Source: Psychrobacter luti
GTDB taxonomy: Bacteria; Pseudomonadota; Gammaproteobacteria; Pseudomonadales; Moraxellaceae
Direction: 5' to 3'
NCBI RefSeq assembly: GCF_014192115.1
Contig: NZ_JACHXL010000003.1
Span: 372,001 to 436,000, forward strand
DNA length: 64,000 bases
Part shown: positions 1 through 64,000 of the stretch, in pieces
Layout: the number at the start of each line of letters is the position of its first letter
How positions within the stretch are numbered: position 1 is the first letter of the stretch
Program-made: the position numbers and the translations under genes
The notes under the pieces: generated by a model
Databases searched by the model: none
The model's input: only the letters and a program-made list of their open reading frames with translations
What the model was told of the DNA's origin: nothing

Positions 1-290
1 ACGCTAAAATTATCTATAACGGTTATTGGTTCAGCCCTGAGCGTATGATGCTACAAGCCTTGATTGACAAATCACAAGAATATGTCAACGGTACAGTACG
101 CGTTAAATTATATAAAGGTGCGGTAAGCGTCGTCGGTCGTAAGTCAGATGATTCATTGTTCGATGAAAAAATCGCCACTTTTGAAGATGATGCAGGCGCT
201 TATGATCAGAAAGACGCAGAAGGTTTCATCCGTCTAAATGGTCTACGTTTGGCGATTGAAGCCAGCCGTGGTCGTGATTTATCGAAGTAA
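1..290 (+). CDS. argG: Argininosuccinate synthase, C-terminal part (partial)
   Basis: The frame is open from the left edge (first whole codon at base 3) and ends at a stop at 288-290, so only about the last 95 residues are present. They contain [17 protein letters not shown] and end with [18 protein letters not shown], which I recognise as the C-terminal helix and tail of argininosuccinate synthase. This enzyme ligates citrulline and aspartate in the penultimate cytosolic step of arginine synthesis. A strong terminator follows about 55 bases after the stop, so argG ends its transcription unit. The ATP-binding and substrate sites lie outside the window. Confidence 0.9.
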
Positions 291-343
291 GCAGGTTTTA
301 CTAGGCTGTGCTAGCTAAAGCATGAATAAAAAAACATGAAGAG

Positions 344-376
344 AAAAGGCGCTATTAAGATAGCGCCTTTTTTTTG
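344..376 (+). terminator. Rho-independent terminator after argG
   Basis: A 12-bp perfect stem (AAAAGGCGCTAT / ATAGCGCCTTTT) with a 4-base loop is followed by a run of T. A-rich sequence also precedes the stem, so it could serve the convergent gene ending at 444 as well. Confidence 0.9.
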
Positions 377-443
377 GTTTTTTGCAGGTTGGTTCGACTG
401 CTTTTTGATGCTTAAGAAGTTATGTACTAATTTCCGTCACTTA

Positions 444-1727
444 TCATTGTGCTACTTTTGCGTCTTTAGCATCAGCTTTATCATCGTCCACCATAACAAT
501 GGCCACATCTTGCTGTTGACGCTCCTTGATAAGGTCTTGCTCAACGACCTCTTCTGTCGCCAGTAACATGCCATCAGATTTTTGGCTTTGATATTTAAGA
601 GCGGCAAGTCCGCCTAGCACCCCAATAACGGCAATAATAATCAGGATAACGGGGTTTTTCCAGAGAGGTATAGGCGCGTCGTATTCAATGGGTTTTTCAC
701 TAGCAGTGGTCGGCGTATTTTCGTTATTACCACCGATTAGACCCAAGCTGACCAAAGGTGGTTTCGGTGCGCTGGCAGGCTCGGAGGTGATACGTAGGCG
801 GTTACGCTGTAAGTATATTTCTGAAATCTTGGCCAATTGCAGCAACCAGCGTTGGTGCGGTAAGCTGATAGCGGTCATTTCTGCAAACACCAACAAATCA
901 TTATGTTTACCTTGCTGAGCATTTGCAGATGAGCGCCCGATGACTTTTAAATAATTACCAGTTGCTAATTGCATATCTTGCACAGGCTCATGACGTTCAG
1001 GCTTGAATGTCGTGAATTCATACCAGTAAGGATTGAAAGTTGGCGGGGTATCCGCAAGCTGCGCTATGCTCAATAAGGTGCGTTCTATATTGGGACTATT
1101 TCCAGCCTCTTCTTTTATTTCTGCTGCCGAATCTAAAGCGCCTTCTGTTGGCGTAGTTAAACCTTTATCTTCATTTACTTCGATAGAGACTGACGGTTGC
1201 TGATTGGCGGCAAAACGAGCAGTTGATAAGAATTGCGGTTGTAAGGCAAACCATTTATCCATCTCGTCATTATCAAGTTGGCTATATTCGGCTAAAATAG
1301 CCAGCTCACGTAAGACAATCACACATAGAGATGTAAGCAATATTTGCACTTGCGACGTCGTCGCGTCAATCTGTTTAGCAATGTCTTCACTGGCTTTAAT
1401 CACGCGGGCATTATCATAAAATATGGCATCCGCCGCTTCATGGCGATGATATAACGTCGCATTGATGGTCAAAAAATTCATCGAGTTATATTGACGTAAC
1501 TCTTTAACAGCACCGCGGCCAAACAGCTTTTTGCTCACGGCTTGCCCATCATTGTGCTGCTGATAAGCAAGTAGGGCGCTGACAATGGCTTGCAAGCTGG
1601 CATCCATCGCCAAGCGTGCTTGCGGTAATGAAAGCTTGGCGGCATCTGCCAATAAGGACACCATCGGCTTGGTATCTTGATAGAGAAAATCATACATCGA
1701 CACACGTGTCGGTGAAATAGTCGTCAT
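444..1727 (-). CDS. Unknown protein with a C-terminal membrane anchor (DUF937-like N-terminus possible)
   Basis: I cannot assign this 427-residue protein with confidence. The first 160 or so residues are helical and alanine/leucine rich (SLLADAAKLSLPQARLAMDASLQ), loosely like DUF937 proteins. The middle (about 200-340) is polar. One clear transmembrane segment (VILIIIAVIGVLGGLAAL) lies near residues 357-377, followed by an acidic, Glu/Asp/Lys-rich tail of about 50 residues. There is no signal peptide, so a single-pass protein with a large N-terminal cytoplasmic part is likely. It is transcribed alone, convergent with argG. Ribosome binding sequence before the ATG is weak, and no catalytic motif is visible. 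Confidence 0.6.
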   Translation of the reverse strand: MTTISPTRVSMYDFLYQDTKPMVSLLADAAKLSLPQARLAMDASLQAIVSALLAYQQHNDGQAVSKKLFGRGAVKELRQYNSMNFLTINATLYHRHEAADAIFYDNARVIKASEDIAKQIDATTSQVQILLTSLCVIVLRELAILAEYSQLDNDEMDKWFALQPQFLSTARFAANQQPSVSIEVNEDKGLTTPTEGALDSAAEIKEEAGNSPNIERTLLSIAQLADTPPTFNPYWYEFTTFKPERHEPVQDMQLATGNYLKVIGRSSANAQQGKHNDLLVFAEMTAISLPHQRWLLQLAKISEIYLQRNRLRITSEPASAPKPPLVSLGLIGGNNENTPTTASEKPIEYDAPIPLWKNPVILIIIAVIGVLGGLAALKYQSQKSDGMLLATEEVVEQDLIKERQQQDVAIVMVDDDKADAKDAKVAQ

Positions 1728-1873
1728 AATCTGCTAGCATCAAAAAGTGTGCCCCTATATTACGGTGCCAAAAGCCTTGATACAATCCCTTAATAATAGA
1801 AAAATTCAATCAACTTACTCATCATGCTGTCAATAATGGTATCCATTAGATGAATGACCGCCGGAAGACTTCT

Positions 1874-2401
1874 ATGACAAATAACGAAAAATTTAATAAA
1901 AATTCTAATGCGCATCTAGTAATTAATATTGCTCAGCAAACGCTCGCGCTCTATGAATACGATAAAGAAGTGACTCAATATACGGTATCTACTGCTAAAA
2001 ATGGCATTGGCAGTCAGCAAGATAGCGGCTGCACGCCTCTTGGTAAACACTTTATCGCCAAAAAATTTGGTGCAAATGAACCCATGAATGCGGTATTTAG
2101 TGGGCGTGTTCCTACGGGCGAGATATATAGTGCAGAGCTTGGCAATTGCTATCCTGAACGCGATTGGATATTAAGCCGTATTCTTTGGTTGAGTGGTATG
2201 GAAGAAGGATTCAATAAAGGCAGCAATAGCCAAGGTGGCTGCGATACCTATCAGCGTTATATTTATATACATGGTACGCCAGACAGCGAGCCGATGGGTG
2301 AGCCGCTCTCGCATGGCTGCATACGTATGCGTAATGAAGATATTCTGGAATTATTCGAGCAGGTTAAAGAGGGCACAGTAGTAACGATTATCGCTAATTA
2401 G
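1874..2401 (+). CDS. L,D-transpeptidase (YkuD domain)
   Basis: A YkuD-domain protein of about 175 residues that probably acts on peptidoglycan peptides (3-3 cross-links or lipoprotein attachment). The family signature is clear near the C-terminus: an HGT followed by SHGCIRM, where Cys is the nucleophile and the first His its partner. The start at 1874 is chosen because GGAAG lies just upstream, while an in-frame ATG at 1850 has no ribosome binding site. No signal peptide or membrane segment is visible even though the family works in the periplasm, so export is unexplained. The domain fills almost the whole protein, with no LysM or binding module. Confidence 0.85.
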   Translation: MTNNEKFNKNSNAHLVINIAQQTLALYEYDKEVTQYTVSTAKNGIGSQQDSGCTPLGKHFIAKKFGANEPMNAVFSGRVPTGEIYSAELGNCYPERDWILSRILWLSGMEEGFNKGSNSQGGCDTYQRYIYIHGTPDSEPMGEPLSHGCIRMRNEDILELFEQVKEGTVVTIIAN

Positions 2402-2585
2402 CTGCTAATTATTACTCATTAAAGCTTAAGTAAAATAGAATAACTTTATAGAGTGATTGATAAAATAAACTTTATAAAGAATATAATTCGTTTAGTATAT
2501 TGATATAATAGCCTCCTTGTTAATGTCAACGTGTCATGCCAAATACGGCACGTTTAACCTACATTCTATTATAATTATCGGGATA

Positions 2586-3206
2586 ATGATGATGTCTAAA
2601 GAAAGTCTAGTCACTTTACAACAAGCCTTTGATGAGCGCCGTTCGGTATATGCATTGGGCAATGAGCTACCAGTAGCGACACAAGAGATTGTAAATATGG
2701 CAGAGCGTGTTTTATTGCATACGCCTTCTTCTTTTAATTCACAATCTTCGCGCTTGGTGGTACTGTTTGGTGCTCAGCATCAGCAGTTGTGGGATATCGC
2801 TGAAGAAAAACTGCGTGCAGCTGTCGGTGATGGCGACTTTTCTGGCAGCAAGCAAAAGCTGGATGGCTTCCGTGCTGCAGCGGGTACCGTGCTGTTTTAT
2901 GAAGATAAAAGCGTAACTCAAGCGCTGCAAGAGCAATTTGCGCTATATGCAGACAGATTCCCAGTTTGGGCGCAGCAAACATCAGCCATGCATCAGTATG
3001 CGATGTGGACAGAGCTACGTACCTTGAACGTTGGTGCTAACCTACAACACTACAATCCTCTTATTGATGAAGATGCCGCTAAAGCATTTTCTATCCCAGA
3101 TAGTTGGGAATTGGTGGCGCAAATGCCGCTTGGTAGCATTGTTGAGCCTGCTGGCGATAAAACCTATCAGCCAGTCAATGAACGTATGAAAGTGCTGGGA
3201 TTATAA
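2586..3206 (+). CDS. Nitroreductase family protein
   Basis: About 206 residues with the FMN-dependent nitroreductase fold. The N-terminus has the typical ERRSVYALG (the RRS/T motif binding the FMN phosphate), then HTPSSFNSQSSRLVVLFG in the flavin pocket, and a C-terminal PLGSIVEPAGDKTYQP. This resembles the YfhC/HBN1-like subfamily of small oxidoreductases. The substrate cannot be told from sequence. Three consecutive ATGs (2586, 2589, 2592) follow a CGGGA, so the exact start is ambiguous by two codons; an in-frame start at 2517 would add an unrelated 23-residue stretch. Single-gene unit ending in a bidirectional terminator. Confidence 0.85.
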   Translation: MMMSKESLVTLQQAFDERRSVYALGNELPVATQEIVNMAERVLLHTPSSFNSQSSRLVVLFGAQHQQLWDIAEEKLRAAVGDGDFSGSKQKLDGFRAAAGTVLFYEDKSVTQALQEQFALYADRFPVWAQQTSAMHQYAMWTELRTLNVGANLQHYNPLIDEDAAKAFSIPDSWELVAQMPLGSIVEPAGDKTYQPVNERMKVLGL

Positions 3207-3350
3207 GAGCGCTAAGCTTATAAAATAGCTAGGCTTAGAAAAAACGATATCAATCTTCGAGATATAATTAACTAAATTTAGATGTTGATTTTATAGCTTA
3301 GTTTAGTTCTCTAATTGAAAAAAACTCTTTAAAAAAGCGTATTTCAAAAA

Positions 3351-3385
3351 AAGACAGCTCATATAAAATGAGCTGTCTTTTTTAT
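3351..3385. terminator. Bidirectional terminator between convergent genes
   Basis: A 12-bp stem (AAGACAGCTCAT / ATGAGCTGTCTT) with a 5-base loop, flanked by A-rich sequence on the left and T-rich on the right. It serves the nitroreductase gene on + and plausibly the triphosphatase gene on -. Confidence 0.88.
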
Positions 3386-3449
3386 TTTAAGATTTTTTAT
3401 TTTGGGGATTTATTTATTCTAAGTTTTGTTCATACTGCTATGAGTGTTT

Positions 3450-5132
3450 TTACTGAAATATCGAGCTGTCTATCACTTTAGCTAAGCGTTTTTCGGTATG
3501 CTTATAGTCTATCGCAAGCATTGCCGCAAACCAGCCAGCGCCATATAAGGCATTGATATCAGTCTCTGATTTCAACTGATAGCGCTGTTGATATGTTAGA
3601 TAATTGCGATATTGATTCAAGGCTGTTTGCGCTTTTACCAAACGTTTGGTTTTCTTTTTTGACTTTTTCTTATCTAATAATGGCGCGGCAAATTCACTGA
3701 TATAAAGTAAGGTTGTTAACTGGCGATGAAGCTCATGAATGGCTTGCTCTTCATCGTTATCATCTATATCAACGTTTTCTATATCGTCATTTTCTACATC
3801 AAGGTTTTTTGAATTGATGCTTCCTGAGTCAATATCTTTTGAACCAACACTTTTTGAATCGTCATTTATTAAGTCATTATTTTCTACAGTGATGCTATCA
3901 GATTTATCACTCTTTCTACTCTGTAGAGTCTGCGCCACTTTGCCAAGCTTTGCATACTGTTTGGATAATGTTTTTGCCAGCTTATCGATGACGGGTTTAT
4001 CAGCTTGCGGTTCAAGGCTTGGGTCGCTCATGGTAAAGGCAATCAGCTCAAGTAAGGTAAGCTGAAAATCATTGGCGCTGACAGCATCCTTTGGGGTCAT
4101 CTTTAGCGCATCAATGTTTGTTGTCCAATCGACGATAGGTGCGCCTTGCTTTTGCAACTCAGGCTCTATGTGCGAGGCGAGATAGGCAAGCTCTCGGTAG
4201 TCATTAATTAAAGCCGCTGTTTGTTTTATTATTGGTAGCCAGTCTGGATTGATCTCATCAGAGTAACTGGCAAATGCTTGTATGGCAGCTTGCAAGCGGG
4301 TGATACCAATGTACAGTTGCAGGATATGGTCGTCATCTTCGCTGCCCGCGACGATGGCACTGCTATTTGGCAGTATTTGCAACAGACAGTTATGCACTAC
4401 TGCGCGTATAAATGCAGGTATGCTGCTGTCTTTGTTGATAGTCAGTTGGTTGAGGTCAGCGCTAACCGCTGGGCTATGATTTTGCTCAGTGATTAACAGA
4501 CCACCGCGCTCAGCCTTGGTAACTGTAGACAGGCAAAGCTTATAACGCTTACACCATGTTTTGGCTGTGGCAAATAAAAAGTCTATATCGCCTGATATCA
4601 GCTCAAACTCAATCTCTTGAATAACATCGCGCTGGCTATCATCATTACCGTGGATAATTTCTCCATAATCATATGCCATTTCGATGTGGTTATTGGCCTC
4701 ATGATCACTATCATCTAGCAGCAATCGTGTGGTGCGCTTTACATCGGTCAAGTATAACCGAGCAAGATTTTTGGCCAGTTTTTTTAGTTTAAATTCAGCC
4801 AAAGCAGGAGCGACAGAGGTGTTTTTATAAATGCTTAAGTCGGGCACAAGCGTATTACTATCGAGCATTGCCTGTACCTGCTCATTATCTAGTGGCGCAT
4901 TGTGCTCTAAACGTGCCGCAATACCATCACCGCCCGCTTTGATGGTCTGTACCCAAGCATCGCCTTCCTTACGAATACGTAAGCCAATGCCTGCCTGTGC
5001 AAGCTGTTGGTCAGGGGTATCATAATAATGGGCCGCCAGTTGCGTTACTTCAGATGATTTGACTTGTGCTTGGCGCAGCAAGCCTTTTAGTCTCGACTCT
5101 GGTACCAAAAATTTTAGCTCTATCTCTTGCAT
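3450..5132 (-). CDS. ygiF: CYTH-CHAD inorganic triphosphatase
   Basis: 560 residues with an N-terminal CYTH domain (about 1-200) opening with the hallmark EIELKF (ExExK), followed by YYDTPD, LRIRKEGD and WVQTIKA, which line the triphosphate tunnel. A helical CHAD domain (about 230-560), expected to bind polyphosphate, follows. By analogy with E. coli YgiF it hydrolyses inorganic triphosphate using a divalent metal. Odd feature: an acidic, Asn/Asp/Ser-rich low-complexity stretch at about residues 400-462 splits the CHAD helices, making the protein longer than the usual 430-500 residues. It is a single gene; no polyphosphate kinase gene lies beside it. Confidence 0.85.
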   Translation of the reverse strand: MQEIELKFLVPESRLKGLLRQAQVKSSEVTQLAAHYYDTPDQQLAQAGIGLRIRKEGDAWVQTIKAGGDGIAARLEHNAPLDNEQVQAMLDSNTLVPDLSIYKNTSVAPALAEFKLKKLAKNLARLYLTDVKRTTRLLLDDSDHEANNHIEMAYDYGEIIHGNDDSQRDVIQEIEFELISGDIDFLFATAKTWCKRYKLCLSTVTKAERGGLLITEQNHSPAVSADLNQLTINKDSSIPAFIRAVVHNCLLQILPNSSAIVAGSEDDDHILQLYIGITRLQAAIQAFASYSDEINPDWLPIIKQTAALINDYRELAYLASHIEPELQKQGAPIVDWTTNIDALKMTPKDAVSANDFQLTLLELIAFTMSDPSLEPQADKPVIDKLAKTLSKQYAKLGKVAQTLQSRKSDKSDSITVENNDLINDDSKSVGSKDIDSGSINSKNLDVENDDIENVDIDDNDEEQAIHELHRQLTTLLYISEFAAPLLDKKKSKKKTKRLVKAQTALNQYRNYLTYQQRYQLKSETDINALYGAGWFAAMLAIDYKHTEKRLAKVIDSSIFQ

Positions 5133-5324
5133 GATGGCTCCCGATTATTTTAATAAGTTTTAAGTTATTACCATCGTATGAAAGCTATCGCTGAATAACA
5201 AGTAAAACTTTTGTTTTGGTTGGCCGGCTTAAACAATAGGAGGATTGAGTGAATGAATGGCGGTTAATGAAACGATTGCTTAAGTAGTGTTATTATTGCA
5301 GGAGATAGGGTTATGTATAGCGCA

Positions 5325-5357
5325 TAAAAAAGCCGCCCTACAAGGTAGGACGGCTTT
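5325..5357 (-). terminator. Terminator of aceA
   Basis: Stem AGCCGCCCTAC / GTAGGACGGCT (one internal mismatch) with a short loop. On the minus strand it is followed by a T run. It lies about 45 bases after the aceA stop. Confidence 0.85.
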
Positions 5358-5402
5358 TCTTAAAACTTTTACTTATAAAATGTACTTATAAGTGGTCAGA
5401 CA

Positions 5403-6989
5403 TTAGAACTGGTTCATCGTGTTCTTGCCGCCGCCAGCTTTAAGGGCGTTTTCACCAGAGAAGATTTCTTTGTGATCATCGCCAAGGTCAGAACCGGCCA
5501 TTGCTTGATGCTTAACACAAGCGATGCCTTCACGGATTTCTTTACGTTGTACGCCAGCTGCATAAGCAAGCATACCGTCATCACCGAAATAGCCTTTAGC
5601 AAGTTCATGAACGCTAAGAGCAGTAGTGTGATAAGTAGGTAGCGTGATTAAGTGATGGAATACACCTGCTTCACGTGATGCATCACGTTGGAAGTTTCTA
5701 GCCGCTTCGTCAGCTGCTGTATCAAGTTCAGTACCATCGTAATCAGCACTCATTAAGTCATCTTTATTGTAGGCAGAGATGTCTTTGCCTTCTTCTTCCC
5801 ACTGAGCGATGATTTGCTTACGGAAGTTAAGCGTCCAGTTGAACGATGGGCTGTTGTTATAAACAAGCTTGGCTTTTGGCTCTTGCTCTTTAATACGATC
5901 AACCATCATTTTGATGTGTGCTACGTCTGGAGTTGGTGTTTCGATCCATAGTAGATCCGCACCGTTTTGCAAAGCAGTTACACAGTCAAGTACAACACGG
6001 TCGATGTTCGTTTCTTCACGGAATTGATATAGACCGTTTGGCAGACGAACTGGACGTACTAGTTTGCCGTTGTGCTTAAGCAAGCTGTCATTTTCTTTTG
6101 CGTTCTCTAGCGTCACTTCTTCCATCTCGATGAAGTCGATGTACTGAGAAGCAAGGTCGCCTGGCTCATTTGATACTGGGATTTTTTGCGTTAGTGACGC
6201 GCCTTCAGAGTCAGTACGAGCAACGATAACACCGTCTTCAACACCCAATTCTAGGAACGCATAACGAATCGCGTTGATTTTTGCGATGTAATCTTCATGC
6301 GGTACGGTTACTTTACCAGCTTGGTGACCACACTGCTTAGCATCAGATACTTGGTTCTCAACTTGGATAGCACAAGCACCAGCTTCGATCATTTGCTTGG
6401 TTAGCAAGTAAGTTGCTTCTTCGTTACCGAAACCTGCATCGATATCAGCAATGATTGGAACAACGTGTGAATCAAAGTTTTCGATTTTTTCTAGGATAGC
6501 TGAAGTGTCTTGACCGGCTTCTTCTGCAGCGTTTAGCTCACGGAAGTAATCGTTTAGTACTTTAGCATCAGCTTGACGTAAGAATGTGTAGATTTCTTCG
6601 ATTAGCTTAGGTACAGAGGTTTTTTCATGCATAGATTGGTCAGGAAGAGGACCAAACTCAGAACGTAGAGCTGCAACCATCCAACCTGATAGGTATATAT
6701 AAGTTTTTGACGTCGTACCAAAGTATTTTTTCTTAGCGTACATGGTTTGCTGGGCAACAAAACCATGCCATGCACCTAAAGACTGCGTGTACTGAGACGT
6801 ATCATTGTCATAGTCTTCCATATCTTGACGCATGATTTTTGCAGTATATTTTGCGATATCTAAACCGGTTTTAAAACGGTTTTGTGACATCATACGTGCC
6901 GCATCAGTCTCGCTAATGTTCTGCCAGTTACCGTGCTTTTGCTTTAATTCACGTACTAAATCGATCGCTGATTTATATGCAGTTGACAT
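5403..6989 (-). CDS. aceA: Isocitrate lyase, long form
   Basis: Cleaves isocitrate to glyoxylate and succinate, the first step of the glyoxylate shunt for growth on acetate or fatty acids. The 528 residues match the long class known from Pseudomonas and cold-adapted Colwellia rather than the 430-residue E. coli form. Visible motifs are the metal-binding IADIDAGFGN, the catalytic loop with KQCGHQAGK (Cys nucleophile; KKCGH in the short class), and WIETPTPD and NNSPSFNW of the substrate site. AAGGAG lies 7 bases before the ATG. It is monocistronic with a good terminator and a very long upstream region; malate synthase is not adjacent. Confidence 0.95.
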   Translation of the reverse strand: MSTAYKSAIDLVRELKQKHGNWQNISETDAARMMSQNRFKTGLDIAKYTAKIMRQDMEDYDNDTSQYTQSLGAWHGFVAQQTMYAKKKYFGTTSKTYIYLSGWMVAALRSEFGPLPDQSMHEKTSVPKLIEEIYTFLRQADAKVLNDYFRELNAAEEAGQDTSAILEKIENFDSHVVPIIADIDAGFGNEEATYLLTKQMIEAGACAIQVENQVSDAKQCGHQAGKVTVPHEDYIAKINAIRYAFLELGVEDGVIVARTDSEGASLTQKIPVSNEPGDLASQYIDFIEMEEVTLENAKENDSLLKHNGKLVRPVRLPNGLYQFREETNIDRVVLDCVTALQNGADLLWIETPTPDVAHIKMMVDRIKEQEPKAKLVYNNSPSFNWTLNFRKQIIAQWEEEGKDISAYNKDDLMSADYDGTELDTAADEAARNFQRDASREAGVFHHLITLPTYHTTALSVHELAKGYFGDDGMLAYAAGVQRKEIREGIACVKHQAMAGSDLGDDHKEIFSGENALKAGGGKNTMNQF

Positions 6990-7938
6990 CTATAGTCTCC
7001 TTGGTGGGGTGTAAAAAACGAAAAATTAATTGTCAAAACAATTAAAGATGGGGCAACTAACCTTGTATCTTACTAAATATATATCTTACTGACTTTGTAT
7101 TTTACTAATACATAAACCTAATTCTTATGGTCACTATATCAAGCTTGTATGACATCAAATATGACAATTTACGTAATATGTTCAATTTAATATCGCTCAA
7201 ACTAGGTTGCCGTTTAATCATCCAGCCTTACTTACCCTAAACAAACTTGCCTATTAATACAAGGCTATTACTGAACTTGTCAGTTACAGATCATTCAGCT
7301 AAAAACGAACGGGTAAAATAGTTGCTGACTATCAAATGACTATAATTAAGTGAAGGTATTTAGCTGATAGTGGTTGAGCGACGATAGCTAAATATATCGA
7401 TAGTTATTAAAATTTTTATACGCCCAAAAAGCTTCTATATAATAACGTTTAAGCAATTATGGGTTAGCAGTGTCATATTTGGTGATAAGAGATGTTACAA
7501 TAATCGATGCTGTCTTTAAGACAGGCGATAACACGATAATTTATGATGGCTCATTGTCCATTCAATCGTATTTTGCTATCACAACTCATTTTTTAAAGTG
7601 CTGTTATTGTTAAGCGTTTAGACTCACTACATTTAACGCTCAGACCGGATTTTTGTGGTCTTCACTGTATTTGGTCTACGGCAATCACTATAACTGCCTT
7701 ACCAAGATTTATCTAATTTATGATTATTATCTTGGGTATTTCACTGGCTTATAGTATAGATAAAACAATGGCTTATGCTGGTTAAATTGAGTTATAATAG
7801 AGATATGCTAAAAAAAATCAGTGATAAACAGGGTTGTATTATGCTGTTATTGCAGCTTCAGCTAAAATAACAGCGCAAAAAATGCCAAGCTTGCTCAAGC
7901 TTATTGTAGTATTTATTCTAAGGCAAAGAGAAAAATAT
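6990..7938. other. Long intergenic region between aceA and the LysR gene
   Basis: About 950 bases, AT-rich, between divergent genes. I see no convincing coding frame. It should hold the aceA promoter (left) and the regulator promoter (right). Short inverted repeats are present, for example CTGTCTTTAAGACAG near 7510-7524 and AGACC...GGTCT around 7640-7665, but none looks like a standard terminator or a known riboswitch. Confidence 0.5.
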
Positions 7939-8928
7939 ATGAATTTGCAGCGGGTTGATTTGAATTTATTGGTGCATTTAGATGTGCTACTTCGTGAAAA
8001 AAACGTCACACGTGCTGCTGAGCAGCTCGGCATTACCCAGCCTGCGATGAGTAATATTTTGCGTCGCCTGCGCAAATTGTTTAATGACCCATTATTGGTA
8101 CGTTCCTCAGAGGGCATGACACCGACTGAGCGTGCGCTGGAGCTGCAGCCACGGATTCGTGAGATATTGGCAGATTTGACCCAAGTGCTCGAGCCGCGTA
8201 CTGAGTTTCGACCTTATAGTACCTCGCGCGTTTTCCGTATTATGACCTCAGACTATGCTGAGGCGACTTTGGTGCCAAAGCTTGTTAAAGCACTGCGTTC
8301 TGAAGCGCCAAATGTCATTTTGGATTTCTTGACGCCATCTGACGTTTCATACCGAGATATGGAGCAGGGGCGGGTAGATTTGGCAATCAACCGCTTTAAC
8401 GAGATCCCGCAAAGCTTCCATCAAGTGTTGGTATGGCGTGATACCTTTAGCTGCCTACTGTCTTCTGAAAGTCCTTATGCCCATCGCTTTAATCTCAAAA
8501 ACTATCTAAAAGCTCAACATGTTTGGGTATCTAAAACTGGTATGGGTGTGGGCTTTGGGGTTAATCCAGAAAAATCTGGCGGCTTAGGTTCTATTGATCA
8601 GGCTTTACAGCGTTTAGGTCAAAAGCGTCAAATCAGCGTTTTTACCCGTCATTATCAGATGCCAGCAATGCTTGCCGCTAATAAAGATTTGATTGCGACC
8701 TTGCCGACCCGTGTGGCAAAAATGCAGGCTAATAACGACAGTATCATCATGGAAGAGCCACCATTTTTTATACCAGAATTTGAACTGACCATGGCGTGGT
8801 CGCCATTATTACAGCACCATCCGGCGCATCGTTGGTTGCGCCAACTTATCATGCATGTGGCTCGCCAAATCGTCGATGATGAAGAGAATCCACCGCAAGA
8901 GATACCGATTATTAATCACCTTTTTTAA
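7939..8928 (+). CDS. LysR-family transcriptional regulator (NodD/NahR-like)
   Basis: 329 residues from the start chosen at 7939, where MNLQRVDLNLLVHLDVLL begins the canonical LysR N-terminus; the frame is open 35 codons further upstream but that part is not LysR-like. The winged HTH is at about residues 8-65 (NVTRAAEQLGITQPAMSNILRRLR), followed by NDPLLVRSSEGMTPTERA. A substrate-binding effector domain follows (about 95-300). The helix and PLLVR signature are of the NodD/NahR/LinR kind, whose ligands are often aromatic or organic acids. The target is not evident; candidates are its own promoter, aceA upstream, or the dehydrogenase gene downstream. Confidence 0.88.
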   Translation: MNLQRVDLNLLVHLDVLLREKNVTRAAEQLGITQPAMSNILRRLRKLFNDPLLVRSSEGMTPTERALELQPRIREILADLTQVLEPRTEFRPYSTSRVFRIMTSDYAEATLVPKLVKALRSEAPNVILDFLTPSDVSYRDMEQGRVDLAINRFNEIPQSFHQVLVWRDTFSCLLSSESPYAHRFNLKNYLKAQHVWVSKTGMGVGFGVNPEKSGGLGSIDQALQRLGQKRQISVFTRHYQMPAMLAANKDLIATLPTRVAKMQANNDSIIMEEPPFFIPEFELTMAWSPLLQHHPAHRWLRQLIMHVARQIVDDEENPPQEIPIINHLF

Positions 8929-8965
8929 TACGCTAACAATAAAAATAGCGTTTAATAAATGAGTA

Positions 8966-8998
8966 AAACCAGCCCATACCTTATGTGCTGGTTTTTTT
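8966..8998 (+). terminator. Terminator after the LysR gene
   Basis: Stem AAACCAGC / GCTGGTTT followed by seven or more T, about 35 bases after the stop. Confidence 0.85.
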
Positions 8999-9435
8999 AT
9001 GCTCATTAGACGCTCAGATTTTATTTATTCGGTTCAAGCTATTTATTTGCAGCAAAATTTTAATGACATTTTTTAATGACACATTCTTAACATCTTACGC
9101 ACACTTCTTTATAACTTGTAAAACTATGGTCAAATCCTTTTGTTAGGATAGATGTATCTTAAGTAAAAAGATAGGTTTCACAGGCATTGTTAAGGAATAC
9201 GATATGATTGTTAGCTCCTTTAACTATTATTTTGACTCTTTATCCATCTCAATACAGCTATTTCAATGTGAAGTGGCTTGTTAATTTCTCAATATTGTTA
9301 TTTATCTAGCATAAAGACTTAGATAGTAGTTATATATAGTAATCATATTGAGTCATTTATTGATAAAACGCTTATTAAAAATAATCTTAATCAATCATTT
9401 ATTAAATAATAATCAAATAAATAAGGATAATTATC
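8999..9435. other. Intergenic region upstream of the aldehyde dehydrogenase
   Basis: About 440 very AT-rich bases with no supported gene. It presumably carries the promoter of the dehydrogenase gene at 9436. I see no clear operator or structured RNA. Confidence 0.5.
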
Positions 9436-10824
9436 ATGGCAGATATTACCACTGTGAACCCAGCGACGGGTAAAGACATTAAAAACTATACTTATATGAG
9501 CAGCGATGAAGTCAATAAAATTATCGATGCTTCACATAAAGCATTTTCAGAATGGCGTTTAGTCAGTGCCGATGAGCGTGCCAAAGTGATCAATTCCATT
9601 GGCGAGACGCTGATGAAATATAAAGAAGAGCTAGCGAAGCTGATGACCGAGGAGCGCGGTAAGACCTTGGAGGCGAGCTTAGGTGAAGTGGATCTATGTA
9701 AAGCGATTTGTGATTTTACCGCTGGTGAAGGAATTGCTGCCCTAGCTGATGATGAGCGCGATATCGAAGGTATCAAAAAAGGTTTAATCAGCTACAATCC
9801 TATCGGTATTATCTATGGTATCCAGCCATGGAACTTTCCTGCTTATCAGGTATTTCGCTATACCATTGCTAACTTAATGGCAGGTAATAGCATCTTGCTT
9901 AAGCACGCCTCAAACGTGACTGGATCAGGTTTGTTGATTGAAAAAATCATGCATGAGTCTGATTTGCCAAACGATTTATTCCGTACGCTCATCATTAACC
10001 ATGATCAGTCTGAAAAGGTTATTGAACATGAAAAAGTACGTGGTGTCACCTTGACGGGTAGTGATGTCGCCGGTCGAGTGGTGGCGCAGCAAGCGGCAAA
10101 AGTGCTAAAAAAGACCGTTATGGAGCTTGGTTCAAACGATGCCTTTATCGTATTAGAAGATGCGGACTTAGACCTAGCAGCCACTACTTGTGCCCATGCG
10201 CGCCTATATAATAATGGTGAAACTTGTATCGCGGCTAAGCGTTTTGTGGTCGTCGATAGTGTTTACGATAGGTTCCGTGATTTGGTTATTGAGAAGTTTA
10301 AAGGCTATAAAATCGGCGATCCAATGGACGAATCGACTGACGTAGGTCCGATGTCAAGCAGCAAGCAGCGTGATGAGCTGCATAAACAAGTGCAAGAAAG
10401 TGTCAGCAAGGGTGCGACCATTACTTTGGGCGGCGAAGTACCCGATAAGCCGGGTGCCTTTTACCCACCAACAATCTTGGAAAATATCAAACCAGATCAA
10501 CCCGCTTATAAAGATGAGCTATTTGGTCCTGTTGCGGCGCTTATTCGTGCCAAAGACCAAGACGATGCTTTCCGAATTGCTAATGACAGTCGCTATGGAT
10601 TGGGCGGTGCTATCTTCTCAAAAGATGAAGAGAAGGCGATTAATTTAGCGCAGCAGCATTTTGACACTGGTATGGTTTATATCAATGGTTATAACTTAGT
10701 CAATCCAGGCTTGCCATTTGGTGGCGTGAAGGATTCAGGTTATGGTCGTGAACATGGCGGTTTTGGTATCAAAGAGTTTGTGAATATTAAGGCTGTGCAC
10801 GTGGTTGGTAAAAAGCCTGTTTAA
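9436..10824 (+). CDS. NAD(P)-dependent succinate-semialdehyde-type dehydrogenase
   Basis: Aldehyde dehydrogenase of 462 residues, the same length and layout as E. coli Sad/YneI, an NAD-dependent succinate-semialdehyde dehydrogenase. The cofactor-binding part has GIQPWNFPAYQ and LKHASNV (LKHA instead of the LKPS/LKPA of GabD-like enzymes, a Sad trait). The general base Glu is in VMELGSNDAF, and the catalytic Cys is in NNGETCIAAKRF. The C-terminus has ELFGPVAAL and LPFGGVKDSGYGRE. AAGGA precedes the ATG. It probably oxidises succinate semialdehyde or a related short aldehyde in the cytosol. It stands alone; no GABA transaminase is nearby, so the exact substrate is inferred. Confidence 0.85.
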   Translation: MADITTVNPATGKDIKNYTYMSSDEVNKIIDASHKAFSEWRLVSADERAKVINSIGETLMKYKEELAKLMTEERGKTLEASLGEVDLCKAICDFTAGEGIAALADDERDIEGIKKGLISYNPIGIIYGIQPWNFPAYQVFRYTIANLMAGNSILLKHASNVTGSGLLIEKIMHESDLPNDLFRTLIINHDQSEKVIEHEKVRGVTLTGSDVAGRVVAQQAAKVLKKTVMELGSNDAFIVLEDADLDLAATTCAHARLYNNGETCIAAKRFVVVDSVYDRFRDLVIEKFKGYKIGDPMDESTDVGPMSSSKQRDELHKQVQESVSKGATITLGGEVPDKPGAFYPPTILENIKPDQPAYKDELFGPVAALIRAKDQDDAFRIANDSRYGLGGAIFSKDEEKAINLAQQHFDTGMVYINGYNLVNPGLPFGGVKDSGYGREHGGFGIKEFVNIKAVHVVGKKPV

Positions 10825-10853
10825 CTATTAAAATGCTTCAACCTTTTAATCTT

Positions 10854-10888
10854 AAATACCTCGTTATTCCGTAACGAGGTATTTATTT
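10854..10888 (+). terminator. Terminator after the aldehyde dehydrogenase
   Basis: A 13-bp stem (AAATACCTCGTTA / TAACGAGGTATTT) with a 5-base loop, followed by a modest T-rich tail. Confidence 0.82.
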
Positions 10889-10917
10889 GCAATAAATTAC
10901 CCATTATTTAAGCGCAC

Positions 10918-10954
10918 AAAAAAAGCAGAACCAATTACGGATTCTGCTTTTTTA
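10918..10954 (-). terminator. Terminator of the purM-purN operon
   Basis: Stem of AAAAGCAGAA-CC / GG-TTCTGCTTTT (one bulged base) flanked by A-rich and T-rich ends, just after the purN stop on the minus strand. It may act in both directions. Confidence 0.8.
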
Positions 10955-10978
10955 AAATATATGAATAAAATTCAAGCT

Positions 10979-11680
10979 TTAGTCGTTTAGCCATAGCTTT
11001 AAAGGTAAAGCGGGTAAATAAGACGATTCAGCATCATTATGCGGATTATTCAGATCAATTATACCGTGAGCAATTAGTAATATCGTCCAAGGTAGCAGTT
11101 GATGTTCACCCTGTTGTACGCGTGCTTGTAGGCTATCAGCAGTATCTTTTTGATTGATTTCAAGCAGGGCCTGAGTCAAAACAGCACCGGCATCAAGCTC
11201 AGCGGTGACCACATGGATGCTACAGCCATGATGGCGTTCGCCAGCTTGTATGGCACGCTGATGGGTATCAAGACCCTTATAAGCAGGCAATAGAGCAGGA
11301 TGCAGATTAATCATTGGGGCAGGCGCATTGTCGATAAATGAGCCACTTAGCACGCGCATAAATCCTGCTAAGACAATCAAATCAGGCTGCCAAGCGCTTA
11401 GCTGTGCGCTGGCATGGGTTTCAAAATTTTTGATACCCATACGTTTGCCGCTCGCAACGTGAGATAAGATAGCCACTGGAATCGCAGCGTCATTAGCGCG
11501 TGTGATGGCATAAGCGTCTTCACGGTTACTGATGACGCCAACAATCTCAATCGGTAGCGCACCAGCTTGCATGGCATTAATCAATACTTGCAGGTTGCTA
11601 CCACTACCAGATACCAAGACAGCGACGCGTAACGGTTTAGCTGATTTTTTTGCAATACTTTTTAAATTGTCGTCTGGCAT
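10979..11680 (-). CDS. purN: Phosphoribosylglycinamide formyltransferase
   Basis: Transfers the formyl group from 10-formyl-tetrahydrofolate to GAR, the third step of purine synthesis. The 233 residues carry the N-terminal VLVSGSGSNLQ phosphate-binding loop, LAGFMRVLS, and the active-site stretch INLHPALLPAYKG (Asn and His catalytic) followed by GCSIHVVTAELDAG with the catalytic Asp. A 15-residue N-terminal extension and a slightly long C-terminus make it larger than E. coli PurN (212). Its ATG overlaps the purM stop by one base (TAATG), so the two are translationally coupled in one operon. Confidence 0.95.
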   Translation of the reverse strand: MPDDNLKSIAKKSAKPLRVAVLVSGSGSNLQVLINAMQAGALPIEIVGVISNREDAYAITRANDAAIPVAILSHVASGKRMGIKNFETHASAQLSAWQPDLIVLAGFMRVLSGSFIDNAPAPMINLHPALLPAYKGLDTHQRAIQAGERHHGCSIHVVTAELDAGAVLTQALLEINQKDTADSLQARVQQGEHQLLPWTILLIAHGIIDLNNPHNDAESSYLPALPLKLWLND

Positions 11681-12735
11681 TAACGGTACACCACAGCATC
11701 CGCTTCACGGCTAACCATTTCACCTAATTTCCATGCCTTTTCACCAGCATCGGTCAAGGTTTGAATAGCAGCATCTGCTTTATCTTTAGGCACCACGATG
11801 ACGAAACCAACGCCGCAGTTAAAGGTGCGGTACATCTCGCTTTGCTCAATATTACCTTGAGTTTGTAACCAAGTGAATAGCTCTGAAAACTGCCAGCTAG
11901 CCGTATCGATACTAGCGGCTAAGTTATCCGGTAGTACGCGTGGCAGGTTATCTGTTAAACCGCCACCAGTAATATGTGACATGGCATGTAAGGCTGAGCT
12001 ACCAAGGGTGTCTTGTAGCGCTTTAATCGCTTTAACATAAATGCGGGTAGGTGCCATCAACGCGTCTTGAATAGGCTGACCGTCTAATTGCTCATCGCTA
12101 CTGGTAACATCAATACCGCTGACTTCGATGACTTTACGCACCAATGAGTAACCATTAGAATGCGCGCCACTTGAAGCAAGGGCAATGAGTACATCACCTT
12201 CAGCGACGTTTTCGCCAGTGATGACTTCCGCTTCTTCAACGACACCGACACAGAATCCCGCTAGGTCATAATCATCATCTTGATACATACCTGGCATCTC
12301 AGCCGTTTCACCGCCGATAAGCGCGCAATTTGATAATTTACAGCCTTCGCCAATACCAGTAACCACCGTCGCTGCTACATCTACATCGAGCTTGCCAGTT
12401 GCATAATAATCTAAGAAAAATAATGGCTCCGCACCACAAACCAATAAATCATTAACGCACATGGCGACCAAGTCAATACCGATGGTGTCATGGCGGTTTA
12501 GTTGTAGTGCCAGTTTAAGCTTGGTGCCGACACCGTCAGTGCCTGAAACCAATAACGGTGAGGTATAACCAGTCGGAATACGACAAAGCGCCCCAAAACC
12601 GCCAAGTCCGCCCACAACCTCAGGACGAGAGGTGGCTTTTGCCACTGATTTAATACGTTGAACCAACGCATCGCCAGCATCAATATCAACGCCAGCATCT
12701 TTGTAGCTTAAAGAAGGCTTGTTACTCATGGTCAT
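11680..12735 (-). CDS. purM: Phosphoribosylformylglycinamidine cyclo-ligase (AIR synthetase)
   Basis: Closes the imidazole ring of FGAM with ATP to give AIR, the fifth step of purine synthesis. 351 residues, near the usual 345. Visible motifs are [13 protein letters not shown] at the start, [55 protein letters not shown] and [17 protein letters not shown], all classic PurM. It is the first gene of a purM-purN operon that ends in a terminator beyond purN. The divergent perM-like gene starts about 370 bases away. Confidence 0.96.
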
Positions 12736-13104
12736 CTCACAAATTTTATAGGGAATGAAGGTCTGTCAGTAGAAAAGCGGATCGGTCGTGTTAATTTTGC
12801 AGATAGTGCGCGCATTATACCCAAAAACGACCCCCTCTCGCAAAGCAACTTACCAATATTTGGCCGATATTTAACGAAGAGTGGTAATAAAGACTGAATA
12901 AGGCACAATAAAAATTTAAGAAACAAAAAATGACTGATTTTTTGTTGTACTCTGCGATAATAGAACGCCAAAGTTGTCGGCAAAATTTACTGCCATGACA
13001 ATGATAAATACCATTATAAATATAAAGCCATCAACTACCTATTTCCGTTAAAAAACCATCGTAAGCTAGCATTTTACATTGACTTAATCGCAGGGTTACC
13101 CTTC
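12736..13104. other. Divergent intergenic region purM / perM-like gene
   Basis: About 370 bases between divergent start codons. It should contain promoters for both directions. A short open frame on the minus strand here has no family features and I do not call it a gene. No recognised PurR box was found by eye. Confidence 0.5.
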
Positions 13105-14211
13105 ATGATAAACCAACCACTAGATCCCTTTTTTCGACGACTATTCATCGTCGTTGCTATTGTTGTGGCTGTAGTTTTATTGTATTTAATGATGCCGGTC
13201 ATCGTACCGTTTATCTTTGCTTTTGTGCTGGCTTATTTATTTAATCCGCTGGTAAAGCGTTTATCAAAATATATTAAACGCTGGATTGCCATTATTATTG
13301 TTTATTCTACGATTACTTTAGGAATGGTGTTGCTGCTTTGGTGGTTGATACCGACATTGTGGCATCAGCTGCAAGCGGCATGGGATTATTTGCCAAAGCT
13401 TTTAACTTGGTATAATGAGGTGGTACGTGGATGGTTCGCTAGCAATAGTCGCATTCAACTGCCAGAGTTGGAATCCAAAGGTTTCTCTGACACCTTGGTT
13501 GAATACATGCAAACCAATTATAAGTTTGAAGATGCCAGTACCATGATGAGCCAAGTATTGGCGTCTAGCATGAACTTTATCAATAATGCGGGCTTGATTG
13601 TGCTGGTACCGATTCTAACCTTTTATTTCTTGTTTAATTGGGATCAGCGCCTGCAAACTTGGAAAATGGCGATTCCAGCCCCTTATTGCAAAAAAGTAAT
13701 CGGAATTGCTCAAGAGTGTGATCGCGCACTGATGGCATTTATTAAAGGTCAGCTGCTAGTGATGGTGCTATTGGGTGCTATTTACGCAGTACAGCTGCAG
13801 CTTATCGGACTTGAGCTTGGCTTGATTATCGGTATGGTTGCCGGTGTTGCCAGCTTTGTACCTTATTTGGGCTTTGGCATTGGTTTTATTGCGGCGATTA
13901 TCGCTTGCCTGTTCCAGTTCGGCTTAAACTGGACGTATTTATCATTAATCGTTGGAGCATTTTTAGTCGGGCAAGCCGCTGAAGGCTATATCTTACAGCC
14001 CTTGTTGCTAGGCGATAAAATTGGCCTGTCACCGTTATGGGTTATCTTTGCGGTATTGGCAGGAGCAAGTTTATTGGGCTTCGTTGGTATGCTGATTGCG
14101 CTGCCTGTATCCGCTGTTCTAAACGTTTTATTCCGTCATCTATATGCTTATTATCAATCGACTGACTTTTATAAAGGTCGTAAACAATTGGCCTTGTTTG
14201 ATAAAAAATAA
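13105..14211 (+). CDS. perM: AI-2E family transporter (PerM-like permease)
   Basis: Integral membrane protein of 368 residues with about eight hydrophobic segments: two near the N-terminus (about 12-55), one at 60-85, a soluble stretch at about 90-155, then paired segments to about residue 345. The family signature is seen in VPFIFAFVLAYLFNPLV and in the late segments ending PLLLGDKIGLSPLWVIFAVLAG. AI-2E/UPF0118 members include putative exporters of signalling molecules and sodium/proton antiporters; the substrate here is unknown. It sits between purM and hda, a conserved gammaproteobacterial order. An AGGG stands about 9 bases before the ATG. Confidence 0.88.
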   Translation: MINQPLDPFFRRLFIVVAIVVAVVLLYLMMPVIVPFIFAFVLAYLFNPLVKRLSKYIKRWIAIIIVYSTITLGMVLLLWWLIPTLWHQLQAAWDYLPKLLTWYNEVVRGWFASNSRIQLPELESKGFSDTLVEYMQTNYKFEDASTMMSQVLASSMNFINNAGLIVLVPILTFYFLFNWDQRLQTWKMAIPAPYCKKVIGIAQECDRALMAFIKGQLLVMVLLGAIYAVQLQLIGLELGLIIGMVAGVASFVPYLGFGIGFIAAIIACLFQFGLNWTYLSLIVGAFLVGQAAEGYILQPLLLGDKIGLSPLWVIFAVLAGASLLGFVGMLIALPVSAVLNVLFRHLYAYYQSTDFYKGRKQLALFDKK

Positions 14212-14536
14212 ATTCATAAAGAACAGGTTAAGAAAAAATAACTCAGCAAGGAATAAGTATTTTATGGCTCTCATCAAATCAATTTCTTAATAATTTTATA
14301 GCGTGATTAGGAGTTGATGATCACTTGTAAAGTAGATAAATGAGGATTGATTGGGCTTAATGGGTAAAAGACTTGTCAGTCATTTTGCAAATATGTTATA
14401 TATAGGCGCAGTATTAACGGTATTGACCGTTACTAGGTTGGCTTTGATAAACGTAAAAGTTAGCAAAGCCAGTTTAAAGAATATTAGTCGTTTAGCCTTT
14501 TTAGTGATTGCGCTACGCAAACCGAGTTGATGATTC
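14212..14536. other. Intergenic region perM to hda
   Basis: About 325 AT-rich bases without a supported gene. No clear terminator follows perM, so read-through into hda is possible. Confidence 0.45.
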
Positions 14537-15340
14537 ATGGCAGAAGCACAGCTAAGTCTCAATCTGGACATTAAGCATGATGCGAGTCTCAGCGACTTTG
14601 CCGGTCCGGGTTGGATGTCTATTATCGATGCAGTGCGGCAGCTACATGTCGGCCTGATTGGTCAGCTGTACCTATTTGGCAGCCCTGAGACGGGCAAGTC
14701 GCACTTATTATCCGCCGTTTGTGAATCGTTTATAGAGATGGATAAATCAGCGATTTGTCTATCATTAAATGAATTGATTCATACGGATGTCAATGTCCTA
14801 TCTTCTTTAGAGAACTTTTCCCTGATTGCGATTGATGATTTAGAGGTACTTGAGCAAAGTAGCCAATGGCAAGAGGCTCTATTTCATCTGATTAACCGTA
14901 GCCGCGAAGGGCAGCGTCAGCTGTTGTTCGCTTCTAATAAACCGGCGACTGAATTGCCGTTTCAGCTAACAGACTTACTCACCCGTTTGGCGCAATCGCC
15001 CAGTTTTAAAGTGCCAAATGGCCATGATTTGGCTGACCGCCAAGCTTTGTTACAGTCTATCCTACGTCGGCGTGGCTGGCAGTTTGATGAGCGTATTATT
15101 AATCATTTACTGACCGAAGGACCGCATCGTATCGGCTCTATGATGGAGGTGCTGAACTACATTCAGCCGATGTTCTCCAATCTTGGCCGCAGTAATATAT
15201 CCAAGGCGGTCATCAGCGATGCGCTGCGCACCATCGATGAGCAGACGCTTGCCGCCGAGCTTGCTGATATCGCGCAGGAGACGCAAGTGGATAATGATAT
15301 CGCCAACCAAGACCAACATACCATGCCGCTTGATTTTTAA
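14537..15340 (+). CDS. hda: DnaA regulatory inactivator Hda
   Basis: AAA+ protein of 267 residues homologous to DnaA domain III that, together with the beta clamp, stimulates ATP hydrolysis by DnaA and so prevents re-initiation of replication. The N-terminus has the clamp-binding motif QLSLNL (residues 5-10). Walker A is degenerate GSPETGKSH at about 49-57, and Walker B is LIAIDDLE. A sensor region with LASRLAQ-type sequence (LTRLAQSPSFKV) and a C-terminal helical lid follow. The last 25 residues (after TLAAELAD) are a polar tail longer than in E. coli Hda (about 233 residues). Ribosome binding site is weak. Confidence 0.92.
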   Translation: MAEAQLSLNLDIKHDASLSDFAGPGWMSIIDAVRQLHVGLIGQLYLFGSPETGKSHLLSAVCESFIEMDKSAICLSLNELIHTDVNVLSSLENFSLIAIDDLEVLEQSSQWQEALFHLINRSREGQRQLLFASNKPATELPFQLTDLLTRLAQSPSFKVPNGHDLADRQALLQSILRRRGWQFDERIINHLLTEGPHRIGSMMEVLNYIQPMFSNLGRSNISKAVISDALRTIDEQTLAAELADIAQETQVDNDIANQDQHTMPLDF

Positions 15341-15401
15341 TATGAACCGTCACTTTCTTCAAAAAATTTAGAAAACACTTTTACTATTCATGGAATAACT
15401 T

Positions 15402-16109
15402 ATGAAAACCAACGCTTCTTTGCTAAAAAAACTGACGATGGGCACACTACTAATCACTGCTGGCTCAGTCTCAATGCTGTCGCATGCGGCAGTGACATTG
15501 CTGGTTGATGACCATATCAAAGTAACGGCTATTAATGGACAAGAAATCCAGCAAAGTGCGTTTCAGCCATTAATGAAATCCTTTACACTAGAGCCGGGTC
15601 AGCATGCGATTACGGCTAAATATGACCGTCTATACAATTTGACACGTGATGAGCACGATTATTTGCGTTCGGGTAACGTAAGTGTGACGGCAGAACTGAT
15701 GGACAATCAAACCTACCGTCTCACCATGCCAAATCAGCCAGAAAAATATGTAGTGGCTAAAGAATATGCCAAACGTCCAACGCTTGCGGTGCAACAAAAC
15801 AACACTGTGGTTGCAAGTCAGCAGGGCGTGGCTGGCAATGAAGGGGGGGTGCTGTCAGGTTTGGGTAAAGCATTAGGCGGCGTGTTTGGTGGTGCTGATG
15901 ATGCCGAGCTGCAAAACAAACGTGCGATTGCTGCTTTAGATACGCCGGCTGTCAGCACTCAAAGCAATGTAAATACAGGGACAGTGACTACCGTTAAGCA
16001 AACGACAAGCGCTGCTTCATCTACCAATACTTTAGATCAGTTTATGCAAATTTGGCTACAAGCAACCCCAGCTGAGCGTGAAAAAATGCGTCAGTGGATT
16101 CAGAAGTAA
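15402..16109 (+). CDS. DUF2057 (YccT-like) periplasmic protein
   Basis: 235 residues with a signal peptide (about 1-29, ending SHA-AV), then a DUF2057 core of beta-rich sequence including VDDHIKVTAINGQEI, LEPGQHAITAKYDRLY and YRLTMPNQPEKYVVAKEYAKRP. The family is of unknown function; E. coli YccT was linked to curli control. After a Gly-rich linker (about 145-165) the C-terminus carries a Thr/Ser-rich stretch and a final helix FMQIWLQATPAEREKMRQWI, a feature I do not associate with the family core. GGAA precedes the ATG. Monocistronic with its own terminator. Confidence 0.8.
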   Translation: MKTNASLLKKLTMGTLLITAGSVSMLSHAAVTLLVDDHIKVTAINGQEIQQSAFQPLMKSFTLEPGQHAITAKYDRLYNLTRDEHDYLRSGNVSVTAELMDNQTYRLTMPNQPEKYVVAKEYAKRPTLAVQQNNTVVASQQGVAGNEGGVLSGLGKALGGVFGGADDAELQNKRAIAALDTPAVSTQSNVNTGTVTTVKQTTSAASSTNTLDQFMQIWLQATPAEREKMRQWIQK

Positions 16110-16149
16110 AGTAATTGAGCAATGAGTAGCTATTGGTAAAAGAAGCATA

Positions 16150-16183
16150 AAAAAAGCACCTAATCTAATTAGGTGCTTTTTTC
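16150..16183 (+). terminator. Terminator after the DUF2057 gene
   Basis: A 15-bp perfect stem (AAAAAAGCACCTAAT / ATTAGGTGCTTTTTT) with a 3-base loop. The symmetry suggests it also works for the convergent dps gene. Confidence 0.9.
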
Positions 16184-16252
16184 TTACTTACTATTAATAA
16201 TGAATCGCTTTAGAGATAGTTATTTTAATGATGAATTATTTTTTAGCAGTTA

Positions 16253-16738
16253 TTAGCCTAAAAAAGCGTTGTACATCCAGATAAGCTTTTCTTGCTGTTG
16301 TACATAGTCATCAACTAAGTCGGCTGTACCTTGGTCTTCACTTTCTACTGCCAGTGCCGAAACCTCACGCTGCTCAGCTATAAGCGATTGTAGACCAGTC
16401 ACCACACCTTTCACACAAGCATTACCGTCTTTCACGTTTTTATCTTCTTGAATGCTAGTATGTTGGCTAAAGTCGCTATAAGCATGAAGCGGCGTGCCAC
16501 CCAAAGTCAAAATACGTTCAGCGATTACATCAATTTCTACTTGTAAGCTGGTATATAACTCTTCAAATTTTGGATGTAAAGTGAAGAAGTGTTCACCTTT
16601 TACGTTCCAATGATAGCCACGCACGTTAATATAAAACATATGGTAGCTTGATAGTAGGCTGTTTAACTTAGCAATCACTTCGCTCATGTCTGATTTTTCT
16701 AGACCGATTTGGTTGGTCGCATTATTAGTTTTACTCAT
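16253..16738 (-). CDS. dps: Dps family DNA-binding ferritin-like protein
   Basis: 161 residues forming a four-helix Dps/miniferritin subunit that oxidises and stores iron and protects DNA. The ferroxidase signature is visible: YHWNVKGEHFFTLHPKFEELY followed by EIDVIAERILTLGG, giving the His, Asp and Glu ligands at the dimer interface. The start at 16738 is chosen because AAGGA sits 8 bases upstream; the frame extends 23 codons further but without a ribosome site. The N-terminal tail is short and only mildly basic, so DNA binding may be weak. Single gene. Confidence 0.92.
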   Translation of the reverse strand: MSKTNNATNQIGLEKSDMSEVIAKLNSLLSSYHMFYINVRGYHWNVKGEHFFTLHPKFEELYTSLQVEIDVIAERILTLGGTPLHAYSDFSQHTSIQEDKNVKDGNACVKGVVTGLQSLIAEQREVSALAVESEDQGTADLVDDYVQQQEKLIWMYNAFLG

Positions 16739-17110
16739 AATATTATCCTTATAATTTGAGTGTTCATTTGATAGATTGGTTATTGTTATAGACTTAGTAT
16801 TCGACATACTCAGCTGAGTATAGGAGCACTAAGTTAAATATAGAAGCCTAAGAGTGTAGCAAGTCATATTCTTCATTGCTATGCTCGTTATCTATCTTCT
16901 ATACTTTTCATCTCTTCTATACGTTATCTGTTTATGCTTATTATAATAGCAAAGAAACCATGACAAGTTAAATTCAATTAATCTAAGTCTGTAATTTATT
17001 TAACTAAACCACGGCGTCTTTATTATTTAGTTTTGGCTATTCAGTCTATATTATACAATTCAAGCTATCCTACAAGGCTAATAAGTCATGCAAACAACCT
17101 AGCAGCTGAT
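16739..17110. other. Upstream region of dps
   Basis: About 370 AT-rich bases between the dps start and the stop of the next minus-strand gene. It should hold the dps promoter. I see no coding frame and no clear terminator for the gene that enters from the right. Confidence 0.45.
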
Positions 17111-17776
17111 TTATATTTTTGTAGGAGGTTGCAGATTCTCAGGGTTTAAGCCTTTAGCAGGAATCACTTCTAACAAATGCTGTCGAACCGTATCGATTGG
17201 AAACTTCTGTGCTTGTAAGCGTTTCGGAACGATTTGGCTGCCTTGCTGACCTTTCATCTCAAACATCATAAAGATATAGTCATCGGTCTCATCCCAGCTT
17301 TTAATCGAAGTCCAAGGAACAACTGCTTGCTGAGTGCTACCGGGACGCATTTGCATGCCACGCATCTGATTGCTATTAAACATGTCAGGCTGATTGACTG
17401 GCATTGCCATCACAAGACCATGTTTTTGCACCCCCAATTTCATTTGGCGCATCTCATCGGGCATTTCTTGGTCAGCGACTTGTTTTTCAAACTCTCTTTT
17501 GACATACCATTTAAACCCAAGGGTTCGCACCAATAGATAAATAACAACAGACGCTAGCATGAGCCAAAAAATAATGGTCGAGTAACCAGTTAAAAAAACC
17601 AGACCAGCAAGGGCTAAAATGACAGTCACTGCCATAATAATCCACTCTTTCATCTTAATGCTCGACAGGCCAAAAGAGGGGCTGGCACTGGCAAATAGCT
17701 CATACTGTGCTTGGTGAAATTCAGCCTCGGTTAAGTTTAAGGCGACAGGTTGTAGCGTGTAGGGGTACAGGGCCAT
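17111..17776 (-). CDS. YcxB-like membrane protein
   Basis: 221 residues. Two adjacent transmembrane segments lie at about 45-90 (IIMAVTVILALAGLVFLTGY and IIFWLMLASVVIYLLVRTLG). A soluble C-terminal domain includes GVQKHGLVMAMP, VVPWTSIKSWDETDDYIFMMFE and a final IVPKRLQAQKF, the usual pattern of YcxB-like domains (WxxIxxxxExxxyxyl...IPKRAF). Function is unknown for the family. It is a single gene with a poor ribosome binding site. A Met/Gln-rich segment (NQMRGMQMRPGSTQQ) interrupts the soluble domain. Confidence 0.75.
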   Translation of the reverse strand: MALYPYTLQPVALNLTEAEFHQAQYELFASASPSFGLSSIKMKEWIIMAVTVILALAGLVFLTGYSTIIFWLMLASVVIYLLVRTLGFKWYVKREFEKQVADQEMPDEMRQMKLGVQKHGLVMAMPVNQPDMFNSNQMRGMQMRPGSTQQAVVPWTSIKSWDETDDYIFMMFEMKGQQGSQIVPKRLQAQKFPIDTVRQHLLEVIPAKGLNPENLQPPTKI

Positions 17777-18301
17777 AAAGGTTTCTCAGATACTTATATT
17801 AAGAGCGTGGGATGAAAAGCGCCAAAGCGAAGCTGCGATGCCGTGCTTGGCTGGCAGTAGAATAAAGATATGCGCTTATCTTACCGAAAACTGCTCTTAA
17901 ATGAAACATATAAGCGGGTCTGTTGACGGATAGCAGGGTTATTTCTTAGATAGCATCATTATTTATATTAGGGTCAATGATACAACTTGATTCATAAGAG
18001 AATTATACGGCTCATATTATTGCTTATTTAATCCGTAAAGCTACCGTAAAAAACAGGCTGGATTTAGGCAAAATATAGCCAAAACATGGTCAAATCTGCT
18101 GGGTCTTGGTATGATAGCGACTACTATTTATTCTTATGATTGACATGGCGTCATTGCGAAGCTTTATAACCATATTATAGGGCTTTGCGCGCCATTTTTT
18201 GTTTTACCTCATTACATAGCTACTTATACTCAGTTATTATACTTAGCTACTATTTTTCTCTTTTAATTTCTTACTCACTTTTAGCGCTACAGGCAACTAT
18301 T
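17777..18301. other. Intergenic region upstream of serS
   Basis: About 525 bases between divergent genes. No supported gene, no recognisable T-box or other leader. The 39 codons open in frame before the serS ATG are hydrophobic and unlike SerRS. Confidence 0.45.
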
Positions 18302-19588
18302 ATGATTGACCCAAAACTCTTACGCGGTGATTTAACGGATTTACAACAGCAGCTGGCCACTCGTGGTTATACGCTTGATATGGCGTTTTGGCAAAGTATC
18401 GAAAACGAACGTAAGTCTTTACAAGTCAAGACTGAAGAGCTGCAATCGCGCCGTAATGCGGGTGCTAAGCAAGTAGGTGCGCTAAAGAAATCGGGCGAAG
18501 ATGCTAGCGAATTATTAGCAGAAATGCAAAGTGTCAGTGGTGAGATTAAAACAGCCGAAGACGAGCTACGTACTTTGCAAGAGCGTATTAGCCAGGCGGC
18601 AATGCAAATCCCCAATATCCCGGCAGCAGATGTGCCAGTTGGTACGTCAGAAGATGATAATGTCGAAGTACGCAAATGGGGAACGCCGCGCGCGTTTGAT
18701 TTTGAGATTCAAGATCATACTCATATCGGCGAAACGCTCGGTATGCTCGACTTTGAAGCGGCAGCTAAATTGACCGGTAGCCGTTTTAACGTGTTAAAAG
18801 GTCAGCTTGCACAAATGCATCGCGCCTTGATTCAGTTTATGCTCAATACCCATACCATTAAGTACGGCTATACTGAGACGTATGTTCCTTATATTGTTAA
18901 CTCTGAAAGTCTAAAAGGTACGGGTCAATTGCCGAAGTTTGAAGATGATTTGTTTAAATTGACCAATCATACCAATAATGAAGGTACAGATTTTTATCTG
19001 ATTCCAACGGCGGAAGTACCAATGACCAACTTGGTACGTGGTGAGCGCTTAGATATTAAAGAGCTACCATTAAAATTCACCGCACATACGCCATGTTTCC
19101 GTAGTGAAGCCGGCTCGCACGGTCGTGATACCCGTGGTCTGATTCGTCAGCATCAGTTTGAAAAAGTTGAGATGGTCAATATTGCTAGCAGCGAGCAATC
19201 AGATGAATTGCTTGAAGCGATGACTGGGCAAGCTGAGTACATCTTACAGCAGCTCAACCTGCCATATCGTGTGGTACAGCTATGTACCGGTGATATGGGT
19301 TTTGCGGCACAAAAGACTTATGATATCGAAGTATGGTTACCGAGCCAAGAGACCTATCGCGAAATCTCTAGCTGCTCTAACTGCGGTGATTTCCAAGCAC
19401 GTCGTATGGGTACGCGTGTTAAAGATGGCAAGCAGACCAGTTTGGCGCATACGTTAAATGGTTCAGGTTTGGCCGTTGGTCGTACCTTACTTGCGGTGAT
19501 GGAAAACCATCAAAATGCCGATGGCAGCATCACAATTCCAGAAGTGTTGCGTCCATTTATGGGTGGTATTGAAACCATTAGCGCTTAA
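18302..19588 (+). CDS. serS: Seryl-tRNA synthetase
   Basis: Class II aminoacyl-tRNA synthetase of 428 residues that charges tRNA-Ser. The start at 18302 is chosen because [11 protein letters not shown] is the standard SerRS N-terminus. Residues about 30-105 form the long antiparallel coiled-coil arm that contacts the tRNA long variable arm. The catalytic core shows TAEVP, motif 2 ([21 protein letters not shown]), the [17 protein letters not shown] stretch, and motif 3 ([18 protein letters not shown]). The ribosome binding site is weak. Its substrate tRNA-Ser(TGA) is also encoded in this window, at 40,786. Confidence 0.96.
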
Positions 19589-19623
19589 TAAGTCAGTTAT
19601 CTATCATAATTTTCAACAATAAG

Positions 19624-19652
19624 CTGCGAGTCACTAAGCGGACTCGCAGTTT
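19624..19652 (+). terminator. Probable terminator after serS
   Basis: A 9-bp GC-rich stem (CTGCGAGTC / GACTCGCAG) 35 bases after the stop. The T tail is short, so termination may be incomplete. Confidence 0.6.
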
Positions 19653-19907
19653 GTGATTAGGAATCTAACATTGTTTATTGTTTAACAAAACTGATAGGAG
19701 TGATTGCTAAATACAAACGCTTCTGTCAGCGCATTTTTAGTTAGGCTTATGGCAAATATGTTAAAATTGTCATTTAATATGGTCGTTTAATTAAATCCCT
19801 AATTCTTAAGAGCGTTTATCGCGTTCTTATTCTATTGTTTCATGTTTATTGTTCCATCGATTTTTTGTTTGTCATCCATACTTCTCATTTGAATATTAGG
19901 ACACTCT
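19653..19907. other. Upstream region of tkt
   Basis: About 255 AT-rich bases (part of a 319-base gap) holding the presumed tkt promoter. Nothing else is recognised. Confidence 0.4.
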
Positions 19908-21905
19908 ATGCCAGCTCCAATTAGCGAACGTAAATTAGCCAATGCCATCCGTGTGTTGTCGTTTGATGCGGTTCAAAAAGCCAACTCTGGACATCCAGGC
20001 GCGCCGATGGGTATGGCTGATATTGCTGAAGTTTTGTGGCGTAAGTTTTTAAAGCATAACCCAGCCGATCCACAATGGCATAACCGCGATCGTTTTGTAT
20101 TATCAAACGGTCATGGCTCGATGCTTATTTATTCATTGCTGCATTTAACGGGTTATGATGTCAGCGTTGATGACCTAAAAGGTTTTCGTCAGTTGCACTC
20201 AAAAACCCCAGGCCATCCTGAGCTTGGCTACACCCCAGGTATTGAAACGACAACTGGTCCATTAGGTCAAGGTATTGCGAACGCCGTTGGTTTTGCAATT
20301 GCAGAGAAGACGCTAGCCGCGCAGTTTAACCGTGACGGTCATAAAATCGTCGACCATCATACTTATGCGTTCTTGGGTGATGGCTGCTTGATGGAAGGTA
20401 TTAGCCATGAAGTTTGCTCATTGGCTGGCACATTAGGATTGGGTAAGTTGGTATTCTTTTATGATGATAATGGCATTTCAATTGATGGTAATGTCGAAGG
20501 CTGGTTTACTGACGATACGCAAGCGCGTTTTGAAGCCTATGGCTGGCAGGTTATCAAAGTCGATGGTCATGATACCGATGAAATTACGCAAGCCACTGAG
20601 CAAGCGATTGCTGAGACCACTAAGCCAAGCTTAATCATCTGTAAAACCACGATTGGCGCGGGTAGCCCAAACAAGCAAGGCTTAGCAGCCAGTCATGGTG
20701 CACCACTTGGTGATGACGAAATTGTCTTAACCCGTGATGCGCTATCTTGGAAGCATGCACCATTTGAATTAGATGACGAAATCTATGAAGCGTGGGATGC
20801 GAAAGCCAAAGGCGATGTACAGCAGAAGAACTGGGATGCCGACTTTGAAGCGTATAAAAAGGCTTATCCAGAATTAGCAGCTGAATTACTACGTCGTTTA
20901 AATGGCGACTTGCCAGCGGAATTTGACAAGCAAGCACAAGAGTATATTCAGCAAACGCAAGAAGCGGGTGGTGATGTTGCCAGTCGTAAAGCCAGCCAAA
21001 ATGCCATTAATACCTTACAGCCATTATTGCCAGAGCTATTGGGCGGTTCAGCGGATCTAGCGGGCTCGAACCTTACGTTATTTAAAGATGCTAAAGGTAT
21101 CGAAAAAGATGCTGACGGCAACTATATCTATTATGGTGTACGCGAATTCGGCATGACGGCGATTGCCAATGGTATCGCGCTGCATGGTGGTTTTATCCCT
21201 TATGTTGCTACTTTCCTTATGTTTATGGAATACGCACGTAACGCTGTCCGTATGGGCGCGTTGATGAAACAACGTATCATCCATGTTTATACACATGACT
21301 CTATCGGTTTGGGTGAAGATGGTCCAACGCATCAGCCAGTCGAGCAACTAACCAGCCTACGCACTACGCCAAATCTACGTACATGGCGTCCTTGTGATGC
21401 GACCGAGTCTGCTAGTGCTTGGGTTGAGGCAATTAAATCAGAAAACAATCCATCAGCGCTAATCTTTAGCCGTCAAAGCCTGCCACATCAAGCACGTGAT
21501 GCTGAGCAAGTTGCTAATATCACTAAGGGTGGTTATGTGCTTGCCAAAGAGCAAAGCGAGCTACAAGCAATTATCATCGCGACTGGTTCAGAAGTCGGCC
21601 TTGCTATGCAAGCGTATGAGACGTTAAGTGCAAATGGCGTTGGCGTCCGTGTGGTCTCTATGCCGTGTGCTGAAATCTTTATGGAGCAAGATGCTAGCTA
21701 CCGTGAAGCGGTATTGCCAGCCAATATCCGTGCTCGCGTCGCTGTAGAAGCCGCCCATGTAGATTACTGGTATAAGTTTGTCGGTCTTGATGGTAAAGTC
21801 ATCGGTATGACGACTTATGGTGAATCAGCGCCTGCTGAGGAATTATATAAAGAGTTTGGCATTACTACTGATGCAGTGGTTGATGCGGTCAATAGTTTGG
21901 TCTGA
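19908..21905 (+). CDS. tkt: Transketolase
   Basis: Thiamine diphosphate enzyme of 665 residues that moves two-carbon units between sugar phosphates in the pentose phosphate pathway. The TPP/metal domain shows [46 protein letters not shown] and the [12 protein letters not shown] metal site. The pyrimidine domain has [12 protein letters not shown] and FGVREFGM-like [20 protein letters not shown], and [15 protein letters not shown] carries the conserved His. The C-terminal domain ends at the stop at 21905. AGGA lies 10 bases before the ATG. It is monocistronic and is followed by a terminator, then by the AT-rich two-gene unit. Confidence 0.96.
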
Positions 21906-21939
21906 TTAATCAAGGCTTAGACTTGGTTTTTAAGTCTAT

Positions 21940-21976
21940 AAAAGAGCTGCTGGAGTAATCTGGCAGCTCTTTTTTA
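21940..21976 (+). terminator. Terminator after tkt
   Basis: Stem AAAAGAGCTGC / GCAGCTCTTTT followed by T residues. It lies just before the end of the convergent accessory gene. Confidence 0.85.
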
Positions 21977-21992
21977 TGTTTCGATGCATAAA

Positions 21993-23096
21993 TTAAGATG
22001 TTCTAGTAGGACTAGAGTTAGGTATACAGCCCCAACTTAAAATTAACTCACCAATCTTATTCCAGTGAGTTAAAATATCCGGTTCTACATCAAGTGAGTT
22101 TAAATTTAGTTTGTTCATATAATCAAGTGATCTTTTAAGAATATTATCTCCAAACCCCTCGATTTTTCCACATTTATGGCACTCATAGCAAGTTTCATTG
22201 ATGAGACATTGTGATGAGGCAAACTTATGATTTGTATGTAATATACTCAGCCAATAATCTCCATGTTTACTATCAAGATTAATAGCATTTTTTAAGGATA
22301 ATCCTTCTTTATGATCAAAATACTCTCTGAAACTTATATTTACAGTTTTAAACGCTTTGATGATATCTAAACTCTCTATATCTTTAGGGACTTTGTTCTC
22401 GCAAACAACTTCTTCGATGACTTTAATAGGTAGTAATGACTCAATCTCTCTGACATCAATAATATGAGCAAGACTATTGTTATTGTATTCTTTGTCAAAA
22501 TCTTTGAATAAATTTGCCGTACTACCTTTGCCTTTTGCTGGATGAGATTTATCATTATCTATTATGCACAGAGTTATCTCACTATCGTTTGTTAAATCGT
22601 CAAATCTTTGCTTGCATTGGCTACCAGCTCCCTGACAAAAATTTAAACCTACTCCAAGATTTAAAGGAGAAATTTTCCTTACATAATATTTAGCAATTAG
22701 TGTATACATATCAAAATCATTCTTTCCTTCAGTAATGAAATTTACATACTCAGTATTAGAAGTACTAACAAAGTATTTATAACCCATTCTAATAGCAAAT
22801 TGGTTATTAGATAGACTGCATTCTATACCGTTAAAATTGAAATCTACAATACAATATACTAGAAGTTGAGGAACTATTTGATGGTACTCACGCCTTGTGA
22901 TATCTATCTCATAAACAAAATTTTTCGTAGGTGTGTCATAAATATTTGAGTTTAATATTTGATTGATTGCGTCAGTACCTAAAATAACTATATTTTTTCT
23001 TAACCCATAACTTGTAATTAAGTTCCTTAAAGCTAAGTAACGATTTAAGTCGTTTACATAATCAGCAGGATTACAATTAATTATCTTGAATAACAT
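21993..23096 (-). CDS. TOPRIM/DUF4435-like partner protein of the adjacent ATPase
   Basis: 367 residues, not firmly recognised. Residues about 118-222 resemble a TOPRIM/DUF4435 nuclease core: Glu123 in FITEGKNDFDMY, a small-residue turn GAGSQ (156-160), Asp180 and Asp182 in LCIIDNDK, and REIESLLP (216-223), like the YEIENLL stretch of DUF4435 proteins. The first 115 residues match nothing I know. A Cys/His cluster follows (H287, H290, C297, C303, C306, C309), a possible zinc site. The ATG overlaps the ATPase stop by one base (TAATG) with AGGA upstream, so the pair is co-translated. Composition is markedly AT-rich compared with flanking tkt. A nuclease or toxin effector role is inferred from the pairing. 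Confidence 0.6.
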   Translation of the reverse strand: MLFKIINCNPADYVNDLNRYLALRNLITSYGLRKNIVILGTDAINQILNSNIYDTPTKNFVYEIDITRREYHQIVPQLLVYCIVDFNFNGIECSLSNNQFAIRMGYKYFVSTSNTEYVNFITEGKNDFDMYTLIAKYYVRKISPLNLGVGLNFCQGAGSQCKQRFDDLTNDSEITLCIIDNDKSHPAKGKGSTANLFKDFDKEYNNNSLAHIIDVREIESLLPIKVIEEVVCENKVPKDIESLDIIKAFKTVNISFREYFDHKEGLSLKNAINLDSKHGDYWLSILHTNHKFASSQCLINETCYECHKCGKIEGFGDNILKRSLDYMNKLNLNSLDVEPDILTHWNKIGELILSWGCIPNSSPTRTS

Positions 23097-24670
23097 TATT
23101 TCCGTCCTGAAAAGAAACCAACAGGCCATGATTCAAGAAAGCCTTCATTATTGAAATATGAAAATTTAATATTAGTGGTACTACTATCGTTGTCTTTGTC
23201 AAATAGAACTATGTTAACATCTTGGGGATCTAGCTTATTATTTTCTATACAATCCCCAAGAGTATCAATTATAGTTTGGCTATGAGTTTCAAAGGTTATA
23301 ATTAATGGTATTCTTTTCTTTTTAGAAAGCTTAATTGCTGAAACGAACATTCTCGCTAGTCTAGCCTGATATTCAGGATGTAAATGTAATTCAGGTTGTT
23401 CAATAGCAAATATCAAAGTCACACGCCGATCAAAAACAGTTTTTCGTTTTGTCATTTCTATCCAAATAGATGCAACAATAGGAAGTATTTGGGAAAAACC
23501 GAAGCCCATATCATTGATATTATATTCTCTTCCATCATTTCCTATTTTTATTTTTAAAGCATAATGTAAACCTTCTTCTTTGACTTGAACTTGAAAGTCA
23601 AAATTTTCAATTGTCCAATCAGAGAACCTTTTGTTTTCATTGCTATCAAAAGACTTTAGTAACATTGCTAAGTTTGAACCAGTATGGTCAATCTCTTTAA
23701 CTTGTAAGTCTTGATGCCGGTAATATCGCTCTGCTGTAGAGCGAAGAGGGGCTATATATTTGACATTCTTAAAAGTTCTTTCCATTTCATTATTTAACTG
23801 TTCTAAAACGTGAGGTATGTTTGCAGATAGGGAAAGCTGATAAACAATATCGCAAATTTCTTTTTCATTATCTTCTAAGTTTGACATGAATTTATGGTTA
23901 TTTTTGAATATTTTTATTAATATGTTTTTTATCTCATCTCTTTCAACTATTCCTATACACAAAAGCTTTCGGAAGATTCTGTCTTCACTGTCTTCACTGT
24001 CTTCACTGTCTTCACTGTCTTCACTGTATAATTTCAACTTAGTAAAAAGAGAGTCGTAGAAAAAATCTCCTAATCTATCTTCATTAAAACCATACTCTGA
24101 CTTATCATTTATTAAAGTAATACGAGGTAGAAACTGGTTGGTAGAAACATACCTTAATTTCTCAGGAAATGACTGTAAATTATCATTTATATATAATTCA
24201 CAATCAAGATTTTCATTAAAAATAAAACTATATTTAATATCATAAATACTTATAATTAACTCTTTAGCTATAGTCTTGTTCTTAGCTTCAGTAACCCCTA
24301 CGTTCACTATAACAGGTATATCTTTAGAGTTATATTTATCTATTCCTATTAGTCTTTGTTTTCTCCTGAGAACTGTATGGTCTATAAAATTCAAAGTTAG
24401 CTTAAAATCAAAATATATTATATTCTCTTTACTATCATCTTTTTTAGCTTCTGAAAAAGCTCCAAAATCTACATAAGAGCTATACCATAATATCGGTCCA
24501 GTAGTATTAGCTTCAACTGATTGTCTTAATAATGGAAGGCTTCGTAAAAACGAGCTTTTACCGCTACTATTCTTACCTATTAGAACTGTTAAAGGCTTCA
24601 AGTCTACATAAGGCGCATCATCGTCGTTCGGAAAACTACGTAGGTTTCTAAGTCTTATTGATTTTAACAT
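23096..24670 (-). CDS. OLD/AAA15-type ATPase with DUF3696-like C-terminus
   Basis: 524 residues from ATG 24670 (MLKSIRLRNLRSF is the usual start of this class; a TTG 12 codons upstream is less likely). Walker A is GKNSSGKS at 32-39. The ABC-like signature is GFGFSQ near 389-394, Walker B runs into EQPELHLHP (424-432), and the switch is ETHS near 461-464. The C-terminal LESWPVGFF is typical of DUF3696 ends. These traits place it with SMC/RecF-like overcoming-lysogenization-defect (OLD) ATPases used in many defence modules. A (SED)5 repeat interrupts the arm region at about 216-230. First gene of a two-gene AT-rich operon; the partner is a TOPRIM-like protein. Confidence 0.8.
   Translation of the reverse strand: MLKSIRLRNLRSFPNDDDAPYVDLKPLTVLIGKNSSGKSSFLRSLPLLRQSVEANTTGPILWYSSYVDFGAFSEAKKDDSKENIIYFDFKLTLNFIDHTVLRRKQRLIGIDKYNSKDIPVIVNVGVTEAKNKTIAKELIISIYDIKYSFIFNENLDCELYINDNLQSFPEKLRYVSTNQFLPRITLINDKSEYGFNEDRLGDFFYDSLFTKLKLYSEDSEDSEDSEDSEDRIFRKLLCIGIVERDEIKNILIKIFKNNHKFMSNLEDNEKEICDIVYQLSLSANIPHVLEQLNNEMERTFKNVKYIAPLRSTAERYYRHQDLQVKEIDHTGSNLAMLLKSFDSNENKRFSDWTIENFDFQVQVKEEGLHYALKIKIGNDGREYNINDMGFGFSQILPIVASIWIEMTKRKTVFDRRVTLIFAIEQPELHLHPEYQARLARMFVSAIKLSKKKRIPLIITFETHSQTIIDTLGDCIENNKLDPQDVNIVLFDKDNDSSTTNIKFSYFNNEGFLESWPVGFFSGRK
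23982..24026 (-). repeat. Five tandem copies of a 9-bp unit inside the ATPase gene
   Basis: Five perfect, head-to-tail copies of TCTTCACTG (plus strand), coding for Ser-Glu-Asp repeated five times on the minus strand. The unit is a multiple of three, so copy-number change would lengthen or shorten the protein without a frameshift. Confidence 0.95.
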
Positions 24671-24877
24671 TATATTATTCCAGTGAAACAAGATTAAAGT
24701 TTGCAATATATCATAGTGATAATTACTATACTCAATATATTTAGGTGGATATACAAATATTGAGCATTGAAGTATCTAATCTATATTCATTGAATTATTT
24801 TTAGTTATATTGAGAGCTATGCTTTTTATTCAAGCAAGGTGCATAATCTGACTTTAAGGAAATATGCTTTAAAACCA

Positions 24878-24918
24878 AAAAAAGAGTTGCTAGGATTTCT
24901 AGCAACTCTTTTTTTTGA
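24878..24918. terminator. Bidirectional terminator between yceI and the ATPase promoter region
   Basis: A 13-bp perfect stem (AAAGAGTTGCTAG / CTAGCAACTCTTT) with a 5-base loop and A/T tracts on both sides. It ends yceI on the minus strand and insulates the two-gene unit downstream. Confidence 0.9.
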
Positions 24919-24940
24919 CTATTTTTAAAGTTATTTAAAA

Positions 24941-25546
24941 TCAGTTAGCAGCAATCAGCTTACCTGATATCTCAAGTGGGATGATATTACTAATAAGTTT
25001 TGGGAAAGCCGTCACCCCGTAGTTATAGCGATCTACCATGCCCGTGGCGCGAAACTTTAACGTCGGTTGAGAGGTGACAGGGTCAATTTCGACATCCGAT
25101 AAAGTCACTCTTACCGTTAACGGTTTGGTTTGACCTAAGGCGGTAAAGTCGCCCGTGACACTGGCTTCTTTAGGCGTAATCATCTTGATTTTTTTTGAGA
25201 CAAACGTCATCGTCGGATATTGCTGTGTGTTTAGCAGCTCCTTACGTCGTAAAAAAGAGTCACGTAGCCTGCGCTCGGTATCGATGCTATTGGTATGCAC
25301 GGTAAAATTAATGGTCGTACTCTCAGGCTTTTTGACGTCATAATTGATCGCCCCATTTACCTTACGAAACTTACCGTCAGTGGTCGCCTTGCCTAAGTAT
25401 TTGACCTCAAAATCTGCGCTGGTCTTAGGTACGTCCAGCTTCCACTTTTGTGGCATCGTATTAGCGGCCAGTCCCATCATAGGCAAAGATAATAATAAAG
25501 AGGTGCCAAGCGTAATTTTTAGCAAAGAGGCGGCGCGAGTATTCAT
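24941..25546 (-). CDS. YceI-family periplasmic lipid-binding protein
   Basis: 201 residues from the start chosen at 25546, which gives a clean signal peptide (MNTRAASLLKITLGTSLLLS..GLAA, cleavage near residue 28); the frame is open further upstream without a signal. The mature part shows the YceI lipocalin-like barrel: WKLDVPKTSADFEVKYLG, INFTVHTNSIDTERRLRDSFLRRKELLNTQQYPTMTFVS and a final IPLEISGKLIA. The family binds isoprenoid-type lipids in the periplasm; the ligand here is not known. Single gene, divergent from the broken NERD gene. Confidence 0.88.
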   Translation of the reverse strand: MNTRAASLLKITLGTSLLLSLPMMGLAANTMPQKWKLDVPKTSADFEVKYLGKATTDGKFRKVNGAINYDVKKPESTTINFTVHTNSIDTERRLRDSFLRRKELLNTQQYPTMTFVSKKIKMITPKEASVTGDFTALGQTKPLTVRVTLSDVEIDPVTSQPTLKFRATGMVDRYNYGVTAFPKLISNIIPLEISGKLIAAN

Positions 25547-25678
25547 ACGTATGATCCAAAGGGTAGTAATAAAGTCGTCAGTATTAAACATGCTTTTAGA
25601 GCATGACTGAGCGTTATAGCTGAAATAATAATGTGATAGCCTACTACAATTGTGCTGTTTCAATGTATTATTAAAGTT

Positions 25679-26746
25679 ATGAGCGATTTAGAAGTAAGCA
25701 TTAGTAAGGGCGTATCGCTTAAAATAAGTAATTTAATCCTTTATATAGTAGAAAAAATCATGTCGCTAATGTCCAGCTTTAAAGGTGTTTTAGGCGAAAC
25801 TGTCATCAACATTGCCATGTGGCTAAAACTTGAAAAAGACGTTTATCATCGCCTGAATAATATCACTTTGCCATTAGCGGATGGCGGCAGCACCCAAATC
25901 GACCATGTCATCGTTTCTATATATGGCATCTTTGTCATCGAAACCAAAAACTATAAAGGCTAGATATTCGGTAATGAGAAGCAAAGACAGTGGACGCAGG
26001 TCATCATGGGTCGTAAGTATAAATTTCAAAATCCACTACGGCAGAATTATCTGCATATCAAAACATTAGCAGATTTGTTAGAGCTGGATTTGAGTTATTT
26101 CCATTCGATGATTGCGTTCATTGGTGAGTGTGAGCTTAAAACTCGCGATGAGCTGCCTGAGCATGTATTGACCAGCGGCATGGCATCTTATGTTAAGAAA
26201 AAACAGGATAAGTTACTAAGCGAGGATGAAGTTAAAGCTATTGTTGAGCAGATTGAAAGCAATAGATTTAGCAAGTCTTGGAAAACCAATAGACAGCATA
26301 AAGCCTATTTAAAAGACAAACATAGCCCGTCAAATAAGCAAGCTAGTGATAAACCAAATGCTAAATCAGTTACTAAACCAGCTAATCAGCTTGCGTCTAA
26401 GCCAATAGTAAAAGAGTCTCCTAAAAAAACCACCCTTCAAAGCATAGGAGTGCCGCGATGGTCTGGTCAGACTGAAATTGAGTCTAGCGATTTACTGAAT
26501 GATAGTTTAAGTACTCAGCAGATAAGTACGCCACATAATATGGCTGATAAAGTGTTTGTCACGCCGTTTGAGGTTTTGGAATCAGCGCCAATAAACCAAA
26601 CAACTATTTTAGCTCAAGCGCCAAATTGCCCTAAGTGCAATAGCGAGATGGTTAAACGCGTTGCCAAAAAAGGCCAGCAGCAAGGTCAGCCCTTTTTTGG
26701 TTGCAGTCAATTTTCTAAGTGTCGCGGGGTGGTGAATGTTGATTAG
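25679..26746 (+). pseudogene. NERD-domain / topoisomerase-type zinc finger protein, interrupted by an amber codon
   Basis: Two open stretches in the same frame (25679-25963 and 25964-26746) are parted by a single TAG at 25961-25963. The upstream piece ends in IDHVIVSIYGIFVIETKNYKG and the downstream piece continues IFGNEKQRQWTQ, the exact continuity of a NERD (nuclease-related) domain. The usual residue at the stop is Trp (KGWIFG), so one G-to-A change (TGG to TAG) explains it. The C-terminus has a four-Cys topoisomerase-type zinc finger (CPKCNSEM...FFGCSQFSKCRG), with a long Lys/Ser/Pro-rich linker between. The reading frame beyond the stop is otherwise intact, so the lesion is recent or suppressed. 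Start codon is uncertain (25652 or 25679). Confidence 0.85.
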
Positions 26747-26758
26747 GTTGTCCTTATT

Positions 26759-27730
26759 CTAACCATAAATCTCTTCTAAACGTAAACACGCAACCAATCG
26801 ACCGTCCCACTCTCGCAGTTTTGGCTCTATTTCACTGCATTGTTGTTTGGCATAAGGACAGCGCTTGTGCAGGGCGCAGCCACTTGGCGGATTAAGCGGA
26901 CTCGGCAGCTCACCATGTAAGGTTAAATCATTTTTATGACCACTGACAGTCGGTGCGGCCGCCAATAAAGCAATGGTATAAGGATGCTTTGGCGCATTAT
27001 AAATTGCTTCTTTAGACCCATGCTCGACGGCTTGACCCAGATACATCACCATCACATCATCAGCGACATGGCGCACTACTGATAAATTGTGTGAGATGAA
27101 AACGTAAGCGGTATGATATTCATCCTGTAAATCCATAAATAGATTTAACACTTGCGCTTGAATCGACACATCTAGCGCGGAGGTCGGCTCATCAGCGACG
27201 ACAATTTTAGGGTTTAACATCATTGCGCGGGCGAGGGCAATCCGTTGGCGCTGACCCCCTGAAAACATATGCGGATAACGGCCCGCATGTTCGGGACGTA
27301 GACCGACATGTCTCATCATCTCGTTTATTTTGTCACGCTTTTCTTCTTTAGATAGCTTGGTATGAATATCTAAGGGTTCAGTCAGTTGATAGCCAATCGT
27401 ATGACGCGGGTTGAGGCTGCCATAAGGGTTTTGGAATACCATTTGAATTTCGGTACGCAACTCTTTTAATGCTTTTCTACTGTAGCCGGTCGTCGCTTCA
27501 TCATTGATAAACAGCTCGCCGTCAGTAGGTTGCTCGATGAGCGTTAGCTGGCGGGCAAGCGTTGATTTACCGCAGCCTGACTCACCAACGACTGCAAGCG
27601 TTTTGCCCGCTTCAAGCTCAAAAGAGATACCATTTAACGCTTTAACATACGCTTTAGGCTTACCCAATCCTTGTGATACGGGGTAATGCTTGTGTAGGTT
27701 GTCTGCTTTTAAGACCACTTTATGACTCAT
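26759..27730 (-). CDS. dppF: Dipeptide ABC transporter ATP-binding protein DppF
   Basis: ABC ATPase of 323 residues. Walker A is [12 protein letters not shown], the Q-loop is [13 protein letters not shown], the signature is [14 protein letters not shown], Walker B is [12 protein letters not shown], and the H-loop is FISHNLSVV. The oligopeptide C-terminal domain has [11 protein letters not shown], whose Cys residues can bind an iron-sulfur cluster in this family. The start at 27730 gives [18 protein letters not shown]; the longer frame is hydrophobic and overlaps dppD deeply. It overlaps the dppD stop by 11 bases, consistent with coupled translation as the last gene of dppABCDF. Confidence 0.93.
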
Positions 27731-28808
27731 GCTGTGACTCCAAAGTAGCAGGGTGAGGGGTAGAGGTGCGAGAAGGTAGATTAGGCAATTCAGAGTGAAT
27801 ACAGCGCACTTTGCCATTGGGCGTATCTAAAATGGGCGGCGGTACTTCACAAGCAGCCTCTTTATAGGGACAACGTGGAGACAATAAACAACCGCTTGGG
27901 CGATCATATTGGCTTGGTACGACACCCGGCAAACTATTGAGCCTGTCTTGCCCAATAGCCAGCTCAGGTATGGCTTGTAGTAAAGCTTCGGTATAAGGGT
28001 GAGCGGGATGTTGAAAAATCTCTGGTACTGTACTGGTTTCAACCACTTGTCCGGCATACATGACGGCAACATCGCGTGAGTTTTGCGCGACCAAACCCAA
28101 GTCATGGGTAATCAAGACCATTGCCATTTGTTTTTCGCGCTGTAAACGGCTGAGTAAATCCATAATTTGCGCTTGCACCGTGACATCAAGCGCTGTGGTT
28201 GGCTCATCGGCAATCAGCAGTTTTGGCTCACAAGCAATTGCCATGGCAATCATAACCCGCTGACTCATACCGCCCGATAATTGATGCGGATATACTTTGA
28301 GACGATTTTTAGCATCGGGCATCTCAACCAATTCTAGCAGCTCTAAGATACGCGCCTGTACTGCCGCACCCCGTAAACCAAGGTGCTTGCGTAGTACTTC
28401 ACCCAATTGCATCTCAATGGTGAAGCTTGGATTTAGGCAAGACATCGCATTTTGAAAAATCATAGAAATGTCTTTGCCAATGATGCCGCGTTTTTCTTTG
28501 GCTGGCATAATTAGCATGTCTTTATTATCAAACATCACTCGCTTGGCACGCACGGTGGCAGAAGGTGGTAATAGTCCCATGAGCGCCATCATGGTGACGG
28601 ACTTACCTGAGCCTGATTCACCAACGACGGCGATAACTTCGCCCTGGGTGATTTTTAATGAGACATCATCAACGGCTCGAAAAGCACGCGCGCCTTGACC
28701 AAAGGTGACCGAAAGATTTTCAATATCTAACAAGAGTGGCGCTTCTTTTATTAACGAGCCATTCATAGAGGTATTGGTAAGCGCTGTTTTATTTAAGGTA
28801 TCAGTCAT
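27720..28808 (-). CDS. dppD: Dipeptide ABC transporter ATP-binding protein DppD
   Basis: 362-residue ABC ATPase that energises peptide uptake with DppF. Walker A is [16 protein letters not shown], the signature is [14 protein letters not shown], Walker B is [18 protein letters not shown], and the H-loop is [10 protein letters not shown]. The oligo_HPY C-terminal domain has [18 protein letters not shown] 20-residue Asn/Thr-rich N-terminus precedes the domain. It starts one base after dppC, with AGGTGA 7 bases before the ATG. Confidence 0.93.
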
Positions 28809-28809
28809 C

Positions 28810-29724
28810 TTATGTCACCTGCTTTAATTTGGGGTCTAGCGCATCGCGTAGACCGTCACCGGTCAGGTTAATCGATAATGCGGCTAAAAAGATGGCGACA
28901 CCCGGCCAAATAGCGAGCCAAACATTACTTTGAATATATTGACGTGCTGTACCGAGCATTGCGCCCCATTCAGCATCTGGCGGTTGTACACCAAAACCTA
29001 AGAAACCAATTGCCCCTGCTTCCAAAATGGCAGAGGAAAAAATCATCGTCGCTTGGACGATGAGCGGTGCCATACAGTTGGGTAGAATGGTGATGAATAA
29101 TAAGCGCAGCACGCTAGCACCCATGACTTGCGAGGCAACAAAGTACTCACGTTGTAGCTCTACCATGGCGGTAGCGCGTGTCAGACGGATAAAAGGCGGC
29201 GTACAAACCAAGGCAATCGTAATAATTGTGTTGGTCATAGATGGTCCTAAGATAGCGGCAATGATGATAGCCAATAGCAAGCTTGGATAGGACATCAAAA
29301 TATCATTGACCAGCATCACCGCTTTGCCCCAAACCTTTGGCCAAAACGCGGCGCTAAGTCCTAATGAGACGCCGACCAACATAGCAAGGGTCGTCGCACT
29401 TAGGCCGATAAACAAAGAGTAACGCGCGCCATACATCACCCGAGATAAGGTATCTCGACCGGCATCATCAGTACCAAGCCAAAACATCGTATCGCCACCA
29501 CTCAGAAAGGCTGGTGGCAATTGCTCTTGACCGGTAAATAATTCATAAGGGTCATGCGGCGCAAGGGCGGGCGCGAGTATGGCGATAATCACCATCAAGG
29601 CCAGTACTATAAAACCAAGTACCGCGCCTTTATTGCGGTAAAATGTTGATAAAAATAGCTGCCAAGACGACGGCGGTGTGGCTGCCATCAGCTTAAGATC
29701 AGAGGGAAGAACAGAAGGCTTCAT
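28810..29724 (-). CDS. dppC: Dipeptide ABC transporter permease DppC
   Basis: About 304 residues with six transmembrane helices. The N-terminal OppC-type segment ([33 protein letters not shown]) is followed by the BPD_transp_1 domain and its EAA-like loop near [28 protein letters not shown], which contacts the ATPases. The second ATG (29724) is preferred because AGGAA lies 6 bases upstream of it but abuts the first. It is 1 base from dppD and separated from dppB by about 150 bases that contain an AT-rich hairpin. Confidence 0.92.
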
Positions 29725-29752
29725 GAGCATTTCCTACAGTGACTAGTGCTTT

Positions 29753-29781
29753 GCTAAAATTTAAAGTTTTAGAATTTTAGC
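29753..29781. repeat. AT-rich inverted repeat in the dppB-dppC gap
   Basis: A 9-bp stem GCTAAAATT / AATTTTAGC separated by 11 bases, lying between the dppB stop and dppC start. No T run follows on the minus strand, so it is not a standard terminator; an mRNA processing or stability element is possible. Confidence 0.5.
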
Positions 29782-29875
29782 CTTAATAAGTATTAAGCAT
29801 TTACTAAAAAATCACTCAAAACCATGCAAACAACAATAGCCACTATTTATAATATGAGTATTTATCAATGTTAAA

Positions 29876-30892
29876 TTAAGAAGTATGTCTGATGCGCGGA
29901 TTGATCAGACCATACAAAATATCAATAAATAAACTAACCAAAATCAAGGCGGTGGCGACCAATAAGATACCGTTTTGTACAATAGGATAATCACGGGTAA
30001 AGAAGCCATCGAGTAGCCAATTACCAACACCCGGCCAACTAAAGATAGTCTCAGTGATAATAGCGCCAGCAAGCAAGGTTGCCATTTGTAAGCCAATCAC
30101 CGTCACTACAGTTATCAAGGCATTGCGCATGACGTGTACCAATATCACGCGACGCGGCGACAAGCCTTTGGCGCGTGCTGTACGAACATAGTCTTCATCT
30201 AATACTTCTAGCATAGCCGAGCGCGTCATGCGTGCAATCATCGCAAGCGGTATGGTCGATAAAGCAATAGACGGTAGGATAAAGTGTTTTACCACGTCCC
30301 AAAACGCGCCAGGTTCGCCTGATGTTAAAGAGCCAAGCAGCCATGAGCCATATAAAGGTTTGACGTCTAAAAACTGTGCGACAGATATGACACCGGCGAC
30401 GGGTAACAGACCGAGATAATGGGCAAATATACCGGTCAGGATAGGTCCCAATAAATAGATAGGCATGGAGTAGCCAGCCAGCGCGCCTGACATCAAGGTG
30501 TAATCAATCCATGTACCACGGCGCAGCGCGGCAAAAATACCTAAGCTAACCCCAATGACACTGGCAATGACAATGGCACACAATGCCAGCTCTAAGGTTG
30601 GTACAAAATGGGCAAAGAAGTCTTGTAGTACAGGGGTACGGGTACGAAAGGATGCCCCAAAATCTCCGGTCAATATGCCGGTTAAGTAATCCCAATATTG
30701 GACAATAAGAGGTTTGTCTAATCCTAGCCTTTCTAAAGCACGAGCATGAAGCTCTGGATCGACCATACGCTCACCCATCATAATCTCAACGGCATCTCCA
30801 GGGACAAGCCGAATCAGGGTAAATGTCGATAGCGTTAAGCCAAGATAGACAGGAATGAGAATGGCAATACGACGCAAAATATAAAGTAGCAT
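29876..30892 (-). CDS. dppB: Dipeptide ABC transporter permease DppB
   Basis: 338 residues, six transmembrane helices. The N-terminus MLLYILRRIAILIPVYLGLT and FTLIRLVPGDAVEIMMGE are typical of DppB/OppB. The EAA-type loop is DEDYVRTARAKGLSPRRVILVHVMRNALITV, and the end has LFIDILYGLINPRIR. Forms the membrane channel with DppC. The spacing to dppA (190 bases) and to dppC (150 bases) is wider than usual for this operon. Confidence 0.93.
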   Translation of the reverse strand: MLLYILRRIAILIPVYLGLTLSTFTLIRLVPGDAVEIMMGERMVDPELHARALERLGLDKPLIVQYWDYLTGILTGDFGASFRTRTPVLQDFFAHFVPTLELALCAIVIASVIGVSLGIFAALRRGTWIDYTLMSGALAGYSMPIYLLGPILTGIFAHYLGLLPVAGVISVAQFLDVKPLYGSWLLGSLTSGEPGAFWDVVKHFILPSIALSTIPLAMIARMTRSAMLEVLDEDYVRTARAKGLSPRRVILVHVMRNALITVVTVIGLQMATLLAGAIITETIFSWPGVGNWLLDGFFTRDYPIVQNGILLVATALILVSLFIDILYGLINPRIRHTS

Positions 30893-31003
30893 GGGCTGCT
30901 CAATAGTTGTGGTTCAATGGTTTTAAGTTAATGATTAGAATGTTGGCAGTGATGAGAGTATCGGTGACAGAATACTTAACAAAGCGCTTAACTAATATAA
31001 ATA

Positions 31004-31032
31004 CGGCTGGAGCAGAGTATCTGACCCAGCCG
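31004..31032 (-). promoter_or_regulatory. Hairpin after dppA (possible partial terminator or mRNA-stabilising element)
   Basis: A 7-bp GC-rich stem (CGGCTGG / CCAGCCG) in the 190-base dppA-dppB gap. The T tail on the minus strand is poor. A hairpin here is commonly found after solute-binding-protein genes, letting them be expressed above the permeases. Confidence 0.5.
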
Positions 31033-31082
31033 AATACCAATTAAACAATCATGCATGTCGTACCGGACTTCATCAGTTAAGA

Positions 31083-32723
31083 TTATTCAACTTTTACACC
31101 ATCGAAGCGTATTGAGCCAAGCGGACTGATTTTATAATCGATGACGTTTGGTGCGGTGAATACCGTTACTACCGAATGCGCCATCGTCGTCCAAGGCAGC
31201 TGCTCTTTAAATATCTGTTGAGCTTTTACATAGTCATTGACGCGATCATCTTGATTAGTAATCTGACGGGCGTTGGTTACCAAACTATCAAAGTCCTTAT
31301 TACACCAGCGTGAGTAGTTATTGCCACCAACCGCATCACAAGACAGTAGTGTACCAAGCCAGTTATCAGGGTCACCATTGTCACCGGTCCAGCCTGCTAA
31401 AATAACGTCAGGTTCACCTTTAGCAGCGCGGTTTAGATACTCGCCCCATTCATAAGTAACAAGCTTAGTATCGACACCAATCTTCGCCCAATCTGCTTGT
31501 AGCATTTCAGCCATAAGTTTGGCATTAGGATTGTATGGGCGTTGAACTGGCATATACCATAGATTGATGGCAAGATTGTCAGCACCGGCTTCTTTTATAA
31601 GGGATTTGGCTTTTTCAACGTCATAAGGAGCGTCTTTAAGCGACTCGTCGTAACCCCATTGCGTGGGTGGCATAGGATTGGTCGCTTTAAGACCTTCGCT
31701 CTGATAAACGGCGTTAATAATAGCGTCTTTGTTGATGGCCATATCTAAAGCTTGGCGCACTTTCAGATCGCTAAGCTTCGGTTTTTCAACGTTATAGCCG
31801 ACGTAGCCGACGTTAAAACCGGGTTGATCAAGAACAGTGGCCTTACCGGATTTTTTAACAGATTCAATTTCGGCAGGTTTTGGATAAGCGGACACATGAC
31901 ATTCGCCAGCTTGCACTTTTTGCGCACGAACCGCTGAGTCTTTAGTGATAACAAACACAAGATTGTCGATATGAATGTCGTCTTTGTTCCAATAGTCTGG
32001 ATTTTTGGTATAACGAATTTGCGCGTCTTTTTGGTAGGAGGTAAAGACGAAAGGTCCTGTACCAACGGGCTTGGTATTGATATCAGCTGCGTTACCGGCA
32101 GCCATTAATTTTTCTGCATATTCAGCAGAATCGATGTAAGCAAAAGCCATTGCTAGGTTTTGTAAAAATGGCGCGTTGGTCTCGCTTAGAATAATTTTTA
32201 CGGTATTTTCATCGACTTTTTCTATATTAGAGATAAGATCAGGTAGCCCCATGCCGACAGAATACGGGAACTCAGCAGGATAGGCTTTATTGAATTCAAA
32301 CTCAGGATTGGTGATACGTTCTAGCGTAAAGACCACGTCGTCCGCATTAAAATCGCGGGTTGGGGTAAAGTAATCGGTTTTACCAAATTTGACGCCTTTA
32401 CGTAGATTAAAGGTATAGGTTTTGCCGTCTTCACTAATATCCCAGCTTTCGGCTAAGGCTGGCTGAATCTCAGTGCCATCTCTTTTGAATTCTACCAAGC
32501 CGTTGTAGATAGGATAAGCGCTCGCATCGAAATCAGTACCTGCCGTATACTGTGCGGGATCGAAGCCAGCAGGGCTGCCTTCTGAGCAATAAAGTAAGGT
32601 TTTAGCGGCTTTGGCGTCTGAGCTGGCAGCAGAGTCATCAGTGGTTTTGTTATCGCCGCTACAGGCGCTAATACCTAAGATAACCGTCGCTAACATGGTT
32701 AATTTGAAAAGTGATTTTTGCAT
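31083..32723 (-). CDS. dppA: Dipeptide-binding lipoprotein DppA
   Basis: Solute-binding protein family 5, 546 residues, that captures di- and tripeptides for the permease. Strong resemblance to E. coli DppA: LLYCSEGSPAGFDPAQYTAGT, ALAESWDISEDGKTYTFNLRKGVKF, WYMPVQRPYNPNAKLMAEM, YEWGEYLNRA and GWTGDNGDPDNWLGTLLSC. Unlike E. coli DppA it has a lipobox (LGISAC, Cys21), so it is likely tethered to the membrane; an Asp/Ala/Lys-rich linker follows. AGGA sits 8 bases before the ATG. First gene of dppABCDF. E. coli DppA also handles heme and 5-aminolevulinate; I cannot say if this one does. Confidence 0.94.
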   Translation of the reverse strand: MQKSLFKLTMLATVILGISACSGDNKTTDDSAASSDAKAAKTLLYCSEGSPAGFDPAQYTAGTDFDASAYPIYNGLVEFKRDGTEIQPALAESWDISEDGKTYTFNLRKGVKFGKTDYFTPTRDFNADDVVFTLERITNPEFEFNKAYPAEFPYSVGMGLPDLISNIEKVDENTVKIILSETNAPFLQNLAMAFAYIDSAEYAEKLMAAGNAADINTKPVGTGPFVFTSYQKDAQIRYTKNPDYWNKDDIHIDNLVFVITKDSAVRAQKVQAGECHVSAYPKPAEIESVKKSGKATVLDQPGFNVGYVGYNVEKPKLSDLKVRQALDMAINKDAIINAVYQSEGLKATNPMPPTQWGYDESLKDAPYDVEKAKSLIKEAGADNLAINLWYMPVQRPYNPNAKLMAEMLQADWAKIGVDTKLVTYEWGEYLNRAAKGEPDVILAGWTGDNGDPDNWLGTLLSCDAVGGNNYSRWCNKDFDSLVTNARQITNQDDRVNDYVKAQQIFKEQLPWTTMAHSVVTVFTAPNVIDYKISPLGSIRFDGVKVE

Positions 32724-33244
32724 TATTACATCCTATGTAATTATAATTAGTTGCCAATCATCTTCATAGATTCGTTTGCGAACCATAAATATGATTGACG
32801 TACTTTTAATTCCCTTTAAAGCAATTGTTTATATCGTATTGTTGATAAGCAAATGAAAAAATGTGTCAGGTTTGCAAAAAATACTGATATAAATAAGTCG
32901 TTTAAATATACTCTGTTAAACAGTGTTAATGCAAGGCATCTATAAACTAATTTTGATAAAAAACGTCTTGTTTTAATATCTTTATTGCTGAATTTATCAG
33001 TACCCACTGAATTTATTAATCTAACGCAGCTTATCGATATTTTCGGTATTCTAAAAACCAGAACATAGACTACTAATATAGAATGGCCTAAATAAATCCT
33101 AAAAATAGCGACAAAAAAATAAGAGCCACATTTTTATATAATAAGCTCATTCTTAATTTATTGAATATGAAGTTTTGAATAGATAAGACTTTTAAAGAAA
33201 AGCAGCCATAATAAGCTGCTTATCCCATTCCATCCTAACGTATT
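32724..33244. other. Intergenic region upstream of dppA
   Basis: About 520 very AT-rich bases. It should carry the dppA promoter on the minus strand. No coding frame, terminator or known leader RNA is convincing. Confidence 0.45.
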
Positions 33245-34888
33245 TTATGACGCGGCTCGCTCAATATGATGATGGTTGGCTTTTATAAGGTCTGCTAGTT
33301 TTTCAGCAATCATAATCGTTGGTGCATTGGTATTGGCGCTAATCAAGGTCGGCATCACAGACGCATCAATAACCCGTAATCCACTGACGCCGCGCACTTT
33401 TAATTCTAAATCGACCACTGATTTGTCGTCTGAACCCATACGACAAGTACCGACAGGATGGTAAATGGTATCTGACTTATTACGGATATAACCGAGCATG
33501 CCGTCCTTTTCAATATAAGAAGCAGGGTAGTCTTCGGTGATATATTTGGCGATGGGCGATTCTTGCATGATGGCGCGCGTACGCTCAGCGCCCGCCACCA
33601 TATACTCTACATCTTTTGGATGCGAGAGATAGTTTGGATCAATTAGCACCGCCGCTGATGGGTCTGCTGAATCAAGCCTAACGGTGCCTCGACTTTCAGG
33701 TCTTAAGTAACAGCTATGGCAAGAGACAGCAAAGCCACGTCTAAGATCACGACCATGCTCAAGCACGCGAGAGATGCAAAAATGCAGCTGGGTATTTGGC
33801 CAGTCTTGTGGGTCGTCACCAACACTAAAAAACGCGCCAGCTTCGGCATAGTTGGTAGACAGTAGGCCCGTGCCATCCTTTCTCCATTGCCGAATACTTT
33901 TGGTTAAGGTTGAAATGCTTGCCATGCCAATACCTATGACGTCGGTGGTATTGACCTCGTAATCAAAGACCACGTCTAAATGATCTTGTAGATTACCGCC
34001 AACCTCGGGTGCATCGACCAACACATCGATGTCATGAGACTGCAAATGCTCAGCAGGACCAATACCCGATAGCATCAGAACTTTGGGTGAGCCAAAAGTA
34101 CCACCTGATAGAATCACTTCATGACGCGCCATCACCGTATGCTCAACGCCATCTTTTTCATAAGCGACGCCAACGGCTTGTTTGTCTTCAAAGATGACAC
34201 GGTTGGCTTGGGCATGGGTAATGACGGTCAGATTTGCTCGGCTTTGAACTGGGTGTAGATAGGCGGCGGCCGCAGAGCAACGTTGACCTTGTTTTTCACC
34301 ATGAAAATGCGTGACTTGATATAAGCCTGCACCGTCTTGTTTTTTGCCATTAAAGTCATCATTTTGATCTAAACCATTGGCAACGGCAGCTTCTACAAAT
34401 GCTTTTGATATCTCACGCGGACTTAATAAATCACTGACATGCAGGGGTCCACTATCACCATGTAGATCATCTGCGCCATGGATATTATTTTCTGATTTGA
34501 TAAAGTAGGGTAGTACATCGTCAAACCCCCAACCTTCGCAGCCTTGCTCAACCCAGCGCTCATAATCGAGCGCACTACCACGGGTATATATCATGGCGTT
34601 AATAGCAGATGAGCCACCTAAACATTGACCACGTGGTTGGAAGCCGCGACGGTTATTAAGATGTGCTTGCGGGGTAGTATGAAAGCACCAATTGTTCAAT
34701 TTAAGCGGCTTGCCTGGTACCAGAAGTATCAAGCCTGCAGGGACACGAACTGCAAGGTCTTTACCTTCACCGCCATATTCTAATAAGCAGACACTGATGT
34801 CTGGATTTTCTGTCAGCCGGCTGGCAAGCACGCAGCCTGCAGAACCGCCACCCACGATGACGTAATCAAACCTTGGATCAACTTCCAT
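33245..34888 (-). CDS. GMC-family FAD-dependent alcohol dehydrogenase (choline dehydrogenase-like)
   Basis: 547 residues of the glucose-methanol-choline oxidoreductase family. The FAD-binding motif [20 protein letters not shown] is at the start, GMC signature 1 is around [19 protein letters not shown], signature 2 is [19 protein letters not shown], and the catalytic His/Asn region near the end is HPVGTCRMG followed by [15 protein letters not shown]. It resembles AlkJ/BetA-type enzymes that oxidise alcohols to aldehydes and pass electrons to the respiratory chain. It follows DUF779 and an aldehyde dehydrogenase on the same strand, suggesting alcohol to aldehyde to acid oxidation. No betaine regulator or BetB-specific features are seen. 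AAGGAAGG precedes the ATG. Confidence 0.88.
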
Positions 34889-35120
34889 GTTACCTTCCTT
34901 ATAGCATCCATGCTTATTAAAACGCGCTCATTAAAGCGAGCTTCTAAAATCGCTTCCGTCTCACAGTATCTATTATTTTGCTCAAATAATGCAATAAAAA
35001 TGACCAAGTGGTGTTTGGTAAAGTTATATTGTTCAAAATGTTATCAAAAATTCAACGGCCAATAAAATATAAAAATGTTCTGATATGACACTGATGGCTT
35101 ATTGTAAATAACATAGCGCT

Positions 35121-35447
35121 TTATACCGCACATACTTCTGAACGAACGATAAAGCGCTTACCTTCAGGTATCTCTAACGAAAAACTGGCACCGCGTCCAT
35201 CGACCACATCAATAGTAAGGTCAGTGTGTTGCCAAAGTTTGTACTGAGGTTTGCCCATATAAAACGGACAGCCACTAAGTTCACCGACCAGCACATCTTG
35301 CCCGCCAACCTTAAACTCACCTAATGGATAACACATCGGTGAGCTGCCATCGCAGCAGCCACCTGATAGATGAAACATCAACTCGCCATGTTTAGATTTT
35401 AATAGTTCAATTAATGCTTTGCAGGACTCTGTCGCCGTGACGTTCAT
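35121..35447 (-). CDS. DUF779 protein
   Basis: 108 residues, well matching DUF779: HGELMFHLSGGCCDGSSPMCYP, then GCPFYMGKPQYKLWQHT and a final EGKRFIVRSEVC. The paired Cys (GGCCDG) and later Cys residues could bind a metal or form a redox centre. Genes of this family are often found next to ExaC/AcoD-type aldehyde dehydrogenases, as here, and a role in that oxidation pathway is assumed but not shown. AAGGAA lies before the ATG. A terminator separates it from the upstream dehydrogenase gene. Confidence 0.85.
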   Translation of the reverse strand: MNVTATESCKALIELLKSKHGELMFHLSGGCCDGSSPMCYPLGEFKVGGQDVLVGELSGCPFYMGKPQYKLWQHTDLTIDVVDGRGASFSLEIPEGKRFIVRSEVCAV

Positions 35448-35504
35448 AATAATTTCCTTATCATTTATGGATAGCTCATTCTTATCGCTGCTTTATTCAA
35501 GAAA

Positions 35505-35536
35505 AAATGCAATCTACCTTACGATAGATTGCATTT
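35505..35536 (-). terminator. Terminator after the aldehyde dehydrogenase gene
   Basis: A 12-bp perfect stem (AAATGCAATCTA / TAGATTGCATTT) with an 8-base loop. On the minus strand it is followed by a T run. Confidence 0.82.
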
Positions 35537-35566
35537 ATTTATCTAAAATTAGAATATGCTTTTAGA

Positions 35567-37093
35567 TTAAAAGAAGCCCATCGCTTTAGGACTATAAGAT
35601 ACCAACATATTTTTGGTTTGCTGATAATGATCAAGCATCATCAGATGGTTTTCGCGACCAATACCAGACTGCTTATAACCACCAAACGCTGAATGCGCAG
35701 GATAGAGGTGATAGCAATTCGTCCACACGCGACCGGCTTTAATGCCACGACCGAAACGATACGCGCGCGTACCATTACGTGTCCATACACCAGCACCAAG
35801 ACCATATAAGGTATCATTGGCGAGCGCCATGGCTTCTTCATCGTCTTTAAAAGTAGTAACGGCAAGCACAGGACCAAAGATTTCTTCTTGGAACACACGC
35901 ATATCATTGGTGCCCTCAAAGATAGTCGGCTGTACATAGTAACCGTTTGCCATGTCGCCATCATGTTTGGCGAGTTCACCGCCAACAAGGACTTTTGCGC
36001 CTTCTTTCTTACCGATATCAAGATAAGATAAGATTTTTTCTAACTGATCTGAGCTGGCTTGTGCGCCAATCATGGTGTCGGTGTCGAGCGGGTTGCCCAT
36101 TTTGATGGCTTTAACACGGGCAATACAGCGTTTCATAAACTCATCATAAATGCTTTCGTGCACGAGGGCGCGTGATGGGCAAGTACAGACTTCACCTTGG
36201 TTGAGCGCAAACATGACTAAGCCTTCAACCGCTTTATCTAAGAAGTCATCGTCTTCATCCATAATATCAGCAAAGAAGATATTTGGGCTTTTGCCACCTA
36301 GCTCTAGCGTTACTGGAATGATGTTTTCACTGGCGTACTGCATGATTAATCGACCAGTGGTGGTCTCACCAGTAAAGGAAACTTTATTGATACGTGGGTT
36401 AGAGGCAATAGGTTTACCGGCTTCAACACCAAAGCCGTTAATAACGTTAAGTACACCTTTTGGTAAAATGTCTGCCGCACCTATTAAGTCAAGCATGTAC
36501 AAAACAGAAGCAGGAGTTTGCTCGGCAGGTTTGAGGACGATACAGTTACCAGCAGCGAGGGCTGGGGCAATTTTCCATATAGCCATTAGAATAGGGAAGT
36601 TCCAAGGAATGATTTGACCGACGACGCCAAGTGGCTCATGAAAATGATAGGCGACGGTGTCTTCATCAATTTGGCTAATGCCACCTTCTTGCGCGCGAAT
36701 AACGCCAGCGAAGTAACGTAAATGGTCAATGGCGATTGGAATATCAGCGGCTAGGGTTTCGCGAACTGGTTTACCGTTTTCATAGCTCTCGGCGATAGCG
36801 ATTGCCTCTAAATTGGCTTCGATACCGTCGGCAAGTTTGAGCAACATATTAGAGCGTTCAGTGACACTGGTTTTGCCCCATGCGTCTTTGGCAGCATGAG
36901 CAGCATCTAGTGCAGCTTCGACATCTGCTTCTTTTGAGCGTGCGATCTGGCAGAAGACTTTACCGTCGATTGGGCTTGAGTTGTCAAAGTATTCGCCATC
37001 GATTGGCGCGACCCATTCACCATTGATAAAATTGTCGTATTTTTCGCGGAATTTGACGGGACTGTTTTCAGTATTGGGATAAGCGTATAACAT
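35567..37093 (-). CDS. NAD-dependent aldehyde dehydrogenase (ExaC/AcoD/AldB type)
   Basis: 508 residues. The start at 37093 is chosen because AGGAG lies 7 bases upstream. Cofactor and catalytic motifs are [33 protein letters not shown], the base Glu in [13 protein letters not shown], the nucleophile region [12 protein letters not shown] (Cys followed by Thr-Cys), and [10 protein letters not shown]. The C-terminus has [22 protein letters not shown], as in acetaldehyde dehydrogenases. Such enzymes oxidise acetaldehyde or other short aliphatic aldehydes from alcohol catabolism. The neighbours DUF779 and a GMC alcohol dehydrogenase support that role. Regulator not seen nearby. Confidence 0.92.
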
Positions 37094-37364
37094 TAACCAC
37101 TCCTTGTTGTGTATTATGGTTGCTTGAGAATACTTGACCTTCCTGACCAAGTTATCAGTCTATCCTACTGAGCTTTAGCTTAGAGCGATAATGACTTTTT
37201 ATAATGATATATTTCGTATCATATAACTTTAGGTTATGTGAGCTGAAATGGTTAAAGTGGTTCGCAAAAGTGGCGTAGCTGTTATAATTGTTGGCAGCTT
37301 TTTCTCTCATAATTTGTTCTTAAGCTGTTTTTCTTATTACTATTAACTAAATTGGTTTAGATAT

Positions 37365-39296
37365 ATGCGTCAATCTTCTGCTCTTGATATCTTAAAAACG
37401 GGTCAAAACGTGTTTTTGACTGGCTCAGCAGGTTCAGGTAAGACTTATACTCTCAACCAATATATTGACTATTTGCGCGCTCGCCGTGTCCCTGTGGCTG
37501 TGACCGCGAGTACGGGCATTGCTGCCACGCACATGAATGGCACGACTATTCATAGTTGGTCAGGCATTGGTATCAAGGATGAGCTAACGGATCGTGACTT
37601 GACCAATTTATCGCGCAAGCAATTCTTGGCAGATAGATTAAAAGACACGGCAGTACTCATCATCGATGAGATATCGATGTTGCACGCCAAACAGCTCAAT
37701 TTGGTCAGCCAAGTACTTAAGCATGTACGTAAAAATAATGCAGCGTTTGGTGGTATTCAAGTCGTCGTTGCCGGTGACTTTTTCCAGCTGCCACCCATTG
37801 GCAGTAAAGGCGAGACCAACCGTGAGAAATTTGCCTTTATGTCTGAAGCTTGGCTCGATGCCAAGTTTCATATTTGCTACTTGTCTGAGCAACATCGGCA
37901 AGTCAGCGAGGCGGCGAATGGCGGACTTGATTTAGACGATATTCTCAATCAAATCCGCCGTCAAGAAGTGACCTTTGAAGCGATTGCTGCCTTAGAGGCC
38001 ACCTTTGATCAAAACGTCGATATCAAACGTACTCGTCTGTATACCCATAATCTCAACGTTAATAGCATCAATGATAAAGAGCTTGCCGCGTTAGATGGCG
38101 AAATGATGCGTTTTACCGCCACATCTACGGGCGATAGTAAACTGGTTGAGACCCTGAAAAAAACCGTCCGTACCCAAGATGATTTGGTATTAAAAGTTGG
38201 TGCTAAGGTGATGTTTATCAAAAACAATACCGAGCTAGGTGTGTCTAACGGTACGATGGGTGAGCTGATAGGCTTTGCTGCGGTAAAAATTAATGATGAT
38301 AAAGATAATAGTGATGATTTGATAGAAGACGATAGTGAAAGCGCTGAAAGTGATACTGATAAGAATATAAAAGGCAAAGGTAAAAAGACTACAAAGGATA
38401 AAGATAAACCAAAAGTTAAAAAACCAACCACGCAAAAGATGCCCGTGGTTAGACTCAACTCGGGTCGTGAAGTCATCGCTGAACCGGAAGAATGGATTAT
38501 CGAAGATGAGACCGGTGATGTGCTGGCAAGCTACGAACAAGTGCCGCTATGCTTGGCTTGGGCGATTACCATTCATAAATCGCAAGGTATGACCCTTGAT
38601 GCAGCGGAGATTGACTTGTCGCGCACCTTTGAGTTGGGTCAAGGTTATGTAGCATTATCACGATTAAAATCGCTGGCAGGTTTGCAGCTGCTCGGTATGA
38701 ATGATATGAGCTTGCAGCTTGATCCGTTAGCACGCGGCGCGGACAAACGCTTTTTAGCATTGTCTGATGAGGCTGATGCCAATTACGCCATGCTCGATGA
38801 AGAAAGCATGACGCAAGCACATGAGAAGTTTATTTTAAAATCAGGCGGAACTTTGAGCAAGTCAGTGATTGATGCCTATGCCAATTTGCAGAAAAAACGT
38901 CGTGAGCAACAGCAGGCGCAAATAGACAAAAAACAGAAACTGGGCAATCAAGTATCTGATAAGTCGGACAGTACCTTGCTCGCCACCCGAATATTATTAG
39001 AAGAAAGCTTATCTATTGCGGAGATTTCGCAAGCACGGCAGTTATCACAATCGACTATTATGCGTCATATTGGCGAGCTAAAATCTCAAGACCCAAGCCT
39101 TGCGTGTGATCATTTGCGCCCAGACGATGAAGTGATGACGGCAGTGGGTAATGCTTATGTGGCGATTAAAGTCGCCAACAATCCAAATGACTTTAATGAT
39201 GATGGCAGTATTAAGCTGCGCCCAATCTTTGACCATCTTAAGCAAAGCATCGATTACAACACCATTCGTTTGGCTTTGATTTTTATTACGCCTTAG
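37365..39296 (+). CDS. PIF1-like superfamily 1 helicase with C-terminal helix-turn-helix
   Basis: 643 residues. Helicase motifs are motif I GSAGSGKTYT (about 21-30), Ia ASTGIAATHMNG, II LIIDEISML, III VVAGDFFQLPPI, IV-like YLSEQHRQ, and the last motifs in LAWAITIHKSQGMTLDAAEIDLS and GQGYVALSRL. This order is that of PIF1/RecD2 5'-3' DNA helicases. Two odd parts: a low-complexity acidic-then-Lys-rich insert at about 308-358, and a C-terminal extension (about 540-643) with an HTH-like helix pair (SIAEISQARQLSQSTIMRHI), as seen in RecQ/HTH_40-type tails. A role in genome maintenance at structured DNA is likely. It is a single gene. Confidence 0.88.
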   Translation: MRQSSALDILKTGQNVFLTGSAGSGKTYTLNQYIDYLRARRVPVAVTASTGIAATHMNGTTIHSWSGIGIKDELTDRDLTNLSRKQFLADRLKDTAVLIIDEISMLHAKQLNLVSQVLKHVRKNNAAFGGIQVVVAGDFFQLPPIGSKGETNREKFAFMSEAWLDAKFHICYLSEQHRQVSEAANGGLDLDDILNQIRRQEVTFEAIAALEATFDQNVDIKRTRLYTHNLNVNSINDKELAALDGEMMRFTATSTGDSKLVETLKKTVRTQDDLVLKVGAKVMFIKNNTELGVSNGTMGELIGFAAVKINDDKDNSDDLIEDDSESAESDTDKNIKGKGKKTTKDKDKPKVKKPTTQKMPVVRLNSGREVIAEPEEWIIEDETGDVLASYEQVPLCLAWAITIHKSQGMTLDAAEIDLSRTFELGQGYVALSRLKSLAGLQLLGMNDMSLQLDPLARGADKRFLALSDEADANYAMLDEESMTQAHEKFILKSGGTLSKSVIDAYANLQKKRREQQQAQIDKKQKLGNQVSDKSDSTLLATRILLEESLSIAEISQARQLSQSTIMRHIGELKSQDPSLACDHLRPDDEVMTAVGNAYVAIKVANNPNDFNDDGSIKLRPIFDHLKQSIDYNTIRLALIFITP

Positions 39297-39445
39297 TAAG
39301 CCAACTGAGCCAATCAATCATGGTTAAGCCATTTGTATAAAAGCCAATGATAAGAAGTCGGTCATAGTAGTCTGTTGGTTTTTTCATGAGAGCATTGAGC
39401 TTGCAGCGCTCAATTTTTATCTATCCCTTACAGCGATACCCTTTT

Positions 39446-40630
39446 ATGTCTGATGTTATGCCTGATTTCTCTAGCGCCACTTATCAACTGACGTCTGACC
39501 CAGCGGTAGTCGCATACCCTGCCACTGGCGAGCACACACAGCCATTGAGAGTCGCTATTAATGGCTTTGGCCGTATAGGGCGCAATGTATTACGTGCCTT
39601 GCTAGAGCGCTTTGAGGTGTTAGGTCGTGCCATTCATGTGGTGGCGATTAACGATTTGGCACCGGCTGATATTCTGCTGCATTTGCTAAAATTTGACAGT
39701 ACCCACGGTCGCTTAACTCGACTAGGTGTCAGCGCTGATATTGTAATGAGTGACGTCGATGCTGGTAAAGGTGATAGCAATACGACTGTTAATACAGACA
39801 CTCAGCTGTGCCTGACTAAGAATAATTTAACGTACTGTATTAAGATGCTCTCAGAGCCCGATCCAAAAAACCTACCATGGCAGGAACTTGGCGTCGATGT
39901 GGTGCTAGAGTGTACGGGGCACTTTCGCTCTTATGAGCAAGCGCAATTGCATATCGAAGCTGGCGCGCAGCAAGTCATCATCGGTGCTGCGCCCTTTGAT
40001 GATGTTGATGCTTGTATCGTTATGGGCGTCAATACCGATGAGCTCACACGTAGGCTGCCGATTATATCGAGTGTCTCATGTACCACGCAGGCATTGGTAC
40101 CTCTAATTGCTACGCTAGATAAAGTGTTCGGCGTTAAGTCAGCAATGATGACTGAGATTCACGCCGTTACTGCTGATCAGACCGTGCTCGATCAAGCGCA
40201 TCGTGACCCAAGGCGGGCACGAGCCTCTGGTCACAATATCATTCCTACGACCTCTAGTAGTATCGCGGCAACCGAGCGTGTATTGCCAGCGATGGTCGGC
40301 AAAATAAATGGCCATTCAATCAGAGTGCCTACCATCGATGTTGCCGCTATTGATGTCACTTTTGTCTTTGATACCCCTGATGTCAGTATAGATTCGGTTC
40401 GTGACGTGCTCAAAGCAGCGAGCACGGGTCATTTGCTTGATATTATGGCCTATACCGATGAGCCTTTGGTCTCAAGTGACTTTATTCATCAAACGGAATC
40501 ACTGATTATCGATGGGCAACAGCTTATGCACGTAGGCGACCAGTACAAGGTTTTTGCTTGGTACGATAACGAGTGGGGCTATGCCAATAGGCTGCTTGAT
40601 ATGTGCTTGCACCTATCTTCATGTAAATAA
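39446..40630 (+). CDS. Glyceraldehyde-3-phosphate dehydrogenase (GapA/Epd-like)
   Basis: Type I GAPDH fold, 394 residues from ATG 39446 (the frame is also open from 39386). Neither start has a clear ribosome site. The Rossmann motif is INGFGRIGRNVLRAL near residue 36. The catalytic Cys is in SSVSCTTQALVPL (around 211), and the His partner region is EIHAVTADQTVLD. The end has WYDNEWGYANRLLDM. It is about 60 residues longer than GapA through an N-terminal extension and an insert after ADIVMSDVD. Phosphate-site RRARASGHNIIPTTS is close to Epd (erythrose-4-phosphate dehydrogenase), so GapA and Epd activities cannot be separated by eye. Gene stands alone before tRNA-Ser. Confidence 0.88.
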   Translation: MSDVMPDFSSATYQLTSDPAVVAYPATGEHTQPLRVAINGFGRIGRNVLRALLERFEVLGRAIHVVAINDLAPADILLHLLKFDSTHGRLTRLGVSADIVMSDVDAGKGDSNTTVNTDTQLCLTKNNLTYCIKMLSEPDPKNLPWQELGVDVVLECTGHFRSYEQAQLHIEAGAQQVIIGAAPFDDVDACIVMGVNTDELTRRLPIISSVSCTTQALVPLIATLDKVFGVKSAMMTEIHAVTADQTVLDQAHRDPRRARASGHNIIPTTSSSIAATERVLPAMVGKINGHSIRVPTIDVAAIDVTFVFDTPDVSIDSVRDVLKAASTGHLLDIMAYTDEPLVSSDFIHQTESLIIDGQQLMHVGDQYKVFAWYDNEWGYANRLLDMCLHLSSCK

Positions 40631-40746
40631 AACAGCTTTGAGTAAATAGTTTAAGGTAAAGAGCTGAGTTAAAGATTTCAAGTAAACGTTAAGTCATTGA
40701 TTTAAAACCATCTACAAATTAATTTCATTTTTTTAATATGAATCGC

Positions 40747-40774
40747 TTGCATTATGAGATGATATCTATATAAT
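40747..40774 (+). promoter_or_regulatory. Promoter of tRNA-Ser
   Basis: TTGCAT (-35), a 16-base spacer, then a perfect TATAAT (-10), 11 bases before the mature 5' end of the tRNA gene. Confidence 0.75.
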
Positions 40775-40785
40775 GATGCACCAAT

Positions 40786-40876
40786 GGAGACGTGGCAGAG
40801 CGGTTGAATGCACCGGTCTTGAAAACCGACAAGGGTTCATAGCCCTTCGAGAGTTCGAATCTCTCCGTCTCCGCCA
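40786..40876 (+). tRNA. tRNA-Ser (anticodon TGA)
   Basis: 91 bases including an encoded CCA. The acceptor stem GGAGACG pairs with CGTCTCC, and the anticodon loop is CTTGAAA (TGA, reads UCN codons). A long variable arm of the class II type and the T-loop GTTCGAAT are present. A promoter and a strong terminator flank it closely, so it is a single-gene unit. Confidence 0.97.
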
Positions 40877-40883
40877 AATTCGA

Positions 40884-40920
40884 AAAAGCCCCAATCAATT
40901 ACTGATTGGGGCTTTTTTTT
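40884..40920 (+). terminator. Terminator of tRNA-Ser
   Basis: A 14-bp perfect stem (AAAAGCCCCAATCA / TGATTGGGGCTTTT) followed by T residues. The stem core GCCCCAATC recurs after tRNA-Val. Confidence 0.92.
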
Positions 40921-40954
40921 ATGCAATGTTTTTGCAAGTTTTATGATCATCCGC

Positions 40955-41725
40955 TTATTTCGCTAGCGACTGTCCGAACTCAATTTCCTGCCCATCCATT
41001 AATACTAGCTTACCTTTACTAATCTCGATGCTTATCCCTGTGTTATTTTTAATCGCACGCATGACATTGATGTCTTCAATACTACTTTCAATAATTATTT
41101 TGCCAGATTGCTCCGGCTCGATTGGTGGTTTAAACTGCGTTAACGGCACATTAAAGGTTTTGCTTTTGGTCAAATGCTTCTCTTTCATAGTCAACTTACC
41201 TCTAAAGCTTTTAATGGGCACCTTACCGTGATTTGAGAGCATAAACTGTAACTTCACTTGGTTTAAGCTATCGCTATCACTGGTTTTAACTGGTAGTAAG
41301 GCAATAGGGTAATTTTGCGCTTTGGCAGTACCGACTTGCGGACTGGTTACAATCGGGCTTTTTTTACCGGTTGGATTATTTGGGTGCAGGCGCTCATATT
41401 CACGCTGTTGGACGAGTGCTTGCTTGATGGTGATACGAGGCATCGCCCCAGATTCATACGCACCACTGAGCTTCATACGCAGCATATAGCGGCTTAGCAG
41501 CTGCCTATCACCTTCAGGCAAACGCTCAAACGTATCACCCAGCTTTTTTTGCCACTGATCAGAGTTGGTCGGTATTGTCTGCTTACTGGGATCGGCGGGC
41601 GGCTGTGAGCAGCCATTGATAACAGGCAGCATCGTCAAGGTAAATGCCAATAATATGGCCTTTCTTACATAGCTTGCATGGCCTACATGGCGTGCATTGT
41701 TTACAGGTTTATATGAACCAATCAT
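40955..41725 (-). CDS. Unknown lipoprotein
   Basis: 256 residues from the ATG at 41725, which has AAGGAGG 6 bases upstream (a TTG six codons earlier lies within that ribosome site). A hydrophobic signal ends in a lipobox PVINGC (Cys near residue 39), giving a lipidated protein, likely in the outer membrane. The mature part has helical GDTFERLPEGDRQLLSRYMLRMKLSG, then a beta-rich C-terminal half (KLQFMLSNHGKVPIKSFRGKLTM, SGKIIIESSIEDI) that resembles a Fn3-like or DUF-type sandwich. I do not recognise the family. Single gene. Confidence 0.7.
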   Translation of the reverse strand: MIGSYKPVNNARHVGHASYVRKAILLAFTLTMLPVINGCSQPPADPSKQTIPTNSDQWQKKLGDTFERLPEGDRQLLSRYMLRMKLSGAYESGAMPRITIKQALVQQREYERLHPNNPTGKKSPIVTSPQVGTAKAQNYPIALLPVKTSDSDSLNQVKLQFMLSNHGKVPIKSFRGKLTMKEKHLTKSKTFNVPLTQFKPPIEPEQSGKIIIESSIEDINVMRAIKNNTGISIEISKGKLVLMDGQEIEFGQSLAK

Positions 41726-41877
41726 CTTATGCCTCCTTCTCAACCCATATAAATGGTAATGACTCTTATACTAATATAGCGCCTATGATAATTTTGTATG
41801 TTTATTTATCGCTAATAGCCATTTGAAGTTGTTGGATTTATCGAGGAGGGAATATTTTAAGTGACAAATTATGTGGC

Positions 41878-41915
41878 AAAAAAAAGACTAAGCGCTGTTA
41901 AGCAAACTTAGTCTT
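41878..41915 (-). terminator. Terminator of the ribbon-helix-helix gene
   Basis: A 9-bp stem AAGACTAAG / CTTAGTCTT with a T run on the minus strand, 35 bases after the stop at 41951. Confidence 0.85.
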
Positions 41916-41950
41916 CTCATTTTGTATATATTATTAGCTCACGGCTGGCG

Positions 41951-42280
41951 TTATTCTTTATCTTGCAGCTCAGACAGTGGATGGGTGATATTGTTATTAT
42001 GAGTCACCACAATCGCCTCATCAATGATGCGTTGACTGACGCCGCGCTTACGCAGACTTTCGATAAAGACTTCATCATGGGCTAGGGTATAGTCTTGATG
42101 ATCGCGATCAAGACCTTGACGAATATAGAGACGAATAAGTCCTTGAATGCGCTTAAAACCCAACTCTTTCGACGTAGCTTCTAATAACGAAATCATCTCT
42201 TCAGACAAACGAATACTGACCGGGCGCATGATTTTTTGCGGATAGTCAGAGAATTTATTTTTTACACGTACAGGTATCAT
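41951..42280 (-). CDS. Ribbon-helix-helix (CopG/Arc-type) DNA-binding protein
   Basis: 109 residues. The segment RPVSIRLSEEMISLLEATSKELGFKRIQGLIRLYIRQGLD (about 19-58) has the beta-strand then two-helix pattern of ribbon-helix-helix repressors. The remaining 50 residues (LRKRGVSQRIIDEAIVV...) look helical and of unknown role. It could be an antitoxin-like regulator, but no toxin gene is adjacent: its neighbours are a lipoprotein gene and tRNA-Asn. Single-gene unit with a terminator. Confidence 0.75.
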   Translation of the reverse strand: MIPVRVKNKFSDYPQKIMRPVSIRLSEEMISLLEATSKELGFKRIQGLIRLYIRQGLDRDHQDYTLAHDEVFIESLRKRGVSQRIIDEAIVVTHNNNITHPLSELQDKE

Positions 42281-42445
42281 AATAAACCATTATTTTTAGT
42301 GAGTAGGAGTAAAGCACTCAGACAAAAACTGACTCAGTCACTGCTAACCTTACCATACAACAAAAGTTGCTAAAAGAATACTGTTGCTATATTAATATTA
42401 TGCTGACTTTTACTGATGCGATTAGCAGCTAAAAAATGCGAGCAT

Positions 42446-42477
42446 AAAAAAACCTCCATCAAATAAGTGATGAAGGT
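42446..42477 (-). terminator. Terminator of tRNA-Asn
   Basis: A 10-bp stem ACCTCCATCA / TGATGAAGGT (one G-T pair) followed on the minus strand by a T run. Confidence 0.85.
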
Positions 42478-42488
42478 CTTTTCAAATA

Positions 42489-42564
42489 TGGCTCTCCAAC
42501 CTGGGCTCGAACCAGGGACACACGGATTAACAGTCCGTTGCTCTACCAACTGAGCTATTGGAGA
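42489..42564 (-). tRNA. tRNA-Asn (anticodon GTT)
   Basis: 76 bases with an encoded CCA. The acceptor TCTCCAA pairs with TTGGAGA, the anticodon loop is CTGTTAA (GTT), and the T arm has GTTCGAGC. A single-gene unit with a nearby terminator. Confidence 0.97.
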
Positions 42565-43091
42565 ATAAGTTGTTTATAACGGTTACTATCGCAAGTTTTA
42601 CAAAGGCTTTGGTAGGTGCGATTGCTTATCTTGTTTGCGTTATGTGGGGCACATTTTAGCCAAGTAGTTATGGGCTGTCAACCTTATTAGTCGATTAATT
42701 ATAAATATAATTGCAATCCGTATGAAATTGAGCTTTTTTACTTTTAAAGTGGCTGAATTATTGACTGTTTTAATAAATAGCCTTGATATCGTCTGTTTAA
42801 AATATATATAAAGTCGATTTGCAATAAAGGTTATAGTTTTTACTTTATCAGCCAAATTAATTAGACTATCTATTTGAAAGTAAAGAAAAAACCTACATTA
42901 CTGTAAACCTTCAAATCTCTATTTCAAGCGCTACTATAAACCTATAAAATAGCCACCCGAGCGTTTCTTTAGTATTTTGGCTTTGATTTTCTTTGATTTA
43001 AAGCTTTTTAACTTTATTCGCTACTATGCAACACGTTTTAACCACTCACGTTCTAAAAAAATGCGTTCTAACCAATATAGGTGCTTAAAAT
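42565..43091. other. Intergenic region between tRNA-Asn and the SMR pump
   Basis: About 525 AT-rich bases with no supported gene. It holds the promoter of tRNA-Asn at the left end and, presumably, that of the pump gene at the right. No operator for a TetR/MerR regulator was seen. Confidence 0.45.
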
Positions 43092-43436
43092 ATGAATCCA
43101 ACCATGATTGCTTACGGTTACCTTGCCATCGCTATTGTTTGTGAGGTGATTGGCACCACTTTTTTAGTCAAGTCAGAGCAGTTTACACGCTTTATACCTA
43201 CGCTCATTATGGCGGTGCTTTATGCGATTTCTTTTTATTTATTAACTCAAACTATTAAAACCATCCCTATTGGTATTGCTTATGCCTTATGGGGCGGGCT
43301 CGGTATTGTGCTAACTTCTTTAGTGGGACTGTTCTTCTTTAAACAAACGCTGGATACTGCTGCTGTGATTGGTATTGCGATGATTGTGGGCGGTGTCGTG
43401 GTTATGAATTTGCTGTCTAATTCAGTGGCGCATTAA
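43092..43436 (+). CDS. Small multidrug resistance (SMR) efflux protein
   Basis: 114 residues with four transmembrane helices. The essential Glu of the family is present in IAIVCEVIGTTFLVKSEQF (the E14 equivalent), as are IPIGIAYALWGGLGIVLTSLVG and the last-helix GIAMIVGGVVVMNLLS. SMR pumps exchange protons for quaternary ammonium or other cationic compounds as dimers; this one is EmrE/QacE-like, but the substrate is unproven. AGGTG lies before the ATG. No regulator next to it. Confidence 0.9.
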   Translation: MNPTMIAYGYLAIAIVCEVIGTTFLVKSEQFTRFIPTLIMAVLYAISFYLLTQTIKTIPIGIAYALWGGLGIVLTSLVGLFFFKQTLDTAAVIGIAMIVGGVVVMNLLSNSVAH

Positions 43437-43594
43437 GCAGCTATTAATTCTTAACCTTCATTCATGAATTGTTAAGCATCAAGCTTTACATTGGTAGAAG
43501 GTGCATGGCTAATGTAAAGTAGGTTTAGAGCAAATGCAGAATAAAAAAATCTCTATCGCGTAATTTAAAAGATATAACGTCAAAGATAAAAACG

Positions 43595-44092
43595 GTGACC
43601 ATATTGACTACATTAAAGTATATTGCTCATTATTCTGAGCAGATTCAAAGCCAAGCAGCGACGCTGATTAGCACGGGTAGATTGGGCGATTATTTAGATA
43701 AAAATTACCCCAATCGCCATCAAATACAAAGCGATAAAGCGCTATATCAATATATTAATGACATCAAAAATCAATATATGCGCAAAAGCAGCCCGCTGTC
43801 GCAAGTAACTTATAATAGTAAACTTGCCGTGCTCAAACACGCACTTGGCATTCATACTTATCAATCGCGAGTGCAAGGCAGTAAGCTAAAATCACATAAT
43901 AGCATCACCGTGGCAAGCCTATTTAAAGAAGCGCCGCCTGAGTTTTTGCGTATGATTGTCGTTCATGAGCTGGCACATTTTAAGGAGCAAGAGCATAACA
44001 AGGCTTTTTATAAGCTCTGCTGCCATATGGAGCCGGATTATCATCAGTATGAGCTCGACACCCGTTTGTGGTTGCATTGGCGCGAACGCTAA
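43595..44092 (+). CDS. YgjP-like (M48-type) metal-dependent hydrolase
   Basis: About 165 residues, with start GTG 43595 or TTG 43604 (no good ribosome site). The C-terminal half carries the zinc motif VVHELAHFKEQEHNKAFYKL: HELAH with the third ligand in the following EHNKAF, then YELDTRLWLHW. This matches the YgjP/DUF45 family of putative metallopeptidases. The N-terminal half is helical (LKYIAHYSEQIQSQAATLISTGRLGDYL) and lacks a signal peptide, so it is cytosolic. Substrate unknown. Confidence 0.8.
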   Translation: MTILTTLKYIAHYSEQIQSQAATLISTGRLGDYLDKNYPNRHQIQSDKALYQYINDIKNQYMRKSSPLSQVTYNSKLAVLKHALGIHTYQSRVQGSKLKSHNSITVASLFKEAPPEFLRMIVVHELAHFKEQEHNKAFYKLCCHMEPDYHQYELDTRLWLHWRER

Positions 44093-44193
44093 TCTATCTT
44101 GGTGACATGAAATCTAACTGATAATAATGCTAGGTGAAAATAGTGAGACCGAGGGTACTGGATAAAATCACTTTTTTAAAGTTAGGGTAGCCT

Positions 44194-45138
44194 ATGAGTG
44201 GGTCAACGCGGCAAGGTATGACTAAAGGTAAAAAAGCGTGGCTCATTCCTGTGCTGTGTCTAATAGTTGGTGGTGGATTAACCGGTATTTCGACCAATCT
44301 AGCGAAATTTGCAGGCGAAATAGGTCTAACGCCGCTGGCATTTCTGTTTTGGTCTATTACGGGCGCGGCGTTTATTTTATCTAGTTATGCGCTGTTACGC
44401 CATGAACTGCCACCTTTAAGTAAATCAACCCTGAGCTATTATCTAGTGGCAGCGTTAGTGAGTGTGGCAGGCTCTAACCTAATTTTCTTCTCCGCTATTC
44501 CGCATGTCGGCGCAGGTTTTGTCGCGTTGATTATCTCTCTACCGCCACTCCTGACTTATCTGGCAGCAATTATCTTAAAAATAGAGCGCTTTACTAAGCT
44601 ACGTGCGCTAGGCGTGGTCGCTGCACTTGCCGGAGCAGGGGTGCTCGCCGCACGTAAATTTGCTGCGCCCGATGCCAGTATGTTTTGGATTGGGCTTGCG
44701 CTTTGCGGGCCGGTGCTATTAGCAATTGGCAATATTTATCGCAGCTTATACTGGCCAGATAATCTATCTCCCAGCGCACTTGTACCCGGTATGCTAATAG
44801 CCGCCTCCGTGTTGCTTGGATTAGTCGGTCTCATGCCGCACTTTTCACTAGCAGTTCCGATGACAGAGATATTGCCGTTAGTATTGATTGTGGTGCAGGC
44901 GTTCGTTTTCGCTGGTCAGTTTTTACTTTTATTTTTACTGCAAAAAACGGGCGGCCCAGTGTTATTAAGTTTATTAGGCTCGGTAGGGGCGGTCGTCGGT
45001 GTGCCTGTTGCTATATTTTTGCAGGGAGAAAGTCCGCCAGAAGGCCTATTTTTAGGTGCTTCATTGATAGCGCTAGGTGTCGTATTAGTCACATATGGCG
45101 GGGTAAAAATGGCGAAATCTGTATCAGATAAGCGCTAA
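44194..45138 (+). CDS. EamA/DMT-superfamily transporter
   Basis: 314 residues with about ten transmembrane helices in two repeated EamA halves (about 15-145 and 165-305). Characteristic stretches are LIVGGGLTGISTNLAKFAGEIG, FSAIPHVGAGFVALIISLPPLLTYLAA and GALAGAGVLAARKF-like sequence between the halves. Members export amino acids, metabolites or drugs; the substrate here cannot be inferred. A weak AGGG precedes the ATG. It lies between the protease gene and the fatty acid hydroxylase, all on the plus strand, but gaps of 100-130 bases make an operon doubtful. Confidence 0.88.
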   Translation: MSGSTRQGMTKGKKAWLIPVLCLIVGGGLTGISTNLAKFAGEIGLTPLAFLFWSITGAAFILSSYALLRHELPPLSKSTLSYYLVAALVSVAGSNLIFFSAIPHVGAGFVALIISLPPLLTYLAAIILKIERFTKLRALGVVAALAGAGVLAARKFAAPDASMFWIGLALCGPVLLAIGNIYRSLYWPDNLSPSALVPGMLIAASVLLGLVGLMPHFSLAVPMTEILPLVLIVVQAFVFAGQFLLLFLLQKTGGPVLLSLLGSVGAVVGVPVAIFLQGESPPEGLFLGASLIALGVVLVTYGGVKMAKSVSDKR

Positions 45139-45264
45139 GATAGTGACATATTAATTAACTTATGTTGGTATTATTAAGCACTTATAAAGGATCTTAATCT
45201 TTTCATTTGCTTTCAAAGCTTTCAAAGCTTTTTACCTGCAAACGTAATGTTCAATAGGTGACAT

Positions 45265-46110
45265 ATGGATGTGTTTTCGTATTGGCAAGGGTTTTATAAC
45301 GATCCTTGGTTTTGGCAGTTCCCCATGGCGACCCTTGCCATCAGCACGGCAACCTTTCTCGCAGTTGCCATCCCATGGACGATAGTTGCTTGGCGCGATC
45401 CGGTATCCTTGCGTAAATATAAGATTCAACAAAAACCGTTTGAGATGAAACAATTTTTATTACCGTCTATCGGCCGTATCATTATTAATAATATTATTTT
45501 AGCCGCGCTATTGGTGCTGGCTTGGCCGCTGTTAAAACTGACCGGCGTGCATAATGGTGAGATGCCCGTTTGGTATATTATCATCGCGCAGTTGATTTTC
45601 TTCGTGCTGCTCGATGACTTTTTATACTATTGTATGCACCGTTATATGCACGAAAATAAATGGCTGCTAAGAAATATCCACAGTGTGCACCACCGCATTC
45701 GTAATACTTGCGGTATCAATGGCAATTATATGCACTGGGTTGAGTATTCATTGACGGCAACGCTGACGTTAGTAGGTCCAATCATTCTAGGTGCGCATAT
45801 CTATGTGGTGTGGATGTGGGTGATTTTACGTCAAATCGAAGGCGCGGATGGGCATATTGGCTACGATATCCCTTGGAATCCTGTGCATTTATTGCCTGTA
45901 TATGAAGGTCCTGTCTACCATGACTTTCATCATGCCAAATTTAAAGGCAATTATGCGGGGTTTTTACCTTACCTCGATAAATACTTGGGCAAGACTTATA
46001 TTCCTGCTTATCTTAGTTATCTTAAAGGTAAGCAAAATGGTTTAACACCGGTAGAGATTGAGCAAAACGAGTTAGCACCTAAAAAACGCAAAAAGCAGAC
46101 AAACCGTTGA
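45265..46110 (+). CDS. Fatty acid hydroxylase / sterol desaturase family protein
   Basis: 281 residues with four or so transmembrane segments and the eight-histidine di-iron pattern: HRYMH, HSVHH and HDFHH, plus a conserved NGNYMHWVEY. This family adds or removes hydrogens on lipids (sterol C5-desaturase, fatty acid 2-hydroxylase, beta-carotene hydroxylase types). The bacterial substrate is not predictable here; lipid or wax-related roles are possible. AGGTGA is 3-9 bases before the ATG. The C-terminal tail is basic (PKKRKKQTNR). Confidence 0.85.
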   Translation: MDVFSYWQGFYNDPWFWQFPMATLAISTATFLAVAIPWTIVAWRDPVSLRKYKIQQKPFEMKQFLLPSIGRIIINNIILAALLVLAWPLLKLTGVHNGEMPVWYIIIAQLIFFVLLDDFLYYCMHRYMHENKWLLRNIHSVHHRIRNTCGINGNYMHWVEYSLTATLTLVGPIILGAHIYVVWMWVILRQIEGADGHIGYDIPWNPVHLLPVYEGPVYHDFHHAKFKGNYAGFLPYLDKYLGKTYIPAYLSYLKGKQNGLTPVEIEQNELAPKKRKKQTNR

Positions 46111-46134
46111 GTTTTTGGTTTTGAGAAATTATGT

Positions 46135-46887
46135 TTAAATATTAGCAGTCTTTACCATACGATTGAGCATGGCTGCTAAGCGCGCATTGTTATCGGTGAT
46201 ATATTTATCGCCAAGCGCAATTATCTCAGCCGCTGATTGTACCGTTTTAGGATAGTCGATTAGCCCTTTTTGAATAGTATTTTCGCCATTTGCTACCATC
46301 TTAACGATACTTTCTTTAGTCACCTCAAAATGACATTGCCAGGCCATGACCCAAGTACCGAGCGCTTTATGCCGCGGCGTTTGATACAGAAAGCCTTGAT
46401 TGGGCCATGCTTCTGACGTCGCTAAAGCAATCGCTCCTTGTGGATTTTCAAAACCATCACCATGCCAATGAAAGACGGTAAAGGGCTGCTTTGGTAAGTC
46501 CTGTAATAAAGGATGCACCTGAGCGTCTTTGCTTAACTGAATAGGTAGCCAACCGATTTCTTTTACGCCCGCTGGCTCTACGCTTGCCCCCAGACAATGC
46601 GCAATAAGCTGTGCACCCAAGCAAACACCAATCACAGTTTTTCCGCTATCCACACTTTGTTTAATCAGCCGTTTTTCATCTATCAACCAAGGATGGCTAT
46701 CCTCATCATGGACACTCATCGGCCCGCCCATCACGATTAGCCAATCAAAGCTGTTGAGCGCAGGCAAGGAGTCTTGATTATAAGAGCGGGTGTAGGTAAT
46801 CGTGTGCTGATGATTATTTGCCCAGTGCTTAATATAACTGAGGTCTTCGTAATCTGTGTGAAATAAGGCATGAATGCGTAAGGTCAT
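46135..46887 (-). CDS. Class I glutamine amidotransferase domain protein
   Basis: 250 residues. GATase1 motifs are the oxyanion GGPMSVHDEDSHPWL, the nucleophile in GKTVIGVCLGAQLIAHCLGA, and the His-containing WQCHFEVTKE towards the C-terminus. This single-domain GATase1 resembles GuaA N-terminal-like proteins of unknown acceptor (YfeJ-like). It should hydrolyse glutamine and may supply ammonia or cleave a gamma-glutamyl substrate, but no partner gene is adjacent. Convergent with the hydroxylase gene, with only 24 bases between the stops. Confidence 0.85.
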   Translation of the reverse strand: MTLRIHALFHTDYEDLSYIKHWANNHQHTITYTRSYNQDSLPALNSFDWLIVMGGPMSVHDEDSHPWLIDEKRLIKQSVDSGKTVIGVCLGAQLIAHCLGASVEPAGVKEIGWLPIQLSKDAQVHPLLQDLPKQPFTVFHWHGDGFENPQGAIALATSEAWPNQGFLYQTPRHKALGTWVMAWQCHFEVTKESIVKMVANGENTIQKGLIDYPKTVQSAAEIIALGDKYITDNNARLAAMLNRMVKTANI

Positions 46888-47060
46888 GTGATAGGCTCTT
46901 ATCAGGAATTTATGTTTTTCGGTTATATCAAAAGTCTATAAGGTATGGACTGTCTTAGATAGCGGAAACTATTTAGAAGCGCCTGGTTTTCTTAAGTGCT
47001 TCATTATAAAGCTTAAAAATAAGTATTCTAATAATAACCTAATATTGTGATAGAAAAGGC

Positions 47061-47088
47061 TTGCAAAGTTTTAAAAACTTGCTAAAAT
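47061..47088 (+). promoter_or_regulatory. Promoter of tRNA-Val
   Basis: TTGCAA (-35), 16 bases, then TAAAAT (-10), 13 bases before the mature tRNA. Confidence 0.7.
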
Positions 47089-47101
47089 GCATGACCTAAA
47101 T

Positions 47102-47178
<77 letters not shown>

Positions 47179-47185
47179 AATTTAG

Positions 47186-47219
47186 AAAGCCCCAATCATA
47201 AAGATTGGGGCTTTTTTTT
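47186..47219 (+). terminator. Terminator of tRNA-Val
   Basis: A 12-bp stem AAAGCCCCAATC / GATTGGGGCTTT, then eight T. Its stem core matches the tRNA-Ser terminator. Confidence 0.92.
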
Positions 47220-47376
47220 GCCTGTAAAATATATGCTGTAGCGGAAAATCTTTGCTCGCATCACTCTATATTCATAATTCTTTAATCAACTCTGAATGAC
47301 TCAAAAAAGAGGCAGTGACTAATACTGTGGTTTCATTGAGAATCGAGTGTTTACGGAGTATACAGTGATTCGCCTT

Positions 47377-47411
47377 AAAAAAATGGTGGTCATACATAAA
47401 GTACAACCACC
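47377..47411 (-). terminator. Terminator of the tctCBA operon
   Basis: An 11-bp stem (GGTGGTCATAC / GTACAACCACC, with two wobble pairs) with a 5-base loop; seven T follow on the minus strand. It lies 37 bases after the tctA stop. Confidence 0.85.
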
Positions 47412-47447
47412 GCCGGAGAAGTATTTTGAGAATAAAGTAGCTAAAAT

Positions 47448-48950
47448 CTAGAAAGCAGGCTTAAATTTTTTACGATAGATACTACGTATTACTGGCATAA
47501 ATATCATTAAGATAGCCAATAGCCATAATACAACAGTGATAGGGCTGCTCCATAGAATAGCCAATTCGCCTTGAGAGATAGATAGTGCACGTCGTAAGTT
47601 AGACTCCATCAGCTCACCCAGTACATAACCTAAAATAAGCGCTGATAATGGGAAGTTTAATTTGCGTAAGAAATAACCGAAAACACCAAGCGCTACCATG
47701 AATACCAAGTCAAAAGTCGTGCTATGGATAGAATATACACCAACGAAACTGACCGCTGCAATGGCAGGTATCAGGATGTAGTTCGGCACATCTAGCAATT
47801 TGGCAAACAATCCCACTAATGGGATGTTCATGATTAGCAAAATCACGTTACAGATAAATAATGAGGCAATAAGACCCCAAACGATATCAGGCTGCTCAGT
47901 AAATAACTGCGGACCTGGCGTAATGTTGTATAAGGTTAGGGCGCCCATCATGACCGCTGTCGTACCAGAACCCGGCACACCTAATGTCAACATTGGTACA
48001 AATGAGCCGCAAGCTGAGGCGTTATTTGCCGCTTCTGGTGAAGCAACACCGCGAAGATCGCCGTCACCAAAAGTACCTGTATCACCAGCGATTTTACGTT
48101 CACTGGCATAAGTCATGGCACTAGCAATCGTTGCGCCTGCGCCTGGTAAGATACCAACCACAAAGCCCATTAGACCACTACGTAGCATGGCCCCAAAGGC
48201 AAAAGTAAACTCTTTGAAGTTCAAGAGACTGCGCTTACCTTGTTCAATAACCTTGTGACCCGTCGTGGTTTTTTCTAGCAAGATTAAAATCTCACTCACA
48301 CTGAAGAAACCAATAACAATGGTAGTAAATTGAATGCCATCAGACAGGTTGACAGAATCAAAGGTAAAGCGATAAATACCAGTAACCGCATCAACCCCAA
48401 CAGTTGCTAAACCAAGACCAATTAACGCGGCAATACCCGTTTTAACTGGTTGATCACCTACTAGACCACTTAAGCATGTGATGGCAAATACCATCAGTAC
48501 AAAGTATTCAGCAGGTCCAAATGAGATTGCCCATTTGGCTAATAACGGCGCAAATAGCACCACGCCGATTGTCGCGATAGTGGCACCAACGAAAGAGCTG
48601 ACAGCAGATAAAGAGAGGGCAATGCCAGCCTTGCCTTGTTTTGCCAGTGGATAGCCATCCAAAGTCGTCATAATAGCGCCGGCATCACCGGGTACGTTAA
48701 TAAGAATGGCAGAAATACGGCCACCATATTCACAGCCAAGATAAACGGCTGCTAGCAAAATGAGCGCGCTCTCTGGTGGTAAACCAAGTGCAAAGGCAAA
48801 AGGCAGTAATATCGCTACACCGTTGATCGGACCAAGACCTGGCAACATACCTACAATCGTGCCTAAAAAAGCCCCGATTAGTGCAAGAAGTAAGTTTTTT
48901 GGGGTAGATGCAACAGCAAAGCCATGCATCAAAAAATCAAAAGTATCCAT
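47448..48950 (-). CDS. tctA: Tripartite tricarboxylate transporter, large permease TctA
   Basis: 500 residues with 10-12 transmembrane segments. TctA signatures are GMLPGLGPINGVAILLPFAF, the GGRISAILINVPGDAGAIMTTLDGYP stretch, LPGAGATIASAMTYASERK and MLTLGVPGSGTTAVMMGAL. It forms the main membrane channel for sodium- or proton-driven uptake of a carboxylate bound by TctC. It starts 5 bases after tctB. Last gene of tctCBA, followed by a terminator. Confidence 0.94.
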   Translation of the reverse strand: MDTFDFLMHGFAVASTPKNLLLALIGAFLGTIVGMLPGLGPINGVAILLPFAFALGLPPESALILLAAVYLGCEYGGRISAILINVPGDAGAIMTTLDGYPLAKQGKAGIALSLSAVSSFVGATIATIGVVLFAPLLAKWAISFGPAEYFVLMVFAITCLSGLVGDQPVKTGIAALIGLGLATVGVDAVTGIYRFTFDSVNLSDGIQFTTIVIGFFSVSEILILLEKTTTGHKVIEQGKRSLLNFKEFTFAFGAMLRSGLMGFVVGILPGAGATIASAMTYASERKIAGDTGTFGDGDLRGVASPEAANNASACGSFVPMLTLGVPGSGTTAVMMGALTLYNITPGPQLFTEQPDIVWGLIASLFICNVILLIMNIPLVGLFAKLLDVPNYILIPAIAAVSFVGVYSIHSTTFDLVFMVALGVFGYFLRKLNFPLSALILGYVLGELMESNLRRALSISQGELAILWSSPITVVLWLLAILMIFMPVIRSIYRKKFKPAF

Positions 48951-48955
48951 ATTGG

Positions 48956-49411
48956 CTATCCTATTATCCCTGACAACAATCCGAGTGGTAATTTGACATC
49001 TAAAAATATGTCAAATAAGACATATAGGCCAATACTGATTAACACTGAAAATATAAAACTTTTTAGGGGATTACCCGCAAACAGTAGGCCTAGTACAAAA
49101 GACATCAAAATAGTGGCAAGAATAAAGCCCAATACTTCAAAAATGAGACCATAGACTAATAAAGCGAGTGCACAAAGCACTAAATTTCTGATAATCGGTT
49201 TAGTAAGTCCCAGTTCAATAGGTTTAGTAAAGCGTGCTGGACGAAAAGCGACCACTAAAGCGCCAAATGTCAGCAATGAAAAGATTAAAATAGGGTAAGG
49301 ACGAGGACCAATTGGGTCATAGGCAATCGGCGCAACATAGCCGATAGCTAGGTAGATCAAAAATAAGCTGACCAGTGCCATTAGTCCGGAAAACAGACGT
49401 TCCATTGTCAT
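48956..49411 (-). CDS. tctB: Tripartite tricarboxylate transporter, small subunit TctB
   Basis: 151 residues. The start at 49411 is supported by AAGGAG 8 bases upstream. Four transmembrane helices are seen: GLMALVSLFLIYLAIGYVAP, YPILIFSLLTFGALVVAF, LVLCALALLVYGLIFEVLGFILATILMS and FIFSVLISIGLYVLFDIFL, the usual TctB layout. It couples with TctA. Preceded by a hairpin in the gap from tctC. Confidence 0.9.
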   Translation of the reverse strand: MTMERLFSGLMALVSLFLIYLAIGYVAPIAYDPIGPRPYPILIFSLLTFGALVVAFRPARFTKPIELGLTKPIIRNLVLCALALLVYGLIFEVLGFILATILMSFVLGLLFAGNPLKSFIFSVLISIGLYVLFDIFLDVKLPLGLLSGIIG

Positions 49412-49437
49412 AAGGAACACTCCTTGAGTTTTGGGGG

Positions 49438-49472
49438 AAAAAGGCTGACAGATAGATATCCTGCCAGCCTTT
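49438..49472 (-). terminator. Attenuating hairpin between tctC and tctB
   Basis: Stem AAAGGCTG / CAGCCTTT with further partial pairing inside and a T run on the minus strand, placed 60 bases after the tctC stop. Partial termination here would make more binding protein than permease. Confidence 0.7.
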
Positions 49473-49529
49473 GAAAATACCAAAAACATTTAGTCTTCAA
49501 TTACTAAAGGTTATTAAATCTCAATGTGA

Positions 49530-50570
49530 TTATTTGGTTGGTGCTGCTTCAACAAGACCATACTCAGCTGACAACTCACGTAGCTCACCAGTACGCTTAT
49601 AGACATAGGCTTCTAGCTCATCACCAGTCATAGAGAATGGCAGTAATTCTTGCTGCTCACGTATTTCAGCGAATTTCGGATCAGCAAGCATCTTATCGAA
49701 AGCATCTTTCCACCAGTTATAAGCACTAGGACTAACGTCTGGACCCATATAGTAACCACGAACGACCGGCCAAGTCACATCGTAACCTTGCTCTTTGGCA
49801 GTAGGGATATCAGCCATGGTGCCGCCCAGTCTTTCATCTGCAAATACTGCTAATACACGTAACTTACCCGCAGAGGCTTGTGGCATAATTTCAGCAATAC
49901 CAGCACTAACGGCTGTGATATGGTTGCCCATTACCGCTGTAATGGCTTCACCACCACCTTCCATCGCTACATATGTCATGTCGTTAGGGTTGACACCAAC
50001 TGCCTTGGCTAAGATAGCGGTTTGCATCCAATCTTGACCACCAACACTACCACCAGCGCCAAAACTGATAGCTTTAGGGTTTTTCTTGAGCTCGGCAACT
50101 AAGCCTGCTAAATCTTTGATTGGTGAGTCAGCATTGACTGCCACAGCGCCATAATCAGTACCAACACCAGCTAACCATTTCACGTCTTTTTCAGTGAACT
50201 TACCAAACTTACCTTGTGATAGATTAAGAATAGAGCCGGTAGAGAAGGCAATAATGGCATCTCCATTGTCACGATCATTGGCAACGATTTTGTTATAGGC
50301 AACAGCGCCGACGCCGCCTGGCATATAGGTGACGCGCATAGGCTCTTTTAAGATACCAGTATCTCTTAAGCCAGCTTGGGCAAGCTTACAAGTCAAGTCA
50401 AAACCGCCACCTGGTTTGGCAGGCGCAATACATTCCGGACGTGAAGGTGCGGTCAGCTCACTTGAGCCATCTGTCGCGGCTGCGTCTGTACTTGCAGTTT
50501 CATTTGCATTATTACAGGCAGTCAAAGATAGGATAGATAGGCCAAGAGCCAGATAGGATAGTTTTTTCAC
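49530..50570 (-). CDS. tctC: Tripartite tricarboxylate transporter substrate-binding lipoprotein TctC
   Basis: 346 residues. The start is GTG at 50570 with AAGGAG 6 bases upstream; earlier in-frame codons lack both ribosome site and signal. A lipobox LSLTAC (Cys about residue 19) is followed by a Thr/Ala/Ser/Asp-rich linker. TctC core motifs are ECIAPAKPGGGFDLTCKLA, MRVTYMPGGVGAVAYNKI, FGAGGSVGGQDWMQ and MEGGGEAITAVMGNHI. It captures a carboxylate in the periplasm; the ligand (citrate, tricarballylate, an aromatic acid or other) is not defined. First gene of tctCBA. Confidence 0.93.
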   Translation of the reverse strand: MKKLSYLALGLSILSLTACNNANETASTDAAATDGSSELTAPSRPECIAPAKPGGGFDLTCKLAQAGLRDTGILKEPMRVTYMPGGVGAVAYNKIVANDRDNGDAIIAFSTGSILNLSQGKFGKFTEKDVKWLAGVGTDYGAVAVNADSPIKDLAGLVAELKKNPKAISFGAGGSVGGQDWMQTAILAKAVGVNPNDMTYVAMEGGGEAITAVMGNHITAVSAGIAEIMPQASAGKLRVLAVFADERLGGTMADIPTAKEQGYDVTWPVVRGYYMGPDVSPSAYNWWKDAFDKMLADPKFAEIREQQELLPFSMTGDELEAYVYKRTGELRELSAEYGLVEAAPTK

Positions 50571-51076
50571 ACGACACTCCTTGTGTGTATTTTCACGATA
50601 AAAATTCAATGGGATTCTGATCAAAATAATAAATCATTAAAGCTTAAAGTTACGATCAGATTAACGGAGTGACTAGACTTCGTTAAAATATGTTTGTTTG
50701 TCACTGTGTAAAAGTAACAGAATATTTTGTAAATGACAAGAAACATATGTATGTATATATGAATTTTATAGTAATATATGGAATTGAAGCCGCCATAGGT
50801 TCTCTTGTTATAGCTATATGCAGGGCAAAGGAATTACATTAATACCTTCGGGAAAAGGTATTTAAGTAATTTAAAACAAATAGATAGGGTGATTTGATAA
50901 TAAAGGAGATTATTGAGACGTAATAAAAATCACCTTGATGTCAGTACCATTACGAGGCTGTGACAACGATTTAAGAGATTGTATAATTAGTGGGAAGAAT
51001 AGATGTTTTGGGATTAAACTATAGCAAGCAGATGTGAAAATATTAAAAAACCACGATATATTTTACTTATAGATCG
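50571..51076. other. Upstream region of tctCBA
   Basis: About 505 AT-rich bases between the MatC-like gene and tctC, both on the minus strand. An imperfect palindrome around 50742-50761 (ACATATGTATGTATATATG) is a possible operator for the nearby GntR regulator. A hairpin AATACCTT / AAGGTATT lies at 50841-50862. No gene is supported. Confidence 0.4.
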
Positions 51077-52366
51077 TTAAAATATCAGCTGAATAACTAA
51101 AATTGCGAGTATTCCAATACCAATATCTAAGGGCACTGCCTTGAATAATAGCGCATTAAAAAGTCTGTCTTTGTTTATAACGACTTGAGAAGCGCCTAGC
51201 ATCAGACTACCTCCTGATGAGAATGGGGACAGTGATGAGCTTTGTGCGCCCACAACAATACAGGTAAATAATAATAAAGGGCTTAGTCCAGAAGCAACGG
51301 CTAGGGGTAGCACTATAGGGAATAAAGTAGGGGCGACTACCCCAAGTGTACTGGCAAATATCGACATAATGGCGCTGATAACAAAGACTAAAATCGGTAT
51401 CGTCCAAATAGGTACATTAGTACTTAGCCATTCTGTTAGCTCGTAAATAACGCCTATTTCCACTCCGAGGCTGATTAACATACCAACACCACAAATCATA
51501 ATGAGGGTATTCCAAGGTATTAAAGCAATCACTGCTTTTTCATCGCCTAGCTTCAGAAACAAGCTAATTAAGGCGAAGAAGATGGCGATAAAACCAATGT
51601 CAATCCGGGCGTTCAAAAATTGAACCGCTGACACTTGTGGCATGAGTAGATTTAAAATGGGCACAATAAGTACAATAGCCATCATAATAAAAATCAGTAT
51701 AAGAGATTGCTTTTGCTTACTATCAAAGGGTTCTGGTCTGGTCGTTTGAATCGCGACTTTGCTGTTTTTGGCATTGATCAAGCTATAAGCACCCAATACA
51801 ATCACAGGCATTAAAAAAGTAACAGCGAAGATTCCCAACACATAAGTAAAGGTATTATCATTTGCGACGCCTGCGCCGCGCATGAGTTCTCTAAAGATAA
51901 CACCGCTTTGTGAGGTGATAAAGTTAGCACCAGCTAAGGCACCATAGTTCACCGATAAAGTAGCAATGACAAGATTCAAGTTAGTGCGTTTAGATAACAG
52001 CAGGATCATCGGTGCCATCGTTGCTAAGACCGTATAATAACCGGCTCCTAAGCCTGCAATAGTCGTGGCCACAAAGAAAATAACTAAAGGTAAGAATGCG
52101 GGAAAGTGACGGCACTTATAGATTAAATGATTGGATAGCTTTTCTAAAGCACCGTTAGCTAGGGGAAAGTTATAAAAAAGAGTCACCGCAAAAATAACAA
52201 AGAAAATTTTGAGAGGCCATAGCTCAATAATTTCATGTGCCTTCATCCCCATACCGAAACAACCGATAAGATATGAAAATGCAATAGCAAATAGGCCAAT
52301 ATTAATCTTAGTGGTATAGCCCAAAATGATACATATCACGATAGCGGCTAGAATATAGATAGTCAT
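51077..52366 (-). CDS. MatC/SLC13-like dicarboxylate carrier
   Basis: 429 residues with 11-12 transmembrane helices. The N-terminus (CIILGYTTKINIGLFAIAFSYLIG..GMKAHEIIELWPLKIFFVIFAVTLFYNFPLANGALEKL) matches the MatC N-terminal domain of malonate/dicarboxylate carriers. The late segment has SLSPFSSGGSLMLGASQ, like the Ser-rich substrate motif of the ion-transporter superfamily. The transported acid is inferred, not shown. AGGAA lies before the ATG. Its promoter region is shared with the divergent GntR gene, which likely controls it. Confidence 0.78.
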   Translation of the reverse strand: MTIYILAAIVICIILGYTTKINIGLFAIAFSYLIGCFGMGMKAHEIIELWPLKIFFVIFAVTLFYNFPLANGALEKLSNHLIYKCRHFPAFLPLVIFFVATTIAGLGAGYYTVLATMAPMILLLSKRTNLNLVIATLSVNYGALAGANFITSQSGVIFRELMRGAGVANDNTFTYVLGIFAVTFLMPVIVLGAYSLINAKNSKVAIQTTRPEPFDSKQKQSLILIFIMMAIVLIVPILNLLMPQVSAVQFLNARIDIGFIAIFFALISLFLKLGDEKAVIALIPWNTLIMICGVGMLISLGVEIGVIYELTEWLSTNVPIWTIPILVFVISAIMSIFASTLGVVAPTLFPIVLPLAVASGLSPLLLFTCIVVGAQSSSLSPFSSGGSLMLGASQVVINKDRLFNALLFKAVPLDIGIGILAILVIQLIF

Positions 52367-52651
52367 GACGTTTCCTAGACTTTAACTGTATAAATTCTAT
52401 AAAAACCATATCAACATTTATAGATTGAAGAGCATGACGATAATAATGGCCAAGAGCTTTCCAGATAAGAAAACTGTCCAAGCCTTAAAGGCGCATCTAA
52501 TGGAGTAGAATCATAGCAAAAAAACCAGCTGCTATTAGATAAGATTAATCATAAAAATATAATAGTGCTTTAAAATTAGTGTCATACATATCGAATGCGC
52601 TGAAAGCTTAAGAGAAGTTGATCGGGATAACGTAGTTTTACGGCTATAGCA

Positions 52652-53431
52652 GTGCTTGATGAGATAAAGACAATTAATAAAAACCTTTCGATTGTGGTGA
52701 AAAAAATGCTAAATAATTTCAATGATTTTAAAATGCCACGCTATGAGCAAGTGCGATGGCACATACAGACGTTACTGACAGAGAGTAAATGGGATGAAAA
52801 CACGCCCCTACCCACGGAGCAGGAGTTTGCAGATAAGTATGAAGTATCTGTAGGAACGGTCCGTAAAGCTGTCGAAAAACTGGTAGAAGATGGGGTGTTA
52901 ATAAAGCAGCAAGGCAAAGGCACTTTTTTAAAGCGTCCAGATTTTGCAAGTTCATTATTAAGGTTTTTTAAGTTTCGTGATAAAGATGCTCGCTATGTCA
53001 CACCGACGGGCATAGTCACAAAAGTCATGGTCATAGATGGTATCGAGGATGTTAATAAAAAACTAAGTATAGATAAAAACAAAGCGCTAATTTATATAGA
53101 ACGTATGCGTACGGTTGAAGACAGAGTCTTATTGAGTGAAAAGATTTGGCTACCTAAGAGTCGCTTTAAAGCCTTTGCAACCCTAAACCCTGAAGATTTC
53201 GACAATCTTCTCTATCCGTTTTACTATACAAAGTGCGGTCAGTTTGTATCGTCTGCTGTAGAGACGCTGTATTTTATAACCGATCACAGCGACGAGTATC
53301 TGGGCAATACTAAGCAAGAAAATTTAGTTAAAGTATGCCGCATTGCTAAGAATTTAGAGGGTAATGCTATCGAGTATAGAGAATCCTATGGACTGGCAGA
53401 GAAGTTCAGCTATGAAATTAATATCATTTGA
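52652..53431 (+). CDS. GntR-family regulator with UTRA domain (HutC subfamily)
   Basis: About 230-259 residues. The GTG at 52652, ATG at 52706 and ATG at 52733 are all possible starts and none has a clear ribosome site. The winged HTH is at RYEQVRWHIQTLLTESKWDENTPLPTEQEFADKYEVSVGTVRKAVEKLVEDGVLIKQQGKGTFL. The C-terminal UTRA ligand domain has LIYIERMRTVEDRVLLSEKIWLPKSRFKAF and ends YRESYGL. The family senses small carboxylates or sugars and usually represses neighbours. Position between the MatC-like carrier (divergent) and a TauE permease makes those its likely targets. Confidence 0.87.
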   Translation: MLDEIKTINKNLSIVVKKMLNNFNDFKMPRYEQVRWHIQTLLTESKWDENTPLPTEQEFADKYEVSVGTVRKAVEKLVEDGVLIKQQGKGTFLKRPDFASSLLRFFKFRDKDARYVTPTGIVTKVMVIDGIEDVNKKLSIDKNKALIYIERMRTVEDRVLLSEKIWLPKSRFKAFATLNPEDFDNLLYPFYYTKCGQFVSSAVETLYFITDHSDEYLGNTKQENLVKVCRIAKNLEGNAIEYRESYGLAEKFSYEINII

Positions 53432-53550
53432 TAATTGCAGCGTGTCATCAGTTAAGCTAAGCGACATAGAATGCTCGATGTGCAGTACTCAATAAGTAAA
53501 AGACTAACTCATAGCTGATGAAGAGGCTTACCCCAAGTATAGATTATTTA

Positions 53551-54324
53551 TTAGAACAGCACATTGACGTTTCTTATTATCATTATTAGACCACTGATGA
53601 CCATTAGCATCAGCAGCATTACCCTAAACTGACTAATACTCATGCCCGCCAAAAAGCGTTTACCAATGACATTGCCAACAACGGCACCTAGCCCTAATAC
53701 CAGACCATATATCCAAAGCTTGGCAGTGATTACGCCAAAAAAACTGTAGCTAGCTATTTGTACAATACCTACAAAAAAAGAATTAGCGGTTTTAGTGGCA
53801 ATAAGGTTTTCTTTTTCTAGTCCGGCATTCATATAAAAAGGGTTAAGTATAGGGCCGAGACCACCCACCAATGTGCTCATAAAAGCAATGATAAAGCCCA
53901 AAGGTATAAAGCCTACTTTTGGCATATCAAAGGTTTTATCTACTTTACCAAACTTATATTGGAAGATAGTAGACACTAAAAACACGCCAACCAATAACTG
54001 AATCCAGTCTGCATCTAAACGACTAAAAACCAATGCTGCTAGCCATGCCCCTACGATGGCACTTGGTACATAGTATTTGGTCAATGACCAATCAATATCA
54101 TTCCAGAATAAATAAAGCCGCGAGGCGTTACTAGTAAGGGTAGCCAAATTGATGACAGGGGGCGCAACTGCTGTCCCTATCATCGAAGAGGTAACTGGTA
54201 TCAGCAACATGGCACCGCCACCACCCGATACAGTAGAGATGATAAACGCGACCATGCCAGCGACAAATAGGCCTACTAAATGCCAATTTGGGATGGTTTG
54301 TAATAAATCTAAAACGATGGACAT
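53551..54324 (-). CDS. TauE/SafE (TSUP) family permease
   Basis: 257 residues with about eight transmembrane helices in two repeated halves. Typical features are GMVAFIISTVSGGGGAMLLIPV near the N-terminus and IAFMSTLVGGLGPILNPFYMNAG in the middle. TSUP proteins export sulfite or move organosulfur and small organic acids. It is convergent with the GntR gene. AGGA lies before the ATG. Membership in the organic-acid region is by position only. Confidence 0.87.
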   Translation of the reverse strand: MSIVLDLLQTIPNWHLVGLFVAGMVAFIISTVSGGGGAMLLIPVTSSMIGTAVAPPVINLATLTSNASRLYLFWNDIDWSLTKYYVPSAIVGAWLAALVFSRLDADWIQLLVGVFLVSTIFQYKFGKVDKTFDMPKVGFIPLGFIIAFMSTLVGGLGPILNPFYMNAGLEKENLIATKTANSFFVGIVQIASYSFFGVITAKLWIYGLVLGLGAVVGNVIGKRFLAGMSISQFRVMLLMLMVISGLIMIIRNVNVLF

Positions 54325-54949
54325 TATGAAATCCTATTTCAGGAATTACACCAAGTAATGGTTTTCTACATAATCAATGCACAGCGCCTAAAGATTGGGC
54401 TGGCGAGAGGTATACTTCTTCGCCAGTTTAAATATACCTATTTGTCTGTTTAAAAAAAGATTGGGTAATCTTATTGAGTTAGTACTAATTTTTTAGAAAA
54501 AGAAGAAGGTTTAGGTAAGGTAGTGATAGCAAAATCATACCGCAATAATGCAAACAGTGAGGTAGTATTTTTACCATTTATTGAGCCATGTCATTAAACA
54601 TTTATGCACAGGTATAATCGAGTAACTTACAAAGAGCATCATAAGTAGGCAAACATACGGCCATCATCCATATCTAAATGCCACATTACAGAAGAAGGCA
54701 CTTGAGCGTTGTCGCGTCCTAAAATAGGTTGAAACATTATGTTTTAATATAGTTATATTACAATGCTATCGTTCGAGCTATACGCTGTTTGAGAAAAAAA
54801 CAAAGCTTCATGGCTGGGCAACATAGAAATGTTACTATCGGTATTAAACACGAATGAACATCACGATGACAATACTCAATATTGCTTGTCTAATAGCAGT
54901 CATTTATCAATAACAATTCATTTAAAATTAAAATAAAACGGGGCAGGAT
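54325..54949. other. Intergenic region before the glutathionyl-hydroquinone reductase
   Basis: About 625 bases. An inverted repeat CTGGCGA / TCGCCAG lies at 54400-54426 with partial inner pairing. I find no convincing gene, though a decayed gene remnant cannot be excluded by eye. Confidence 0.45.
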
Positions 54950-55927
54950 ATGGGCTTATTAGTCGACGGTCAGTGGCAAGACAAATGGTATGACACGAAG
55001 GCAAGCGCAGGACGTTTTGAGCGTGAAGATGCTGGTTTTAGAAGCTGGGTAACAGTCGATGGCAGCGCAGGTCCATCAGGTGTCGGCGGCTTTAAAGCTG
55101 AAGCGAATCGTTACCATTTATATGTATCGCTCGCGTGTCCTTGGGCGCATCGCACCACGATTTATCGTAAGCTAAAGGGCTTGGAGGATATGATTTCGCT
55201 GTCTGTCGTGCATCCATTTATGGGCGACAAGGGTTGGACATTTGCAGAAGGTACAGGCGTTGTTGCCGATCCGATTGTCAATGCAAGCTACCTATACGAA
55301 GTTTATGTTGCTGCTAAGCCTGATTATACTGGACGCGTGACGGTACCAATCTTATGGGATAAAAAAACCAATACCATCGTCAGTAATGAATCTTCTGAGA
55401 TTATTCGGATGTTTAACTCAGCCTTTGATGAGATAGGGGCAACGGCAGTTAACTTTTTACCAAAAAAGTTGATAGCAGAAATTGATAAGGTCAATGAGTT
55501 TGTTTATTCAGCGGTGAATAACGGGGTTTATAAAGCAGGGTTTGCCACGACCGAAGCTGCCTATAAAGAAGCAGTAGTAGTGCTATTTGATGCGCTCGAC
55601 ACGTTAGAGGCGCGTCTGGTAGACCAACGTTATTTGCTCGGTGATACGATTACTGAGGCAGATTGGCGCTTATTTACCACGCTGGTGCGGTTTGATGCCG
55701 TATATGTTGGGCATTTTAAATGTAATATTCGTCGCATTGTTGATTATCCCAACCTTTGGGGTTATCTGCGTGATTTATATCAGGTCCCCGGTATTGCCGA
55801 GACGGTAAGTATCGAGCATATTAAGGCGCACTATTACACTAGCCATGCCAATATCAATCCTACGCGTATTATCCCTGTAGGCCCCGTGCTCGACTTTAAC
55901 GAGCCGCATGACCGTGCGCATTTATAG
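54950..55927 (+). CDS. yqjG: Glutathionyl-hydroquinone reductase (Xi-class GST)
   Basis: 325 residues. The Xi-class active site is YVSLACPWAHRTTIYRKLKGL with catalytic Cys in CPWAHR. It is followed by VVHPFMGDKGWTF, VPILWDKKTNTIVSNESSEIIRMFNSAF (the GST glutathione loop) and a C-terminal helical domain ending HYYTSHANINPTRIIPVGP. The enzyme removes glutathione from glutathionyl-hydroquinones using a second glutathione, a quinone-detoxifying role. AGGA precedes the ATG. Single gene with a shared terminator. Confidence 0.94.
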   Translation: MGLLVDGQWQDKWYDTKASAGRFEREDAGFRSWVTVDGSAGPSGVGGFKAEANRYHLYVSLACPWAHRTTIYRKLKGLEDMISLSVVHPFMGDKGWTFAEGTGVVADPIVNASYLYEVYVAAKPDYTGRVTVPILWDKKTNTIVSNESSEIIRMFNSAFDEIGATAVNFLPKKLIAEIDKVNEFVYSAVNNGVYKAGFATTEAAYKEAVVVLFDALDTLEARLVDQRYLLGDTITEADWRLFTTLVRFDAVYVGHFKCNIRRIVDYPNLWGYLRDLYQVPGIAETVSIEHIKAHYYTSHANINPTRIIPVGPVLDFNEPHDRAHL

Positions 55928-55957
55928 ATTTTATTAAACTTTTTAAATAATGCTCAT

Positions 55958-55999
55958 AAAAAACCGCGCCAGCTAATACATAAGCTCGCACGGTTTTTT
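55958..55999. terminator. Bidirectional terminator between yqjG and hemB
   Basis: Stem AAAAACCG / CGGTTTTT with further inner pairing around AGCT..AGCT, ending in T residues on the plus strand and flanked by A on the other side. Confidence 0.8.
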
Positions 56000-56024
56000 T
56001 ATATACAAAGCCGTTTAATGCATA

Positions 56025-57041
<1,017 letters not shown>

Positions 57042-57212
57042 TTATTTGATTTTAAGCATTATTATTCATCAGCTTTATGGAATCAGCTGTTTTAATGCAT
57101 ATTTTTTATAAAATTGGCACAGCTAAAATGATAAAAGTGTCGTTAATATAATTTCGTGTTATAAGTACTACTATAACGAATAGCCACTATAACCAATAGT
57201 CACTGTCGAAAG

Positions 57213-57240
57213 CAAAAAGCCCTACCAAGTCGGTAGGGCT
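57213..57240 (-). terminator. Terminator of the RND efflux operon
   Basis: A 9-bp stem AGCCCTACC / GGTAGGGCT with a 5-base loop and a T run on the minus strand, 57 bases after the last gene. Confidence 0.88.
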
Positions 57241-57297
57241 GATTGTACGTATCGACTGTCAATGTGAGTGTAGTTCCCTCACAATATCTAGGACTGT

Positions 57298-59109
57298 TTA
57301 AGGCTCAACGATCTGCGTGACCGGCACTTGCTCAACGCTGGTCTCGTTAATAGTCGTCTTCTCTGTGAGTACGCCTACTGCCGCGTCTGTTTTGCCATCA
57401 TTATTGACATCAACGACCGCGGTTGGACTGAAGGTTGTCTTTTCTGTTGGTTGCGCTTGCTTAATCGCTTGCGCTTCTTGTACAGAAGCTACCCGAGCTG
57501 AACTAGCCGCATCAATGGCATCAACCGCTTTTGCTTTATTACTATTGGCAGGTAGATTCACCAATTGCACTAAGTTTTTATGCGGTACAGGAATAACCGT
57601 CGGTACGTCAAGGTTAGCGCCGCCGCCTAAGACTTGATAAAGCTCGACTTGGCTGATGATTTTTTGTAGCTCTAAATCTAAGATACCTTGCTGCGTTGAG
57701 AACAATGAACGCTGCGCATCAAGTACGTCTAAATAGTTTGCAATACCCGCTTTAAAGCGTGCATCTGCAATTTGATACGTCTGTTCAAAGTTATCTTGCA
57801 GACGGTATTGCGCGGCGAGCTGATCGCCCAAAGTCGCACGTGTGGCTAATACATCGGATACTTCGCGGAACGCCGTTTGGATAGACTTCTCGTAACCTGC
57901 TAACGTCTGTTCACGCTCAATTTTCGCCACATCGTAATTGGCATCCAAGCGACCAGCATCAAAGATAGGCACGCTAATACTTGGGCCAAATGACCAACCG
58001 ACCGAACCACTCTTAAACAAGTTATCTAAACTGCCGCTACTCAAACCTACGCTACTGGCTAGGCTGATAGATGGGAAGTAAGACGCGCGCGCCACTTCGA
58101 TATTGGCACCAGCGGCTTTTAGATTGTATTCTGCTTGCAACACATCAGGACGATAACGCAGCAACTCACTCGGCAAGCCTGCACTAAATATCTGCTGGCT
58201 AGTGATGTTGCTGACTGCAGGTGTTGGAATGAGATTGGCTGGAATCGGTCCACCCACCAAAAACTGCAGGGCATTACGTGCTTTTAAAATACTGCTTTGC
58301 GCCCGTAGGACGGCAAGTTTGGCATTTTCTAATGACGCACTTGCTTGCAAAGATGGCAGCTTAGGATCAATACCTGCTTCAAAGCGTTTATCGGCAATAA
58401 ATAGTGATTTCTCACGACTTTCAACCGTGGCCTCTGCCAACTTCAACTGCGCTAAGCTATAGCTTAAGTTGGCATAGCTTTGGGCAATATTACTAATCAG
58501 GCTGATTTGGGTCGAATCTTTCGCCGCTGTAGTGGCCAAGAAATTCTGTAACGCTTGATCTTTTAAGCTGGCGATTTTACCCCAAAAGTCTAATTCATAG
58601 TTGGCCAGACCAAGATTGACGTTATATGAGCTGTTAGGGTTTTTATCAGTTCTATTTTGTGCTGAGCGCGTGTAACCACCACTACCATCAATTCTAGGTA
58701 GGTCATTAAGATCGGTGATTTGATATTGCGCACGTGCTTTTTCAATCGCTAAGCGGGCACTTTCAAAGTCTTTGTTATTCTCTAAACCTAACGCAATCAG
58801 ACCTTTTAGGCGCTCGTCGCTATAGAAATTCTGCCAGCGATGACCAGCGATACTTGGCTGATCGGCGCTGCTGACCGTTTCTTTATCAAACGCACCATAG
58901 GTTTGTTCGATAGGCACATTCGGCTCAGCAAGGACAGGACGCATATCCGCTTTCGGAATGGTATTACAAGCCGCCATGCTTAACGCTAAAGCAGTCAAGC
59001 CGATTAGCCGACCGCCATTTTTGCGCAGTACTGCAAGCGCCGGTTGCGCAGTGGTAGCAATGTTTGCTACCGCTGCTGAGCTTAAGGTAATATTTTTTTG
59101 AGCACTCAT
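57298..59109 (-). CDS. Outer-membrane efflux channel (OprM/AdeK, NodT family) with C-terminal extension
   Basis: 603 residues. A lipobox MAAC follows a hydrophobic segment at about 35-48, after an unusually long n-region. The two OEP repeats (about 100-290 and 310-500) show RYRPDVLQAEYNLKAAGANIEVARASYFPSISL and RFKAGIANYLDVLDAQRSLFSTQQ, typical of NodT factors. The family ends near YQVLGGGA, but here about 100 further residues follow: an Ala/Gln-rich part, then DVNNDGKTDAAVG (near 567-579), like a calcium-binding DxNxDGxxD loop. The ATG overlaps the RND gene stop by 4 bases (ATGA), so the channel is coupled to the pump. Confidence 0.9.
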   Translation of the reverse strand: MSAQKNITLSSAAVANIATTAQPALAVLRKNGGRLIGLTALALSMAACNTIPKADMRPVLAEPNVPIEQTYGAFDKETVSSADQPSIAGHRWQNFYSDERLKGLIALGLENNKDFESARLAIEKARAQYQITDLNDLPRIDGSGGYTRSAQNRTDKNPNSSYNVNLGLANYELDFWGKIASLKDQALQNFLATTAAKDSTQISLISNIAQSYANLSYSLAQLKLAEATVESREKSLFIADKRFEAGIDPKLPSLQASASLENAKLAVLRAQSSILKARNALQFLVGGPIPANLIPTPAVSNITSQQIFSAGLPSELLRYRPDVLQAEYNLKAAGANIEVARASYFPSISLASSVGLSSGSLDNLFKSGSVGWSFGPSISVPIFDAGRLDANYDVAKIEREQTLAGYEKSIQTAFREVSDVLATRATLGDQLAAQYRLQDNFEQTYQIADARFKAGIANYLDVLDAQRSLFSTQQGILDLELQKIISQVELYQVLGGGANLDVPTVIPVPHKNLVQLVNLPANSNKAKAVDAIDAASSARVASVQEAQAIKQAQPTEKTTFSPTAVVDVNNDGKTDAAVGVLTEKTTINETSVEQVPVTQIVEP

Positions 59110-62100
59110 TGTGTATTATCTCCAAGGCTTACAGGCTGATAACTCTCAGAAGGCATTGGGTCAGAAGGCGTTGGGTTCTGCGGACCAGGTGTGCCGTCGC
59201 TGCCATCATCTCTATCGTTTGGTTTGTTGTTCTCGTATTTATGCGGGAACATACTACGAACCCAAATATAGAACATCGGAATAAAGAAGATACCTAAGAA
59301 AGTCGCAGTCACAACACCGCCAACCACACTGGTACCAATGGCGTTTTGACTACCAGAACCAGCACCTGTGGCGATGAATAATGGCACAACACCAAGACCA
59401 AAGGCAAGCGAGGTCATAATAATAGGACGCAGACGCTGACGTGCGGCAGTCATGACGGCCTCTTTTAGGGTATAACCTTCCTCTTGATGGTCCCTTGCAA
59501 ACTCAATAATCAAGATGGCGTTTTTGGCGGAGAGCCCAACCACGGTGAGTAGACCAACTTGCAAGTAAACATCATTGGATAAACCACGCAGCCAAGTGAA
59601 TACCACCGCACCAAGTACCCCAAGCGGAATAACTAATAGTACTGAGAATGGAATTGACCAGCTTTCATACAAAGCAGCAAGACATAAGAATACCACTAAG
59701 ATTGAGATAGCATACAGCATCGGCGCTTGAGCACCTGACTTTTGCTCTTCTAATGATAGACCTGTCCACTCGTAACTGATGCCTTCTGGTAACTGTTCAA
59801 CCATGGCTTCCATGGCCTCCATCGCTTCACCGGTACTAAGACCAGGAGCGGCACTACCTTGGATATTCATTGACGCCAGACTGTTATAGCGCGTGAGACC
59901 CGGTGAACCGGTTTCCCATTTACTACTAGAGAAAGCATCAAATGAGATCATCTCGTTGCTATCGTTACGGACATACCATTTACCGATGTCATCAGGATTG
60001 GTACGACTACTAGGCTCACCTTGTACAAACACACGCTTAACACGACCACGGTCAACGAAGTCATTGATATAACTTGAACCCCATGCGGTTGAGATTACGC
60101 TATTGATATTTGCCAACGACAAACCATAAGCGGCAGCTTGTTCTTGGTTGATATCAATTTTAAGCTGCGGCGCATCTTCTTGTCCGTTTGGACGTACGCC
60201 AGCTACTTTATCGTTTTGAGCGGCCATACCAAGCAACATATTTCGTGCTTCGAGTAGACCTTCGTGTCCGACACTACCTGAATCTTGGAGCATCAAATCA
60301 AAGCCACTAGAGTTACCAAGCCCGCTAATCGCTGGTGGGATGATATTAAAAACAGTTGCTTCGTTGATTTGGGTAAAGAAATAACCTTGTGCACGATCAG
60401 AGACTGCCCGCGCTGTATTTTCTTCACCCTTACGATCTGCCCAATCATTCAGTTTTACGAAGGCAAGACCGACGTTTTGTCCTTGTCCAACAAAACTAAA
60501 GCCTGCAATTGTAAACGCTGAAGCCACATTATCTGGCTCTTGGCTACTATAATAAGCGCTCACTTTATCGAGCACTGCTTGCGTTTCATTCAAAGTCGAG
60601 CCAGCAGGCAGCTGTACTGCGGTAAACATAATGCCCTGATCTTCTTCTGGTAAGAATGAACCAGGAATACGTAAGAATACCACTGCCATAATACCGATAA
60701 TAGCAGCATAGGCAATTAGATATAACCATTTCAAGCGGAAGCTTTTACCGACAAAATTTTCATAAGAGCGACTGGCTTTGGTAAAAGAGCGGTTAAACCA
60801 ACCAAAGAAGCCTTTTTGATTTTCGCTATTGCCTTTTTCATGGCTTTTACTGCGTTTTAGTAACGTCACACAAAGGGCAGGGGTAAAGATAAGTGCGACC
60901 AGTGCTGATAGCACCATACTGGTAATCAAGGTAATGGCGAACTGACGATAAATTACCCCAGTTGAGCCGCCGAAAAATGCCATCGGGACGAATACTGCTG
61001 ATAAGATAAGCGCAATACCTACAACGATTTTACTAATCTCACCCATTGACTGTATCGTAGCGTCTTTGATAGAGATATTTTGGTCTTCTTCCAAAAGCCG
61101 CTCGACGTTTTCTACCACGACAATCGCATCATCGACCAACAGACCGATGGATAGGACCATAGCAAACATGGTTAAGACGTTGATACTAAAGCCTGCAATA
61201 TAAAGTACTGCAAAGGTACCTAATAGAACCACAGGAACGGCAAGGGTTGGAATAATCGTCGCGCGCCAGTTCTGTAAGAAAATGAACATGACGATAAATA
61301 CCAAGACAATCGCTTCGATTAAGGTCATGACCACTTGTTCAATAGACAAGCGTACAAATGGCGTAGTGTCATAAGGAATAACTGACTTTAGACCGATAGG
61401 GAAGTTTGCTTCTAGCTCGGCGACTCGATCACCAACCAATTCGCGCGTTTCAAGTGCGTTCGCACCACTTGCGAGTGAGATGGCAAGACCTGCTGCTTCT
61501 TTACCGTTGAATAAGGCAATCGTACTGTAGTTTTCACTACCAATTTCAACCTTTGCAACATCGCCTAAACGTACTTGCGCGCCTGAAACATCGGTTTTTA
61601 GTAGGATGTTTTTAAATTCGTCAGGCGTTTTTAAATAACTCTGTACGGTGACGGTCGCATTAATAACTTGTTCATCGACATCAGCAGGTGCTTGACCTAA
61701 TTGACCTGCGGATACTTGTGCATTTTGCGCTCGTACCGCATTGACCACATCAGATGGCACTAAGCTATAGCCACGTAAGCGTTCAGGATCTAGCCAAATA
61801 CGCATGGCGTAAGAGGCACCAAACGCTTGGACTTGACCAACGCCTTCAACACGGCTGAGCTGATCGACGACATTAGAGTTGATGTAATCACCGATATCAG
61901 CGGGATCCATACTGCCATCTTCGGAGACAAAGCCAAATACGGCTAAGAAACCTTCAGAGGCTTTATTGACGTTGACGCCTTGACGCTGTACTTGCTCAGG
62001 CAGCGAGCTCATGGCGGCTTGTAATTTGTTCTGTACCTGAACCTGAGCGGTATCAGAATCTGTACCATTTTCAAAGAAAAGCTGTACAGAGGCACTACCG

Positions 62101-62354
62101 TTTGAAGAACTCGACGACTTCATATACATCAAGCCATCAAGCCCTTTCATACGCTGTTCAATAATCTGTACTACTGAGTTTTCAACAGTTTCAGCGTTAG
62201 CACCAGGATAGCTGGCACTGACTGTTACGGTTGGCGGCGCAATTGCCGGATACTGCTCAATCGGCAGGTTGATAACCGATATTATCCCGATGAGCATGAC
62301 TAAAATAGCCATCACCCATGCAAAAATAGGGCGATCAATAAAAAAACGTGACAT
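59106..62354 (-). CDS. RND multidrug efflux transporter, HAE1 family (AcrB/AdeJ-like)
   Basis: 1082 residues, twelve transmembrane helices and two large periplasmic loops. The N-terminus MSRFFIDRPIFAWVMAILVM and FIFLQNWRATIIPTLAVPVVLLG are typical. The proton relay Asp pair is in GLLVDDAIVVVENVERLL, and the conserved late stretch is VGLSAKNAILIIEFARDH (relay Lys). It resembles AdeJ of Acinetobacter, and pumps of this type expel dyes, detergents and antibiotics. A Pro/Asn/Asp-rich tail of 40 residues follows the last helix. It starts 35 bases after the fusion-protein gene with AGGGA upstream. Confidence 0.95.
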   Translation of the reverse strand: MSRFFIDRPIFAWVMAILVMLIGIISVINLPIEQYPAIAPPTVTVSASYPGANAETVENSVVQIIEQRMKGLDGLMYMKSSSSSNGSASVQLFFENGTDSDTAQVQVQNKLQAAMSSLPEQVQRQGVNVNKASEGFLAVFGFVSEDGSMDPADIGDYINSNVVDQLSRVEGVGQVQAFGASYAMRIWLDPERLRGYSLVPSDVVNAVRAQNAQVSAGQLGQAPADVDEQVINATVTVQSYLKTPDEFKNILLKTDVSGAQVRLGDVAKVEIGSENYSTIALFNGKEAAGLAISLASGANALETRELVGDRVAELEANFPIGLKSVIPYDTTPFVRLSIEQVVMTLIEAIVLVFIVMFIFLQNWRATIIPTLAVPVVLLGTFAVLYIAGFSINVLTMFAMVLSIGLLVDDAIVVVENVERLLEEDQNISIKDATIQSMGEISKIVVGIALILSAVFVPMAFFGGSTGVIYRQFAITLITSMVLSALVALIFTPALCVTLLKRSKSHEKGNSENQKGFFGWFNRSFTKASRSYENFVGKSFRLKWLYLIAYAAIIGIMAVVFLRIPGSFLPEEDQGIMFTAVQLPAGSTLNETQAVLDKVSAYYSSQEPDNVASAFTIAGFSFVGQGQNVGLAFVKLNDWADRKGEENTARAVSDRAQGYFFTQINEATVFNIIPPAISGLGNSSGFDLMLQDSGSVGHEGLLEARNMLLGMAAQNDKVAGVRPNGQEDAPQLKIDINQEQAAAYGLSLANINSVISTAWGSSYINDFVDRGRVKRVFVQGEPSSRTNPDDIGKWYVRNDSNEMISFDAFSSSKWETGSPGLTRYNSLASMNIQGSAAPGLSTGEAMEAMEAMVEQLPEGISYEWTGLSLEEQKSGAQAPMLYAISILVVFLCLAALYESWSIPFSVLLVIPLGVLGAVVFTWLRGLSNDVYLQVGLLTVVGLSAKNAILIIEFARDHQEEGYTLKEAVMTAARQRLRPIIMTSLAFGLGVVPLFIATGAGSGSQNAIGTSVVGGVVTATFLGIFFIPMFYIWVRSMFPHKYENNKPNDRDDGSDGTPGPQNPTPSDPMPSESYQPVSLGDNTQ

Positions 62355-62389
62355 AGTAAATCCCTAAGTCTTCCTAGCTTTGAATGGAA

Positions 62390-63733
62390 TTATTTGGCGG
62401 CTGATTTTGCAGCTTGCTGCGGTGTTTTGGCAGCAGGCTCTTTTGCAGCAGGCGCAGGGTTTGGATTTTCTAATGGCTTCGCAATAACCTCTTGTTCAGG
62501 CTTCACTTTTGCTCCGCCGATAACCACTACTTTATCGCCTGCTTGTAGACCGTCTGTAACCACCCATTGTCCTTTATAGGTACCATTAACAGTAACAGGA
62601 CGCACTTGGATTTTATTGTTTTCATCAACGATATAGACTTGCGTCTCACTCTTGGTTGAGCGCATGACTGCACTTTGCGGGACGAGTGCTGCATTGGTAA
62701 TGACGCTTTGAGTTAAGCGCGCACTGACATACATACCGGGTAATAAGATATTGCTTTTATTTGGGAAGACCGCACGTAAGGTCACCGCACCTGTAGATTC
62801 ATCAACTTTTGCTTCAGATAAAGCAAGTTCACCGCGTACGGGATAAGTTGAGCCATCTTCTAACACCAATTCAACCGAGTTCATTCCTGCTTGTGCTTTA
62901 CCTGCAGAGATTTGCTGGCGTAATTTGAGCAGCTCAGACGAAGACTGGCTGATATCGACATAGATAGGGTCTAAGCGTGAGATAGTCACTAAAGGAGTGG
63001 GTTGACCGGCGCTAACCAAAGTGCCAGCAGTTGCGCTAGAGCGATCACTACGACCTGAAAGCGGCGCACGTACGATAGTACGGTTTAAATCTAAAGTGCT
63101 TGCTTGTAAACCTGCCTTGGCGGTTTGGATGCCAGCTTTTGCGCTTTCAATACCGGCTTGTGATTGACCGATAGCAGCATTGGCGCTTTGCACGGCAGCC
63201 TGAGCAGTACGCACAGCAGTTTGTGCTTGGTCATACTGCTGCTTTGAGATGGCATCAATAGCAACCAAACCTTGCAGACGTTGCAAATCATTTTGTGCTT
63301 GTGATAGCGACGCTTGGCGGCTGGCCAAATCCGCTTTTGCATTAGCATTGTTAGCCAATGCCGTCTGATAGTTGGCTTCTGCTTGTGCTATCGCTGCCTG
63401 ACCACTGGTGATAGACGTTGCGTAGTTATCAGTATTGATACGATATAAAGGTTGGTCTTTTTTGACGTTGCTGCCCTCACGGAACAAAACCTCGTCAATA
63501 ATGCCATTAACCTGTGGGCGGACGTCTGCGGTTTGATAAGCCGCGGTACGTCCAGCAAAGGTCTGTACTTGAGGTATGGTGTCTAGAGTGACAGTCTGAA
63601 CGTTGACGACAGCAGGTGGCATTTGCTGCTGTGCGGCTGCGTCACCAGCTGCGTCCTCGTTTTTGTCACAGCCAACCAGTACAGCTCCAGATAGTACAGA
63701 TGCTATTACAAGCGCAAGAGTAGAGTGCTTCAT
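62390..63733 (-). CDS. RND periplasmic adaptor (membrane fusion) lipoprotein, AcrA/AdeI-like
   Basis: 447 residues from the ATG at 63733 (GAGG upstream), giving a signal with lipobox LVGC at Cys near 22; an earlier ATG nine codons up has no ribosome site. The domains are lipoyl/barrel-sandwich (RPQVNGIIDEVLFREGSNVKKDQPLYRI), then a long alpha-hairpin (about 90-200) rich in Gln/Ala repeats, APLSGRSDRSSATAGTLVSAGQ closing the lipoyl domain, and beta-barrel and membrane-proximal domains. The Pro/Ala/Lys-rich tail is longer than usual. First gene of the operon MFP-RND-OMF, likely controlled from the palindromic promoter upstream. Confidence 0.94.
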   Translation of the reverse strand: MKHSTLALVIASVLSGAVLVGCDKNEDAAGDAAAQQQMPPAVVNVQTVTLDTIPQVQTFAGRTAAYQTADVRPQVNGIIDEVLFREGSNVKKDQPLYRINTDNYATSITSGQAAIAQAEANYQTALANNANAKADLASRQASLSQAQNDLQRLQGLVAIDAISKQQYDQAQTAVRTAQAAVQSANAAIGQSQAGIESAKAGIQTAKAGLQASTLDLNRTIVRAPLSGRSDRSSATAGTLVSAGQPTPLVTISRLDPIYVDISQSSSELLKLRQQISAGKAQAGMNSVELVLEDGSTYPVRGELALSEAKVDESTGAVTLRAVFPNKSNILLPGMYVSARLTQSVITNAALVPQSAVMRSTKSETQVYIVDENNKIQVRPVTVNGTYKGQWVVTDGLQAGDKVVVIGGAKVKPEQEVIAKPLENPNPAPAAKEPAAKTPQQAAKSAAK

Positions 63734-63900
63734 CAATGTCCTCGGCAATATAAATATCATATAATAAATAATTACAGTATTAAAAGTTTAGGGGTAAATC
63801 TTAACGTAGTAGATATGAAAAGTAAGATGCATTTACCGTTGCCAATATATTAATCGCTAAACGCGTAACAATCGGATAAGCAGATTTAATTTAATGAATG

Positions 63901-63932
63901 ATTATAAACTATAGGGTATACCCTACAGTCAA
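63901..63932 (-). promoter_or_regulatory. MerR-type promoter of the RND efflux operon
   Basis: On the minus strand TTGACT (-35, 63927-63932) and TATAAT (-10, 63901-63906) are separated by 20 bases, longer than the usual 17. The spacer holds a perfect 14-bp palindrome TAGGGTATACCCTA (63912-63925), extending with one mismatch to 20 bp (CTGTAGGGTATACCCTATAG). A palindrome between over-spaced promoter elements is the known geometry of MerR/SoxR-family activation. The regulator gene is not in the window. The transcript would start about 160 bases before the adaptor gene. Confidence 0.7.
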
Positions 63933-64000
63933 GGTGCAAAAAACCGTTTTTGCGCCTCGTAACTGTCTTCTAGCTCAATAAATGCTTAATAGCCATTGAT

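What the first reader, a model, noticed from the sequence alone, without database searches (positions are those of the whole stretch)
63901..63932. Efflux operon promoter with 20-bp spacer and palindromic operator (MerR/SoxR geometry)
TTGACT and TATAAT are 20 bases apart with a 14-bp perfect palindrome centred slightly towards -35. MerR-family activators act by untwisting just such over-long spacers. RND operons are usually under TetR or two-component control, so a MerR-type switch here would be unusual.
Basis: partly seen in the sequence, partly recalled or inferred. Interest (0 to 1): 0.55.

Follow-up and report, generated by a model that had tools for sequence, protein, structure and literature searches.

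The report
MerR-type switch for an efflux pump
In Psychrobacter bacteria the genes of an RND-type efflux pump sit behind a promoter with an unusually long spacer and a built-in mirror-image site, the hallmark of control by a MerR-type protein; the likely MerR protein is encoded far away and seems to lack the usual sensing part.

Summary
On the minus strand TTGACT (63932-63927) and TATAAT (63906-63901) are 20 bp apart around a perfect 14-bp palindrome, inside a 22-bp dyad (10 of 11 pairs), ahead of an adaptor/RND/channel operon of Psychrobacter. It is conserved: 59 of 61 pump loci of named records (the other two are cut short), 94 of 105 genus genomes, 0 of 243 other Moraxellaceae. Conservation is confined mainly to the promoter core and varies most at the dyad centre. 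The register equals that of E. coli PzntA, and another MerR gene of the genus sits beside a promoter of the same skeleton. No regulator gene is adjacent. The genome has one MerR gene, unlinked; close relatives of it occur in exactly the same 94 of 348 genomes, but the tree makes this one evolutionary event. The predicted protein has a winged helix-turn-helix and a dimerisation helix, but no sensor domain and no conserved metal-cysteine pair. MerR control of RND pumps is known (BrlR, SoxR, GolS). Verdict: new member of a known kind; binding, activation and signal untested.

The parts
63927..63932 (-). -35 hexamer TTGACT
   Evidence: Read; invariant in 48 of 48 flank-diverged copies and in the 94 matches.
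63901..63906 (-). -10 hexamer TATAAT, 20 bp from the -35
   Evidence: Read; 47-48 of 48 at each position; differs in 3 of 94 genomes, G015, G075 and G078.
63908..63929 (-). 22-bp operator dyad ACTnTnGGGTnnnCCCnAnAGT, centre between 63918 and 63919
   Evidence: 10 of 11 pairs complementary here; over 48 copies 410 of 528 cells (0.78) complementary at this centre, at most 0.35 at the 15 other centres tried.
63912..63925 (.). perfect 14-bp palindrome TAGGGTATACCCTA
   Evidence: only copy in the genome.
63886..63895 (-). conserved ATTAAATTTA-like block 6-15 bp after the -10 (here ATTAAATTAA), at or just after the expected start of transcription; role unknown
   Evidence: Top-base frequency 0.73-0.98 in 48 copies.
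62390..63733 (-). periplasmic adaptor (MFP) gene of the pump; start at 63733 preferred by eye (GAGG upstream, lipoprotein-like signal); the ORF tool starts at 63760
   Evidence: NCBIfam TIGR01730, 233 bits; relatives align from MKH.
59106..62354 (-). RND permease gene
   Evidence: NCBIfam TIGR00915, 1612 bits.
57298..59109 (-). outer-membrane channel gene (NodT/AdeK-like)
   Evidence: NCBIfam TIGR01845, 355 bits; AdeK model 493 bits, under its cut-off of 900.

Best explanation
This is a sigma-70 promoter of MerR type driving the adaptor-RND-channel operon. The 20-bp spacer puts -35 and -10 out of phase, so RNA polymerase alone uses it poorly. A MerR-family dimer binds the 22-bp dyad between the hexamers and, in its active form, bends and untwists the spacer so that both hexamers can be engaged. 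The likely regulator is the only MerR protein found in this genome (143 aa, G000:C9:47797-48225), encoded far from the pump. Shown: geometry, conservation, the genomic pairing, MerR family and predicted fold. Inferred: binding, activation by distortion, and the signal. The protein has no conserved metal-cysteine pair and no ligand domain, so it either senses something through its DNA-binding or helix region or works without a ligand.
For: Spacer and dyad in 59 of 61 Psychrobacter pump loci from named records; the other two have only 168 and 178 bp upstream. Motif in 94 of 105 genus genomes (its pattern fixes the 20 bp). Conservation peaks in the promoter core, variation at the dyad centre and at three positions beside the arms. 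Same register as PzntA, 21 of 32 letters identical. Another MerR gene of the genus lies divergently 22-23 bp from a 20-bp-spacer promoter of the same skeleton in 6 of 6 loci; 24-25 of 32 letters identical to this promoter, best of 106 pump windows 26. A single MerR gene in this genome by two Pfam models. Relatives of it (E up to 1e-15) in exactly the same 94 of 348 genomes as the promoter, 0 of 254 others. Its DNA-binding part is the conserved part (mean 0.94 against 0.74 in 90 orthologs); fold matches Tn501 MerR, SoxR, CadR, NmlR, MtaN. The 19-20-bp spacer rule and distortion mechanism: PMC8113463 and PMC9909328 (passages seen).
Against: No binding or expression data. The regulator gene is unlinked. 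The pairing in 94 genomes is one split on the pump tree, so it counts as about one event. No GGGTnnnCCC on the coding strand within 150 bp upstream of 90 MerR orthologs, though many MerR regulators autoregulate (recalled). Many other Psychrobacter genomes have several MerR genes. Nine places carry paralogs of 58-61% identity; no such dyad near the seven looked at. In L135 (Psychrobacter sp. WY6) the site has a changed -10 and lies 1165 bp before the adaptor match, unlike the rest.
Confidence: 0.75

Rival explanations
1. A MerR-type promoter, but the cognate regulator is not this orphan MerR protein (for example a divergent member that the Pfam models miss).
For: Binding is not shown; the pairing is one evolutionary event.
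Against: Only one MerR gene is found in this 99.98% complete genome by PF13411 and PF00376, and its relatives track the promoter in 348 genomes.
Confidence: 0.12
2. The dyad is the operator of an unlinked TetR-type repressor, as AdeN is for AdeIJK in Acinetobacter (recalled); the 20-bp spacer merely lowers promoter strength.
For: The genome has 10 TetR_N genes; TetR operators can be palindromes of this size (recalled).
Against: None is adjacent; none has a dyad-like site within about 1.5 kb (best 4-6 mismatches against shuffled means 4.5-4.8). A repressor gives no reason to keep 20 bp between near-consensus hexamers across the genus, and the register equals PzntA.
Confidence: 0.08
3. The palindrome is a mobile-element target or end sequence that happens to lie in a promoter.
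For: The exact 14-mer also lies 2-3 bp outside repeated element ends in 10 of 13 non-pump loci examined in the genus.
Against: Such an element end is not seen beside the pump sites printed; the dyad varies in sequence but keeps position and register in 94 genomes.
Confidence: 0.02

Closest known systems
ZntR and the zntA promoter of Escherichia coli
   Same: -35 TTGACT, 20-bp spacer, 22-bp dyad starting ACT and ending AGT with its centre 8 bp after -35; 21 of 32 letters identical. That ZntR acts there is recalled.
   Different: The target is an RND operon rather than a P-type ATPase; the candidate regulator lacks a conserved cysteine pair and scores 54 bits against the 143-bit cut-off of NF007069.
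SoxR-MexGHI-OpmD, BrlR-MexAB-OprM/MexEF-OprN (Pseudomonas aeruginosa) and GolS-GesABC/MdsABC (Salmonella)
   Same: RND pump operons under a MerR-family regulator (passages of PMC9909328 and PMC10333786; that GolS is of the MerR family is recalled).
   Different: SoxR carries a [2Fe-2S] cluster and BrlR senses c-di-GMP; GolS responds to gold. The protein here has no recognisable sensor.
HiNmlR and MtaN
   Same: MerR folds without a sensor domain (HiNmlR so named in its PDB title; MtaN as a truncated form, recalled); both match the model.
   Different: Low identity (18-22%) and different targets (recalled).
AdeIJK of Acinetobacter
   Same: Same kind of RND operon; the channel's best-scoring model is AdeK.
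   Different: Under the AdeK cut-off; AdeIJK is under the TetR protein AdeN (recalled; not borne out by the passages, which hit other words); the promoter motif is absent from 243 non-Psychrobacter Moraxellaceae.

Membership tests
MerR-type promoter | -35/-10 spacer of 19-20 bp | tested here: met
   20 bp here and in 58 of 61 gene-anchored loci within 500 bp, 59 of 61 with L135; the 94-genome count used a pattern that fixes 20 bp.
MerR-type promoter | palindromic operator lying within the spacer | tested here: met
   Centre 8 bp after -35; 410 of 528 cells complementary.
MerR-type promoter | bound by a MerR protein that activates by distorting the spacer | not testable with these tools
   Needs EMSA, footprinting and in vitro transcription.
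MerR protein family (candidate regulator) | MerR winged-HTH domain | tested here: met
   PF13411 45 bits, PF09278 42 bits, PF00376 33 bits, all over cut-off.
MerR protein family (candidate regulator) | long dimerisation helix after the HTH domain | tested here: met
   Predicted helix 86-126, mean pLDDT of the model 82; the 50 listed Foldseek matches are MerR-family entries by title. Dimerisation itself not tested.
Metal-sensing MerR (MerR, ZntR, CueR, CadR) | conserved metal-binding cysteines around the dimerisation helix and C-terminal loop (positions recalled) | tested here: not met
   Only C52 (89 of 90) and C137 (73 of 90) recur; the Cys of HCEE in Tn501 MerR aligns with a non-Cys residue; the cut-offs of all 12 NCBIfam models listed are missed.
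Drug-binding MerR (BmrR, BrlR, TipA) | C-terminal ligand-binding domain | tested here: not met
   About 17 residues of low confidence follow the helix; ortholog lengths 126-160 aa.
AdeIJK equivalog | AdeK model over its curated cut-off | tested here: not met
   492.8 bits against 900.

The most novel reading that the evidence does not exclude
An unlinked, sensor-less MerR protein, gained or lost together with its single operator on one branch, is the dedicated activator of this RND pump in most of the genus. It would work without a classical ligand (its level, or a cysteine such as the near-invariant C52, being the switch), making pump expression a property of one stand-alone DNA-untwisting protein.
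Probability: 0.3. Interest if true: 0.6.

Novelty: new member of a known kind. Interest (0 to 1): 0.42.

Why it matters
It names a candidate switch for an RND efflux pump in most of a genus for which my searches found no described regulator (listings only). It also gives a compact regulator-operator pair (as far as the loose motif shows, one pump site per genome, with many natural variants) for studying how MerR proteins recognise and untwist DNA without a sensor domain.

Tried and rejected
Adjacent regulator: the next gene upstream is ispB-like (named by eye), about 650 bp away on the same strand, with no ORF of 80 aa or more between. Second copies: the exact 14-mer and the loose 32-mer occur once in the genome. 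A 16-18-bp-spacer promoter: five weak hits in 751 bp against 4.5 by shuffling, none at the dyad. TetR rival: 10 genes, no dyad nearby. Autoregulation: no GGGTnnnCCC on the coding strand within 150 bp upstream of 90 orthologs. Around merR genes: 14 regions scanned (7 with paralogs, 7 with orthologs), one weak hit with 9 mismatches, in L221. Rfam: no match in 62000-64000. Literature, listings only: 'Psychrobacter, MerR, RND, efflux' 3 papers, none opened; 'Psychrobacter, AdeIJK' 7, with Psychrobacter once in each; 'AdeN, adeI promoter, Acinetobacter' none. Passages were seen of PMC8113463, PMC9909328, PMC10333786 and PMC8277102.

Limits and dropped rows. At the default threshold 99 of 105 genus genomes match the MerR query; 5 of those are weak (E 1.3e-8 to 2.1e-4, other MerR genes) and fall among the 11 without the promoter. 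One of the 11, G062, is only 83% complete. MerR sequences read: 90 of 94 (G047, G052, G057, G099 not fetched). Six orthologs are marked '1 TAA' because the match runs past a stop; as read they are 126-129 aa. The tree used 46 of 94 dyad genomes and 10 of 11 others (G074 has no close adaptor). The label 'DBD 8-76 only' printed is wrong: those identities are over the whole alignment. One search stopped with a script error after part of its output and was replaced.

Full report
What is there. The window is from a Psychrobacter genome: its adaptor protein is 81-97% identical to those of 61 loci whose records are all titled Psychrobacter. The promoter lies on the minus strand at 63932-63901: TTGACT, 20 bp, TATAAT, with a perfect 14-bp palindrome that extends to a 22-bp dyad with 10 of 11 complementary pairs. 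It faces a periplasmic adaptor, an RND permease and an outer-membrane channel. The next gene upstream, beyond the window edge, is ispB-like (by eye), about 650 bp away on the same strand; no ORF of 80 aa or more lies between.

Is it more than chance? Within the window the pieces are only moderately unlikely (0.65 expected for the hexamer pair with one mismatch allowed; 0.17 for the palindrome with two). Conservation is much stronger. Anchored on the pump gene, 58 of 61 Psychrobacter loci show the same ungapped 32-mer with at most 5 mismatches within 500 bp upstream. Of the other three, two have only 168 and 178 bp upstream; L135 (Psychrobacter sp. WY6) has the site, with -10 TATATT, 1165 bp before the adaptor match, which I did not follow up. 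In whole genomes the loose 32-mer is in 94 of 105 of the genus and in 0 of 243 other Moraxellaceae; TATAAT is changed in 3 of the 94 (G015, G075, G078). Among 106 promoter windows, some from the same genomes, 48 representatives share less than 75% of their flanks. In those 48 the -35 is unchanged and the -10 is changed in one copy at each of two positions. The GGGT and CCC arms never change; the variable places are the three bases at the dyad centre and three positions beside the arms. Mean top-base frequency is 0.52 upstream, 0.67 in the first 20 bp downstream and 0.43 beyond.

What kind of site? The dyad's centre is 8 bp after -35 and 12 bp before -10. Scoring complementarity at 16 centres gives 0.78 there and at most 0.35 elsewhere. 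The zntA promoter of E. coli, checked in a genome record next to zntA, has the same spacer length, the same outer ACT...AGT and the same centre. A positive control came from the genus: a loose motif scan found, besides the pump, promoters of the form TTGACTGTGGAGTAATGTCCATAGTTTATAGT with small variants in six genomes. In six of six loci a 121-122-aa MerR gene starts 22-23 bp away and divergent, and an alpha/beta-hydrolase-like gene follows the promoter (Pfam checked in L229 only; in L234 the hydrolase frame is cut short). These promoters share 24-25 of 32 letters with the window's. MerR regulators are described as acting on 19-20-bp spacers by bending and untwisting (PMC8113463, PMC9909328; passages seen).

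Which regulator? This genome (99.98% complete) has one MerR gene by PF13411 and by PF00376, at G000:C9:47797-48225, between an aat-like and a GNAT-like gene (by eye); the diverged copy in G006 has the same neighbours. Over 348 Moraxellaceae its relatives at E up to 1e-15 are found in 94 genomes, the same 94 that hold the promoter; the same 11 genus members lack both. Five of those 11 have weaker matches, to other MerR genes. Ten of the 11 keep a pump adaptor at 52-62% identity, without the dyad in the upstream stretch read. On a tree of 46 dyad-bearing and 10 other adaptors, presence of the dyad is one split (support 100/99). So the match of the two distributions is about one evolutionary event, not 94. 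It still means that the two did not come apart in the genomes examined.

What might it sense? In 90 of the 94 orthologs the DNA-binding part (8-70) is highly conserved (mean 0.94) and the rest less so (0.74). Cysteines recur only at C52 (89 of 90) and C137 (73 of 90). The predicted fold (mean pLDDT 82) is a winged HTH, a helix 86-126 and a short low-confidence tail. It resembles Tn501 MerR, SoxR, CadR, PbrR, MtaN and HiNmlR, the last called 'lacking the sensor domain' in its PDB title. No NCBIfam cut-off for a metal or redox MerR is reached. I therefore do not file it as a metal sensor.

Rivals. A distant TetR repressor is possible but unsupported: 10 TetR genes, none with a dyad-like site nearby beyond shuffled expectation. 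Another MerR-type protein missed by the models is possible. The exact 14-mer in 10 of 13 non-pump loci lies next to repeated element ends.

Novelty. MerR-type control of RND pumps has precedents (BrlR; SoxR and GolS). What is less usual here is the unlinked, apparently sensor-less regulator and its pairing with one operator across most of the genus. I rate it a new member of a known kind.

Noticed in passing
L229 6006-8306, L230-L234: Another MerR gene (121-122 aa) divergent from an alpha/beta-hydrolase-like operon, with its own 20-bp-spacer promoter of nearly the same skeleton as the pump promoter; in L234 the hydrolase frame is cut short near a transposase-like ORF (by eye).
   Followed up: partly
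L004, L005, L006, L010, L011, L016, L018, L019, L020, L022: The exact 14-mer TAGGGTATACCCTA lies 2-3 bp outside a repeated element end (GGAACCA-like, with ATTAAYAGACCAC-like sequence further in); in L011 the element is next to a serine-recombinase-like ORF and a class A beta-lactamase-like ORF (by eye). A target preference or part of the element.
   Followed up: partly
window 63886-63895: A block ATTAAATTTA 6-15 bp after the -10 is conserved in most copies of the pump promoter; function unknown.
   Followed up: no
L171-L175, L178 upstream of the adaptor gene: Six of the ten pump loci without the MerR dyad carry another block with inverted ends ahead of the pump, TTACAAAT...ATTTGTAA, perhaps a different operator or leader.
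   Followed up: no
L135 1804-1835: In Psychrobacter sp. WY6 the dyad promoter has -10 TATATT and lies 1165 bp before the adaptor match, as if something had come between.
   Followed up: no
L214-L216, L222, L224, L227, L228: Paralogs (58-61% identical) of the orphan MerR, with no pump-type dyad in the stretches of 7.5-19 kb scanned.
   Followed up: partly
L003 1440-1475: An inverted repeat GTAAG...CTTAC lies just before the start of the orphan merR gene here and in L024 and L047.
   Followed up: no
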